Positions 1 to 64,000 of a stretch of 64,000 bases of DNA are shown here, in pieces (position 1 is the first letter of the stretch; each line of letters opens with the position of its first letter). This stretch comes from Sipunculus nudus. Its lineage: Eukaryota; Annelida; Sipuncula; Golfingiida; Sipunculidae. The stretch spans positions 77,478,300 to 77,542,299 of the forward strand of contig CM049314.1 of assembly GCA_026874595.1 (NCBI GenBank), in the 5' to 3' direction. Under the pieces are notes generated by a model. It was not told where the DNA came from, ran no database searches, and saw only the letters and a program-made list of their open reading frames with translations. The position numbers were made by a program, and so were the translations under genes.

Positions 1-452
1 TCGTCCATAATTAATCATCTTATAGGTTCTCCTTACGAATAATAAAAAAAGCGACCATTTGATAGCCAGATTGATTACTGAGAATATCGGAAATATAAGC
101 AGATCGATGACAAAATATGCCCCTTAAATGACTATCCGATTATAGGTCGAGAAAAACCATTTAATATCTAGAAAGAAGATGACGTCTTTATAGATTTGTA
201 TAGATCATTCACAAGATGTAAAAAAATAGGGACGGCGATCATTTAATACCGAGATTGATTACTTTGGTCAGGACTATCGGCTTTATAAGAGGATAAAAAT
301 GTGCCACTTTTACGACACCATTGAAGCCGCAAAGGTTAAATACATTAAGAATCGCGACCACAGAATATTTCGGTCAAGATTATCAGAAGTAAAAGAAGAT
401 GAAAAGTGTGCCATTTTAACGACAATGCCGAGTTGAGGTCGCAAGTTAACCA
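1..452. repeat. Diverged tandem repeat, about three units
   Basis: Three units can be aligned by eye, starting near 51, 235 and 354. Each opens with GCGA(C/T)CA, continues through an ATTGATTACT or diverged equivalent and an (A/T)ATCGG or ATCAG block, then a run ending ATGTGCCA or TGTGCCAT, and closes with GGTCG or GGTTAA. The units are about 100 bases of recognisable sequence with variable spacers. They are too diverged for a young satellite and no coding frame runs through them. The array may continue upstream of the window. Confidence 0.5.
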
Positions 453-1283
453 TGAATTAGAATAATCTGTGTCATGTTTCTCCTGAAAAAGGACCTCTGG
501 TAATCATCACCGCGAATATATATTTCAAGGGCTGTCTTGGTCGTACTCCTGTGAGCCTTTAGCGGTACTGATGACGCCAGTCCACACAATTACCGTGATG
601 TGTAAACAGCAAAGCAGCCCTTCACAGGTTGCCGATGACTGGAACAGTATAAGTCTGTTACAATCAGAGCCTGGAGTAGCAATATCCAGTGACTTTGGTT
701 TTTTGTTATATTTTTCCTGGAAACTTGAAATGCTCCTTGGACAATTGTAGCTTCATAAGCAATAGAACCCGGTGATATTTATTATTTGGTGTCGTGGCTG
801 TCGTTATGAAAAACATTTACTTGGTCATTAAATGAACATTAGAAGATCCACAGGAAGGGTGTTAAATGATACAAACGTAATATCCAGGGGCGAACTGCTC
901 ATTTGTCAAACATATATTGTAGAGATGTTACTCATACGTCTTAATTATCAAAACATTATATCGCAGGCTTCTATAATAAAACAAAATATTTGTCGATCCT
1001 GTCTAAAAGAATATTTCAAGGTATAAGAAGACAATGATCTTAGAAGACTGAAAGTCTGTTCTATAAAATATCTTGATAGGCTACAGCTGCATTTTGCAAT
1101 CGGCAGATACAAATGTACATGTTAAACTGTACTATTGGTGACGTTTAAACTAGTTTCAATCTTGACTTTATATGACCGGGCAAAATTACATGGTTGACGA
1201 CCTATATTCTAAGGCAATTGGACTTCTTTTATTGGAGGTAACGGTCTCCATTTTCTTTTGTGATAGCTAGACTCTTATTATAT
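453..1283. other. No gene seen
   Basis: AT-rich sequence without a convincing open frame, repeat or RNA gene. A 64-codon frame at 832-1026 has no recognisable domain and is at chance length. Confidence 0.5.
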
Positions 1284-1470
1284 ATGTACATCTGCAGAAT
1301 TCCATTCTGGTTTCAAAATACGTAACAGGGCATTATCTGTCATTCTACATGATATGTGTAATTGTGCCCATTGCTGTAACCCCGGAAGGCGCACTCGTTT
1401 GTGGGTGAAACACAACCTGTAGGCGCGGCCTTTCCATTATAGTACTTCAGCCTGAGCCCAAAAGTTGGCT
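1284..1470 (-). repeat. SINE family B, 5'-truncated copy
   Basis: Read on the minus strand, this copy carries the family body: a block around AAAGGCCGCGCCT, then TGTGTTTCACCCACAAACGAG, a GGGTTACAGCAATGGGCAC block, and the 3' end GAATGGAATTCTGCAGATG. The same blocks occur in order at 25018-25340 (minus) and in diverged form at 51100-51400 (plus). The tRNA-like head is not recognisable here, so the copy is probably truncated at its 5' side. SINEs are copied by LINE machinery in trans and encode no protein. Confidence 0.6.
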
Positions 1471-1949
1471 GATCGGTATCATTTTGGTGGCCATTTTGTC
1501 CATGTGTGCTTGATAGGTATACATGTGTAGGTACTAAAAATGCTTGATAGCAGTATAAAAGTGGTAGCTTTCAGTGTATAAATGGAAGTTTTATGTCGGA
1601 TGACATTTATATTTTTTATTCATTTCAAGCACACTGACTTCAGAGTGGTTATAAGCCCAGTACTATATACTACTTAATGTGCAAAACGTATCCTATCAAA
1701 TTTGGTTTCAAATGATAGCTTAAACCATACGCTTCAGTATGACATAATATTTATTACTACCTGGTGTATACTGCTTAAGTAATACATTCTTATAGTTACA
1801 TTCATCCATAGGAAAAACGACGGAGTGGTTATATAAATTACATCATACAACTTTATATGCCAATTTTATATTCAGTAAAATAATCTTTCCGATGATGTAA
1901 CATTTATGATCAATAGGTCAATGCACACTTAGTTATACATTATTATGCC
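1471..1949. other. No gene seen
   Basis: AT-rich single-copy-looking sequence. I see no open frame, RNA gene or repeat. Confidence 0.5.
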
Positions 1950-2165
1950 CTCACAGGGGCTGATTCAGGATATAAGAAGGTAGGGGTTCCCGCAAGTACT
2001 GAGGGCAAAACCTATAAAAAAAAAGTTGCCCAGGTTTTTTTCTTTTTTTTTTGGGGGGGGGGGGGTTTCCAGGACACAAACGTAATCTGAAACCCTTGAA
2101 AAAGGTTGTGGCGACCGGAAAAGGGGGGGGGGACCTCCTGGACCCCCCCTCCTTCCTTCTGCCTC
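1950..2165. repeat. Poly-G/poly-C associated dispersed repeat
   Basis: The stretch opens with AGGGGCTGATTCAGGAT, followed by an A-run, a T-run and G-tracts at about 2053-2066 and 2124-2134 and a C-tract at 2144-2150. The layout of a GGGGC(T/G)G(A/G)TTCAGGAT-like start followed by G-tracts recurs at 8283-8715 and, on the other strand, near 54780-54860. This suggests a dispersed repeat with a long homopolymeric core rather than a random G-run. Boundaries are uncertain. Confidence 0.45.
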
Positions 2166-5100
2166 ACCCTTAAGAAAAATACTCCATAGAATACGTATAC
2201 AGAAGATGTAACGTTATGTCGGTAACCGAATACAGCAGAAACTGCCGCAACTGTCAGCTGGAAGTGCTGTGGTAATATTGATCACTGGACTGGTATTTTG
2301 TTTGTGAGCTATAGGTTGTCCTTTCATTCCATGGATAATTCAATGGAGATTATCAAAATATGAATAAATAAGTATGATGTGTGCTTAAATATTATAAGAT
2401 TTGTCTTTACTTTATATTACCTTTGCTGATCACAAGTGTGTGTATTCATAATGTTATGACCAGTACCCAGCACTTTGATCTCATGATTGGTATGTCAGTG
2501 TTAGTTACAAGTATCGCCGCTTATGTCAAAATGGTCTTTTTCAGTTTTTCCTACTCAAGTCAAGAAATAAAAAATAGCTTTTATGTGAGGGATAGCGTTA
2601 CCTTAACGTAGTTAAACCTATATTCGCTTATTGTTTTATTTCATATTTGATTTTACCTACCATTTGTAATGTGCTTTGCCAAACATTGATCATGTAACTT
2701 TTACAAGTATATAAACTACAGATGGCACCATTTGTGTTACCTATCTCCTGCCGGTTAAACCGATACATTCCCAGGATTTTATTTCTGTATAAGAAGAAAA
2801 TTTAATCTATATGTGCCTACCGATTATAATGGACCAGAGCTGATATGGTATTTCTCTGTTTCATTCTGTATTGTTCCATAATTATTTGCGATTATTAACA
2901 ATGCAAAAAGATAATGTAAAACTTTCTTTTTTGTAAGAGTTTCTTTTTGTGAATGACAGACTGGAATTATCATTGTGATATATATCAAGGCACAACTAGT
3001 AATCGTTAGACCTGGGATGTCAAGACGATTTTTATACAGGTCCTTTTAAACTATCCTTAGTAAATAAGAATTAGATAACTGACCAATAAAGATTCAGCTG
3101 AGCATTATGACCAGCAGGACACTTAGTAAAGCTAAACATTTAAAATCAACAGAAGAGGTAAGAGTATAATGTATTTAAGATATAGAATTTGTTTACTCAT
3201 GTAAAGTTTCACTGTTCAGCGTGAATGTTTGCTGTGTGATAAAGACTCCTTAAAGATTTTTTTATTACGTTGATTATTACACAACTAGGCCCTTGTGTAT
3301 TTTGAACTTTCATATTCCAAAATAAAACTAAGTAATATTCAATGTTAGGTTTAAATAGAAAATATGCAATCGCTATCTGACAGAAAAAAACATCAAATCT
3401 TTTGAATTCTATTTGCATGATTGGAAAGATAACCCCGAGTGGAATATGAAAATCATTTCTTCATGTTATTTTGGATTTTCACCGGGGCTTTTATAATTCT
3501 GTTATAGCTTATAGTTATTTCAAGCCTGGCTAGCTTGCCAAATCAAGTCATAAGAAAGTTAGCGCTTCAAAGGAATTAAAATAGACATGTTAGAATGTTT
3601 ATTATCATGTGTGTTTCCTGTTAAATGATTAAACAAAAGAAAAGAAAATAACATGAAAACAAAACTTTTTTTTCTAAATACTTATCTCCATTTTATGAAC
3701 TAAGAGTTACAGTTATATCCTACTAAGATGATATTCTTATAAGGGCAACACCATAAACATCATTGATATTATAATTGTTCGGCCAGTACAACAGTCAGTG
3801 ATAATCATGATCACCCTCAGACCTGGGGAATGACAGGGACACAAGTTGTTTAGACCGTTGAGTGAAAAATTGCATTTAACGATTAAAACAAAATGACACT
3901 CTATGGTGCAAGTACATAGCCCAAGGCAAACCATGTATGTCTTCCAATAAAGTTGACACTGGACTGCTAGGGTTTTGTTTGAGACAAAAGCCCTGAACTC
4001 CTAAGTCAAAGCAGGTTAGAATTAAATTAGATTTGTTCAACAGCTGATTTGATAAATTTGGTTTTATCACTAGCATTTACTAGACTTTATATTAAGATAA
4101 AACCAGAACAGGATGAGTCATTGCACTTACTGGCGATATAGCAAACTAGTATATATTCATGTTAAATATCGGTTTTCCCCACGGTTCAAATGAACATCTA
4201 GTTTCCGTTGCAAAAAGTGGTATTTATTTAGAAATCTCTCTCCTGTCAGAAATGTAAACAGTATAAAACCGAGGCAACTCAGAATGAATAACTTGCAGCT
4301 CTGCTTCACATTTTGTCCTGTCACAAAAGCAAACTGCCATATCTATCATTTATTTATGGTGCAACCCAAACAAAATGTTGTAGGTATATTTACTGCTCTT
4401 GCCTTGATTTTAAATGTTAATTTTGCAGGAACTATTTGCATGGAAATAATTTTGCAGACAATATAGCCCTCTCTCATCCGAATACTTTTGTATTTCGTGT
4501 AAGAAAGCGAACTTGGCCAGAGGTGCTGATATGGCGACCTAGTTTGTACGATATCACAAGTAACTTAGGCACCAATATAACAAAAAACCTACAAATAAAA
4601 ATATACTGCTTAAAATGGTTTGTCACCCTTTTCATTTTTTTCAACCGGAGACATGCGAAAACAGATATATTTAATCAACTGGCCGAGTACACGTGCCTGC
4701 ATACATGTCATGTGTGACATTCGGCTTGCGACATCCGAGTTTTAGTCTATAGATCGGTTCCCGATAGCAGCCACGTGGAATAATATGGATGATTAACCAA
4801 TCGGGTTTCGATTAGTACGTGGGTATGCGACACAAGAGTACTAAAAAAAGGAACCAGGCATTAATTGTTTTTGCACACAGTTGGTGGCAATGGGACACGT
4901 ATGGGCTAACTTAAAAATAACAACATTCTGTGACCACGCCCGAATCCACAAAATTGTATTTGTGTGCCGGACATGTTTTTTTTTTTAGCTAAAAGACTTA
5001 AGACTTCAATAATCACTTCACAAGACCAAACTGGTAACGGTCAGTCTTATCAGAAATACACCTTGTCTTTTTTTTAAAAAAAGCTGAAATTATACATATT

Positions 5101-5250
5101 ACTATGATACAGGGTGAGGGAAAGTATTCATATCTTTGCAATTTGAAAAGCTATATACATGAATAACACATCAAATGAAAGCTATTAATGTCTACTATCA
5201 ACTGACATCAAACTTGTTTTAACCAGGTATTATATAATTTGTTATAACTT

Positions 5251-5254
<4 letters not shown>
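2166..5254. other. Long gene-free AT-rich stretch
   Basis: Nothing convincing was found on either strand. Frames of 60-93 codons at 2381-2611, 3209-3418 (minus), 3737-4076 (minus) and 4284-4717 show no domain, no signal-peptide context I trust and no codon bias; they overlap one another in different frames. Confidence 0.5.

Positions 5255-5301
<47 letters not shown>
5255..5301. repeat. (AT)n microsatellite
   Basis: A pure AT dinucleotide run of about 23 units. It can extrude as a cruciform and is a likely length polymorphism. Confidence 0.97.
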
Positions 5302-5302
<1 letters not shown>

Positions 5303-5464
5303 CAGTATGTACCGCAAAATTGCAATTTCGGTGCAAGTACATTTCATTCAAAACAGGCTGAGATTTAACAGAAAGCTCCACTTTCATACTGCTATCAGGC
5401 ATTTTTATTATCTATATTATCTACACACATACACCTTTTAAAACACATTGATAGCCATTGTCCC

Positions 5465-5622
5465 CTGTTTGGTACCGGTGAACCCTCTGGCTGTTGTTCT
5501 ATTGATCCTGCACACCGCTCACCCTGGGCTGGGGGCCGGCCTTGAAAATATTTCACTACCTCTGGAAAGATTCGAACTCATGACTCTGAGCCCTGTGCTC
5601 TACCCCTTAGCCACAGAAGCCG
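5465..5622 (-). repeat. SINE family B with tRNA-like head
   Basis: On the minus strand the head reads as a tRNA-derived pol III promoter: an A box like TGGCTAAGGGGTAGAGCAC and a B box GAGTTCGAATC (plus-strand positions about 5570-5580). After the head comes a body block with GGTAGTGAAATATTTTC, GGCCGGCCCCCAGCCC and GGTGAGCGGTGTGCAGGAT. This matches, block for block, the body of the copy at 25018-25340 (GGTGAGATTTTTCATGG, GGGCCCCACCC, GATTGAGCGCTCTGCAGG). The element stops before the 3' body seen in other copies, so it is 3'-truncated or diverged. An 61-codon plus-strand frame here is an accident of the SINE. Confidence 0.75.
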
Positions 5623-5981
5623 TTTTATTATGAACTTTTTGAATTTTTAAGTAAGCTTAATCAAGGAGTCAGCAGATGCAGATTTCGACTTAATATTTTG
5701 TTCCAGATGTAATGCGAATTTTCAGTTAATTAACACTGAAAATTGAGATTAATTTTACTTTTGTTTGCATCCAACACGAAACTATAGAAAAAAAACAGAT
5801 TTAAAATTCCTCTTCGCCAATTACATCATCCCTCCTCACATGCATGGATACGTTTTATCATGATATATAAAAATCACAAGGGCCTTTTCAGATCACAAAT
5901 GGCTTGGGCAGCATACGTCTTTCATAATCCTGTGATTATTGATGTTGTACTATTAAGCTGGAAACGTAAAATATTATCCCC
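5623..5981. other. No gene seen
   Basis: AT-rich spacer between a SINE and a MITE. No feature was recognised. Confidence 0.5.
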
Positions 5982-6178
5982 GTGTAGCGATTACAGAGTA
6001 ACCCCGGAGGTCCCTTGTAGTTAATTTCAGAATACCGTCGCTTCAGATTTCCAGGGGGTAATGCGAACAGTGCGAGGGAAACCTGAAATACGGGTCAGCT
6101 TAAACCCGTGGGTAATCTGAAATTAACTGTTTGATTACCGGGATAGTTTTAAGCGGGGGTTATCTGAAATTGCTACAC
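5982..6178. mobile_element. 197-bp MITE with nested inverted motifs
   Basis: The ends are inverted repeats: GTGTAGCGATTACAGAGTAACCCC at the left (written in two parts: GTGTAGCGATTACAG, AGTAACCCC) and, reverse-complemented from the right, GTGTAGCAATTTCAG, ATAACCCCC. Inside is a second inverted pair, TTAATTTCAGAATACC (from 6021) against GGTAATCTGAAATTAA (to about 6127), and further copies of the TTCAGATT(T/A)CC motif near 6043 and 6085. The same core therefore appears about six times in both orientations in under 200 bases, as expected of subterminal transposase-binding sites. No open frame is carried, so the element is non-autonomous. The target duplication is not clear and the superfamily is unassigned. 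Confidence 0.7.
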
Positions 6179-6284
6179 CGCGACAAACGTAGCTTCTCTA
6201 GAAAGATAACCCCCTGTGATTGTTATGATTATCCCTGTTACTATCACGAAGAACGGATGCATGATCATCGATCATCCCTATTAG

Positions 6285-6544
6285 ATGATAGAAACAAGTT
6301 TCATACAATATGTAACAGCGGACGAACAAGAAAATTGCTATGGCATAGGTTTAAGACGACAGCGTAAAATACTATTAGTGAACTGCCTTGAAAACGATTA
6401 CGACACATGCAGCCGGAAAAAGCAAACGCTGCAGTGTATGATACAATATACAGTAAAATGAAGATATGTTCAGCGAACGGTTTTGATGGAGACTTAACGG
6501 AACTGGATGTGACCGCATACATGAAGTGTAAACCTGTACGTTAA
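6285..6544 (+). pseudogene. Small cysteine-rich frame broken by a -1 shift, unknown
   Basis: A frame opening at the ATG at 6285 runs 58 codons to TGA at 6459. It contains five spaced cysteines and an acidic/basic mix (around ENCYGIGL and NCLENDYDTC). A second frame starting with the overlapping ATG at 6458 runs to TAA at 6542, with two more cysteines and a TELDVTAYMKCK end. The two frames differ by one base and together would give about 85 residues with regular cysteines. This may be a degraded exon of a small secreted protein, but no family is recognised and no signal peptide is visible. Chance is a real alternative. The cluster of 19-bp motifs that follows may or may not be connected. Confidence 0.2.
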
Positions 6545-6557
6545 ACAATTTGACACC

Positions 6558-6717
6558 CGCTGTCGTTGGTTTGATTTCACCGTGACACACGCTCTCATTG
6601 GACTGATTTTTGGCCCTATGCTAGAATGGATGTTATCAGACCAACCACAGCGGTTGTCGCATGTTTACAATTTGGGTTAAATGTAAAATGCAAAACCACG
6701 CTCTCGGTGGTCTGATT
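6558..6717. promoter_or_regulatory. Cluster of four related 19-bp motifs
   Basis: Four copies of a motif close to CGCTSTCNTTGGNCTGATT lie in 160 bases: 6558-6576 (plus), 6590-6608 (plus), 6635-6652 (minus) and 6699-6717 (plus). The second contains ATTGG (an inverted CCAAT box). The minus copy carries AACCACA, which resembles a Runt-type site. A TATATATGG stretch follows near 6843-6852 and AATAAA near 6907-6913. Repeated sites in both orientations are typical of enhancers or promoters, but no transcript can be inferred from sequence alone. Confidence 0.35.
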
Positions 6718-7219
6718 ACAATTCAGCGCTCTGTGCGCACCCTGGTGTTCCTGCTCGGAGGAAAATGTCATAGAGAGCAGCGGTTACACGCAAGAATGTC
6801 CATGACGAGTGCAGTGTATAAGCGCCGCGTGAGGAGCGTGTGCTATATATGGAGAGAGATACTTTATTGTTATTTTACTCTTACTTTTTCGATTTTCTGT
6901 TCCTATAAATAAATGTCTCATCTGGTCTAGATGTAAGTTGTGGTTTTATAAAAAAAAACTTGTTGTACGGTTGTTCCAGGTAACGTATTTAAAAGCAAAC
7001 GTGACGTTAGCATTCCCTGGATAGGTCTTTTTGTATAAAAAATTCATGAACAAACTATGGCTTGCAGTCGTAGTGTCTATCACACGAGAACAAGGCTAAT
7101 AAAACATATTGTACGATAAAATATGCTATCCAGAGATAAAATTATATGCTTAGCTTGGCTTTTAGAAATGTGTTTGAAACTCTATCTTTTGAATAATATC
7201 TCAAAATTTCCTGAAATAT
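6718..7219. other. No gene seen
   Basis: Moderately GC-rich at first, then AT-rich after about 6850. An AATAAA at about 6908 could be a polyadenylation signal but nothing upstream is convincingly coding. Confidence 0.4.
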
Positions 7220-7223
7220 TTAA

Positions 7224-7462
7224 AGGGGCCCAACTACCTGTCTGACGTTTATAAACTTTATAAATCCCTTTGAGCTTTTATAAAAATAGACCAGAAAACT
7301 TGGATGTCACCGCATACAGGATGTTTGTTTTGTTTATACAAACATGTTTATTGTATGCGGGGGCCCGCTAAATAAATCAAAGCAAATTCAACAAGGGCAT
7401 TTGGTGGCGAGCCAATTAAGCCAGAGCTTTGCAAATGGAGTTTTGTAACACGTGACTTCGGC
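7224..7462 (-). mobile_element. TTAA-flanked non-autonomous element (family C), copy 1
   Basis: The right-hand end of this family is here at the left: TTAA at 7220-7223 followed by AGGGGCCCAACTACCTGTC. Read on the minus strand the copy contains CCATTTGCAAAGCTCTGG, an AATGCCCTTGTTG block, a TATAAACAAAACA block, a TTTTTATAAAAGCTC block and TTTATAAACGTCAGACAGGT before the end. The same blocks in the same order occur at 17885-18125 and 39737-39958, and partly at 21410-21676. The TTAA flank points to a TTAA-targeting superfamily (piggyBac or Kolobok type). There is no transposase frame. Confidence 0.65.
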
Positions 7463-8282
7463 ATATATGCAACCTACAACCTTCGGGTATATGTTTTCCC
7501 CGTTTTTCAACATTGATCTCTGAGTTTACAAACTCGTCGTAGGAATTATAAGAACTTTTCCAGAATTACCCTTAGATCATTATATACACAGAGGAAGCCA
7601 GAAAACACATAAATTGATTTTCAAAAGGTAGATGTATGGAATCTTAAATTACTAAAGGTAAAGAAAATAAAAGTATGAACATAAGTAAAAAGCGGTGAAA
7701 CCAATTGTGCGTATTAAAATCTGTACACATATGAGTTTATTTAAACTTTCAAAATTGAGAAAAAAAGTTAAGTCGTCGTTTCGTATAAAAATAATCGATA
7801 ATAAAAAAAATCTACTTTTTTCAGACATTCCCCTGAGCATGTCCAAGACGTTATCCGGTTCGGTGATTCGAAGGATAACGCTGCCATTATCATGAAGCAG
7901 GTTTTTTTTAAGATTTATTTGGGTGTCAGTTCACCTATGGCAAGCTAGCAGGTATTCTAAAAGGCAAGCTGATGGAGCGAATTATTATATCAAAACGTTA
8001 GGATTGACTGACAAGTTGTTTAACCTTTGTGAGATAAGCCTGCCCGATGGAACGTACACCTGTCCCTTAGAGGAAATGATGCACTGTCTGACTCTTGTCT
8101 TTGGGCAGAAACGGAGAGGAGACCTGTCCACATCAAGTTGAATTTTGTTTGATCTGATATTGTAAAAAAAATCAACCACAATGTATCGGATCTCCTAAAT
8201 TGCACAATTACTTTTCTTAAGAAGGTATGACACTATGTGCACTTTTCACATTTTACTATACACTTTAGTTGATGTGTTCGCA
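7463..8282. other. No gene seen
   Basis: Overlapping frames of 61-72 codons occur on both strands near 7652-8205. None has a recognisable domain and they are antisense to one another, which fits chance. Confidence 0.45.
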
Positions 8283-8715
8283 GGGGCGGGTCCAGGATTT
8301 AGGAAAAGGGGGGTCCAACCCAGGGGGACTGGACAGCTTAGTGGTAAAACACTTAGCTCTCTCCGCTGGCGACCCGGGTTCGATCCCCGGCGTGGCTATG
8401 TGAGTGGGTTGTAGTTGCCCGTCCAAGGCCAGTGGTTTTCTCCGGGTACTTCGGTTTCCTCCACCCCTGCAGACTACCGAACGCCATCAACCGAGCCATG
8501 GAGAGTGCCTCGATTAGTTATAATAAGTATTTGTACAATCTATGTAAAATAAACAAGTTTATATTATATAAAAAAAACTAATAAAGCTCCTCAGATACTT
8601 AAAAGGGGGATCCAGGCCGCACAACTGTCTCTGAAGCTCTTAAAGAAAGGTTGCTTCTTATGAAAAGGGGCCGGGGATCCAGACCTCATGGACTCCCCCC
8701 CCCCCCCCCCGGATC
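8283..8715. repeat. Poly-G dispersed repeat split by a SINE
   Basis: GGGGCGGGTCCAGGATTT followed by G-rich sequence (8283-8326) and a second G-rich part with GGGGGATCCAGG and GGGGATCCAGACC ending in a C-tract at about 8695-8711 flank the SINE at 8327-8579. The most economical reading is one older repeat interrupted by the SINE. It belongs with the similar stretch at 1950-2165. Confidence 0.45.
8327..8579 (+). repeat. SINE family A, full tRNA-like head
   Basis: The head is clearly tRNA-derived. An A-box region CAGCTTAGTGGTAAAACAC is followed by a perfect T-arm: stem CCGGG (8374-8378), loop TTCGATC, stem CCCGG (8386-8390). A central domain with CCAGTGGTTTTCTCCGGGTA and CTTCGGTTTCCTCCACCCCTG follows. 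This central block is shared with 58705-58815 (minus) and, decayed, with 50135-50262. The element ends in an AT-rich tail with ATATAAAAAAAACTA. Similar tRNA-SINE central domains are common in aquatic invertebrates. It is a retroposed copy and not a functional tRNA gene, since the acceptor stem is not intact. Confidence 0.8.
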
Positions 8716-8807
8716 TGCTCCTGTTACATACAAAAATCCTAATTGTGGATACTTACTTTACCTTTGGCATGACAATAGAGAAGAACCAATATTTAGCATA
8801 TCTATTT

Positions 8808-9041
8808 TGTTACGGGGTGACATAAAAGCGGACCGAACTGTCTCGCTTGTGAAGCTTGCTTTGCAAGCGATGCGGTTGGTACTCCGGACTAGTGCGCCAC
8901 CGACATGGGTTCGAATCCGTGATCGGCCCAGTATTTTCCCCTGAAATATTTGTCTTCATAACACCTACTACTACTTCTAGTAATAATAATAATAATAATA
9001 TAAGTTATCATAATATCAATAATCATACTGCTAATACTAGG
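8808..9041 (+). repeat. Short LTR-like unit with tRNA-like core, copy A1
   Basis: The unit opens TGTTACGGGGTGACATAAAAG and reaches CATAACA at about 8962, then runs through a CTACTACTACTTCTAG / (TAA)n tail to TACTGCTAATACTA. It matches 16394-16637 almost throughout. Inside is a hairpin at 8844-8869, then a tRNA-like stretch with GGTTGGTA and a perfect B box GGTTCGAATCC near 8908-8918. TGTTAC...GTAACA ends, and a polypurine tract just before the sister copies, suggest an LTR. The pol III-like core instead suggests a SINE or tRNA-derived insert. It may be a short LTR that captured a tRNA-like sequence. The exact right boundary is unclear. Confidence 0.55.
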
Positions 9042-9318
9042 CTTACCGCCAGAAATTCAGAAATTGGGAAAAGCGCAAAAATCAGACCTACGTCAAATTT
9101 GCTAGGACAAAAGAGCAGTTGTGTGATCGCTGGTGTAGTTCTAAAAATGTAATGAAAGATTATGAAAAATTGCGCCAGTTGATTTTGCTTGAAGAATTCA
9201 AGCGTTGCATTAACGCAGATGTTAAAACTTTTCTCGATGAGAAAAGTCCTGAAAACACTTGACATTGCTGCTCAATGAGCTGATGATTATTCATTTACAC
9301 ACAAAATGGGGGCTCGTC
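9040..9318 (+). pseudogene. gag: Retroelement gag fragment (SCAN-like), copy A
   Basis: This is a second copy of 16011-16289, with about 18 differences in 280 bases by eye. It covers the SCAN-like second half of gag. A one-base insertion in the run near 9250 shifts the frame and TGA appears at the join with the shifted frame. The 5' side joins directly to the TACTGCTAATACTA tail of the preceding LTR-like unit, so the first half of gag and any leader are missing. At 9308-9318 it passes into a sequence like a tRNA-Pro primer-binding site, as in copy B. It is dead as a protein gene. Confidence 0.8.
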
Positions 9319-9510
9319 CTGGGTGACGGTAAACTTTGTGGCCCAGGGAATAAGCTCACCAAAGTGTGACTTCTGGGATAATTAGTCTTGTTCTGATTGC
9401 AGAACGCTCTTAAGAGGGGGTGTGTTACGGGGTAACATAAAAGCGAACCGAAGTGTCTCGCCTTTCTAGCAGTATTTTACCCTGCAATATTTGTTTTCAT
9501 AATAATATGT
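9319..9510 (+). mobile_element. Post-gag remnant, polypurine tract and truncated LTR-like unit A2
   Basis: About 90 bases match 16290-16382, including CACCAAAGTGTGAC and GGATAATTAGTCTTG. The polypurine tract TTAAGAGGGGG is at 9410-9420, and the LTR-like start TGTTACGGGGTAACATAAAAG begins at 9423. Compared with A1 this second unit lacks the hairpin and the tRNA-like core: sequence passes from TGTCTCGCC directly to CAGTATTTTACCCTG. A polypurine tract next to TG is the second-strand priming site of LTR retroelements, which supports the LTR reading of the short unit. Confidence 0.6.
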
Positions 9511-9639
9511 ATTAACTATAAAATAATGAATTAATACATAAAAGTTAATGAGGGAATAGCTATTCCTGAAATATACTACATATAAGGATGTTATGAGTGT
9601 ATATATTACGCCAAAAAGTATTTGTTTACTACTGGGATC

Positions 9640-9705
9640 AGATTCCAGGATATTTCGCTAACGTGATGGATGCACTATCCACTAGTCTGCCAGGTCCCCT
9701 CAATT
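9640..9705 (-). repeat. Decayed tRNA-like SINE head
   Basis: On the minus strand GACTAGTGGATAGTGCATC resembles an A box with D-loop and GGAATCTGATCCC a degraded B box, about 45 bases apart. The head at 49270-49355 (minus) has the similar ACCAGTGGATAGAGCGT. No body was recognised. Confidence 0.35.
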
Positions 9706-12700
9706 TGTCACACAGACCCGGCACATAATGTGCTTTAGACCACATCGTCACACGCTGGACGTCACTTCATTTTTTTACAAAAGCTTCACAAGATGTAAAA
9801 TATGCCAGCCGAATGTGTTGTAATGTCTAACCTCATTCAAAATTAACAGTTTTTACCGAGAAACGAACTGAGGCGAGTTACCTGTTTGGTTAACATTATA
9901 CCGTTTCATTAATATCCATAAAGTTACGATAAGTGATCGCGGCGGCCCACAAAACATCTGATTAAATATGCGATAACGATACAGAAACTTGAACTTAGGG
10001 AAGATATATTTGTATCAGTTTCGTTAAAATCTGTGAAACCTTATCTCAGGGAAACGAAAGGTAAACTAGCGCACGTTGTCCGTACCATAAAAAGGCCCGT
10101 CTATCAGAGGCACTTGTAAAACCTGTACAGGTCCTAAGGTGGTTTCAGATATCCCCTGTTTTTCGATGCTTTGCCAGCTCTAAAATTCAGTTTCTAAAAG
10201 ACAACTTTTTCTATGTCTGTGTATTATTTTCACATTTATTTAAACAGATTTTAGAATAAAGTTTCTGATTTGTTTATTTTCTTTCATAAATTTTATGTCA
10301 CAACTTTAGTTTTAAAATTTGTAGCGGAATGACTTAAGAAATGAAACTGGATATTTTGAAACAAAGAGATATTTGATATCTTTTCCCGTGCTCATAGCAG
10401 GTATGAACTCTACATTCAAGGTAAAATCACATTATTTAATGAAGCAATCGTACCTCCAGACGGAGCTGAATAGAATAAACCATGTTATAAAGTTGCTTCC
10501 AGCGTGTATGTTTTGAGAACATCTTTAAAATTGCAATTCTGACTTAGGGGATAGAATTACTTGAACTGATATAATGAGACAAAGGCAATTGTTATGTGGA
10601 AATGAACAATTGTTTGACACAAAACGACACATACGTGAGATTCCCTTAAATGAATGGAAAATATGAATGTTAACCGTACAAGAAAACTACAATGCAAAGA
10701 TGATACATATATTGTTTTCCGTTTTCATAATGTTACAAGATAGAAAATTCTCATTACTATTTTTAATAAATGAAGGATACACGAACTACTGAAATCATAT
10801 ACTTTCTAGATTTCTTAGAACAAAATAAAGCCTACAAATTTTAAAATACATTATTTTTTCTTGTTATTAATCTCTGAATTATGTTCAGGAATCAGGTACT
10901 ATATTTTTAACATGACTTCTAAACAAGAAGTGACACTACAGGGTCAGCACAAGGCTTTCTAAACTGTATGTACTTTTTAAGTATCGAGGAATAGTGTTAT
11001 ATATTATTTATTTTTACTGTATTCATTACCTTTTTCATGCATGAGACCCTTGAGATCCTCGGTACTATATAAATATAGTCCAATGGACTGATCTCTAGTC
11101 TATTCCCTTTGGGAATTTCTGAAAATTAAGGAACGGCACCACGAAGATGACATATGGTTGACGGATATACGCATATTAGACCTATACTTTATAACTATCG
11201 GTTAGATATATGTAATAAAAGAAAGGTCATATATTCATTGAATGAGCCAAAAGTATTTTGGACAGATCTGGATAATACATCCATCCATATTTAACTAATT
11301 TTGTTTGTTTGTATGTTATCTAAACAATATTATATATCAAGAATTCATTATGAGTTTCATTAAAATAGTTCGCGGAAGGCCAGCTAAGAAATGGTGATAT
11401 TTTGGGTAACGATTTGAGCGCGTAAAAAGTGTAGAATTTCGAGAGTCCGGCACACAAAAAACCTGGCCGCATAACATGCTAAAATATTGCCGCATTTCTT
11501 AGGTGGCGAAGAACCTAGCACACCTAACGCTTCCAAAACATTTATCTCATGGTCATTAAGGTTGCCAATGTTTTGGTCAATTTTACAAACTGTGCAGTTT
11601 GACCATTAAATCAGTTTGTGACATAATTCTTAGAAAATCGGTCAGTGCATTAAAGAAGAATAGAACGCATCTCTTAACTGTATCATCCCGATTTTATTCA
11701 TATTCTTAGTGAATGTCGGGTATAAGCCTGGGCCTGTCATTGTTTGAGTCAAACCCAGACATCTAATTTATCGGAGGGGCTATCAATGCGGCAAACAAGA
11801 TAATTTTCCTTCTTGCACAGCACGAGCTAGAAAAAAATACCTGCGGTCGTGATGGCATGAAGGTAGCGGGTATTAGAGAGAGATCAAATTAAGTAAACTG
11901 CGCACCAAGTTATTCCATAATAACATTATTTGCAGTGAACCTCGACCCCATTTCCGGACAGATAATCTTATCGCCACATGGATCCGTCTGCTACCGTCAG
12001 AAGTTGCTTATTCCCGCAAGCTCCACAGATCTAAAGGTCCAGGCCTCATACGCGGAACAAAATGACGGATAGCCTGTTATGAAGAAACCATTTTGTGGAA
12101 CTCTCAAGGCCCTGCGAGCGGTCGCAAGCTGGGCTTTCACAGTAAGGCGATTTCCCAGGGTGACCACGTCAACAAGTAGACAGGTTTTCAAACGCTCGTC
12201 AAACCGTCGCCCCGAGGACCATAACGCTACTGAAAAAACACTTCCCATTTCCAGATCGCATTTAACCGTGGCCAACCAAAATAATAGCAAGAAAAATCAC
12301 CTATTCATGCTCCTGTTTGCAGTTTGCTGCCCTTTTAACGGCGATGTAAGCAGACTTTAAACTGTTGATGTTTAACAAGGGAATTGCTGCACTGTCGTAA
12401 TTAAGTGGATCCGAACATAACTGCGCCATGTAGCTGGATCGTTTTCTGTAGTTAATCTCTGACATTGAAACAAAATATACCCTCAAGTCACCTGCTAGAA
12501 TAAGATTTTTGGCCAAAAAGTGGGCAGTAAACCCACCTGGAGCTGCCAAATATAAAACTGCTCCTTGCTTATTAAAATAAATCCGTTTGAAATAATACTA
12601 AAATAAAATGTCGTGCCAATGACAAATTGGTACTTTTACTGTTATTAAGATAAATGGCTAACCGTTCGTGTTTAGAATTATGTTCCATAAGCCAAAAACA

Positions 12701-13529
12701 TTATTTATTTTGTAGATTTATAAAACAAAATACATTCGATTTTTTTAAAAGCGTTAGATAGACATTCCAAACACGGTGACACATGAATAATTAAAACCAT
12801 CAAGTCACGTTTGCTAACGCAACTGCCAACTCATCTTATGTGTTAACTGGACCATTAGATACGTAGATTTCAATCCGACTGGTCGCGTCGACTCTATAGC
12901 ATATCTGACCAATGAGCTGACAGGTTCGGTTTTTATCTGACTACGGTTGTTCTTTGCCCATGACCTACTTCCACCGAGACACTTCAATTATTACGGAAGA
13001 TGCCAGGAGTTGTGTATTCTGTTATCGGACAGGGCCAAGCTTAACAATTGTCTAGCCGAAAGATACAGGATCCCCGTGCAGACGCCTGCAAAGGCTTGCG
13101 AGGCTATTTTTTTTCTGGCAACACAAGATTTTTATTGATTTAGACAAAGTAGATGTATATAAAAAAAAACAAATCAATGTTTTTATGTTTCATTTGAAAT
13201 GCACCACAGGCAAATCGTCTTGCTCAGCGAATAGATGTAAGTATGACTGACAAATATCATATTCTTGCGGTATATTTGGAGGGATTCGTTAATGAGTATA
13301 TTTTGTGTAGAGTTTATGCGAGTAGTGACTGAACTGATGTGGAAAGCCTCTAGTCTGTTGTCACATTAGGAGAATTGTGGCTGTCAAACACTGCCAATAG
13401 TAGTGCAGGCGTGGACGCTGACAGTCTCACATCCCAAATGACAAAATGTGACAAACTTTGAACATCAGGGAAACAACAGTGACAACGAGATGACGAACAA
13501 TATCACGGGGTTAGATAAAGTGATGAACT
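9706..13529. other. Long gene-free stretch
   Basis: Mostly AT-rich with no convincing gene. The exception in base composition is 11997-12360, which is GC-richer and open on both strands (97 codons minus at 11997-12290, 93 codons plus at 12079-12360). On the minus strand a pyrimidine tract and AG (GTGTTTTTTCAG) precede this block. That could make it an exon, but no domain is recognised and I do not call it a gene. Confidence 0.4.
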
Positions 13530-13771
13530 GACGAACAGACCACAAACAATTCGGTGCAGAACGGTGAGGCAGAGAGTGATGACGAACGCTGACAAAACTT
13601 TCACGAACAGTGGCACAGAGGGAAGAAAAAATTAGGAAAAACAGACGAACAGAAGACAAACAATCCGGTGCAGACCGGTGAGGCAGAAATGACAAACAGA
13701 GTGATGACGAACACTGACAAAACTTTTACGGACAGTGGCACAGAGGGAGGAAAAAAAAAATAGGAAAAACC
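13530..13771. repeat. Tandem duplication, about 114-128-bp unit
   Basis: Unit 1 (13530-13643) and unit 2 (13644-13771) share GACGAACAGA, CGGTGCAGA(A/C)CGGTGAGGCAGA, GAGTGATGACGAAC, CTGACAAAACTTT and CAGTGGCACAGAGGGA in order. Unit 2 has an extra GACAAACAGA-like insertion. Minus-strand frames of 68-76 codons (13465-13847) merely translate this duplication and repeat the same residues twice. Confidence 0.85.
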
Positions 13772-14149
13772 GCTGAAGATATGCCGAGGTGGTAAGCATA
13801 CACACATGGGGTATAGTTCTGTATGTTATTCTTAGAAGATAGCACACTGAGAGATATACACCTTAGCCAACGTACTTCATGTAGTCAGCCATCCTTTCGT
13901 CCAGTGGCTAAAGTGGACTCTTGATACAGGACAAGCCCTGTGCTGAGTGAGGAACTGTCAGAGTGCAGTGAAAATAAACTGTGTGGTGCAAAACCAGGTT
14001 CGTTTTATGTGGTACCGAAAACTGATCAATACAAACTCCATGTGATTATATAATGGATGTGGCAGGAACCAAATTGTTACAGTAAAAATTATCAATATGA
14101 TATAGGGATTAAAAGAGACCCGATCATTAAAGTATATAATTTATAATCA
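13772..14149. other. No gene seen
   Basis: Contains an isolated A-box-like TGGCTAAAGTGG near 13902 but no B box follows. Otherwise nothing. Confidence 0.45.
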
Positions 14150-14370
14150 TGTGAATAATGATACAAATAATAATAATACCTATAATAATGATATTGCTTA
14201 TAATAGGAAAAATAATAATCATCATCAAAATTATAAAAATAATAATTATAATAATGATAATAACAATAATAAATAATAATTATAATATAGCATATCTGTA
14301 GTTCTATCTGTGTTTATTTTATATGTATTAAAAACAAAAATAAAAATGATAATTATAATTAAAATGTTTA
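14150..14370. repeat. ATAATA-type low-complexity tract
   Basis: Interspersed AATAAT, TATAAT and AAAATAA repeats lie directly before the LTR at 14376. Confidence 0.85.
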
Positions 14371-14375
14371 TACTA

Positions 14376-15208
14376 TGTTACAGGTGCTCTTTTTATTGTG
14401 TGACACGGGCGTAACTCGTGTTGTAGTTGCACTCTCAGTTTAACCCGTACTGGTTGAACTCTCGATGTCATGCTAGCTTGGGACGTTCTCGCATGGCCGG
14501 GCCGGGTCGGACTCACGTGTGGACCCTGGTATGTAGGGTCACAGCGATGTTCTTCTAGATGATTCCTGTGACGCGTGTTTACTGTGTATTTTGTTAGATC
14601 CTTTAGACTGTTCGAGAAGTGTAAAATTCTCGGCTTGGGGCAAGAAGTTATAAACAGGGGGCTGTGTTTTAGAGCTGGGAGAGAGGTGAAGAATATTCCG
14701 GCGGGCACAGACGTGTTCAAGTCAGTTTGTGGGACCAGTCCGATTATCCAGTAATTTCAGGGATTCCACTATTACTGACCTATACAATTTGGTGCTGCCT
14801 GCCTCAAGTTTACTATCTGAATTGTTACAAGAGCTTTACATTGGACTATTATTCTCCGAGAGAATTCATGTGAACTGTACGCCGGCTTATACATTTTAAA
14901 GGACTTATCGTTGTGACGGCGGTGGTATCCAGGTACTGTGCACATTGTTTATTTTACTGTGGGACTGTATTTAATTTTTTGCTATACCGCTGTTGTACTG
15001 TTCAATTATTTGATTTAGTGTATTGTAGTGTTAGGGTTGTTTTAGGAATAAATTATAGTTATTTGTTAACAAGAAACCACTGACTTCTTTGTTCATTCCA
15101 CTAGACATTTCACGATGCCTAGTGTTACAGAATCTGACTTTTTATCTCCTTGACAGAATTTATGTTCATCACGCTTACATGATCTGTTTGATATTAGGTT
15201 CCGTAACA
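14376..15208 (+). mobile_element. 833-bp long terminal repeat (5' LTR)
   Basis: The LTR starts TGTTACAGGTGCTC and ends TTCCGTAACA, the standard TG...CA termini. A TATA-like TTATAAAC lies at 14648-14655 and a polyadenylation signal AATAAA at 15047-15052, giving a plausible U3-R-U5 order. It is the same family as 61052-61945, with which it shares long blocks: ACTCGTGTTGTAG, the GGTTGAAC region, ATTATTCTCCGAGAGAATT, GGTGGTATCCAGGTACTGTG, GTGTTAGGGTTGTTTTA and CCTAGTGTTACAGAATCTGA. A primer-binding site follows six bases after its end. A 115-codon minus-strand frame within it is not a gene. Confidence 0.88.
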
Positions 15209-15214
15209 TAAAAT

Positions 15215-15232
15215 TGGGGGCTTGTCCGGGAT
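15215..15232 (+). promoter_or_regulatory. Primer-binding site, tRNA-Pro type
   Basis: TGGGGGCTTGTCCGGGAT follows the LTR end after the spacer TAAAAT. It differs at one base from the well-known proline-tRNA primer-binding site of gammaretroviruses, TGGGGGCTCGTCCGGGAT. This marks the site where minus-strand DNA synthesis would start and confirms 14376-15208 as a 5' LTR. Confidence 0.9.
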
Positions 15233-15376
15233 CCTTAATAGTTTTGACAATTTATTATGCCTTGACCTGGACACATTCTTTTATCATACATTGTTAACAA
15301 GATTACATATTGTTTACAGTGCATCGTTTACAGAATTTATCTCAGTGGTTTTTTGTTATTGTTTTAACATCTTAAC

Positions 15377-16296
15377 ATGGCAGATTTCAAACCTTAGACA
15401 TTTGTTGACGATCCCCACCATGATCAACTTGAACAGTTGACAAAAGAACAGTTGTTGCGTTTGGGACAACACTTAGGGCTTGGGGTTAAAACAGATTTCA
15501 GAAAGCCTCATATCATTGCTTAAACCATGCAAGATCTAGTTAGCAAATGTTTAATTGCAGGGGTGAAGTGGAAACATAAAAAAAATGACAGCCTTGCTAT
15601 GCAATTAGAATGAAAAAAGTTAAGCAACATGAGCTAGCATTTGAAGAGAGGGAAGAACGGTTAGAAAAAGAAAGAATAGAAAAAGAAAAAGAAATTGAGT
15701 TAAAACGATTGGTGTTGGAAAGACTTAAACTAGAACATAGTCTACGTGCTGCCCCAACTCGCAGTTTTGATGTTACTAAACACATTAGACTTGTCCCACC
15801 TTTTCAAGAAGAAGAGGTTGATAAATATTTCTTTTACTTTGAGAAGGTAGCTGAAAATTTAAAATGGCCTAAGGAAAATTGGACTATGCTGTTACAAAGT
15901 GTATTGACTGGCAAGGCCAGAGAAATTTATACAGAGCTTTCAGTAGTAGCTGCTGCTGACTATGACCTGGTAAAACGGTTAATCCTAAAAGGTTATGATT
16001 TAGTTCTGGAGGCTTACCGCCAGAAATTCAGAAATTGGGAAAAGCGCAAAAATCAGACCTATGTTAAATTTGCTAAGACAAAAGAGCAGTTGTTTGATCG
16101 CTGGTGTAGTTCTAAAAATGTAATGAAAAATTATGACAATTTGCGCCAGTTGATTTTGCTTGAAGAAATCAAGCGCTGTATTAACGCAGATGTTAAAACT
16201 TTTCTTGATGAGAAAAGTCCTGAAACCCTTGACATTGCTGCTCAATTAGCTGATAATTATTCATTAACACACAAAATGGGGGCTCGTCCAACGTGA
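15377..16296 (+). pseudogene. gag: Gmr1-like Ty3/gypsy gag, broken (copy B)
   Basis: The likely original start is the ATG at 15377. That frame is stopped by TAG at 15395 and TAA at 15521, and ends at TGA 15611. A frame change between 15587 and 15610 leads to the open part, 15610-16296 (228 codons). The first 40 residues of that part are a charged Glu/Lys/Arg coiled coil. A matrix/capsid-like region follows (around VPPFQEEEVDKYF and LTGKAREIY). A SCAN-like capsid C-terminal part comes next (around RQKFRNWEK, KEQLFDRWC, LRQLILLEEIKRCI, LDIAAQLADNYSLTHK). SCAN domains of vertebrates derive from such Gmr1-type gag proteins. The frame ends shortly after THK in a primer-binding-site-like sequence. 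No zinc knuckle, protease, RT or integrase follows, so the copy is non-autonomous and dead. Confidence 0.85.
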
Positions 16297-16393
16297 CGGT
16301 AAAACTTTGTAGGCCAGGGAACAAGCTCACCAAAGTGTGACTCCTGGGATAATTAGTCTTGCTCTGATAGCAGAACGCTCTTAAGAGGGGGTG
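16297..16393 (+). mobile_element. Post-gag remnant and polypurine tract
   Basis: This stretch replaces the whole of pol. It contains ACAAGCTCACCAAAGTGTG and ATAGCAGAACGCTC. It ends in the polypurine tract TTAAGAGGGGG (16381-16391), immediately upstream of the TGTTAC start of the short LTR-like unit. Copy A carries the same segment at 9319-9420. Confidence 0.65.
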
Positions 16394-16559
16394 TGTTACG
16401 CGGTGACATAAAAGTGGCCCGAACTGTCTCGCCAGTGAAGCTTGCTTTGCTGGCGAAGCGGTTGGTACGCCGGACTTGTGCGCATGAACAAGCGTGATCC
16501 ATGATCGGCCCAGTATTTTCCCCTGAGCAATTTGTCTTCGTAACACCTACTACTACTTC

Positions 16560-16597
<38 letters not shown>

Positions 16598-16637
16598 TGT
16601 TATCATAATATCAATAATCATACTGCTAATACTACCA
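16394..16637 (+). repeat. Short LTR-like unit with tRNA-like core, copy B
   Basis: It starts TGTTACGCGGTGACATAAAAG and reaches CGTAACA at 16545. It continues through CTACTACTACTTCTAA and a (TAA)n microsatellite (about 16559-16600) to ATACTGCTAATACTA, matching 8808-9041. The hairpin is at 16430-16455. The B box is damaged here (AGCGTGATCCATGATC in place of GGTTCGAATCC). The unit is unlike the 833-bp LTR at the other end of this element, so the two ends come from different families or the copy is chimeric. Confidence 0.55.
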
Positions 16638-17884
16638 CTACTACTTGTACAACAACTACTACTATTACTTCTACTTTTATAAGTACTCCTAAAAATAAAA
16701 AGACTATAACATAACGACTACTACCGATAGTAATAATGCATTCATTGTAGCATATTATCATTATAATACAAAAATTCTAGAAGAAATGATTGTTATCATT
16801 GCTGTTATTGCTTAGTTGAATCAACAGAGTAACCAATTTTGGCAAAACTAATGACAGCTAAATTAGCTCAAGCTAAATTATTAATACACACAACCAAAAG
16901 GCACAAAAATATGGGTTATTTGCCTGTAAGTTTATCTAATGCATGTATGTTGTTATTGGGGTAGCCCATCGGAATAACGGCTACAAATGGGAAACCTAAA
17001 TTGCTGCATTTTGTATAAATACAACTCGGGGTGATTTGTCCTCAACAGACTAATCCATGCCACGCAAATAAAGACGAATGACTTTCTAAATATCGGGTAT
17101 TAGGCTAATAATACCATTGTCCCGACTCTGATATTAAATATACCGGGTAGTTATAATTACTTACTATTTACCGATGATGCTACATTATTATTCAATTGAT
17201 GGGACTAGGGTGGTAGGAGGACAACTAAAACACCGCATGAGTTTAACTGTAACAATTTTCCAGTGGTAAGTTTTTCTTAAGCTATGCACTGTGGTACGCG
17301 TCATATTCAATGGGTTAAAATTTCTCTATCTCCATAGTTTCAGATCTTCGCGAGTTTAATTAACCTACACAAAAGAACCCATTATAATATGAATAAATCA
17401 TGTAAAAAATGTGTGTACAAAATAGTTGGACAGTTGGACATCGAAAGAGTCTGATGACAGTTTTCTTTTTATAAAGAAAGACAGTATTCAAGATCAGATA
17501 TAATTTATAACATCACTGTTTTGACATACAAGATCTTATTATTTGTGTGAAATGTCAGTCACTTAACTTTCCACTTGCCTTCCATGATAAGCCTGTTACT
17601 GACGGTTTTATTTCGAGATAATTCCCTTTTTCACGAATAAAGCAACATAAACCCTCATAAACAAAACACAACAACAGTATACATTCGCATTCACAAACCA
17701 TTGACAAATGTTAAAATATACTTTAGTAAATTCCAGCCACGAATTATGTTATTTTACAATACAGAGTATAAACTTTCGGCTTGTTTCATACAAGACACTC
17801 TACCTATAAGGTAGAAATATCAGTACGGTACAACATTTCTTACCTGAAATAATGTAGGATTGATCATCATATAGATTCTAAACC
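16638..17884. other. No gene seen
   Basis: The CTA/TAA-rich start (to about 16790) may still belong to the retroelement flank. The rest is AT-rich and featureless. Confidence 0.45.
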
Positions 17885-18125
17885 CAACCTTGTTGCAAAA
17901 CGCCATTTGCAAAGCCCTGGCTAATCTGACTTGCTGCCAGATGACCTCGTTTAATTTGTTTTGATTATGTTCAGGGCCCACAAATGTTATAAACCCGATG
18001 AAATCAACAAAATAAGCAGCCTGTGTTCGATGATACCCGCGTTTCCTGGCCTATTTTTTTTATAAAAGCTCCAGTTTAGTTTATAAAGGCCAGATAGGTG
18101 ATTGGGTTTTTTTACCTGAACTTTA
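17885..18125 (+). mobile_element. TTAA-flanked non-autonomous element (family C), copy 2
   Basis: Blocks in order are CTTGTTGCAAAACGCCATTT, GCAAAGCCCTGGCTAATCTG, ACTTGCTGCCAGATGACCTC, a TATAAAC block, TTTTTTATAAAAGCTCCAG and TTTATAAAGGCCAGATAGGT. The usual AGGGGCC end has decayed to GATTGGGTTTTTTTACC. Compared with 39737-39958 the order and spacing agree. No open frame. Confidence 0.65.
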
Positions 18126-19201
18126 AAACTCAAAGTTGCCATTTATGCACGTATGCTCGTATTTGGTGCATCAATAAATGACAATGGAACTTGTCTCAGA
18201 ATTGACTGACAGTTCGACTAGTTTAATGTTTTCCATCAAACTGTTCGAAATTATGCAATTAAGTCTATTCTTAGTAAAAGATGTTGGACCGTACTTACAA
18301 ACGGGCACCACATTAGTATTGAAATATTTAAAACGAATCAATCATTTATGAAATTGAAACGGTAACGTCTTTTATAGTAACTGTAGATATAACACATCAA
18401 ATGATCATGCGTATACAATCTATGTTAGTATTCTTTCAATATCATTTTGTATTATTGTATGTATAATTCAATGATAAGCGATGGGAAAAATCAGCTGGGA
18501 ATTGAATTGAACCAAGAAACCCTAACGTAGCCCATACAAGAATCAATCGCAGGAATGAGTTTTTTAGCTGTATGACATTTTGTTTCGGTGGGCAGAAGAA
18601 AGGTTAACCGTGTACTATAATTTTACTTTAGTTTTCGCACATGATGATCCCGGAAGTCTCCGATATATCCGGCGAAGTCTTCAGTGTCTTTTTATTACAC
18701 ACGGATATAGAACGGGGCGCGGATATGAGAGGAGAGATCTATAAATAAACCTGTCATTCAAAACAAATTAATTAAACGCCCTCGTTCTAACAGCTACACG
18801 ACGCAAAGGTCAATTTCATTAACCTTTAATTAACAGGTTTTGAACTTTAATTAACAGTTATATGTTGTGATCAGTTTATTGTAATTATATGGATTAATGC
18901 CAGGCCAAAGTCTACATCGTAAATCACTGGTAAGGCGTCCAATGGCCCAAGGTCGGTAGAAGAAAAAAAAAATGCTTGTACCCTGGAGGCTGTATAAAGT
19001 GACGCACAATCAAGTGTTGCTGGTTTTACGTTCTCCTAATATAAAAGCTTAGTCACGACAGGATCTTTTTCCTGTAAGTTGCTTTTAATGACACTATATC
19101 ATGTCTCCGACGTGACATGACACGGAAAGGAAAGATTTACAAACGGTCTGTCTTGGGCTTATGTGATTGGGGGTTTTCCCTTTTCACCTGTGGGTTAAAC
19201 G

Positions 19202-19204
<3 letters not shown>
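18126..19204. other. No gene seen
   Basis: A short GC-richer patch at about 18645-18740 (CCCGGAAGTCTCCG, ACGGGGCGCGGATATGAG) stands out but has no frame. A tandem TTTAATTAACAG pair lies at 18822-18857. Confidence 0.45.

Positions 19205-19261
<57 letters not shown>
19205..19261. repeat. (AT)n microsatellite
   Basis: A pure dinucleotide run of about 28 units. Confidence 0.97.
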
Positions 19262-19265
<4 letters not shown>

Positions 19266-21405
19266 CCATGCATCATGTTACCCCTGCGTTACCCTGCGGT
19301 CAGAGCTTTAATTCAACAGTTAGTACCTATACATACATACAGACACAGGGTGTAATCCTATATGTTGTTTTTAAAATGATTGGTGTTGAAAGTGGGAAAA
19401 TGATTTGAAATATTGAGGAACCCATTATATTTCTTGCGGCAGGAATTTCGACTTCTTTCATGATAATCACAATTTAAACATTTAACATCTCGGTTAATTT
19501 ATGTTTCTTAAGAAAAGCTGGTTTCTCTATACATCAGAAATTACGATGGGTAAACATATAGCTGTGTATTGCCATCCTGGATGTCTAACGTTACTAGAAA
19601 AAGGAGTAATAAAGTGTAAACGTTGTTTTTTACTTTTTGATCTATCATCCTGGAATATCGTTTTCACTGAACAATGTGACCGTTTTATATTGTGGAGGAA
19701 AATTAAAACCAAGTGATTGAAAATGATCATTTAATATCGTACAACTTCTACGTACAAAAGCAGGATAATTAATAATTTAAAGGTTATCCTCTGGACTACT
19801 GCTGGGTGCCTAGCTCCATTTTTTTATATGTTATATCTCGTTAATTTCCTCCAAGATGATTTCTAAAGCAAAGTTTTCTAAAATCTGATATCAAGACGGT
19901 TACTTTATTTCGCATCTCAGTTTGTCATTGTCCTGTATTTTTTTCTTCAATCTAGGAAGATTTGCGGTGATAGATTTCTTTCTCCATAAAATACAACTCG
20001 GTTGCAGACTGCCCGTGCCAGGTACGACGTTAATTAAAATATGAATGACGGACATTAATATTTCAACGGGTAGGACTCTCTTTGGCGCGTGGAAAGTTAA
20101 TATTAAAGGCCACTCTACTTTGCTTTTAAACTTTAAGGAATGGTAGTTACAGAACGTCCAACATTTAGGACAACATAAAAACCTGTTACCATGGTGATAT
20201 AGATGTCCTTCCGTTGGAGATAATAAAAGGACAGAACCTGAAATTAAGACTTTCATAAACTAGAAATCTTGATCCTAGGGAATGCAAGCCTCCATCATGT
20301 GGGGGATACAATGTCTGGGATGTTCCCCAACCCGTGTTTGCATTCACTTATTCGGCTCATATTCCCAGGTTCATTCGTGCATAAGCGACTTACAATTGTG
20401 GATATTTATTTATGACGTTCCTGAATTCGGATCATTGACGGATCCACACAAGAATCTGATCGAATCTTTATTGACCCATTCCCGAAATGCTGAATTTTTC
20501 ATGAGAAAAAATTATGCACACACATAAACATCCCCCCCCATACACACACACACGAAAACCTCATTGCAGAACCAATAACATAATTAATTTATCATCAGCC
20601 AACTGTCTTCAGCCAGAGAATAAAAGCAGATACATTACAATTCAATTGTTACCAAAAAAATCTTATTATTTAATAGTGTATCAATTAATAAATAATTACC
20701 TCCTTATAATATCACTGACGTTCACTACAAAGAAAATTTAATGAAATACAAGAAATATGCGACTTAAGGACGGGAAATTATTGTCATTCAATGCACATTT
20801 CTACATATCTTAAATGTCACGTTTTAAAATATACAGCAAGTCTAAATCCGACCTGGTTAGTACGACTCACTTTATTTTGGTACAAAATTTCCTGGACGGT
20901 TCATGTGGCGAGAACTTATGATCGGAAGAACATCAAAGGCACTCCAGGGGGTAGTTAATTAACTCAATTATTTTAATCAAACTCAGCCAATTAACCTTTT
21001 CACCCCATAGCCATAAACCTTCCAGTTGCCGCATAAAGGCTTCTAGCGGTATCACCTAAGAAGATAAATTTATGAAACTTGCTAACCCCACGTGGCCTAT
21101 TTTGTGCACCAGAGGAAATTCTCTTGAACTGGATAGTAATTCTGTCATACCCAAAATACCCTTACATGGCGTAGATTATATATTGCAAGAAAACAACACG
21201 CGCCTGGATGGCTTCATTTAAAATAAAGCTTAATGTGATATCTGCTTTACTCTAGTACTAAGTAATTAAATGTACGTGATTCCTGCTTATAAGGGTTCTT
21301 ATATTGTCTCTGTTATAGATGCATGACCTTTTTCATATACGAGCTATTATTACACACACACACACACACACTCATTAGACAAGCAGAAAAAAATATGTTA
21401 CCTAA
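19262..21405. other. No gene seen
   Basis: AT-rich. The longest frame (118 codons, minus, 19900-20256) has no recognised domain. A short CACACA run lies at 21353-21371. Confidence 0.45.
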
Positions 21406-21409
21406 TTAA

Positions 21410-21676
21410 AGGTAGTTGGTTACATATACGAGAAGTTGAAGGGTAACTAGTTCCAAAACTCCAACTGTCAAACTCGAGTCCGTCTGACTTGCTGCCAGAT
21501 ATCCTAGCTGAACGTGTTTGGGTATTTCGGCAGCCCCACTTTCGGTATAAACACATTGATACAAACAAAACGAACGACCTACGTACCGTGAGATCGGTGT
21601 TTTCCGGTCTTTCTTTATCAAAGGTTCAAGGGATAATTTTTTTGTTAATGGACGTAAAATAACGGAATAGGCCCCT
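21410..21676 (+). mobile_element. TTAA-flanked non-autonomous element (family C), copy 3
   Basis: This copy is flanked on both sides by TTAA (21406-21409 and 21677-21680). Its ends are AGGTAGTTGG and AATAGGCCCCT. Inside are GTCTGACTTGCTGCCAGATA, CGGTATAAACACATTGATACA, TTTTCCGGTC and TTATCAAAGGTTCAAGGGAT, diverged equivalents of the blocks in copies 1, 2 and 4. The double TTAA flank is the best evidence for the target site of the family. A 94-codon minus frame overlapping it is not a gene. Confidence 0.65.
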
Positions 21677-21680
21677 TTAA

Positions 21681-23086
21681 GCTTCATCAACCTGAGTAGT
21701 TTTACCTACTCACTCTTTCTCTGCCCATATCTGAGAGGTTCAGACTACTCAATATGATGAGTTTAGCAAGAACTTTACTTATAGACTCATCATGGCCTAC
21801 TTTGGGAGTGCCATGGGGGTGGGGGGCTCTGTACGTCTGGTGGATGTGTTTCTGAAGAGACGTGTAGCATTAAATAAAGTATGTTTAAAATGTTCACGTA
21901 TTAACATTAATGTGCATCACAAGTGTGAAATGTGTACTCATTTGTACGTATACATGAGTACGTTAGTATAGACGCTTTCGTTTACCGTGATATGTATTAT
22001 GTTATACACAGCATATATAACAGTATAAACTGCAGCCTGTGATATCAAGGTCACATTCTTAGCCTCTGCGAGTTGATGTAAATAGTATATAAGTCTGTGT
22101 TTATGTGTTGGAGTGTGTTATTTGTGTGTGTGTGTGTGAGTACTATGAGCCTGTATACTTGCCGTGTACACAGTGTCAGTATATCGACAAAATCATCGTA
22201 TTTTTAATATTTAAAATTGTGTTTCTCCACAGATTCAGCTATTTTGCATCGGTTCATGTTGACCTACGATATGCTGCACATTCATCAACAACATACAAGG
22301 CTGATGCTGAACAGAAGCAGTGGCAGCAGATCCATGCTTTTCAACCTTCTGAATGAGAGATTCTAATTCTAACGGATGTATTTAATAATGCATGTTCTAA
22401 TCTGCACAGGTGTAGTATATCTTGATATCTTATATAAATTAATCTAAGTCCCCCAAGATCTTATTGCTGTTGTTATTTTTATTATACTATTTATTTTACA
22501 GAGAGCGTGCCCCCCCCCCCCATTGGTGTAACTGGGACTTAATCCTGTTCCTCTGATATGGGTTAAGTAGTTAATATTCTGCAATACTGCACATAAAAAA
22601 CGGAAAGTCAACAGATAAATAGGCCTGAGTAAAATATAACCGTGCCTAAGGTAAAACAATAATTATAGATTGAAAGTTGAATATTGATGAATTTTCAAGT
22701 ACGAAACTACTCAGGTTGCGAAGATTTCTCAGTAAAACTACTCACTGAGAGCATCGTCAGTCCGTGTAGTTTTAATTCATCAGGTTGACTGGTTTATGTT
22801 TTCAGTGAGTTGTACTTTTCGTTAAATATACGTTCTTCTAACATGTAATAATAAGGCCTCATATATGTATATATAAAACGGAGGAGTCTGTAATTGAGAA
22901 CCGTATGGTTATACCTTCTCTACCCCGTAATCCTGCAGGTTTTATTTTAAATAGATGCTATCGAGAAATTTTCATCAGAACTGTTTACGTCACGTTTGTC
23001 TTCTATTTAGGTGCTTACATGTCTATTAATATTATGGCATTGTGGCTTGGTTAAATGGTATTGATTGAAAAATATGGGGACATGTA
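21681..23086. other. No gene seen
   Basis: Contains a short TG run at about 22119-22138 and a C-tract at about 22508-22521. No convincing gene. Confidence 0.45.
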
Positions 23087-23180
23087 CTGTAGCACCTCGA
23101 TAATATGACCGCCTCTGTCACGCATAAAACTGGTCGTTATAGCAGGGTTTTCTTTAAGTAGGGTGTCATTGTCCGCAGGA
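23087..23180. mobile_element. pogo/Tigger-like relic
   Basis: CTGTAGCACCTCGATAATAT, then GACCGCC and CTGGTCGTTATAGCAGGGTT resemble the ends and subterminal repeats of pogo/Tigger-type elements, in which CAGT(A/G)(A/G)AACCTCG ends are followed by GACC...GGTC words. A TA precedes the start. The opposite end was not found, so this is a fragment. Confidence 0.4.
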
Positions 23181-25017
23181 ACAAATTTAAAATAATTCCT
23201 CAGAGGTTTACACTAAGGTTTCAGAATACGTGTATGATACGAATAGTTGTAATTTAAAAGTGAGAGCTAGTCTTTATAGAGTGGGGGCCTATAATTATAC
23301 CCATGCAGTCTTGAACCGGAAAAGTATGCGTCTCCATGACTACCTGTCAGGATATATCCCTGAGAGAGTCATTATGAACAAAATATCTACCCAGAGTTTC
23401 TTCCACCTGTCGGGCTGGGTAAGGAAGACTTTCAATTTTCCGCAAGTTGATCTGTCGCCGCGGGTTAATAGCCTACTTCCTGAGATTTATAGTCGAATTT
23501 TTGCAAATAAAAAGCCAAATGAGAAAAATCCTCTCGCCCTCGATGATAGCAAATAGCGCTAGATATATGTAAATGGCAGCAATAATTTACTATCTGACCA
23601 TTTGTCACTGATACAATAGCAGCGTCATTAATCAAAGTATTTTATTTCCTCGGTTTTTTTCAAAGAAATGTAAAACAGTATTGGTCATAAAGTCATATAG
23701 TTTCGAACCCTATATAGATCATATACATAAATGTTATGTGTAGAAACAATCTGCTACCTCATTTAAAATTACTTACCCTTAAACTGCTTTCTTTTTTGCC
23801 CTTCTTGTCTCTGTGCTGTTGCATACCTGAAACAAATTGGATGCTGTTCAAAACGGATGGTTCCCTTTATTACCCGGTGCCATAAGAAGCGGGGCTATTT
23901 TTATCACTCCATACTGTGTGTGCGTTTGTCCGCAGAATACCTTAAAAGTCTTGCCTTTGTTTTAGATATATAAATGCCCAGTATATATCTTTTAATAAAA
24001 TCTACCTTTAACTCAACGTAAATATGAATGCTGTCCGAGGTTTAGCAATGGTTTAAGACTTCTACAAGAAGCAAACTAACTAGTGACTACGTCATTACAT
24101 TTCTTATTTTCTTTCTTTCCTTTCAGTCTCTTTGAACATTTCTGGTACATACCAGCGTATACAGAATAATTTATTTTTGTTAGAAAATTATTTATATAAT
24201 TCATTCAACTGGATTTAGAACTAACCGGTGGCGACAAATCTGGAGACAGACAGCGCAACGAAACCATAACAAGAACAGAAAGAGATGAGAAAGTAGCTTC
24301 TAATTAACAAAGTGCGTAATAATTAGCAAATGTTTTACAAAGTATACTGGAACAATAGTTCTTAAATAAACGACAAAAAACAGAACAACGTATTAGAATA
24401 TGTTATTGTACCCACACATCCTTAAAATCATCTGAATTATTCGGAGGATAATTTTAAATCATTATCCACTACTCTGCAGTGTAGGTGAGAGCAAAGGTAG
24501 GTTTTATAAAATAAGGCAACAGCAGAATGAAGAAAATAGACACGTTGTCCACAGGACGCGTCAAACTCCTCAGCCTTGCTCCTTGATTGAAACGTGATGC
24601 GTCACGAAGTGTTCGTTTTCTTACCGCGTGCTACTTTAGTTTACCGTTGACTACGTCACTGGAAACAATATCCCTGCATGCAGATATTGAATTTAAACAA
24701 AGCGTTGTTTTATTTTATCCTATTTTCATGACAGTGTGTATAATAGTAACCATATTAACGTGCTCAACATACTCAGGCTGGCAAAAGGATCCGTTAAATA
24801 TATTCATAGAAAACAGCTATTAAAAATGTAAACTTAAATGAACAAAGAACCAATGATCACGCATAAACGCGCATATAGGCCAAATACTAAAAATAAACGT
24901 AAAGCGACCTCCTGTCGGTTTATCATGCACGTGTTCTTGAAGGTCCTGGAACGCTTTTTTTAAATTTTTCTTAAGTTAGACATAACCGCCTCCATTTTTA
25001 ATTATTGTATAAGTGCC
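23181..25017. other. No confident gene
   Basis: A 109-111-codon open stretch at 23225-23556 (plus) begins just after an acceptor-like TAAGGTTTCAG and ends at TAG. Its residues look ordinary but no domain is recognised and its first possible start is GTG or an internal ATG. I leave it uncalled. The rest is AT-rich. Confidence 0.4.
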
Positions 25018-25340
25018 ATGTACATCTGCAGAATTCCATTCAGGTTTCATGTAACGTGACAGGGCAGGAGAACACGCTTCCTCTAATTTTTTAAACCTGT
25101 TTTAAACCAGGCCCGGTGACTACTGCACTTGCTGGCCCAGGATGTATAATCGCACCCCACTACTGGGTCATACGACCGAGGAACCCAGAAAGGAACACTT
25201 ACTTGTGAACGAAACACTGCCGTTCGGCACGTCCGTTTGCCTGCAGAGCGCTCAATCTGGGTGGGGCCCTACCATGAAAAATCTCACCGCCTCGGTTGAG
25301 ATTCAAACTCCCGACCTCAAGGCTTCTCCTCTCCTGTCGT
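25018..25340 (-). repeat. SINE family B, longest copy
   Basis: Read on the minus strand, a degraded head ends in a B-box-like GGGAGTTTGAATCTC (25299-25313). The body follows: GGTGAGATTTTTCATGG, AGGGCCCCACCC, ATTGAGCGCTCTGCAGG, GTGTTTCGTTCACAAGTAAG, GGGTCGTATGACCC and CACCGGGCCTGGTTTAAA. The 3' end is GAATGGAATTCTGCAGATG. The 3' end matches 1284-1330, the middle matches 51180-51330 and the first body block matches 5465-5570, so this copy links all members. Overlapping frames of 74 and 84 codons on opposite strands are by-products. Confidence 0.75.
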
Positions 25341-28300
25341 TGCGGCGGGATGGGAGGGGGGACTAAGTAGGACGTGTCCTCTATTGTAACATAGCGTAAG
25401 AGGATACGAATGAACTTGGAGGTTAGGGGTTCGTTTCTCAATGGGGTATTCAAACAAAATTAATTAAAACATGACATGTTATGGAGAGGTTTGTCCCTTG
25501 AGTAAACTGATTTTGGACGTCAAACGGTGCCGGATCTTTCATTCAGCTTTGCCACAGCAGTACCTCGTTTACCGCAGAAAGTGACCAATTGATTTAGTCG
25601 CATGAAAATGTGATTGATTGTGGATGACCTTGACGCTGCCATGACATTGTTCTATAGGTAAACGTACAGAAAATCGTTGGTAGAGAGCTTTGAAATTAAT
25701 AAATCATCAATATTCATGTTAACCAAATCCAAGCGACGAAGCTCGTCTGGGAGGGGGACTAGTGGTTATTTGCTCATGAGAGCTCACCTGTCTAATCTGA
25801 GTCGCTCGAATATTCTCGCTAGTGAAGTTAAGTACAGGTGAATTGTCGGTTAAATGTACATGCTAGAACTTAACTTGTGGAACGTTGTGACCCTTGTTTC
25901 TTACCTTTATACTCTGTAATAATATTACAGTGGTATTATCTATGATTATATGAGGTCTGTAACCTTGGCAGTGCCGTGACGAGAGCGACATGCCCCATTT
26001 GCTTTTTACGGGAATAGAACATATCATATACAAATTTCAAATTAATTCCGCCAATCAGTTTATAGTTTCGTTTTTTTTTCGTCAATAATCTTACAATCAG
26101 GGACTCGGAATCGGAATAGATCCGGGACTTGTTCTCTGTCTAGGAGGTCAGGACTCGAGAAAACAGGCCGAGCCCATCTCGAGTCCAGCAGAAAAAAAAC
26201 TTGGTCATGCAAGGCCGGGAATTCAATTTTTAAAAAAATCCACCATTAAAATTTGCAAACCAATTACAGAATATTACATTTGATTTGAATGGTTGCTGCA
26301 AGTCAGAAATTTTTGTTCGGGTATCCTTATTACTGGGAGTACTCCAGTGGTACGATTGCCCCCCTCTCCCCCCCCCCCCCCCCCCCCCACCACCATATTT
26401 TCTAGGCAAACAAGGCCCTTATAATCACAATGATGTTTATAATCACCGTGAGACAATGACCGAAAATCCAGAGTTCGCAGACCTGAAGACTCGGCCCTTG
26501 GGGCTTTATTTCTGTTGATGGCATTGAAAACTCAGGCAACGAGACTATAAAAATTCATACTTTGACTGATGAAACTTATCAGTCCATAATGGAAATGTGT
26601 TCTGTATGAGAAGCTAAAGGTTAGTTATTTGTGGTGAATACAGGAGGGCACATAGAGACCGCAATGTCAAAGAGTTTACCGGCGGCAGTACTGTATATAG
26701 AAGCAGCCGCCACACCGATAAAGAATATTTAGATGACCCTAAGAATGCATCAGCATCTCGTTCTGAAAGGATGTAATGGATTACCCGATGCTGAATATGT
26801 GGTTAATGTCGCACGTCCATCATACGTCATCCATCATCTGAATTCAACGGTCAACAGCCCCATTATGCTCCCACGATTACAACTCCCAATACGTTACCCT
26901 TTGGATGATGTATATAATGTAAATCTAGTAAACTGGGCGGCTTGGAAGAAAGTTAAGCAGCTTCCTATATAAAAAGCATCTCCCGAAGATGATCGACTTA
27001 ACAGGATATTCCTTTTAAAAGTAATGGACGCTGGGTCTTCTTTTAATTAAGGTTGTGGCCTTTAAATGGCGCTGTGTATAGAATAATGATGCAGATTGTC
27101 AATTGATAATGGCTCGTGTCTTCTTACTGTCAGTCAGTCTTTTTTATATGCCGGTATCTTCAATGGACAAACGTTCCTCCTGTAACTCTTTTGAAAGGAT
27201 ATGATTTTCGAGTGGGTAAATGACATTTACTTTTAAAAACTTTCTCCATAGAATTATCAGAATTATTAGAAATGTCCATTTGAAATATAATCAAGGATAG
27301 ACTTATATTGCAGATTTAATTTTACGGTAATATTTAAACTTATTTAATGGAGAAAATATAGACTCGCCGAGTTAGAAAGTCTGATATTTGCGAAGACAAA
27401 CGACAACTCGTGGAAGTTTAAATGTTGCTCTGCTCATTAAAAAATAACTATTTTTTTTAAACATCAAGGTAACAGTTATGATAAAATAAATACATGAAAC
27501 TATTTTATTTAAAGCATCAAGCTAAAAGTTATGAAAATATAAATACATGAAATATGTGGCTGTACCTACTTAGGTGTCCCTGAGTGAAAAACCATTAATT
27601 TCATTAGTTTGTTTCTTCCGCCATTTTCTGCTTGCGCTATATCTCCAATATGGCTTGTTTTCAATAAGTAAAATGTGCACGTATATAAAAAGTATGCCAT
27701 GGATGTGTTATTCCCGAAGCCGTACAACGCATAGGTGATTATTGTTCAGTTGCAGTTCCAGGGATTGCTTTGTGATTGCACACTTCTGACTGTACATACA
27801 TATCTGTGCAACTGCCTAATTAATTAATACATGTTTAACAAGATCCGTATATTTTTATGTCGCTATTGCAGAAAATAATTATGTCACCGACTTAACCTTT
27901 ATCCTACTATTTAGTATAAATTAAGGGGAAATAGTTGTTTAGAAATAAAACAAAAACGGTCCAAAGACAAAATCAATACAATAGATTCGAGATCACCTGA
28001 CTTCAAATTGAGCGAATTGGTATGTTACAGTAACGTCTTAAGCATCTTGGGAATACATTTATAATCGCCAAATTACTGGGAAAGGTTCACACCTCTATAG
28101 GTGCTATGTTGTACACAATACAACTCTGAAGGTCCTGGTATATGTTGACTGAGAGACAGGCAAATGGTTACGGGGAGACCAGTCAGTCAGCCAGTCATGT
28201 TGTATAAAACGTGATAACGTGGGTTTTTACAATTTCAAAGTGTGATTCAAGCCACAGAAGGTCAACCTAATAGCCACTATGCACAAAGTATATTCTAAAT

Positions 28301-28976
28301 CTAATAACAAATACCAGTGTCTAGATTTGACCGGCTCCTCCATCATTCATGTAGATACAGTCAAATGTGCTAAACATGGGACAAGGCCATGGAAGCATTT
28401 CAAGTGCTTTAACCAAAAACTCATTCGTTTCTATAATCTTACTTTTATAATGAACAGTATTAAAATACCTGACTGACAGTTAAAACTTGTTTTATCAACG
28501 GGACACGATAAATGCTGACGCTACGTGTTCTTTTGTTTAACCCTCTATTATTTATTTTAAGTTTACGACACCGGTAGAGTACGTTAATTTGGGTACTAAT
28601 TTAATGTCTTGATGAAAAATTGTTCTTATATTTTCTGAAGACATTATTTACGGAAAACAAGAAATAATTGAAACATGAAAATGAAAAATTTGTAATGTTA
28701 TGTTCGACCTCGAGACTAATAGCACTAAACATGATGGTATATAATTACTAAGGTCACATGTTCTTCCAAGACCAACATATTAGCTCCCTGCAAGAATTAC
28801 TTGGAATAACATCACGATCTTACATAAATGTCCAGTTCGTGACGGGATGCTCCATATAAACAAACTCATTCATGACAGGTGTCCTATTAACGGCTGAGCA
28901 CTAATTATTTTAATTAATTTGTTTTTTTAAAAGACTATAGATAATGAATGTTGTAAAAACAATTATTGTTAATATC

Positions 28977-28980
<4 letters not shown>
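25341..28980. other. Long gene-free stretch
   Basis: A C-tract of about 21 bases lies at 26368-26388. The block 26640-26990 is somewhat GC-richer and open in more than one frame (79 codons at 26733-26972), but no domain is recognised. AT-rich homeodomain-like TAATTAATTT occurs near 28913. No gene is called. Confidence 0.4.

Positions 28981-29034
<54 letters not shown>
28981..29034. repeat. (TC)n microsatellite
   Basis: A pure TC run of about 27 units, followed by a short TATATATA. The strand asymmetry of purine and pyrimidine could allow triplex formation. Confidence 0.97.
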
Positions 29035-29037
<3 letters not shown>

Positions 29038-30000
29038 GTATATATATAATGGAAACCATCTGAAAAAAAAAAACAACTTATGTGAAACCATCTGAAAAAC
29101 CAACTGTCTCTCAAGATCACCTTTTTAGCGAAACAAAAGTATTCACATTGGTTAAAACAGTAAAATATATGAAAATAATACATTCCGTGCACCTATTGAA
29201 ATATTTCTCGTGCTTGGCTCACTATAGCCGATGGCCTAATCTACACATGCAGGTATGCGAACTGCAATACCCCTGTGGCCTTCAATGACACAAAAAATCA
29301 TTCACGAGTCTCACCAAATTCAAGCAAAGGACAAGAGAAGCGATTTACAGGCCATCACTGAATCATGAATGCTGACCCAAAAAGAGACAGTAAAACACTA
29401 GACAAAATGTACCGAGTTTCAAAGATGCAGCGCAAGAGAGCAAATGTTTGTGACAAAAATCTCGCGACTTTACTTTGCCGAAAAGGTGTAACGGAAACCG
29501 ACATATTTTAATTCCAGGAGCGAAACTATTTTATTCTCTGAATCCATTTTACCCCGCGCTCCTTCGACTCATAGGCTTTAAATATTCAGAACTTAATGAT
29601 GCCATTTTCATCGCGCTACTCACCCTACGGGTCATACACTGAAGTCGTCCCATATTTCGAGTGAAACACGAAAGGACGTCTTTGACTACAGCAGTCTATA
29701 ACCGCAGCTTGAAGAGCGGACGTTTTCATAATGATTTGTTTTTATGTGTAATCATCATATAAAATATGTTAAAGCAAAGCAAAGCAGTGTTTACGGATTG
29801 CTATATCTGACCCCCTTCTGATGTAACTTGCACAGAAAAGCTAATACTAAAGAGGTCAAAGGGCTATTTTTACCAAGAATAATCTACTTGGATTAAAATA
29901 AAACGGTTTGTTAGAATCTTACGGTATCAGTAACATTTTGCACACATATGTATCCAAGTTTCATAATAAAAAAAATTGTGAATAAGCGTAGTTAGAGTGT
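29035..30000. other. No gene seen
   Basis: No convincing frame or repeat. GC content rises toward the CpG-rich island at 30001. Confidence 0.45.
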
Positions 30001-30400
30001 GGGGCCGCATATTACGACAACGCCCGCTATCTACCCTGCCTGACCTGAGCGGACAGTCCGTTACCGCGGGGTCAGACGCCGGTCAGCACGTTCAGGTAAC
30101 CAAGGTCGTCTGACCGCCGTTTCCGGGTAAAACTGACAGGTCTCTATCTGAGGGCTGCCGCAGCCTCAAGCTGCTGTGGTCCATCAAACATATGCAAATA
30201 AACGATTACCGCCACAGGTCCCTAGCGTTTATCCCTGCTACATGATAGTAGCTTTTAGGGGGTAGTTAGTTACCCCTCGGCATCCGAAAGTCACTGATAA
30301 GCCGGCACAAGGAAGTGTAGAACGCAGCCTCTGTATCAACACGATCATTACACAGCCCGTACAGCTAGTCTCAGTTTCAGGCTAAACGTTCATTCTTAAA
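30001..30400. promoter_or_regulatory. CpG-rich island, candidate promoter or conserved element
   Basis: About 26 CpG dinucleotides lie in 400 bases, against a strongly AT-rich, CpG-poor background. The island holds a perfect 9-bp inverted repeat, GGTCAGACG (30070-30078) and CGTCTGACC (30107-30115), several further GGTCA words and a perfect octamer ATGCAAAT (30192-30199), the POU-family site. A donor-like TTCAG|GTAAC lies near 30093. There is no coding frame. This fits a transcription start region or conserved noncoding element; which one cannot be told from one sequence. Confidence 0.4.
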
Positions 30401-30444
30401 CAGCCAAAGCAGCTATGTGCGGGCATAGGTGCTAAATCCGGATT

Positions 30445-30622
30445 CTCTCTCTCTCTTTCTTTCTCTCTCTCTCTCTCTCAGAGCTGACATTTTGTTTGTA
30501 TGCATTCCTCATCTAGTATTTTTCTATTTATCTGTTGCTTTGACTCGATCTCTCTGCGTATGTGGGTCTCTCTCTCAGCGTGTGCGTCTCTCTCTGCGTC
30601 TCTATGCGTCTGTCGGTTTGTC

Positions 30623-30659
<37 letters not shown>

Positions 30660-30735
30660 CTCTCGCCCTTTCCTCTCCCCTCTGTCTGTCCGTCTCTCAC
30701 TCTCACACAAAAATATTGATCTGTCATTTTCTGCT
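30445..30735. repeat. CT-rich low-complexity tract
   Basis: CTCTCT runs at about 30445-30479 and 30626-30656 are joined by degenerate CTGTCTCT-type sequence. Three overlapping plus-strand frames and one minus frame (67-100 codons) are low-complexity Ser/Leu or Arg/Glu translations and not genes. Confidence 0.9.
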
Positions 30736-30810
30736 CGGTTTGCCTGTCCGTTCGTCGCTGTCTGAAGAGATGTCACTTAATTTGTTTGTGTCACTGCATT
30801 AACTGTTGGT

Positions 30811-30870
30811 CTGTCTCTTTTGCAGATGCCAGACGTCTCCCTTTCTGACTTCCCTGGGTTAATCTTTTTA

Positions 30871-30938
<68 letters not shown>

Positions 30939-31056
30939 ACTGCACTTTTGTTCAACCTAATGTCTCATATTTACTTTTATGTTTTTATTTTATTTTCTGT
31001 CTCTTTTGCAGATGCCAGACGTCTCCCTTTCTGACTTCCCTGGGTTAATCTTTTTA

Positions 31057-31118
<62 letters not shown>

Positions 31119-31176
31119 ACTGCACTTTTGTTCAACCTAATGTCTCATATTTACTTTTATGTTTATATTTTATTTT
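30811..31176 (+). repeat. Tandem duplication containing a TA/TG microsatellite
   Basis: Unit 1 (30811-30996) and unit 2 (30997-31176) begin with the same CTGTCTCTTTTGCAGATGCC. Both continue through GACTTCCCTGGGTTAATC, a (TA)n(TG)n run (30874-30938 and 31060-31118), GACTGCACTTTTGTTCAACC and CTCATATTTACTTTTATG. Outside the microsatellite the copies are nearly identical, so the duplication is recent or gene-converted. The TA run has become shorter in unit 2. Confidence 0.93.
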
Positions 31177-32208
31177 CTGTCTTCTCCCCTTTTGTGTGTC
31201 TGCTGACTGTATAGCTCTTGTTGTATCCATCCCCCGTACCCCCCTCCACCCCCCCTCTCTCTCTCTCTCTCTTGCTGTCTGTCTCTCCCTTCACGAAGGG
31301 TTTTCGGTAGAAACTGATTTATTATAGCATAATATCATGAGGAACTATATGCAGCTTTGTAGCTTGACAAAATCTATAACAGACTGTCACAGACTCGCGG
31401 CAAGAAAGTCATCGGTATTCATGAGTCCAAGCTCTATTATATGTATATTTGAGATTCGAGAAATATCGGATGATTTATGTATGTGTCATTCTTGAGCTCC
31501 AGACATATATTTCAAATATGACCTTCTGGATCCAAATATATGCTGACATCGTCTCTTAATCTGCATCATAATGGTGTTTTAAGGAATATCACATGGAGCT
31601 CAATGTTTTAAAGAAGGCCAACATGTAAAATAATCCAGGTTATATATCATATTATAAAGTAATCAACATATATAGGATATTTAAATCAGTTTGGGATATG
31701 TGTTAGATCCCCTAACGGGAGCCCGTCTGGGTATTTGGATTTTTGTCTACCTTACAGCTCATATAAATATGGTTTCCATGTCTGGCTTTTGAAATATAAA
31801 TTTTATATCTAACTTTCAGAATATAACGGCCTTGTTGAGATGCATATATATGCTAAAGAGGCGGCATGCATTTATGTATAACAGACTTAATATATATTAA
31901 ATATAAAATATCCTGGTAATTTAAACTCCGAAAACTAACAAACTAACCCTTTTGTTTCCCAAAAATCTTACAAAACATAATATGACATAATACTGTACAT
32001 GTGATCACGAATGATACCATGATGACGTAAAATACGAAAAAATATGATTCGGTTTTACACAATTCTTCAAATATTGTCACAGATCCCTTCCAAACGTGAA
32101 TTTGCAGAATCATTTGACCCTCCAGAAGTGTTTCCCCGATAGTACCCTACAGTCCCCTGAGCGTTATATGTTATATCAACATATATACTCACAGCGCACA
32201 TTTGTATG
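31177..32208. other. No gene seen
   Basis: CT-rich until about 31290, then AT-rich. No supported feature. Confidence 0.45.
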
Positions 32209-32210
32209 TA

Positions 32211-32392
32211 CAGTGAAACCTCGTTGTGTCAAACTCGCATAAGTCGAATACCCCGCTTATGTCGAAGTATAGACTCGATATTCCGGACAACTCTAGTTAA
32301 ATTATTATCAAATAAAACCGCTTGTGTTGAACCTCGGATGTGTCGAAGTTTTCTGAGGGTCCCTTCGACTTCAACACAACGAGGTTTCACTG
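32211..32392. mobile_element. 182-bp Tigger/pogo-type MITE
   Basis: The ends are inverted repeats starting CAGTGAAACCTCGTTGTGT: 19 bases are identical and 24 of the first 27 agree. TA precedes the left end (32209-32210); the right flank is TG, one change from the expected TA duplication. Internal words CTTATGTCGAA and ATAAGTCGAA are the subterminal repeats usual in Tigger-like elements of the Tc1/mariner superclass. There is no transposase, so the copy depends on an autonomous relative. Confidence 0.85.
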
Positions 32393-32511
32393 TGTTTTAT
32401 ATGTTTCAGAAGAAGGGTTTAAGCTGTCATAGAATCACAAAGTGCAATAGTGAACTGTGGCTTGAGAGAGATGTCCCCTCTGCAGAGAATTTTCCCGTGT
32501 GTGTTTGTCAG

Positions 32512-32688
32512 ACAGATATTTCCGGGATAAAGCAACTAGAGGTAACGCGCCCGAAGACCTCGGCAGACCAAGATGTAAAAGCAGCTGACGAGGCCATACA
32601 AAGTCCGTCATCTTCCCTGCTCAGCACGCGAGGTCACGCGGCTTCTGTCCACACGGCCCGCAGTGAATCGGTTTCTTTCCATGTTAAG
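32512..32688 (+). CDS. Candidate internal exon of a host gene, unknown product
   Basis: A 177-bp block (59 codons) is open and GC-rich relative to its surroundings. It is bounded by an acceptor-like TTTTCCCGTGTGTGTTTGTCAG before 32512 (18-base tail TCCCGTGTGTGTTTGTCAG) and a donor-like TTAAG|GTACTG after 32688. Both boundaries fall between codons, so the exon would be symmetric, phase 0-0. The peptide is polar and rich in Ser, Ala, Thr and Asp (for instance SADQDVKAADEAIQSPSSS), with no domain I recognise, and looks disordered. The same frame continues upstream into the MITE at 32211, which is not part of a real gene. No neighbouring exon was found, so this could be chance. Confidence 0.3.
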
Positions 32689-33682
32689 GTACTGGGCATG
32701 GTTAATAAAATTCCTAGTGTGTTCTTTAATTTTATCGTTAAAAAAAGGAAAATATTTATTTTGGTATAAGAAGACTTAGCCTCCCGAGGGGCCCCAGCCC
32801 CTGTCAGTCTATGCATTAATTAGTCACTGCAGACATAAGAAGAATTCCACAATAACAATCGATCATTGAACAGGCTGGTTTGACTAATGTCTTATATATT
32901 TTAGAAGTTATAATTAGCCAGATGACATTATAAGATAAGAGTATTCTTTCATCTTGTTCAGTTTATTTAGTTCAGTAAGTGATATTATTTGATATATGTA
33001 TCCAGATTTAATTCTTGAAAACTTCTTAATACTTCGAGCAATGATCATATCACTCAAAGAAAGAAAATGAATTTAATGGCTATGTAATGGAAATTAAACA
33101 AGAAAACATATTATCGGTTTCTTAAGGTGTAATATACTCCTCAATATAATGGCTGACTTAAAAGTATATTAAGTTTATCTTCATTAATTAAAAAGGTACA
33201 AACTTCTATTTAATTAAGTTTGAGTTATCCGTTGCAACCAATCTTAAAGGATAAATATGTAAGATTCAATCGAATTTCATCTTATCTGATCATGTTACTA
33301 CAAATAAATAAACTTCATAAATGGAATATTCTTGGACACATAGCCTGATACTGCAGAACTCTGCGAAAACATGACATAAATTTGACTACTTTCATGCAAC
33401 GGCATAATCGATAATTTGTTTGATAAAATACGTGACATCACCGGTTGGTTTTATTGCAAATCGTGTTTCATCAAATCACTTTGAAGAAAAAACACTGGGT
33501 GCAACTATCACTTTGACATTACATTTCCTAAGTTAAAGCTGCAATAAAAACATTAACATCAATTCTAAAACATTTAATGAATAAATTTACAGCAACACTC
33601 CAAACATAATTTTAATCCTTTCTTCTAATAAGAAATATAAATAAATACATGATTATTCGGATATGAATATCACTCGACTTAC
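32689..33682. other. No gene seen
   Basis: AT-rich; if the flanking candidate exons are real this is intron or intergenic spacer. Confidence 0.45.
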
Positions 33683-33960
33683 CTTGCACCAGCTTGTAAC
33701 ACTTGCAGTGACGCTTTCAGCTAGCGTAGTCGCCGCCCGCAGCCTATAACGTCCAACTACACACAGGCAAATGCAGGCCCGACTGCTCTCCAGGCAAGCA
33801 CTAAGTTGAAGTGATAAATTGCGCAAACCCTCACAGCCAAGCTCCAGTCGAACTGCAGTGGGCGGGCCGACTGTACAACCCCGGGCAAACTGGCGTTGTT
33901 AAGAGCTCGGCGAGCCCTCAATGCCTCTCCAAGGTATGGCGTGTTTGAGGATACCTTGCC
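33683..33960 (-). promoter_or_regulatory. CpG-rich island with strong minus-strand splice donor: candidate first exon
   Basis: About 17 CpGs lie in 270 bases, GC-rich against an AT-rich background, with a GC box GGGCGGG at 33860-33866. On the minus strand the block ends in GGTGCAAG|GTAAGT, a near-consensus splice donor whose exon side ends at 33683. There is no long open frame, so a 5' untranslated first exon with its promoter is the simplest reading. The transcription start cannot be placed. The gene body would lie to the left on the minus strand or in DNA beyond it. Confidence 0.4.
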
Positions 33961-33984
33961 AGTTCGCCCAAATTAAGAGGCATT
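33920..33984. repeat. Nested inverted repeat
   Basis: AATGCCTCT (33920-33928) pairs with AGAGGCATT (33976-33984). Inside it CAAGGTAT (33930-33937) pairs with ATACCTTG (33951-33958). The two perfect stems stack in order and could form one hairpin with a 13-base apical loop and an asymmetric bulge. It lies at the upstream edge of the candidate minus-strand first exon. Confidence 0.7.
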
Positions 33985-36399
33985 CAAACAACTATTATAT
34001 GGAGAACCCCTGAGTAAATTAAACATATTATCCGTATTGGTTCGAAAATATGTGATGTATTCTTGCTATAATTATACCCGTCTTTATTCAACGAACTGAC
34101 ATTTATTACTATTCATTTCGTAGATTAATTTTACATTTGGCATTTTCACAAAGCTATCCTGAAAAGATCTTTTAGCTCCCAGAGTGATGTATTGTTGCGA
34201 AAAATGGTGGCAATTAACCTTAATTAAACATAAAAAATATAAAACCATTCATTCGAATTAAGTTTCTACAGAATTCATTTGTATCTTAGTAGCTTATAAA
34301 AGGAAGAAATGCTGACTCGTACTTATTTTGCATGTTATGCAATAAACTCTCTTATTACGGTATATGCTAAAAGTCAGACTCTGCAAGGAATTTAGATAAG
34401 TACTCAGTGAAGCACATACCTCCGCCAATATCTTACGAGTTATTTAATCTGGATCCACATGTCAATATTTGATAAGTTCATGTCCGGCCTCCCATCTTCG
34501 TGGAAATTTGTTCTTTAGCTATAGCGTAATCCGTGTAAACAAACAAGCAAACGTACACACAGACAAACAAACAAGCACAGTTAAAAACATAACCTCCTTG
34601 GTAGAGGAAATAACTGTATTTTAATTTAAAATTCCGCTATTTATTCATGGGTTAATTTGCGTCGAAACATAATTGCATTTTCTGAGTCCTATCTTAGGAA
34701 TGCCGGTAATCTGTATAAAACCGTGGATAACATTTCTGGCAGAACCGCTGCCGCGCAGTACACGGTGTTATTTCACTTTCCAAATTTACCATTCATTTTT
34801 CTCGGATATGATACCAGGCATGATGTTGTGGACAACAATTCTCTACTTTAAATGCATGTTCAAGCCACTCAATTACCGTGTGGACGCCATAGACCCATTA
34901 CTTAGTACCCGACGTAGTTCTTCCTTCGCTCGCTGTACCCAGTGTTCTCCAGATTTTATCGACCGATAAACAACATACATCTGTAATATTATCAGCTGTC
35001 ATCTGCAGATATCGGGATTTCTGGAGGACTGGTATTTTCCTTACTACCCTTTCGTCAGCCCATGTTAGTTCATTTATCAATGAGTTCTCTCCGGGTTTCC
35101 CAGCATGCATTACAAAAGGTAAACAGCTGAAATAAGCTTTCATGCATTGGTACCATCATCGTCAAAAGTGTTGCGAGAGTAAATTTAAAAATAACAATAA
35201 ATGGAGGTAGACAATTATAAAAAGTACTTTTGAGAATTTCATAACTTGACTGCAGACTAATATTTTTTAATTCTTTAAATTTGAGTTTATTCTCAAAATT
35301 GAATTGGAGTACATGTTATGAAACTAAAACTCATGAGGGACTCGGGGAAACAATATGAGCTTGAAAACACTTGACAAATACCAATATTCATACCTTACAA
35401 GTACTGTCTTTTCTTAATCTTAAAGAAAAGTGACATAGCCTACCTCATGAAATTACAGCCTTATTTTGACAGCTGTTACTTGTAGCTGTTGACCATATGA
35501 CCAGTGACCTTCACCCCGGTCAACCGGATGTATAGATGCTGTTCGAAAGGAATGTTTTCTCAGATTAGATATTAATTTATTACACATAGTTGTACAAGGT
35601 ATGTTTTTGCTTTCATCTAGCTAATTAGATCTATGCCCCGTTATTTCATTGCAGCACACTTGTTACAATTGATCTATAAATTCATGGTCATATTCCCAAA
35701 TAATTTCAATCGCACCCAACTCTACAACAGATTGTATTTTTTAAAACATTTACAAAGTACTCTACGGTAAGTTCATATGTGTCCTTATTCCCAAGCCTTG
35801 TGTCAACTGTCATGACCCAGTTCATTTATGATTGGCAGGAATATTCGGCATGTACACTAGGAAGACATGGATTATTGATTGCATAAGTGTGAGCTACATC
35901 AGTGAAGCAAATAGGGGAAAATTAATGTGTAGGTATACAAGCTTTTTTCTGAAGCAGTTTAACTGATATTAAGCAGTAAATTATCGAAATTATAGTAAAT
36001 CAGAAAGAGTTTTGAAAATCAGCTGTGTATGCATTAACATATACTATCGACAGAAATGAAAAAAAATACGCCACATAACTGACAGGTCAGTGCTATGATC
36101 TGCATTTGAATATAATCATATTGCATGTCGAACAGCTTCATCTGGTGTGTGTCAAAACAGCCCTACCTACCCGGAGCATCTGTCCAGATGAACACCCTTC
36201 AAACAGGGACCAAAGAAGCAGTTAATGCCCATGGATCTTTGTGACATAATTTCCTTTTGCAGTGGTCGCATGGCATTCTTCCTTACTCAATTCACTTACA
36301 AACTGTTTGCAAGGACCTCAGGGTCTCGAATGTTTGGATTAATGAGAACCTGTATTCATCAACTTAATTTTTTTATAACTAATCCGAGCAATAAAACGG

Positions 36400-36402
<3 letters not shown>
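33985..36402. other. No gene seen
   Basis: Overlapping frames near 34657-35143 (64 and 98 codons plus, 81 codons minus) have no recognised domain. The minus frame is preceded by an acceptor-like CTTATTTCAG but lacks a good donor. No call is made. Confidence 0.4.

Positions 36403-36460
<58 letters not shown>
36403..36460. repeat. (AT)n microsatellite
   Basis: A pure AT run of about 29 units. Confidence 0.97.
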
Positions 36461-36463
<3 letters not shown>

Positions 36464-39400
36464 ACTAATGCATATATGTTGAGATCCAGTAAGTCTTGAG
36501 GATGGATGATATAATAAGCATGGACAGTAACAGTCGTAATTATGTCTTAAAGGGATGGCTAATTTACCCGGTGCGTGAAAATTTAATTCACTTACATTTT
36601 GCAGAGCGCTCTTAGTTGTCGTTTGCATCAAAGGCAGCCTTTACAAGCAGTAGGTGGAAGGGGTAAGGAACAATTAAAAAAACTCATTGTTCTTACAGTA
36701 AGCCACAAATCTGATCAGCAAAATAAATTGGCGGTTTCACTTAGCTAATTAAATTTTTTTTTCTCTAATGTTCACTGAAGCTCACATGCATAATGCTTAA
36801 TGGTAGCCTGCCCTCGTTACAACTGTAAACACAAATAGACCTCGCAATGATTATTTGTTCAGATGCAAAAGCTGAGTTACTTGTAAAACTCTGCATGAAA
36901 ATACAAATTCAATGTCACATTTTGAATGCGCATGCGCACTTAAACCTATGGCTATCATTTTCATAATTAACCACAGGTGTAAACTCATAGATCCCTCAGT
37001 TAATGTGCGTAAAGCAGTAAAAGATCAACCAAACATTCAATATGTTGAACAATAAAATGCATTTATGCTGGTTTTGAGTTCACATTAAGTTTACCAAATG
37101 TTTGTTTCATTAATAATCAAGGTCTGAGTTTAACTACGCATATTACCTTTCAACTATTGCCTCACATCTGCTAGGAAACAGTTTCCAGCACAATTAAAAA
37201 ATAGAATATTCGTCTCCCGTTAAAAGTTCTTTGTAAACCACAAATCATTGACACTTCTATATAAACTATCTGACTATTTTAGTTTATTTCAGTGACTGTC
37301 GTCACGGTTGTTGCGCTCTTTTGTTTATTTTCTGTTTATCTCAAGACGTAAAGCCATTGTTGTAACCATTGTTCCCAAACAATACGCAAATCTATCACGA
37401 TACTCCAATTTCTACTTTAACTTTTGTTAAAGAAACAGGTAATATTATACATATACATTTTTTTTTATGTTATCCATTGTTCTGTAAAGCAACGATTTAG
37501 GTTTTTTTACTTGTGTGACTTAGGGAGAACGTTCGATGACCAGAACTGAGAAGTTAATATACAAGGAACCTCCTATGAGAAGAAGCCATCCATGGAAAAA
37601 TACGGACATATATGCCGGTCTGATTGTTCCGTTCCGGATATCATGTCGTCTGCTACGATGACGTCAACAAGATTGATTGAGTGACCTCGAACCAGGTTTG
37701 TAAGCTTGTAAGGCCTAAATGAACTTAGCATGTAAGGCCGGCTGAATTTGAGGCCATGAACTCGTGCGGTTACCGAAACATTTTTTTAAACCTGGTAGTT
37801 TTCAATTAATCTCCTATATTTGGAAGATTTTAATAAAGAGTGATGTACTGACAGATCAACTGGCTAAAATCTTTGAATTAAAATTGTATTGTAATCTATC
37901 AACAATTTGTCGAAATATTTCCCATTGTATACATACTTCTGTCTCATAACATATGTTCCCTCTTTCCGTTGGATGGAAAACCTTCTCCAAAGCAAAGAAC
38001 TGTGTCATTAAGTTTTCTGTTGTCTTTGGCAAAATAAAGTAATTACAGTGTCTATTGACATACTGACATATCACGGCGTCTGAGAACAAAATACACACAT
38101 CTTTGTATCTGTTTCGACTCATTATGCGAATTTATGCGAACAATTTTCAATTGAAAGATGTCTGTGTTTATTTTACTCATCTTCCGTGATACGATGCCCA
38201 TTAATCAATACACACCAAAACCATCTTGTCATGTCGGAGTCGACAAAAGAATGTGATTTGATGAGAGTCTGGGCCTCTTATAATTCATTTTCTGTCTTAT
38301 TTTTTTCACTTGTAATTACAGAGTGAACGGTGACACACGGAAACCCTTATTAGGTAACCTCAGGGGAGTCAGACAAGGATAGCAGGCAAAGATGACCTTG
38401 GTAAGGAAAAGAAAGACCTGTCATTAGAAAGAGACCACAATTAGCAGCAGGGTTGGAACTTTGCAGTTAAATTGACGAAGTTAAATTAAACTAGATTTTT
38501 GCAATCGCGGAGCGGTCACTAGAAGTCTCCCTCGACGTCAGCATCTGAGAAATATTGGAGATCGGCTGTTGAGTGAACAACCTTGGGAATTTTGGAAAGG
38601 TCAACTATAAGTATTAAGTGCAAATCTGTCAACTATGACGAAGATTGACCAAAGACCAGTTTTTATAAATCAGATATATTTTATATATGCGGACAGCAGA
38701 AAGGAAAAATGCGGACAGCATCTTTATAACATATCTTCCTTTCTTGAATAAAAGTATATCAAGATCACTTAAACAAATTTACAAACGGCAATCAATGAAT
38801 GAACAATGTTATACTTATGATCATTCCATTGATCAAATCTACAGAACGCTCTGTGTCTTAACGTAAATCGTCGTTAGGATTTGTACAAAAGGGATATGCT
38901 TGCCATGAGACGGCAGATAAGTGTATTTGGCGAAAGGAAGAGTGGCAATTGAACGGGTTTGTCCTGTATTTCAATAATTATTGGTTGGGATGTATCTAGA
39001 TACACACCATATGTATACATCTACTGCTTTATATTTTTAAGGAAAATAATGTATTGGGATAAATAAAGGAATATTAATTGTCCCCAGAGGACACCAGGCT
39101 CCATCAAATGTCCCACGGGTATGTCTACAGAGACGGTAATGCTGCATCACTAATAATTTCCCCACTTAGCCTGGTTTCACGACACCTGCAGCTACATCTC
39201 CCAGACCCTCAAAAATATATATTGATTTATATCAATAACATACGTGACTACCAACTGAGTGGACCTAGCGGAATAATAATAGTAACCCCGGCATGCCACC
39301 CGCGATTGTACTCATTTTGTTCATTAGTTCAACAAGGAAATTCTGCTGGGTAAGTAAATATTGTTCCTTTGCAGTTTATTTTATATCTCCCATTTTGTGC

Positions 39401-39736
39401 CGTGGTTTCGATGTAGGACAAATATACCTCTTCCAAAAGAATTACACGGTGTGGAACAACGTCTCTTGTGTGCCAATAAAAATCAACCAACGTTAACATC
39501 CCAGATTTAAAGATAGCCATTCACCTACCTTTTGAAAAAGAATTTATGTGATTTCTGGCTTTCTCTGTGTATATATCAATGATCTAGGGATATTTTTGAA
39601 TTTAAATTCTAATAATAAGGCCTTCGTGAAGGATGAATGAAGTTGTTTATCAACATGTTTGTAATAACAGCAATCTTGACAAACGGGGAAAAGATGTAAC
39701 ATAAGATGGTACGTTGCATATATGCGGAGGTAGAAA
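36461..39736. other. Long gene-free stretch
   Basis: AT-rich with no supported gene. A short imperfect direct repeat (AGCTTGTAAGGCC and AGCATGTAAGGCC) lies near 37700-37740. Confidence 0.45.
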
Positions 39737-39958
39737 GATCACTTGTTGCAAAACGCTATTTGCAAAACCCTGGCATATCTGACATGCTGCCAGATGCCCT
39801 TGTTGGATTATTTTGGAACCCCCATCCCCCACATTTTATAAAGAAGTTGATATAAACAAAACATACATGAGGTGATGTTCACTTTTCTGGCCCATTTGTA
39901 TAAAAGCTCCAAGGGATTACCTTGAGTTTATAAAGGTCAGATAGGTGATAGGGCCCCT
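39737..39958 (+). mobile_element. TTAA-flanked non-autonomous element (family C), copy 4
   Basis: Blocks in order are CACTTGTTGCAAAACGCTAT, TTGCAAAACCCTGGCATATC, GACATGCTGCCAGATGCCCT, GATATAAACAAAACATAC, TATAAAAGCTCCAAGGGAT and TTTATAAAGGTCAGATAGGT. The right end is GGGCCCCT, directly followed by TTAA (39959-39962). The left end lacks a TTAA and may be truncated. It is the cleanest match to copy 2. Confidence 0.7.
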
Positions 39959-39962
39959 TTAA

Positions 39963-41185
39963 TGAAGGTCAGCGTTAAAAAAAAGAAATATTGGGAGTCG
40001 GATTTTGAAGAGATAATATTTGTAAAATAAATTGTTATATTTTTATTATTCCCACATATCATCATTATAATACTTTGAATCGTGTCATTATATGAGTATT
40101 CGTTTATAATAAAATGTAAGAGTTGGTTGTCAGTACAATGTTTACACAATTGATTTGTTTTGGTCGGTAATGGTCGGCACCTACTACAAGAACTAGCATT
40201 GTTCCTCTTGATCCTACAACCATCGGATGTTTGGACCTCAGAACTAAGCGTTTGGATTATATTTCGAGCGTCCCAGACGCTTAACCCGCGTTCCAGATTG
40301 ATAAGAGCCATTGGATTCTACAGAAATCCCGCCGTTAAAGGACGGTTTTATGAACTTAATTATTGAAATAAAACTCTCTCTTTTTCTGTGTTCAAATGTA
40401 AAGCCAGCTTTACAGCATGGGAGTGAGTGGAGGGGGTGTGAGGGATGGGCGGTACGGGATAGTGTAAAGTGGAACAGTCAACAGTTTGGAATATACGTTC
40501 ATGAAACCCTTCCCCTTGCTCTTTACACCAACTAATATCTCTTATTTAAGAATTAAATTATATATTTTTCCGACAAAATAACGTATCTAATAATAAAACA
40601 CTTTTATCGTTAACATTCTCCGAAATATTTTCAAGAAGGAAATAGAGACTCGAGTTGAACAAAATGGAAAAATACGTGGCGGCAAAATTCCCCGGTCCTG
40701 ATGTTTCAGTTACACCCACGAGGTGTTTTAGCTTTTATTTCAAATCAAGGCTAAAAGGGGCACTAAAAGACCAAAAGAAATAATAGACAAAAAAGACCCT
40801 GCTTGGTAAGTTCAATAAACCAATAAAACCATGATTCACATGAATCCATTCAAGGTCGTTTTTAACAAACCTGACAAAAGAACGAAGACAAATAGAGTGG
40901 CTGCCTACCGCTTCAGGAATTCAAGTTGAGTAACCGGTCCTTCCAGAATATTTGCAAAAAGCAGTAAGACTATACGTTACTCTCCAATGTCGCCACCTCT
41001 TTCTGTTGTGGAAAAGAAACCTTTTAAAGACATTTATCACACAATCCCCTATCTCTCTGTTGCCATTGAATTTACACAACATGTTAATAAAAAAAATATG
41101 TGTGCCGTCAGGCAAGCAAAAATTCAGTATGAGAGGATTAAATTGCCTTACAAAAATAATATTTATCCGACCTTCTTTATAAGTT
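39963..41185. other. No gene seen
   Basis: The 124-codon minus frame at 39937-40311 begins in the element above and has no recognised domain. Nothing else is supported. Confidence 0.4.

Positions 41186-41264
<79 letters not shown>
41186..41264. repeat. (TA)n(GT)n compound microsatellite
   Basis: A TA run (41186-41227, one interruption) passes into a GT run (41230-41264). This is the same TA-to-TG arrangement as in the duplicated unit at 30811-31176. Confidence 0.95.
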
Positions 41265-41266
<2 letters not shown>

Positions 41267-44014
41267 TATCATCACTGTCAAGTGCGACCTACCAAATTTG
41301 GTCGGGCAAGCGTGATGTAAGGTGAGATAGACTATAGTGATGAGGTATAATTTTCCTTCTTTTTTAAAATTATTTAAGCTCCTGTTACTTATTCTAATTT
41401 CGTCAAAGAACGGACTTTTTAAAGAATTTGTCCTTGAAATACCCGAATACTGGTCAGCCATGTTGCATAATCATGCTAGGATTATAACCACTTTTTTTCT
41501 ATGTGCTCATCACACGAGATAAATAAATGGGGTAATTGGAACAGTTCTCGCATAGAGTAAGCCTAAATTATTTAAAAATGCACGTAAACTCTAAATCACA
41601 TCTCATTATTTCTTACAATTCGTAATTCTCCAGTGTAAAATTCTACGTCGAATACATGCAAGATTCGAAAAAGTGCTCAAATTAGAAAACAAAAGTTCTT
41701 TTTGTATGACGAATAAAAAATAATCCCATTATGTAAATATAAATTTATAAAGTCTTACATTGAAAATAATAGGAACTGTATTAAGAGTTTTAAAAAAGCC
41801 AACACAGACACAAATGGTCCGCAATTTTATTATATGAATCATAATGAGCTTGTCAGATTAAATTCGCAAATATATATTAGATATGCTTCCCTTAAGGGCG
41901 ATTGTTGAAAAAAAGTTTTATGTATTTTTGTTTTATTAGAATCACCCTGCATGGAAGTACATGGGTTCTGAATCAAGCCAGGAAAAAGAACACATGAAAA
42001 AAACATATTTTATGTCCCCTTTGTCAGGTTAATGGTAAAATAATCCAATTTGAATGTTGTCGTCTGTTCCTGTGTTCTGACTATTATTTTATTTTTAAAT
42101 GTTTTGTAAGTGTTCAAACAGAGGAGTCTGAATCGTCGTCAGCTTTACGTCGGAATCCTTCGGGACGTTTTGTGCGGTTGCGGTATGTACCTCAGCAAAT
42201 CAGCTGGTCCCAACCAAAAGAAAAATATTTCTGAAGATTCCTTGCAGCCCATTCCTTTCGTTTCTGGCATAGCATGTTGTCTCTAATTCTATCGTTCAGA
42301 TTTTAGTCAGTAGATGTCGCTGCTTATTCGGAAAATTATAAAAAAAATTACAACTGTTTCTGAACTCCGATAATAACAGTAAGTGGAAATATACAAAGCA
42401 AACGGACAAATTCTATTGGAACAGAACTGTTTATTATAACTTTGTCAAATTTAATATTTTGGAAGTCTCACTCATAGTTTGATATACAGAGAAAGACGTA
42501 TTATTTTAATCGTATTATAAGAATTACCAATGAAAAAAATATGCTTAAATTATTGTTATCAAGTTACATTTAAAATTATTAAATAAACTTTTCAGCAAAA
42601 ATGTCACTGTTATATATCTACAATATCGTTTTTAAATGTAATTTTTAATAAAGCACAGTTTGGTGGACATTATGGCTCTTATATTTAAAACAGGCTGTCC
42701 AGCGTCTGACATTGGATGTAGACCGAAGCATATAGACATTTACGAATTACAATATACTCGGTAAACTAGTCTTATGCATGTAGTGAACAAAAATATTACG
42801 AGGGATCTGAAGTTGCCCTTCAATTCTGCCTCACTCTGCCGTGCGTGTTACCCATACCGTTTCCAACACAAGAATGGTAAATCAATAGCGAAGCCACAAT
42901 AGGAAATCATTACATGTTCAGAATTATAATCTCACGGAGACAACGTCACATTGACTAGTGGTTGCGGAACTCAGCCGTGTGATCTAGACATTAATCTCGG
43001 ACAATGACAGCCAGGGTCTTCACGGTAGTCGGTTATACTTCAACATTGCCTTTCTTTGTCTTCTGAACGTCAGTCGATTGGTCGGCTGGGTATTTCTTGC
43101 TTTGTCACTTTTGATTATTTCTTTCCTGTTCACAGAAAACCTCTAAATTGACAATATCTACCCTAAATTTAATTAGTGATGTGTATCAATTAAGTCCAAC
43201 CATCTTTAAGGGCTCTCTGTACGGGGTTAAAAAATTGTATCCGCACTCGTCCCATACCAAAGTGATTAACCCGCCCGCGGGTTAAAACAGCAAATAAACA
43301 AAACATTTGCGTGCACCGTCATTTTCAAGGATTTTCAGGTTGCGACCAACAGTTAATTGATTCAAGTGTACGGAACAAGTAAGATAACCTAACCATCTCT
43401 TTCCTATGGTAATATAATGTCCCTTGGTCAACCTAACCCATTTTAAAACGTAAATATATATCGTGCATTCGACGTAATGCGGTGCTGTTATTTCTTCAGA
43501 TTGTCCTATGATCACATGACGTCATTAATATTCTAACATTCCTCGTGTCCCCATTGGGTTTGACGCCTGGCGCCGCCGGCAGTCGAGACAGGTGTAATTC
43601 GAGACGAGTTAACATACAATCGGCGCCTTTTTTAATTAAGTTGAAGTAGCCGAATTTGTGCAACTAAGTCTGACTTGAGTTAGACCTAAAACTGGTTCAC
43701 AATATTAATAAACCCACAGACAGGCCTATATTCGCTATGTAACATTATAGTTGTATGACGAGACAACCTAGACAGCTTATCATCATGTAATCATGAACGA
43801 GTAGGATAAAACGGATAAAATCCATCACAATTAAAATAGATAACAGTCCATCTTTTTCAGGCCAACTGAAGGCCAGCCAAATCTAGCCGAGTGATAAATG
43901 TCGACTGATTGCTAGAACAAGATTTAGTTTATGAACATGCAACAAGGGTGCGACGGACAAGGCTCTGAGTTTTAATTAAACTTGTTTAAATTTATTTATA
44001 CAAACCATAAAATA
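41265..44014. other. Long gene-free stretch
   Basis: AT-rich. An 18-base palindrome with eight-base arms, TAACCCGCCCGCGGGTTA, lies at 43267-43284, and a short CpG cluster (GACGCCTGGCGCCGCCGGC) near 43561-43579. No coding frame is supported. Confidence 0.45.
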
Positions 44015-44290
44015 TGTTAACTGGCTTCAGTGGGCTAGCCGTTCACTATGGTCAAAAAGTAAAGCGCAGGCCTCAAAGAACGTGGTTTCTAATCCGATCC
44101 AAGTAGGGGTGTTTTTCTACACGGTCTGCTCCATCCACGACGAACGCAATACAGACTCAATGGGAAGGCCGTGCCTGACAGCCGTGTATCACTTACAAAC
44201 CAGTAAGATATTAATGATTTCTCGATGTTAGGACCCAGTATTGGAGGTACTTACACACCCAAGACACATAGGTGCCATAGTTACCTGGCT
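44015..44290 (+). repeat. SINE family B, decayed copy
   Basis: The body block AATGGGAAGGCCGTGCC, ACAGCCGTGTATCACTTACA and AACCAGT (about 44159-44205) matches 51200-51245 and, on the other strand, 1400-1450. A head-like TGGCTTCAGTGGGCTAGCCG and a damaged B box (TTTCTAATCCGATCC) precede it. GTTAGGACCCAGTATTGGAG near 44228 corresponds to the GGGTAATGACCCTGCGATGG block of the 51-kb copy. Confidence 0.6.
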
Positions 44291-47048
44291 TCAATGATAT
44301 AAATGAGAGAAAGCGTGTTTTACTGCCCTTTGGTGAAGTTTAATTTGCTTATATTGTTAAATCTGGCTCAGTATATCTAAGTTTACCTGTAAAACAAATT
44401 AGAACTTGGTCATTGAAAAAAATAATAAAAAAAAACATGAATTCTCGTCATTAAGAGAAGGAAACAGGAATATAAAGAATGATGTAAATGAAAGAAATAT
44501 TCTCATTTGATATAAATTAAGACACTAAAACCAGTGACTCGCTAATTACGACAATGATAACCAGTTTCTTTTAAGCTATATTGCTAGGAAGGACTATTAT
44601 GTTAGCTGTAACCTTGAGTATTTTAAGATAAAATGTTTCTTTAAGGAAAGGGTTAAGCGTCGGTCATAGACAGTCTATAAACTATGACTAAATATTGGAT
44701 CGAATAATTGGAAATTTAAGAAAAGCCCTAGTTCCACATAAAAAAAACCACTATGTTATCTAGTTTTTACAATTCTTTTCTCCTTATATCGATGTATTTA
44801 AAACCATCGGCTTGTAGTTTCTTATATATGCATAGAAATTGCTTCTATTAGCCCGGCAACACGTCAATTTTATTGTTGTTTATTGTATTATAGTATTCAT
44901 TGCAAGGCCAATGGTTATAATATAATGCGGTTTTGAAACCAGCACAACTGATATAACTGTTACATACATTTAATAGAAGCTAAATACGTAATTATCTATA
45001 TGAGTGTATATCTTTCAGAAAAAAAGTTATTCTTGTGCACAGTAAAAGAAATGTCTTCTTCCATGGTACTGCGACCATAATTAGGTGTTTTTTTTTTTCA
45101 AAGCGTCTATTATTCGGAGTATTTTATGTGAGGTCAAATGATTAATTAAAATAGATGGATGAAAGGGTCCTGGGAGTAATCAAGGGATATGTTGTACGAC
45201 CTGCACTTATAACAATTTACCTTTTAATCATGTGTTCATAACCTTGATAGCCGTGTGATTATTTTTTTTATGCAATGACAATATTGAATTCTACTATAAT
45301 TTTGCTAACAGCAACGCGGTAATCCCTTAAGCGTTCTTCCGGCTTCGACTTAGAAGATATTGTACTAAACTCTCTTCGCAGATATATTCACGCCATGAGA
45401 TTATCCTGGTAGTACTTTTGTTCTTGTATTTCGGCGCCTTCACCAAAGCCTGACCTCACAGCAATGTATCAGCTCAACACATAGCCATTTTAGATGCAGA
45501 TTAAAAATCAGATGCCGGATGTCGTTGGTGATTTTATTTTCAGGAGCGTACAGGTAGAAGGTCTTGCCTAAGACACAAATGGATCTGTGATCCAAAGTAA
45601 ATTTACTATATTGGAAATCCAAAGAAAAAAAAAGACTTTACCGATTAATAAATGCACCTTCACGATCCGTCGACATAGTGAATGCATGGGTATACGCATT
45701 AGTTTGTCTGAAAACGTCATATCCCTGTAGTGTTTTTTTTATTACAAAGCTAATTAACACATTTAGATTTAGCTTATGAATTATTGATATAAACTGAATG
45801 ACACTGATACGGGGGATCTTGTTATTCACTTCTTGTCGGAGCAGAAAAACATGGAAATCATGGGGTCATATTTTCTTGAGGTAACATTCACATAAAACTA
45901 ATTTTCCCTATATGTCTGCTCCAGGACAAAGCTTGACGTCTGTTTCTAACAGCTGATATGAAGCTGGCGGCATTCATGTATCATCACAACACATGTATAC
46001 AGTAATCATGTACATTAACTGGTTGTTAACAAGCACTTTGTGTATCTAGTAAGTCACAGGCCGGTCCTTCAAACTCTAGGGAGTCTATCATAGTGTGTAC
46101 AATCGGATTCGTGAGAGTACGTCTCTGCTGGTTAGGGATTGTGGGTAACTAGACTATATCCCCGCAATGCACTTTGGTTCTCAATTCATCAGCGGCGTAG
46201 GTATAAATGTAGTGCAAAAGGATAATTTAGTTCATTCAAGAACGTTGGATAAGACTTGTTTAAAGGCAAAACACATAAGCCTAGGTGGTATGTTTTTTTT
46301 TGTAGGAAGGACTTTACGGAATAAGTTCTCTTTTGTAACCATGCGTGTATGAAATGTATACAAAAGGTGTTTCCTTGAAAGGTGACAAATGTTGATTTTA
46401 AAGTTTCACAGTTGAGACAAGTTGTCCAGCTGGAAAAGGTTCATTTGTGAGTAAAAACGATCTCCGGTAGACGAATGATGAGCCTACGGGAAAATAGGCC
46501 AAGAGCTATACCCTTTTGATTATTATCATGAACAAAAATGGCCATGGCTCACAATCACTACGATTGTCTGAAAGTTGCGATATAAAATATCGTCCCAATT
46601 GACGGCACTCTGAGAACAGCTAAAGTATGACGTTACTTTATGTGGCATGCAGGTGTAATATTACAAATATAACAAATTATTTCTCGAAGAATACCAAGAG
46701 AGTGTCAAATTCCAGCTCTTAGATGTAATTTTTTCGTATAGATTATATCTACCATGAGAGGCTGGTGAAGGGATTTAATTTCATATTTGATTCCTAGGTA
46801 AAACCAAACAACCAAAAACAGAGAACGACATGTCTGCTGGCTGTTTAATCGGTCATTAAATTTCATGTTAATTTTGATGAAAATCGTGATTACGTTTAGA
46901 AATATGAACACGCATAAAATGAAATACCAATAACATTCAGAAGACAGAAGATAATGCTGTGTGGGTAAATTTGCCATTATGTCTATGTTCGGTTTGCAAT
47001 CCTCTATAGAATTTACAGTGCTTACAGAACAAAGTCACAAAGGCGAGA
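44291..47048. other. Long gene-free stretch
   Basis: AT-rich. Short frames (60-90 codons) at 45440-45829 and 46705-46977 on the minus strand have no recognised features. Confidence 0.45.
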
Positions 47049-47092
47049 GAAAGAGAGAGACGGAGACAGAGACAGAGAGAGGGAGAGAGAGT
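47049..47092. repeat. GA-rich purine tract
   Basis: Imperfect GAGA repeats (AGAGAGACGGAGACAGAGAC and the like). Confidence 0.9.
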
Positions 47093-47545
47093 TACAAATA
47101 TTTGGCATTTTAACATAAATGTATCGTATACTGATATAAAGTGTACACATTAAACATAGATATAATACTTATTTTATTTTTTCTGTTTTAACTAAATATA
47201 GTTCATGTTGTCTGTTTAAGAATGTTTTGTTGGAACTAAAAACTCATACATATTGTTATGTAATTCAAATGTTTATTTACAGAGAAACAGACCATGAGGA
47301 TGGCACGGTATAATATTGATTAGGTCCTAAAGATATTGTATAAATTACGCTTTACGCTCAAAAATACAAAATCCTCGATCGAGTCTACCTTGGACATTTT
47401 GTCCGAGGAAGATTCTTCGGGAATATTCTCTAGAATATCTTCAAGGTGACGCATCGTGTGGCGTGACGCAGGACAGGAATCTTGAAAGGAAATAAAAGGT
47501 CTTCTGTTCTTCTCTTTATCATCCCGTGTTACCCTTGGCTTTGCC

Positions 47546-48176
47546 TAAAGCCTAGGTCTTACTTACCACGTCCTTCTCAGGTGCCTCGCGGTTCATCTAC
47601 GATAAGCCAGAACATGGCGGTGTCGGGAATGAACGTGACAAAAAATGAAGACCGGGTTCTTGTGCCAGGTTTTACCCGCGATATGTCACAGCTACGGTGC
47701 TGCTACGACATGACGGCTGTTATAACCATATTCTCCTACAATAAAACTTGGCTTGCCGTAAAAGAACATCGAAAGGATCCCGTTTTTCCCAGAGCACATC
47801 ACGTTCCCAATACTGTTATCTTCGTGTTATCCTACAGCAATATCACGGCAGCGTCGTGGTAACCACGTTCAGTCACGTTTTGCAAGGGTATCCTACGACA
47901 ATGGGTCACGTTCTTAGATGACAAGAGGATTTAGCGTGATCCAAACAACCAAATCCATCAAGGGAGCCATGAGGTGCATATTTCTGTACTACGGCCATTT
48001 TCTATTCGTTTTGGACATTCCAAAGTAAACGTTGACCCCACACGACCATTCACGTTCATCGGCGCCCCCCCCCCTACGGTGTCCTACGGTAAAGGCCACT
48101 TCCTACCAAGTCCTCCCGTGACCTTTGAAAAGAAGGCAACCGTAGGCAAAACGTGGGTAGCGAGACCTAGGCTTTA
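47546..48176. mobile_element. 0.63-kb element with inverted ends
   Basis: TAAAGCCTAGGTCT plus TACTTACCACG at the left (47546-47570) is inverted at the right as CGTGGGTAGCG plus AGACCTAGGCTTTA (about 48152-48175). The first 14 bases are identical, with about 20 of 25 overall. The interior is GC-richer than the flanks and contains repeated TCCTAC(G/A) words at about 47739, 47831, 47891 and 48079, and many ACGTT words, some inverted. This looks like a non-autonomous DNA transposon. No target duplication is obvious. The 126-codon frame at 47482-47862 crosses the left end and is not a gene. Confidence 0.55.
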
Positions 48177-49269
48177 CAGGTCAACATTCACTCCTCCTTT
48201 ACTTCAAGTGAGCTAATCCATTAACACCCCTATGATATAGTAGTCTGCCCGATAGGTCAGAGTTGGATATATTTCACTTGTCCACTGAGCGGGCCTAGAA
48301 AGAAACCCCGCCCTGAGGTTCTCATGCAACTTTAGTAGCTAGGATCCAGGCGTATATAATGTAGCGCGTTTACCCAAGGACCGGCAGTATGATCATGTTT
48401 TGGCATAATAATAATAATTCTTCAATATTGGGAAAGATCTTTAGGCTATTCTGGTGATGTTAAACTAAATTTATGTTTTTTTTTATTGTTCCGTGGGAGA
48501 AATTTTACAGTGGGACAATCTGAAATCTTTTGGGTGTGGAAGAGCGAGGTTGTTTAGTTTACAAACCATATTTCTCATTAGCGTTGCCGTGACGAACTGA
48601 TCGTTGTCATTAAGTAATAACGATAAACGGCAAACTCTGCAAAGAATCTGATTGGTCAATAGAACGGATGCCTACTGAGGCGAAGGGTTTCCTAAAATAT
48701 CACATATGTCACAGGCAAAGCTGTTGTACAATGACCGTGTGATCGTTTATCCATCAACCAGTCACCACTGCTACGGGCCAGCTGTCTCCATACAGGGATT
48801 TTCAGTACTCGAGGACAACAGGTGCATGATCGTTTGTCGTTATAGTGAGGTGGCCGAGTCAAAGGGGTCTTTCACATCTGAACGATTTAACAGCTTATAT
48901 GCATGAAAATAAATGTTTTATCTGTTGTTACATGGTGACTGTGACTTGATTGGAAATTGTCTTGACGCCTTTTTTTTACCAAATTAATGATGGTTTTCAA
49001 TATCATAACAATTGAGTAGGTTTATTTTCTAGTGAAGCAATTAAATAAGATTAGCATATGCTTCACATAAGTAAACATGTTTTCCATCTCGGCAGTTAGT
49101 TAATGCCGTCAGATAAATATAAATTAATTACTGTTTCACCCCTGGCGCTATAATAACAGACCGTAAACATATCAAAGTTTGGTTAAGTCTCTATATCTAA
49201 CGTCAAATATTGGTACTTGCAAGAGGATCATGGGATACGAGGTAAGACCATGACTAATATTTACCAAGA
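48177..49269. other. No gene seen
   Basis: Nothing convincing. A 66-codon frame at 48706-48906 has no recognised domain. Confidence 0.45.
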
Positions 49270-49355
49270 AAAAAATATACATTTGTGGAGGGATTATAAC
49301 ACCGTCTACTATAGCGGCTTGCAGTTAGCGTACGCTCTATCCACTGGTCCCACCA
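49270..49355 (-). repeat. Decayed tRNA-like SINE head
   Basis: On the minus strand ACCAGTGGATAGAGCGTACG resembles an A box and GTTATAATCCC a damaged B box about 35 bases later. The related head at 9640-9705 shares AGTGGATAG. No body was found. Confidence 0.35.
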
Positions 49356-50134
49356 CACGAAATTATAGATCTATGTTTATCCGGGTCACTTTGTTAACTG
49401 TCTATCTACTTCTCATATTTTTATTTTTATTCCTTTCGTGCCATTATAGGACCACGAGGAATTTAATTTAAGCAAAATGTTTATATATATAAATTTCAGT
49501 CTTTGCTGTGAAGCATTAACATTTTATAAGCTAATGATTCCCTTTATATGAAGTCCATGTGACAGGACCACTTTGAAATACTCCATTTAGCTGAATAGTC
49601 TTTCGTGATGAAATGGGTGAGTAACTAGATGTATGAATTCGCCAACCCATCATTTGTAGCCTCCCCAGATGTTATTTGAGAAACCTGCATTGCGTGTGCG
49701 ATCTTGGGAATAAGGGCATGGTCATCAATCATATATTAAGAACTAATCTGTGATCTAGAATAAATATAGTGCCCAAACATAAGTTTTTAAAATCATCAAT
49801 ATTTGAAATCAAGCACAAACAGAAAATTTCATAAGAAAGAAAACAACAACAGAAACAAAAAAATAGTAATAATTAAGTAATTAAATCTGTGATTTTGCTC
49901 TTGGGGCCATAAAGGCACAAACAAATGTTTACCCAAATATGGAAACAGTATAAACTTATCGACATCTTTAAGCTCCCCCACCTGGTGTATGTGGTCCACA
50001 TAATAACTTGGTTAATCATCATCGGAGAGCTGACTGGTATGACTGTCGTCATTTATTAGTGTAAAGATTGGTACACTGTGATTCATAAGCTTGTTACTGA
50101 TCGGAATTACGTCCATTAAATATATACTTTGAAG
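49356..50134. other. No gene seen
   Basis: AT-rich, featureless. Confidence 0.45.
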
Positions 50135-50262
50135 TTAGCCAAGACGGTCGAGTGCTAGCGACCCCGATTCGATCCCACGCCTACCTAAGGTCGCTTGTTT
50201 TCTCTGGGTCATCCGCATTACTCCACCGCTAGAGCCTAATCGGTATAAAAAAAAGTCCACTG
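50135..50262 (+). repeat. SINE family A, decayed copy
   Basis: AGTTAGCCAAGACGGTCGAG resembles an A box and GATTCGATCCC (50166-50176) is a B box. TTGTTTTCTCTGGGTCATCC then matches the GGTTTTCTCCGGGTACTTCG block of the 8.3-kb copy. CATTACTCCACCGCTAGAGC follows where that copy has TCCTCCACCCCTGCAGA. Confidence 0.6.
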
Positions 50263-51099
50263 TGACATCATTTCAGGTCTCCAAATAAATTAGGGACATG
50301 ACAATAAAGATTCTTGTGTTTATTATAAAGAAAAATGTAAATATTCTTTGTTTTTGGGGAGCATAGGATATTATTTGTTGTGGTATGAATTGTTAATCAT
50401 CCTCATTATCATAATCGATGCACACATATAATTAAGAATCGTCATAATCTTAATGGGTGAACACATATAACAACAGAAAACAATTTGGAATGATTGTTGG
50501 TGTTGGTAAAGTGTTACGTTGAAGTAAAGTATAAATATTAAGGATGAATATTTTTATTTTAAAAATTAACTATACACAGACGTTTTTACACATAGAAATT
50601 ATTTACAGAACTGATAATCCGCAAATAATTTGAATTATTTATATATGTGTACTTTTCTTTCCCAATTTAATCAATCCATTTAATTTTATCCGTGACTGTA
50701 TCCCTCTATCTCCAATCACAAGATTACTGAATCCGTAACTTTCTCCGTGTATTAACCCCGTCACGAAAAAATAAACCGAATTCAACTGGAACAGATTTGG
50801 TGAAACCTCCTGTGTAACAGACAGACACAAACCAATTAAACTGTATTGCTCAGCGTCTACTTCTTATATATGTTAATCAGACCCGGCACACATACAACCG
50901 ATTTTGTTTGTTGTTAATGCTTACCCGACTTGGCAGGATGATATATGTCCTGCCCTGCCGGGGACACCTGCCAGCGAAACCAAAGTTAGACTCTATCCTT
51001 CGGGGAACTGGATAATTGGTGGAAACAGTTTATGTCGACCCCAACGTCTACATTCAAATTGAGTGGTTTCCAATGTAAACCAGGTTAAAGGCTGCATAT
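50263..51099. other. No gene seen
   Basis: AT-rich. No supported feature. Confidence 0.45.
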
Positions 51100-51400
51100 T
51101 CTGTGGCTTAGATTTAGATAACATACAGGAATCAAAGCCGGGAGACCGTGCGCTCGAATCTCAGGCGAGGTATTTAGGGTGAGCGCTCTGCAGGTTTAAT
51201 GGGAAGGTTGTGCCCCACGGCCATGTTTCACTCACAAACGAGTTCTTCTTTCGAGTGTTCCTCGGGGTAATGACCCTGCGATGGGGACTATTACACATCA
51301 AGCGCCTACATGTGCATTAGTCCCCGGCCCTGGGTCACGTAAAGATGTAAAGTAAAAGGAAACGTGTGATGTGGAATGGAATTATGCATATGCCGGTACT
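51100..51400 (+). repeat. SINE family B copy
   Basis: An A-box-like TGTGGCTTAGATTTAGATAA and a B-box-like GCTCGAATCTC (51152-51162) are followed by the family body: GGTGAGCGCTCTGCAGG, AATGGGAAGGTTGTGCC, ACGGCCATGTTTCACTCACA, GGGTAATGACCCTGCGATGG and a tail-region GGAATGGAATTATGCATATG. That tail is the decayed form of the GAATGGAATTCTGCAGATG end seen at 1284 and 25018. Length is about 300 bases. Confidence 0.7.
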
Positions 51401-53831
51401 TAATAAATCTGAAATTAAAAATAATAAAGGATATTAAAAAAATGTTGGTTATTTTTATATTTCTCGTACCCTCAGCTATAAATATATATGTCATAATACG
51501 TCGATGAAACGGGAACAGAGTTGAAGAGTGAAATGACCAGGGACGCCGAGTGGATAATTTTGAGGCAGTTTAACAAGGTTTCCGAACCCTCTGCCCCCCC
51601 CCCCCTACTATTCAATTATATAGGTTAAAACATATATGTGAATTCAATATAATCCTAATGCAATCTAGCCTATGAAAGGTGTAACAGACAATGCTCTATT
51701 TATATAGGACAGGGAATCACAGAAATGCTTGAATTTTTTTACTGCATTTGAGACCGTGTACTATTATGCTTCATGCTGTACTTTCTCTGGCATTATACAC
51801 CATGTCATATGGAGGCCTTATCAATGCACGATGCACGGAACAATTCGTGTATAAAAGTGATGAAAGCTATCTTTACTAATATTTGTTTATACATGTAAAA
51901 TTGTATCTCAGTTATATTATTCATGTAGACCAAAGCTTAAAGGACATGGCAGATTTGGCGTAATTGTCAATAAACAAAGTAAAAAAAAAACAATAAAAAT
52001 TCTAATTATAGCACTATAACCTTAAGGCTTAAAATTATGTGACCCTTATCTATCTATACTATCAACAACAATATTTTTTTCAAAACGACAAGCGACATAA
52101 ACGACATAAACAGTAAAGCTTCATATTATTAATATAACTAAAACATAGTTGGGATTTTCTAGACAAAGATTTACCTGCTTCCATTCTGATTAGGCCTTCG
52201 AAATTCGGCACACTTGTCGACGATACGCTCTTCTAGGATAAGTTTGTTTTATTTTGCGTGATTATGCCCTTTTTAAGCTGCCAGATTAATAATTTTCATA
52301 TTCTCCCTATTGGCACTCCTTGAGGATATTCCTGCAATTCGAGGTCACTGGCCATAGTGCATATTGTGCAAAGAGGTCCACACTAATCCCCATTGATCCC
52401 CATAATTCACTGAAGAAGAAGTCAAGCCTTTAATTCAAAACAAAGTCCACCTGACTCCGCTTTCAGGAAAGTTTTTTTTAGTTTGGGTTTAATACTACGT
52501 AAAGTTACATGATGACCTTTTGACTTTCTAAGGGTTTACAGTGTGTTGATTTATATACATTCATAAAAACAATCTTTCCAATCTAAATATGGTTTCAGTA
52601 GATCATCCAGTTTGTGGTATGTTTGAAGAAAAGTTGTTCAAAGCCATCCAACTGATAGGGATTCTATTAACAAACTAGATTATGCAGTCGAAGCCTTAAA
52701 ACCACAACCAGAATCAACTAATCAGTCATGTGTTGAAGTGTACACTTCTCATAATTAAACACTGTCATACCGCAGTGACCATATTCCCCATGGCGAGTGG
52801 CAGAACAAATGCATACGAATGGGTGGCTTCTACATGGTTACAAAGGAATTCTTTTTTATGTCATAATGGTATATAAGAGATATATCATGTTGATTCCGAT
52901 TAATTCCAAAATTGAATGGACTGCTCAATCCGGTTTACGCTTACACTCTGCAGATGTTCTGAAAAATCGGAATTTATTTTTGCGTTGATTTTACTTAAGA
53001 AACCAAAGATTTCTCTTTGCCACGGACTTGCACCGAAATCTGTCATTAATCTGTGAGCACATCACTTTCCGATCAACCTGATGACATCAACATAGCTCAG
53101 GGCAAGCTTTTTATGCTGTAGGAGTCAATTTGCATGAGCCTGTCTTTCAACATAGGCAGCTTTTAGTTACATTGTCAAGGGCAAGTACCTTCAGTGACTT
53201 ATATGTGTTTGTTATCAAAACCAAGACTTCCATTATTTGACATCTAAAAACACCGTCTTTCGTGATCTCCTTCGAGCTTTATTTTACACAAATCATTATT
53301 CATAAACTTTCACTTTTTCTATATAGATGGCTTATATATACAATCGCCATCGTGCCCATTTTGTTTATAATAAGAAAAATAAGTGCTAACGCAAAAGTCG
53401 TATACCCTTTATCAAGTTTATGCCCGTGTTTTGAAGAAAGGCATGATGGGGTTGGGGTGTGACATGGTGGAGAAAAGTTTTAAAGGAACAAGTTTTTTGT
53501 AAATTTATTTTTGACAAGAATCTAACCCGGGGGAATCCTCTTCAAATAAACTGATACAAATAAACAAACTTAATTGACCTTATTACCCGCACTAAAACTA
53601 CTTTATTCATAAAAATATAGCGCAAAACAGAGCCTTGCAAAGGACAAGGAGCCCATTCTGGAATTTAAAAGAATCCATCACCCAATATAATGGCACATTG
53701 TCAATTAACGACATACAACACTTGACAGATTTATTGTTTATTTTATTTAATAAAAAATACCATAGATGCATTATGTATATATTTCTGGTTTCTCGGCAAA
53801 CCTCATCTAATTGTTCCATCATCTAGACAAC
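51401..53831. other. Long gene-free stretch
   Basis: AT-rich, with a C-tract at about 51595-51606. Frames of 60-70 codons at 52797-52988, 53262-53462 and 53607-53826 are unrecognised and at chance length. Confidence 0.45.
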
Positions 53832-53996
53832 TTCCTTTCGTGACATGGCATTTTCGTGTAACAATTTAAAAAAATATCGCCTTAAATTACATAATTTCAG
53901 TAATCTTGCAATTTTCAACAATTTTTTAAATGTTATCCTCATTATTATTAGGTTGTGGAGCTATTACGCGGTACGTAGATTAGCAAGCCACTTATT
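53832..53996 (+). repeat. Direct repeat copy 1, carrying the empty transposon site
   Basis: This about 165-base unit is repeated at 54062-54192 plus 55841-55886. Shared blocks are CATTTTCGTGTAA, ATTACATAATTTCAGTAATC, TTGTGGAGCTATTACGCG and TAGATTAGCA(A/T)GCCACTTA. At 53958-53962 it holds GAGCT followed directly by ATTACGCG, which is the uninterrupted form of the site occupied by the transposon in copy 2. Confidence 0.88.
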
Positions 53997-54061
53997 AAAA
54001 TTAATTTAGATGCATTGCATACCTTGTTTTGGTTTCTGTAATTTTCTCAATATCTCATTAT

Positions 54062-54192
54062 TTTCTTTAGTGACATGTCATTTTCGTGTAAAATTAAATG
54101 AAATGTCGCCTGAATTTACATAATTTCAGTAATCATGCAATTTTCCACAATGTTTGAAATGTTGTTCGTCACTTTTGCTCGCCTGTGGAGCT
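54062..54192 (+). repeat. Direct repeat copy 2, left part
   Basis: Matches 53832-53962 up to and including GAGCT, where the transposon begins. Blocks are GTGACATGTCATTTTCGTGT, TTTACATAATTTCAGTAATC and CTGTGGAGCT. The remaining part of the unit resumes at 55841. Confidence 0.88.
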
Positions 54193-54476
54193 TGTTACAA
54201 CCCATAATGTAATAACCGGCCCATAATGTAATAACGGCCCATATTGTAATAAAAACGACCCATAATGTAATAATCATACCCTGCCAATATTGTAATAAAA
54301 CTGGCCCATACTGTAATAACGGCCCATAATGTAATAAAAAACGGCCCATATTGTAATAACGGCCCATATTGTAATAAAAACGACCCATATTGTAATAATC
54401 ATACCCTACCCATATTGTAATAAAACGGGAAGTGGGAAAAACGACCCATATTGTAATAACATATTTATATTGTAAT
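54193..54476 (+). repeat. Left inverted arm: 13 copies of a 15-bp motif
   Basis: Copies of CCCATAATGTAATAA or CCCATATTGTAATAA are spaced by short CGG, AAAACGA or TCATACCCT(G/A) linkers; the last copies decay to TTTATATTGTAATAA. Part of the arm is itself duplicated (the TCATACCCT linker occurs twice), which makes it longer than the right arm. Confidence 0.93.
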
Positions 54477-54641
54477 AACATATGTTTAAGCTCAAGAATG
54501 ACAGGGCACACGCTTAGTGTCATTTACATAATATCCTGCCCCCTTCCAAACCCTCTCCATGAACCTGTTCTCCTAACCTCAAAGAAACCATGGTTCATAA
54601 TTGAATTAAAAAATAATATTTTCATACACTAAAATATAACG

Positions 54642-54642
<1 letters not shown>

Positions 54643-54678
<36 letters not shown>

Positions 54679-54679
54679 T
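54643..54679. repeat. (TAA)n microsatellite inside the transposon
   Basis: About 12 units, followed by ATTATTATTATT, so the tract is locally self-complementary. Confidence 0.93.
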
Positions 54680-54779
54680 AATAATTATTATTATTATTTT
54701 AATAATAATAATATATATATATATACATATATATACACGTATATATAACAGTTTTCATAGTACCCATGTATGCATATTA

Positions 54780-54916
54780 GCGCCCCCCCCCCCTACAACT
54801 TTCGAATTTCTAGATCCGCCACTAATCATGGCCCCCTGCCCTCTCTCAAACCTGGCTACGCCCCTGAATCTCCCCGCTCTGCGCCCTATGCTCTACCTCT
54901 AGAACACAGAAACCGG
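54780..54916 (-). repeat. Poly-C repeat and tRNA-like SINE head inside the transposon
   Basis: A C-tract at 54783-54792 is followed by TCTAGATCCGCCACTAATC and CTGGCTACGCCCCTGAATC, the minus-strand form of a GGGGCGTAGCC-type dispersed repeat. On the minus strand TTCTAGAGGTAGAGCATAGG (about 54886-54906) resembles the A box of the SINE at 5465-5622. GGGGAGATTCAGGGG stands where a B box should be but is degraded. Confidence 0.45.
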
Positions 54917-55319
54917 CATTTTCAAATTGTTATTTTGTTGTTTGGGCTAATTATTTAAAAAAAATAAATTGTAAACTCTTGAATCGCACGAATGACGCAT
55001 CCAGGTTTTAACTTCAAATACGTGCGTTGAAAGCTCTTAATCTATGCGACGTGTTATACATGTTAACCTAAGACATCTTAACCAATACATATATAGGCAC
55101 CAAAAAATTGCAGCATTACCTCCAGTTATAATTTCCAAATCTCGGGAGGTTTCGAGAGATCATATAAAATATTCTCTATGATACATTGAGCAAAACGCAC
55201 TGAAATTTAAACTTTCATTTATATTTTAAAAAGAATTAAAATACATTAAAATGTATCGATAATGAGAGTTTTGTATATTTTATCTGTTAAAATTGACAAA
55301 ATATTTACATTTTGGCGAT

Positions 55320-55340
55320 ATACATATATATATATATATA

Positions 55341-55403
<63 letters not shown>
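55320..55403. repeat. (TA)n microsatellite inside the transposon
   Basis: TA run of about 40 units with one interruption near 55341. Confidence 0.96.
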
Positions 55404-55405
<2 letters not shown>

Positions 55406-55630
55406 CTTGTTAAAATACTTTATCATCCTATTTAAACACTGATTCAACAAAAGAATAATCATGAATCATGTCCATATTTCGCTCATATTAGCTTGGTCAC
55501 CGTTTTAAACAAATAGTCATTATGTAATCCAGTGGTTTTTCATACTTGTATGTTCATTTACACATTCGTGTCACGAGAAGTCAATATTTGAATTGTCCAA
55601 GTTAATTTGCATGAACTTTGATTTATAAAA

Positions 55631-55840
55631 TTATTGGCCGTTTTACCCACCTTCGATTTTGTTACAATATGGGCCGTTTTACCCACTTGCGATTTTATTA
55701 CAATATGGGCAGGGTATAGTTATTACAATATGGGCCGTTTTTTATTACATTATGGGCTATTATTACATTATGGGTCGTTTTTATTACAATATGGACCGTT
55801 ATTACATTATGGGCCAGTTATTACATTATGGGTCGTAACA
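55631..55840 (-). repeat. Right inverted arm: 8 copies of the 15-bp motif
   Basis: Read inward from the right end, the order of motifs and linkers follows the left arm, including the ATACCCTGCCCATATTG linker and an AAGTGGG(A/T)AAAACG linker. The arms are therefore homologous as a whole and did not arise as two independent arrays. Confidence 0.93.
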
Positions 55841-55886
55841 GAGCTATTACGCGTTACCTAGATTAGCATGCCACTTAGCCAAATGT
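55841..55886 (+). repeat. Direct repeat copy 2, right part
   Basis: GAGCTATTACGCGTTACCTA and GATTAGCATGCCACTTA continue the unit interrupted by the transposon and match 53958-53996. Confidence 0.88.
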
Positions 55887-57714
55887 TCATCAAGGACAGG
55901 GAATTTACGGCGCATTAGAAGGAAGCTTTGATTTTAAAACCAGCTAGGAGATGTAATGATTCTAGCAGCATTTAAGCTCGGTAACACAGAGCGAAAATTA
56001 ATCGTGTCCGCTTCTATTTTAAGCAGTCGGATCCCGGCCATGCATGTGACCGTTTGGCCGACAGTTTCATTTTTCCAAAATAAGCGTTGGCACAGTACTT
56101 TCCGTAATTGGTGGAGAGATTCCCGGCCCAAGACGACATTTCCAGCACGGCATTTTCAAAAAGTATAACGTAAATTTTAGACTTATGCGCACTGTATTAA
56201 ACTGCCATCTCTGATGAACTGTTCACTTGTGAGGCGATGCATCGGGTTTTCACTTAGTTTAATCTATCTAATAAACCTGAAATACGTGTGGGTAACGTAG
56301 AAAAATGTAACCGCCATGACCTCCGTTTTGGCTCTCTTGCTTGACCTTCTCTTTAATCAATTATATCCACCACTCAGATTTAGGCGCGGCTTTTAATCGA
56401 AGGTCCCCCCAGGTATCTCAATGAGTACTTTGCTGAAGCTTGGATCTTTGAATTTTTACTGCAGAATTATGGCAATTACGCCAGAAAACGTCATATATGA
56501 TTTTACTATCGACAAAGGACATTGAAAGGGCAGGAATTATAGGACGTAATTTTCTAATAATTACTTTCCAATGCTGTAAAGCCCTGATGAGAACACATAA
56601 ATGTCCTTATAATATATGTACCGTAATGAAGTTATACACATTATAAGCGGGAAGGCGACAGTCGCAGTGCATTAATGAACTCTTCTATAATATGAACAAT
56701 AAATTGGCTAGGCACATTTCTAGGTTGAAAGATATGGTAACTTTCAGAGGATCGGGGGAATTTTCATGTTCTTTCTCGGGGGAACTGTCCGTTTACCGGC
56801 ATAAATTTAGGGGTCGCGGAAACTATGGCCCTATATAAGCCACTCGTCAACTTCTTTTTTTGATTTATTGAAAGGCATAATTTGCCATTCTATGCTGATA
56901 TTTTTAGGTGAGGGATTAGAGAATCCTAATACAAGCGACCTTTATATCATCAACAACAGTAAAACATCACATGAAAAAATTATGCGACACTTAGTCCATA
57001 CCAGCTCATTACAAAATTTGTTATCATGCAGAACCTTGGTTTTTTCCACGGGTGTATCTAGTTATTATTATTGTCTGATAGATCACAATGTACCGACGCA
57101 GCCAAAGCGAGTGTAGGTTTCGCCCCTTTAACGATATACCCGAAAATGGTAAGCGTTAGGTAAGCGATGGAAGCTGTACCGATGACTGTTGTTATTCTGT
57201 GAAACATTTCATTATACATACATATATACATATATCTCACGACTCATGTTTATGAGCATCATAATCCAAGAAACACTTTCGTTAAACTTTTGCTTTCCAA
57301 TGACAGCCACCATATGTGGGAAAAGTTAAATAAATAGACCAGGAATATACTTGCGATATGTTGAATGTGTGGTATGTATATCTAAAACGCATCCATGTAA
57401 TGGTCAAATAAGCAACATCCGTTCGTGAAAACCTGATAGTCGACATCATAACTTGCATATAGGAATATAGGATTTATTAAAAAGATGCGAGTCTCCCCCT
57501 GTCAAGCGTACACAAACGTGAGCGGGATCTCAGTCACCTTCCCACAGAATCATTCATGTTCATTCATCATTAAATAAATGTGGCCCCTTGAATAATTCCA
57601 TTGCAAAAACATTTATCCTTCAATATAAACGCGACCTTACTAATAAAGTCCATTCTTTAAAATGAGAAAATGAATACATTTATATTTGAATAGACCAAGG
57701 GAACAGACTGAGGG
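55887..57714. other. No gene seen
   Basis: Antisense frames at 55934-56168 and frames at 56868-57240 have no recognised domain. AT-rich otherwise. Confidence 0.45.
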
Positions 57715-58580
57715 GCCGAATCAGAAAGGCCGGTTTACGCTTTTACGGCTTTCCGGGCCCTGTACCGTAGCTACTAAATATTTTTGGGCTAAATATCAGT
57801 CTGAAAAAAAAAATTCTGCCTGGAAGATATGATATAATCAAATGTTTCTATTCACTCATGAATATCCACACTTTCAAGCATTTTATTGGGTCATGTTAAA
57901 TTCTATATCCGCCCGGGGCCTATATAGCCTGTGCACAGGATCAAAACCTATACATAAACTAACACGATTTATCACCATTAGACAAATAGATTTATATTTT
58001 CGTTCATGCATGTTCTTGTACCGTTTGAAACTCCTGGGCCCGAGCCCCCTTAGTCCCTTCTGGGTGCTCATGATTATAAATATATACAAGTTATAACAAA
58101 GACAACTCAAACTTTTGCATTTTCAAGTATTTAATTGTACAGTAGAAAAAAATAAAGTCGACCCGGGCCCCGTTGAGCCTTCCTGGTGAACAGCTACATG
58201 CAAACTAACAAAAAAAATGGAAATTCACCCTTTTCATGCATTTTATTTTTGTTTTGTGCCATAAAGGCTAACGTAAGCCCTCTTAAGCCATTTCGGGTAA
58301 CTCCCGATTAAAATTTTATGCTAGCTATTATAAATATCAAATAACACAACCTTAATCTTCAGGCGTTTTCATGGCAACGTTAAACAATGAAAAGGAAATG
58401 CATAAAACAAAAACGACTCTAAAGCAATCCTTAAAAACAATGATATAAACACAAAAAATACACTTTTTTATTTTAAAACATTTAATTGAGCCTTAAAGGA
58501 AATATCTGACCCCCCGAGCCCCTTTTGGGCCATTTGGGCCCCGGTACGATGAACCAGTTGACACCCCCCCCCCCCCCCAT
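57715..58580. repeat. Old tandem array, about 120-bp units
   Basis: About six diverged units are visible, centred near 57760, 57920, 58050, 58165, 58290 and 58530. Each has a GC-rich core of the type CCCGGGCCCC..TTGAGCC.TTC.GGGTGA: for example GGGCCCGAGCCCCCTTAGTC at about 58037, GACCCGGGCCCCGTTGAGCC at about 58159, GTAAGCCCTCTTAAGCCATT at about 58274 and CCCCCCGAGCCCCTTTTGGG at about 58511. The core is preceded by TTT.CA.(G)CATTTTATT..T and followed by TATAAA/ACTAACA AT-rich sequence. A C-tract closes the array at 58564-58579. No frame is kept across units. Confidence 0.7.
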
Positions 58581-58704
58581 ACGGCCTGTATATGACCTAT
58601 TATTTCATGAGAGTACGCATATCGTACGCATAATTATCGATATATCAGTATATTGTTGCAATGCCTAGCCATTTCCAATCGATTTCGGTAATCTTCTAGC
58701 AAGA

Positions 58705-58815
58705 TATTTGGAAAATCAGAAAACCTGGGAGAAAACGTTTGGCCCTTGGCGGGTCACTTAATTCCACTCTCAAAACCACGCCGGGTACCGAACCTTCAAA
58801 GAGCGGAACCTAGGC
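58705..58815 (-). repeat. SINE family A copy
   Basis: On the minus strand GGTTCGGTACCCGGCGTGG, GAGAGTGGAATTAAGTGACC, CGCCAAGGGCCAAACGTTTT and CTCCCAGG follow the 8.3-kb copy (GGTTCGATCCCCGGCGTGG, GTGAGTGGGTTGTAG, CCGTCCAAGGCCAGTGGTTT, TCTCCGGG). The A-box side and tail are not recognisable. Confidence 0.65.
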
Positions 58816-61051
58816 TATATTTTGCATCAACTGGTATTTTTCCGTTTTAGATAAATGAAGGGCATTGGCTGCTCTGTGTCAGGGTTTCGCTGAATGTGTC
58901 CGTGATATTTTGGATCCCTGGTAAGACAGTTTTCCCTGCGGCGTGTTCTGATGAAAGTAAACGTATGTGTCTGACCTCACTCTCTTCTTACTTGTGTCCA
59001 GGTAAACGAGGATATATTGTTTGAACATGACAATGACAGATGTCTGACCATGGCCTAAGAATACCTCAAGGGAATTCACAGACTGGCATACGCCTGCAGG
59101 TAACCTACAAAAATATCATGCCTCAGGTGAGGTTGACTAGAACAAATGTAAGTGAGATATCCAACCAGCCCTGTTCTGATATATTCTATACGTTAAAGTA
59201 TAGAGTTTATTCTCCACATTTCGGCTGACATATGAATTCCTTATTTTCATTATTTTCATATAATAAAATTCTACATTGCTTAGTTTTTATATCATAGATT
59301 TGGGAAAAATCGGCAATTTTAATAATTGATGATGGTTTTAACAAATTATTTTTGAGGATAAATATTCCATCTCAAAGTCACGATTTACGAACAACAATAA
59401 AAAATTAGAGTGATCCAAAAAGTAACCAGGTCACATTTTATCTGTCCTAGACGAGGAATTTCAGATAAAGTGCTTTGTGAAGCACCTGATTAATGGACCG
59501 CATCTTAGGGTTTTGCAGACTCTATTGTGTTTATGCATTGTTTCTTAGCCAACTGACGCATAGAAAGACGCAGAGGGCTCTGGCTAGAAACCTGAAAAGA
59601 CAGAGAGCATTCTATATACAAAAAAAATATTGTGCTGAATAATTTCCTTTCTTGAACAGCTATTTCTTTCTCATTAATTCATTGGCTTGGTTTCTTACGG
59701 GGTCCTTTTGGAAATCAAGTTTGTCTCGAGTTCAAGCGGAGACGAAACACAGTTGTATGGAGACAATTTAATATGAATGATTTATCTTTGCTTTCCATCT
59801 CCGCCGCGGCTGTCCCGGAGGCAATGTCTGGCTTTATGTCTGGTATAACTCTGACATTCAGTCGCCCTCGAGAAATTTTATTTTATTTTATTTTTGACAA
59901 GGAAGGCGATTGTAAGAGGTTAAGAAATATGTCTTTGAAAATCTGATTAGAGTATCCGAAAGTCAGGTTCTGAAGTTAACAGGACTAAAGGCCGTTATTT
60001 CACACGATTCAATCTTAGAAAGAGGTCAAGGAAGACCGATGATGAGAGACGAGGAAAAGGAGAAACGGATGCACATGCGGAAAACGAAAATGACAAATTG
60101 GTCTGTGAAATATCATACAGGACACTAAATTATTTTTTTTTTCATCGCGTGCTCATGTGGTAGATATATAATGAAGAACAAAAATTACAGTCTATATATT
60201 AAATCCCCAAGGCATGTTTATTTTCATTGGATATAAATTAAGGCTGTTTTAAATAAATGCATGTATAGCACTTTATTAATTTAAACATTAAACATTTGAA
60301 TAATAACCAAAAATATCTAAATAATTACTGTGTATGTTTCTCTGAAAGTATGTTAGGTATCATTTAAAATAGGTCCATATAACCGCACGTAGTTCATGGT
60401 ATTAACATCTAATGTCCTTAATTTATATTTTTGCACAAATGTAAAATTAATCTTAAAATTATTTTCTTACCAAACGATATCGAATTTAAATTTGTTCAAA
60501 TCATCTTCCAAAAAATCATTACAGAGGATATCATGTATGCATCATTTTAGGCAAAATATTGGAATTTGTTTTTCGAGATAAGATTTTTTTATTTATTTTC
60601 TTTTCAATTAATTTTAAAGTGCTTTACTCAAGAAACCCCTTTTACAAATATCCCTTCTTCTAAGGTTAAAAAAACACCTTTCCTTTTAAACATTAATATT
60701 ACTTTTTTTATTTCCACCATGAACTATTAGTACAAGAAATGTTAAGGACACTCTTAAAACAGACAGTGTTAGTATTAATGTTAACCGGGTATGCTAGGGC
60801 AGGAAGAAAAACAAATACAGAAGGAACAATTCTGAAAGTATGTCTTAGTTTTTTTTTTTCCCCAGTATAGTATTTATATATTAAAAATGTTAGTGTATTA
60901 AAGAGGTTCCCTATCATCTTAAAAACAGCATCAAGGCTGACACGCTTATATTAAGGCTTCACCATAACTGGCTTATTAGAATATTAAGTTAAGTTAATAC
61001 CGTCCTTATCATTTTATGCATCTGTTTCATACTTCTGGTCGTGGTCAACAT
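58816..61051. other. No gene seen
   Basis: AT-rich with a GC-richer patch at 59795-59875 (TCCGCCGCGGCTGTCCCGG, CAGTCGCCCTCGAG) that has an open frame of about 45 codons but no recognised domain. It may be a conserved noncoding element. Confidence 0.4.
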
Positions 61052-61945
61052 TTTTACAGGTGCCCTTTTCATTTTGTGCATCAGTCTTGCATGTGTTTCT
61101 TTATTGCGCGCAGGTGTGCTCCACATGTTGCTGACATTTGGTTCGTGTGCCACGCGTAGCTCGTGTTGTAGCGGCCTCGCCTGGCCGGATGTTGCAGGCT
61201 CGGTTTAATCCGCATTGGTTGAACCCTGGCGTGTAGATCCAGAGCGTTCTTTGTTCTAGTATGTATTTTGAGTGTCTGTACTATGTATTATGTATTGTTC
61301 TTTTCGATTGGTCGTGAAAGGGAATTTTCTAGAGTTTTCGGAGGAAAGGTTATAAAAAGAGGCCGTGTTTTTAAGCTGAGAGAGAGGTCAGAGAATATTC
61401 CAGCGGACACAGAAGAGTGAAACCTTTTCTGGAACATGCAGCAGTTTTGAAGAGATTTTCTTCAAATTTATGACGGATTTTATGTAGTCTTCAGTTTGCC
61501 TTTCGGATCACTGCCAGGATTTCAGTTTTAGATAACAATAAATTGATTTCGTAATTACATTGGACTGTTATTCTCCGAGAGAATTTGTGTGAACTGTTCG
61601 TTCGGCTTATATATTTTAAAGGACTTATCGCTGTGACAGTGGTGGTATCCAGGTACTGTGCACTTTGTATATTTTACTGTGTGATTGTATTGATTTGCTG
61701 TAATACTGCTGTAATACTGTGTAATTGTATTGATATAGTGTATTGTAATGTTAGGGTTGTTTTAAGAATAAATTATTAGTATATATAGTTATATTTGTTA
61801 AAAAAAAAAAAAAACTACTGACTTCTCTATTCATTCCCCTAGACATTTCACGCTGCCTAGTGTTACAGAATCTGATTTTTTTTCTCCATTACAAAATTTA
61901 TGTTCATCACGCATACGTGATGTGTTTATATTAGCTTCCGTAACA
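61052..61945 (+). mobile_element. 894-bp solo LTR, same family as 14376-15208
   Basis: It starts TTTTACAGGTGCCC (one base from TGTTACAGGTGCTC) and ends TTCCGTAACA. Shared blocks with the 14.4-kb LTR include CGTAGCTCGTGTTGTAG, ATTATTCTCCGAGAGAATT (here GTTATTCTCC), TGGTGGTATCCAGGTACTGT and CCTAGTGTTACAGAATCTGA. A TATA box TATAAAAA lies at 61351-61358 and AATAAA at 61767-61772. No primer-binding site follows and no polypurine tract precedes it, so it is a solo LTR left by recombination. It is about 60 bases longer than the other LTR, with added sequence near its start and a poly-A run at 61801-61814. No clear target duplication. Confidence 0.88.
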
Positions 61946-62024
61946 ACCTTATAATTATGTCCGACCAATTTTTCATTGCAATGATTCCAGTTAAAGGTGC
62001 CTATACCTGGGTATTCAAAATATG

Positions 62025-62026
<2 letters not shown>

Positions 62027-62115
<89 letters not shown>
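62027..62115. repeat. (TA)n microsatellite
   Basis: A run of about 43 units with one AAAT-type interruption near 62095. It lies about 80 bases after the solo LTR. Confidence 0.97.
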
Positions 62116-62399
62116 AACCTGTATTTTTTTTAATTTCAATTAAATATAACTTTCTTAAGAAAGGTGTTATTGTTCCAGTTTAGGTTAAGGTATATAATAT
62201 TCCATAGTAATCTCAGAAATGAAACTAAATCTTTAATTATATTTAATAATATATTTAATTTCTGTTAAATAACAGAATAAATATTTTCTGAATAGCAGGA
62301 GCGATGATTTTCAGTATATTCCGTATATCATGAAATACACATTCGTTTTTCATAAAAGGCACTATAGAAGGTTCTTCGTTCTACGTCTGCCTGCAGCCC

Positions 62400-62545
62400 G
62401 TGACCAGTACAAATCCACTCCTTGGTCAAGAGTGGCGCCCTTGTAGGAGAAACTTCAGCGATGAGTCTTATAGCTGACGGCGTTCAGGCCAGGATATGAA
62501 CCCACTACCTACCGGTCACATCCATTACGCCACTACGCTTTATAC
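62400..62545 (-). repeat. tRNA-headed SINE, separate family
   Basis: On the minus strand GTAGTGGCGTAATGGATGTG is an A-box region and GGGTTCATATCC (62492-62503) a B box about 30 bases later. Then comes GGCCTGAACGCCGTCAGC and a GC-rich body to about 62400. It does not match families A or B. Confidence 0.5.
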
Positions 62546-64000
62546 GTTGTGTACATAACCCTGCACTTTTACTTCTCAGGTCTCGCAGAAGTTATATCTT
62601 CAATCAATCTAAAGTTAGTCTTCCACAGGTTCCTCCGTTTTACCTATAAATAGTGAAAGAGAACCGTAACATCTAGCGTCAGGTGTGGAAATGAACGCCA
62701 AATAGAAGATCTTATTATCGGAGTTCTAAGACACCTGCGATCTCCATATAAAGTCGAGCAAGTGCCATGATAATTTAATTTGAAGAACTAGAAGAACAAA
62801 GAATATCAACTATGAACTTTGCAATGGCCTATAAATTAAATCAAAACTTTTATGTAGAGTTTCAAAAGAGGGTTAGTTTAAAGTGAAATACTGGAAATGC
62901 TATTATAAAACAGTTATACGCCTGTCTGGTTATTAGCATGGTAATTAGCGAGTTAAAAGTATTGTTTAAATTGGTGAATACATCTGCTTTAATAATTCTA
63001 ACCTAATTATTTCTGGAACTTTATACGGAATTCATTTTGTTTAGATTGTTAGGGAGTAAGATAACGCGGGCATAATCCTAATTTAATTAGGAACGCTTTA
63101 TTTGCCATTTTGAAAATAAATCTATAACATGATTCGACTTTCATTCTCCAGGCCAAAAAAAAATCTAGTTTCGAACTACAGGTCGGACGAATCAACTGCT
63201 TGTGGCACCCTTAACTGTATGTTGAGTCGGCCATGAAAATTGATTCTATCTTTATGAGTAATAATTCCGATCTTTTATTTCACATAAAATGTCTGACAGG
63301 TAATGACGCAAGTGCAATCGAGTACGTAAATGCAGCAGGAGATGCATTTTATTTTGAAAAAAAATAACGCTTCAATAGTTCATGATATTTATATCGAAAC
63401 TTGTTATTTTCCAAATATAAGCTAGAAAACACAAACTCTAAAATGTAATTTAAAAGGTAGCTAGGATCATTGAAATGACACCTATTGCTATATACTCCCC
63501 CAGAGCTGACGACATTACGTAATAATTAGCGTCATTAGTGAGCCATATTCAGTATTACGAGGCAGCAAGCTTAATTTTTACAAACATCTTACAAGCGGCG
63601 GTGGTTAGTGAGTTTGTCGTGCCTTAGATCTAATGACAATGTACGGAGCCCGGGAGACGACATGGTGAAAACTATTTATTAATTCGTGCTCATGAATTAC
63701 TTATCCGTGCGCACGAATTACAAGGTGTAAAAAATATATTTCCAAGGTGGAAAGACATTTATTTCAACAGGATAACAAAGTATAGCCGATAAGGCCAATA
63801 CAACTGCTCTCCTGCATATAAATTAAAAGAAAGTGAAAAATTAACATGAATGTATATATCTATATACAAGTGATCAGATTGAAAAGTGCACATATATTCA
63901 CACACGATAAGATATATATTTATATAGATATATAATATACGTTAATACAGATTGACATTCCACATACACTGATACTTATACATATATTATTACTGGTAGG
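62546..64000. other. No gene seen
   Basis: AT-rich. A perfect 10-bp inverted repeat, TAATTCGTGC (63680-63689) and GCACGAATTA (63711-63720), lies near a slightly GC-richer block at 63590-63660. No coding frame is supported. Confidence 0.45.

What the first reader, a model, noticed from the sequence alone, without database searches (positions are those of the whole stretch)
53832..55886. Transposon with its empty site preserved in a neighbouring duplicate
A 165-base direct repeat occurs twice. In copy 1 GAGCT runs straight into ATTACGCG (53958-53970). In copy 2 the same point holds 1,648 bases flanked by GAGCT on both sides. This gives an internal, same-molecule proof of the element ends (TGTTAC...GTAACA) and of a 5-bp target duplication. 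It also orders events: the tandem duplication came first, then the insertion.
Basis: seen in the sequence. Interest (0 to 1): 0.85.

Follow-up and report, generated by a model that had tools for sequence, protein, structure and literature searches.

The report
Foldback transposon beside its empty site
A small jumping-DNA element with no recognisable gene landed in one of two side-by-side copies of a DNA segment, so the untouched neighbour shows exactly where it went in; the case is tidy but of an ordinary kind.

Summary
Copy 1 (53832-53996) aligns to copy 2 (54062-54192 joined to 55846-55882) at 137 of 162 columns. The best single cut in copy 2 is 1,653 bp: a 1,648-bp element (54193-55840) plus one GAGCT. 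Both ends read TGTTAC inward and the 5-bp duplication is perfect. The 165-base repeat looks like the better-kept part of a head-to-tail duplication of about 247 bp.

The element has no recognisable transposase. Its inverted arms (about 290 and 218 bp) hold 12 and 8 copies of a 15-bp unit, CCCATAWTGTAATAA, on variable spacers. This is a non-autonomous foldback-type DNA transposon.

TGTNR ends with a 5-bp duplication fit integrase-type transposases, best Ginger2/TDD (PMC2836005, PMC10045372), but no transposase was found, so that class is inferred. Duplication first, insertion second is the simplest order; the divergences agree with it only weakly. Other copies could not be sought: the own-genome search did not complete 8 of 8 times. 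Host: probably an animal, species unknown. Interest is low; it is a new member of a known kind.

The parts
53747..53993 (.). Tandem duplicate copy 1 (empty site; best-conserved part 53832-53996; part before 53832 only weakly supported)
   Evidence: Alignments
53958..53962 (.). Unfilled target GAGCT in copy 1
53994..54192 (.). Copy 2, part left of the insertion
54188..54192 (.). Target-site duplication GAGCT, left
54193..55840 (.). The element, 1,648 bp, TGTTAC...GTAACA, no recognisable gene
54193..54482 (+). Left terminal inverted repeat: 12 units of CCCATAWTGTAATAA (inner limit approximate)
54483..55622 (.). AT-rich middle, apparently non-coding, with microsatellites at 54643-54747 and 55318-55402
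55623..55840 (-). Right terminal inverted repeat: 8 units; lacks 85 bp (two blocks) present in the left arm (inner limit approximate)
55841..55845 (.). Target-site duplication GAGCT, right
55846..55882 (.). Copy 2, part right of the insertion

Best explanation
A segment of about 247 bp was duplicated in tandem. Later a 1,648-bp non-autonomous, foldback-type DNA transposon inserted into the downstream copy. A transposase supplied in trans, most likely of the retroviral-integrase-like DDE type (Ginger2/TDD-like), joined the TGT...ACA ends to a target cut with a 5-bp stagger; gap repair made the GAGCT duplication (inferred). The repeated 15-bp units in the arms are most likely transposase-binding sites, and gain or loss of units by unequal exchange made the arms unequal (inferred). 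Shown: ends, 5-bp duplication, empty paralogous site, arm structure, no recognisable transposase. Inferred: enzyme class, role of the units, order of events.
For: Best-cut search and copy alignment; the only inverted-end structure with a direct repeat of 5 bp or more under the scan's settings, none in 10 shuffles. Among the 20 units found, 11 of 15 positions are invariant, 3 differ in one unit and position 7 is mixed, while spacers between units run from 3 to 21 bases. Outer 82 nt of the arms match at 79 of 82. TGTTA fits TGTNR, and Ginger2 duplications are given as 4 or 5 bp (passages of PMC2836005, and PMC10045372). No Pfam hit for the five ORFs of 60 aa or more that overlap the element. Three hand-chosen arm blocks differ less (11 of 183) than the duplicates (25 of 162), Fisher p 0.005; on all 198 aligned arm columns it is 17 of 198, p 0.049.
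Against: No transposase was found in the window ORFs tested, so the enzyme is a guess from ends and duplication length. Metazoan Ginger2 families in PMC2836005 make 4-bp duplications at AT-rich RTATAY sites; here it is 5 bp at GAGCT. One insertion gives one duplication length only. Units were picked by likeness to the 15-mer (at most 2 mismatches), so their constancy is partly by construction, and recent homogenisation would look the same as binding-site constraint. Arm divergence is no clean clock: arms may have differed before insertion or been homogenised since, and the contrast nearly vanishes on all aligned columns.
Confidence: 0.75

Rival explanations
1. A foldback element of the Mutator or P kind, classes to which known foldbacks with long repetitive arms have been assigned.
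For: Most foldbacks are said to belong to Mutator, with exceptions (passage of PMC4079207); Galileo is placed in P (PMC3573991).
Against: Target duplications there are 8-10 bp (Tetris) and 7 bp (Galileo); the empty site here fixes it at 5.
Confidence: 0.15
2. The ends are those of a Gypsy-type LTR retroelement: two LTR-like ends in inverted orientation, integrated by a retrotransposon integrase.
For: Gypsy LTRs share the TGTNR pattern and LTR elements make 3-6 bp duplications; a SCAN-type gag-like ORF lies in the window at 15589-16293.
Against: The repeats are inverted, not direct, and BLAST found no similarity to the element elsewhere in the window apart from a 37-base simple-repeat match at 19213.
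Confidence: 0.12
3. Insertion came first, the filled unit was duplicated, and copy 1 later lost its element without trace.
For: Formally gives the same final sequence.
Against: Needs a footprint-free excision; copy 1 has a single clean GAGCT. The arms are less diverged than the duplicates, though only weakly so.
Confidence: 0.05
4. Assembly error joined unrelated sequence.
For: Tandem and inverted repeats are prone to misassembly; no reads were available.
Against: A misjoin is not expected to make matching inverted ends and a perfect 5-bp repeat at the very point where the duplicate is continuous.
Confidence: 0.02

Closest known systems
Ginger2/TDD DNA transposons (PMC2836005, passages only)
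   Same: Ends fit TGTNR; duplication within the 4-5 bp given; arm lengths within those of the table rows seen (45-297 bp).
   Different: No transposase here; target GAGCT is not RTATAY; the metazoan families there make 4-bp duplications; the words tandem and subterminal do not occur in that paper's main text.
Foldback elements: Tetris and Galileo (PMC4079207, PMC3573991, passages only)
   Same: Long inverted arms containing tandem repeats whose number varies; Tetris also has a non-coding middle.
   Different: Their duplications are 8-10 and 7 bp, and their repeat units about 220 and 210 bp rather than about 20 bp.
Sea-urchin TU elements (recalled; original cited in PMC4079207 but not read)
   Same: As recalled, outer arm domain built of about 15-bp tandem repeats.
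   Different: As recalled, 8-bp target duplication.

Membership tests
Non-autonomous TIR DNA transposon | Terminal inverted repeats bounded by a target-site duplication | tested here: met
Non-autonomous TIR DNA transposon | No transposase encoded | tested here: met
   5 of 5 ORFs of 60 aa or more overlapping the element (60-135 aa, two of them running past its ends) without Pfam hit at E 1; shorter or spliced pieces not tested
Non-autonomous TIR DNA transposon | Several dispersed copies | not tested
   Own-genome search unanswered; no second copy in the 64-kb window
Foldback-type element | Long inverted arms containing tandem repeats | tested here: met
Ginger2/TDD | Ends TGTNR | tested here: met
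   TGTTA at both ends
Ginger2/TDD | 4 or 5 bp target duplication | tested here: met
   5 bp, one insertion only
Ginger2/TDD | AT-rich RTATAY target preference | tested here: not met
   Target GAGCT, one site; a preference, so not decisive, but membership is not claimed
Ginger2/TDD | Integrase-like DDE transposase with H2C2 finger | not testable with these tools
   Element encodes no recognisable protein; the partner element was not available
Ginger1 | 4-bp CCGG or CCGT target duplication | tested here: not met
   GAGCT; values from PMC2836005
Polinton and IS3EU/GingerRoot | 6-bp target duplication (usual length) | tested here: not met
   5 bp; values from PMC10045372

The most novel reading that the evidence does not exclude
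A foldback family driven by an integrase-type (Ginger2-like) transposase. Each of the 20 arm units carries TGTAA, itself a TGTNR match, so internal units could act as alternative transposon ends and give nested or shortened copies.
Probability: 0.2. Interest if true: 0.4.

Novelty: new member of a known kind. Interest (0 to 1): 0.2.

Why it matters
The adjacent empty duplicate fixes both ends and the 5-bp duplication without any other copy, which is handy for classifying an element that has no gene. If the integrase-type reading holds, it would suggest that foldback architecture also arose in that transposase class. Otherwise it is routine genome annotation.

Tried and rejected
Exact-pattern scans for two neighbouring arm units gave 0 stretches in viral contigs and 0 in genome contigs; these hold viral and prokaryote DNA, so this says little about animals. 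A single 17-base unit gave 1 stretch in viral contigs (L001); I take it as chance, without a test, and did not read it. No tRNA and no Rfam family at gathering score in the window. Pfam on 24 window ORFs gave one hit above its curated cut-off, SCAN at 15589-16293, and a few weak ones below theirs; no integrase or transposase. These 24 are a choice, not all window ORFs.

I tried to name the host through that SCAN protein: 1,776 hits, 120 listed, one of the 120 with an organism name, the acorn worm Ptychodera flava (59% identity). It is a retroelement-type protein, so this places the window among animals only loosely.

My first chance scan asked for 12 exact end bases and found nothing, because the two ends differ at position 7; I replaced it. 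The shuffles moved two-base blocks within 500-base stretches and are a rough null. One search also folded the outer arms into a hairpin, which follows from their being inverted repeats and adds nothing. Literature searches. In one search neither of the 2 papers listed holds 'foldback transposon' together with a Ginger term; other wordings were not tried, and the library lacks most subscription journals.

Full report
What is there. The window is AT-rich (GC 0.364) without tRNA or Rfam matches. A SCAN-type gag-like ORF, whose only named relative among 120 listed is an acorn-worm protein, suggests an animal. The species is not known.

The duplicate. It seems to continue upstream at lower similarity (score 42 for 53700-53831 with 53980-54061, against at most 40 in 1,823 random pairs). 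That support is marginal, but it gives a unit of about 247 bp with abutting copies. Over the longer alignment 84.8% of 231 columns agree, with 33 gap columns.

The insertion. Within ranges of 80 and 60 bases for the two cut ends, the best single removal from copy 2 is 1,653 bp, in six tied placements at 37 of 46 bases; cuts of 1,674 bp come next at 36, level with one-base shifts of the best. Only the 1,653-bp cut also gives matching inverted ends and a direct repeat. The element is thus 54193-55840 and the duplication is GAGCT. A scan for inverted ends with direct flanking repeats found 5 rows in the window; only this one has 5 bp or more, and 0 of 10 shuffled windows gave such a row.

The element. 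With inner limits set by eye it has a left arm of 290 bp, a middle of 1,140 bp and a right arm of 218 bp. The arms carry 12 and 8 copies of CCCATAWTGTAATAA with at most 2 mismatches; the whole window has 20 such matches, all in the arms, against a mean of 1.00 and a maximum of 3 in 100 shuffles. Eleven of 15 positions are invariant, three differ in one unit, and one is mixed; spacers between units run from 3 to 21 bases. That suggests a bound core, but the units were picked by likeness, and recent homogenisation would look alike. Three arm blocks agree at 79 of 82, 39 of 39 and 54 of 62. In the whole-arm alignment the left arm has 46 and 39 bases that the right lacks, 85 bp in all, about four units. 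None of the five ORFs of 60 aa or more overlapping the element matched Pfam.

Order. Duplication first needs two events; insertion first needs a further footprint-free loss. The three arm blocks are less diverged (11 of 183) than the duplicates (25 of 162), Fisher p 0.005. But I chose the blocks; on all 198 aligned arm columns it is 17 of 198 and p 0.049. Arms also need not have been identical at insertion. I give this little weight.

Class. From passages read: Ginger2 ends follow TGTNR, TDD-4 and TDD-5 make 5-bp and the metazoan families 4-bp duplications, with an AT-rich target preference (PMC2836005). Characteristic lengths are 4 for Ginger1, 4 or 5 for Ginger2, 6 for Polinton and 3-6 for LTR elements; IS3EU has TA..TA ends and usually 6 bp, GingerRoot 6 bp and occasionally TG..CA ends (PMC10045372; first of five parts read). 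Tetris makes 8-10 bp (PMC4079207), Galileo 7 (PMC3573991). Transib and RAG-like elements also make 5-bp duplications but begin with CAC (recalled, no call). TGTTAC with 5 bp therefore fits the integrase-like group best, and Ginger2/TDD within it. This is what it works like. Membership is not shown: no transposase was found and the target preference is not met at this one site. I put the Ginger2-like part alone at about one half; the 0.75 is for the whole reading with the class marked as most likely. The rival odds are not exclusive of one another.

Precedent. Paralogous empty sites are a recognised proof of transposition; PMC4495683 uses one at 11% flank divergence (passages). The finding is a clean example in which the empty paralogue happens to sit next door.

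Noticed in passing
54776-54868: Inside the element's middle, a C-run followed by a stretch that reads like the end of another dispersed element (judged by eye, recalled resemblance only).
   Followed up: no
54193-54200 and 55833-55840: By eye, the terminal TGTTACRA resembles the junction between internal units (TGTAATAACGA) with a 3-base deletion and one change, so the ends may derive from an arm unit.
   Followed up: no
15589-16293; 8808-9462: SCAN-type gag-like ORF; pieces of 16010-16634, partly overlapping it, recur at 8808-9462 in swapped order (84% and 92%).
   Followed up: partly
7220-7648, 17889-18106, 39507-39962; 14836-15208 and 61555-61945: Dispersed repeats of 69-72% and of 83% identity within the window.
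   Followed up: no
30810-31182: Tandem duplication with a period of about 180 bp at 95% matches that includes AT and TG microsatellites.
   Followed up: no
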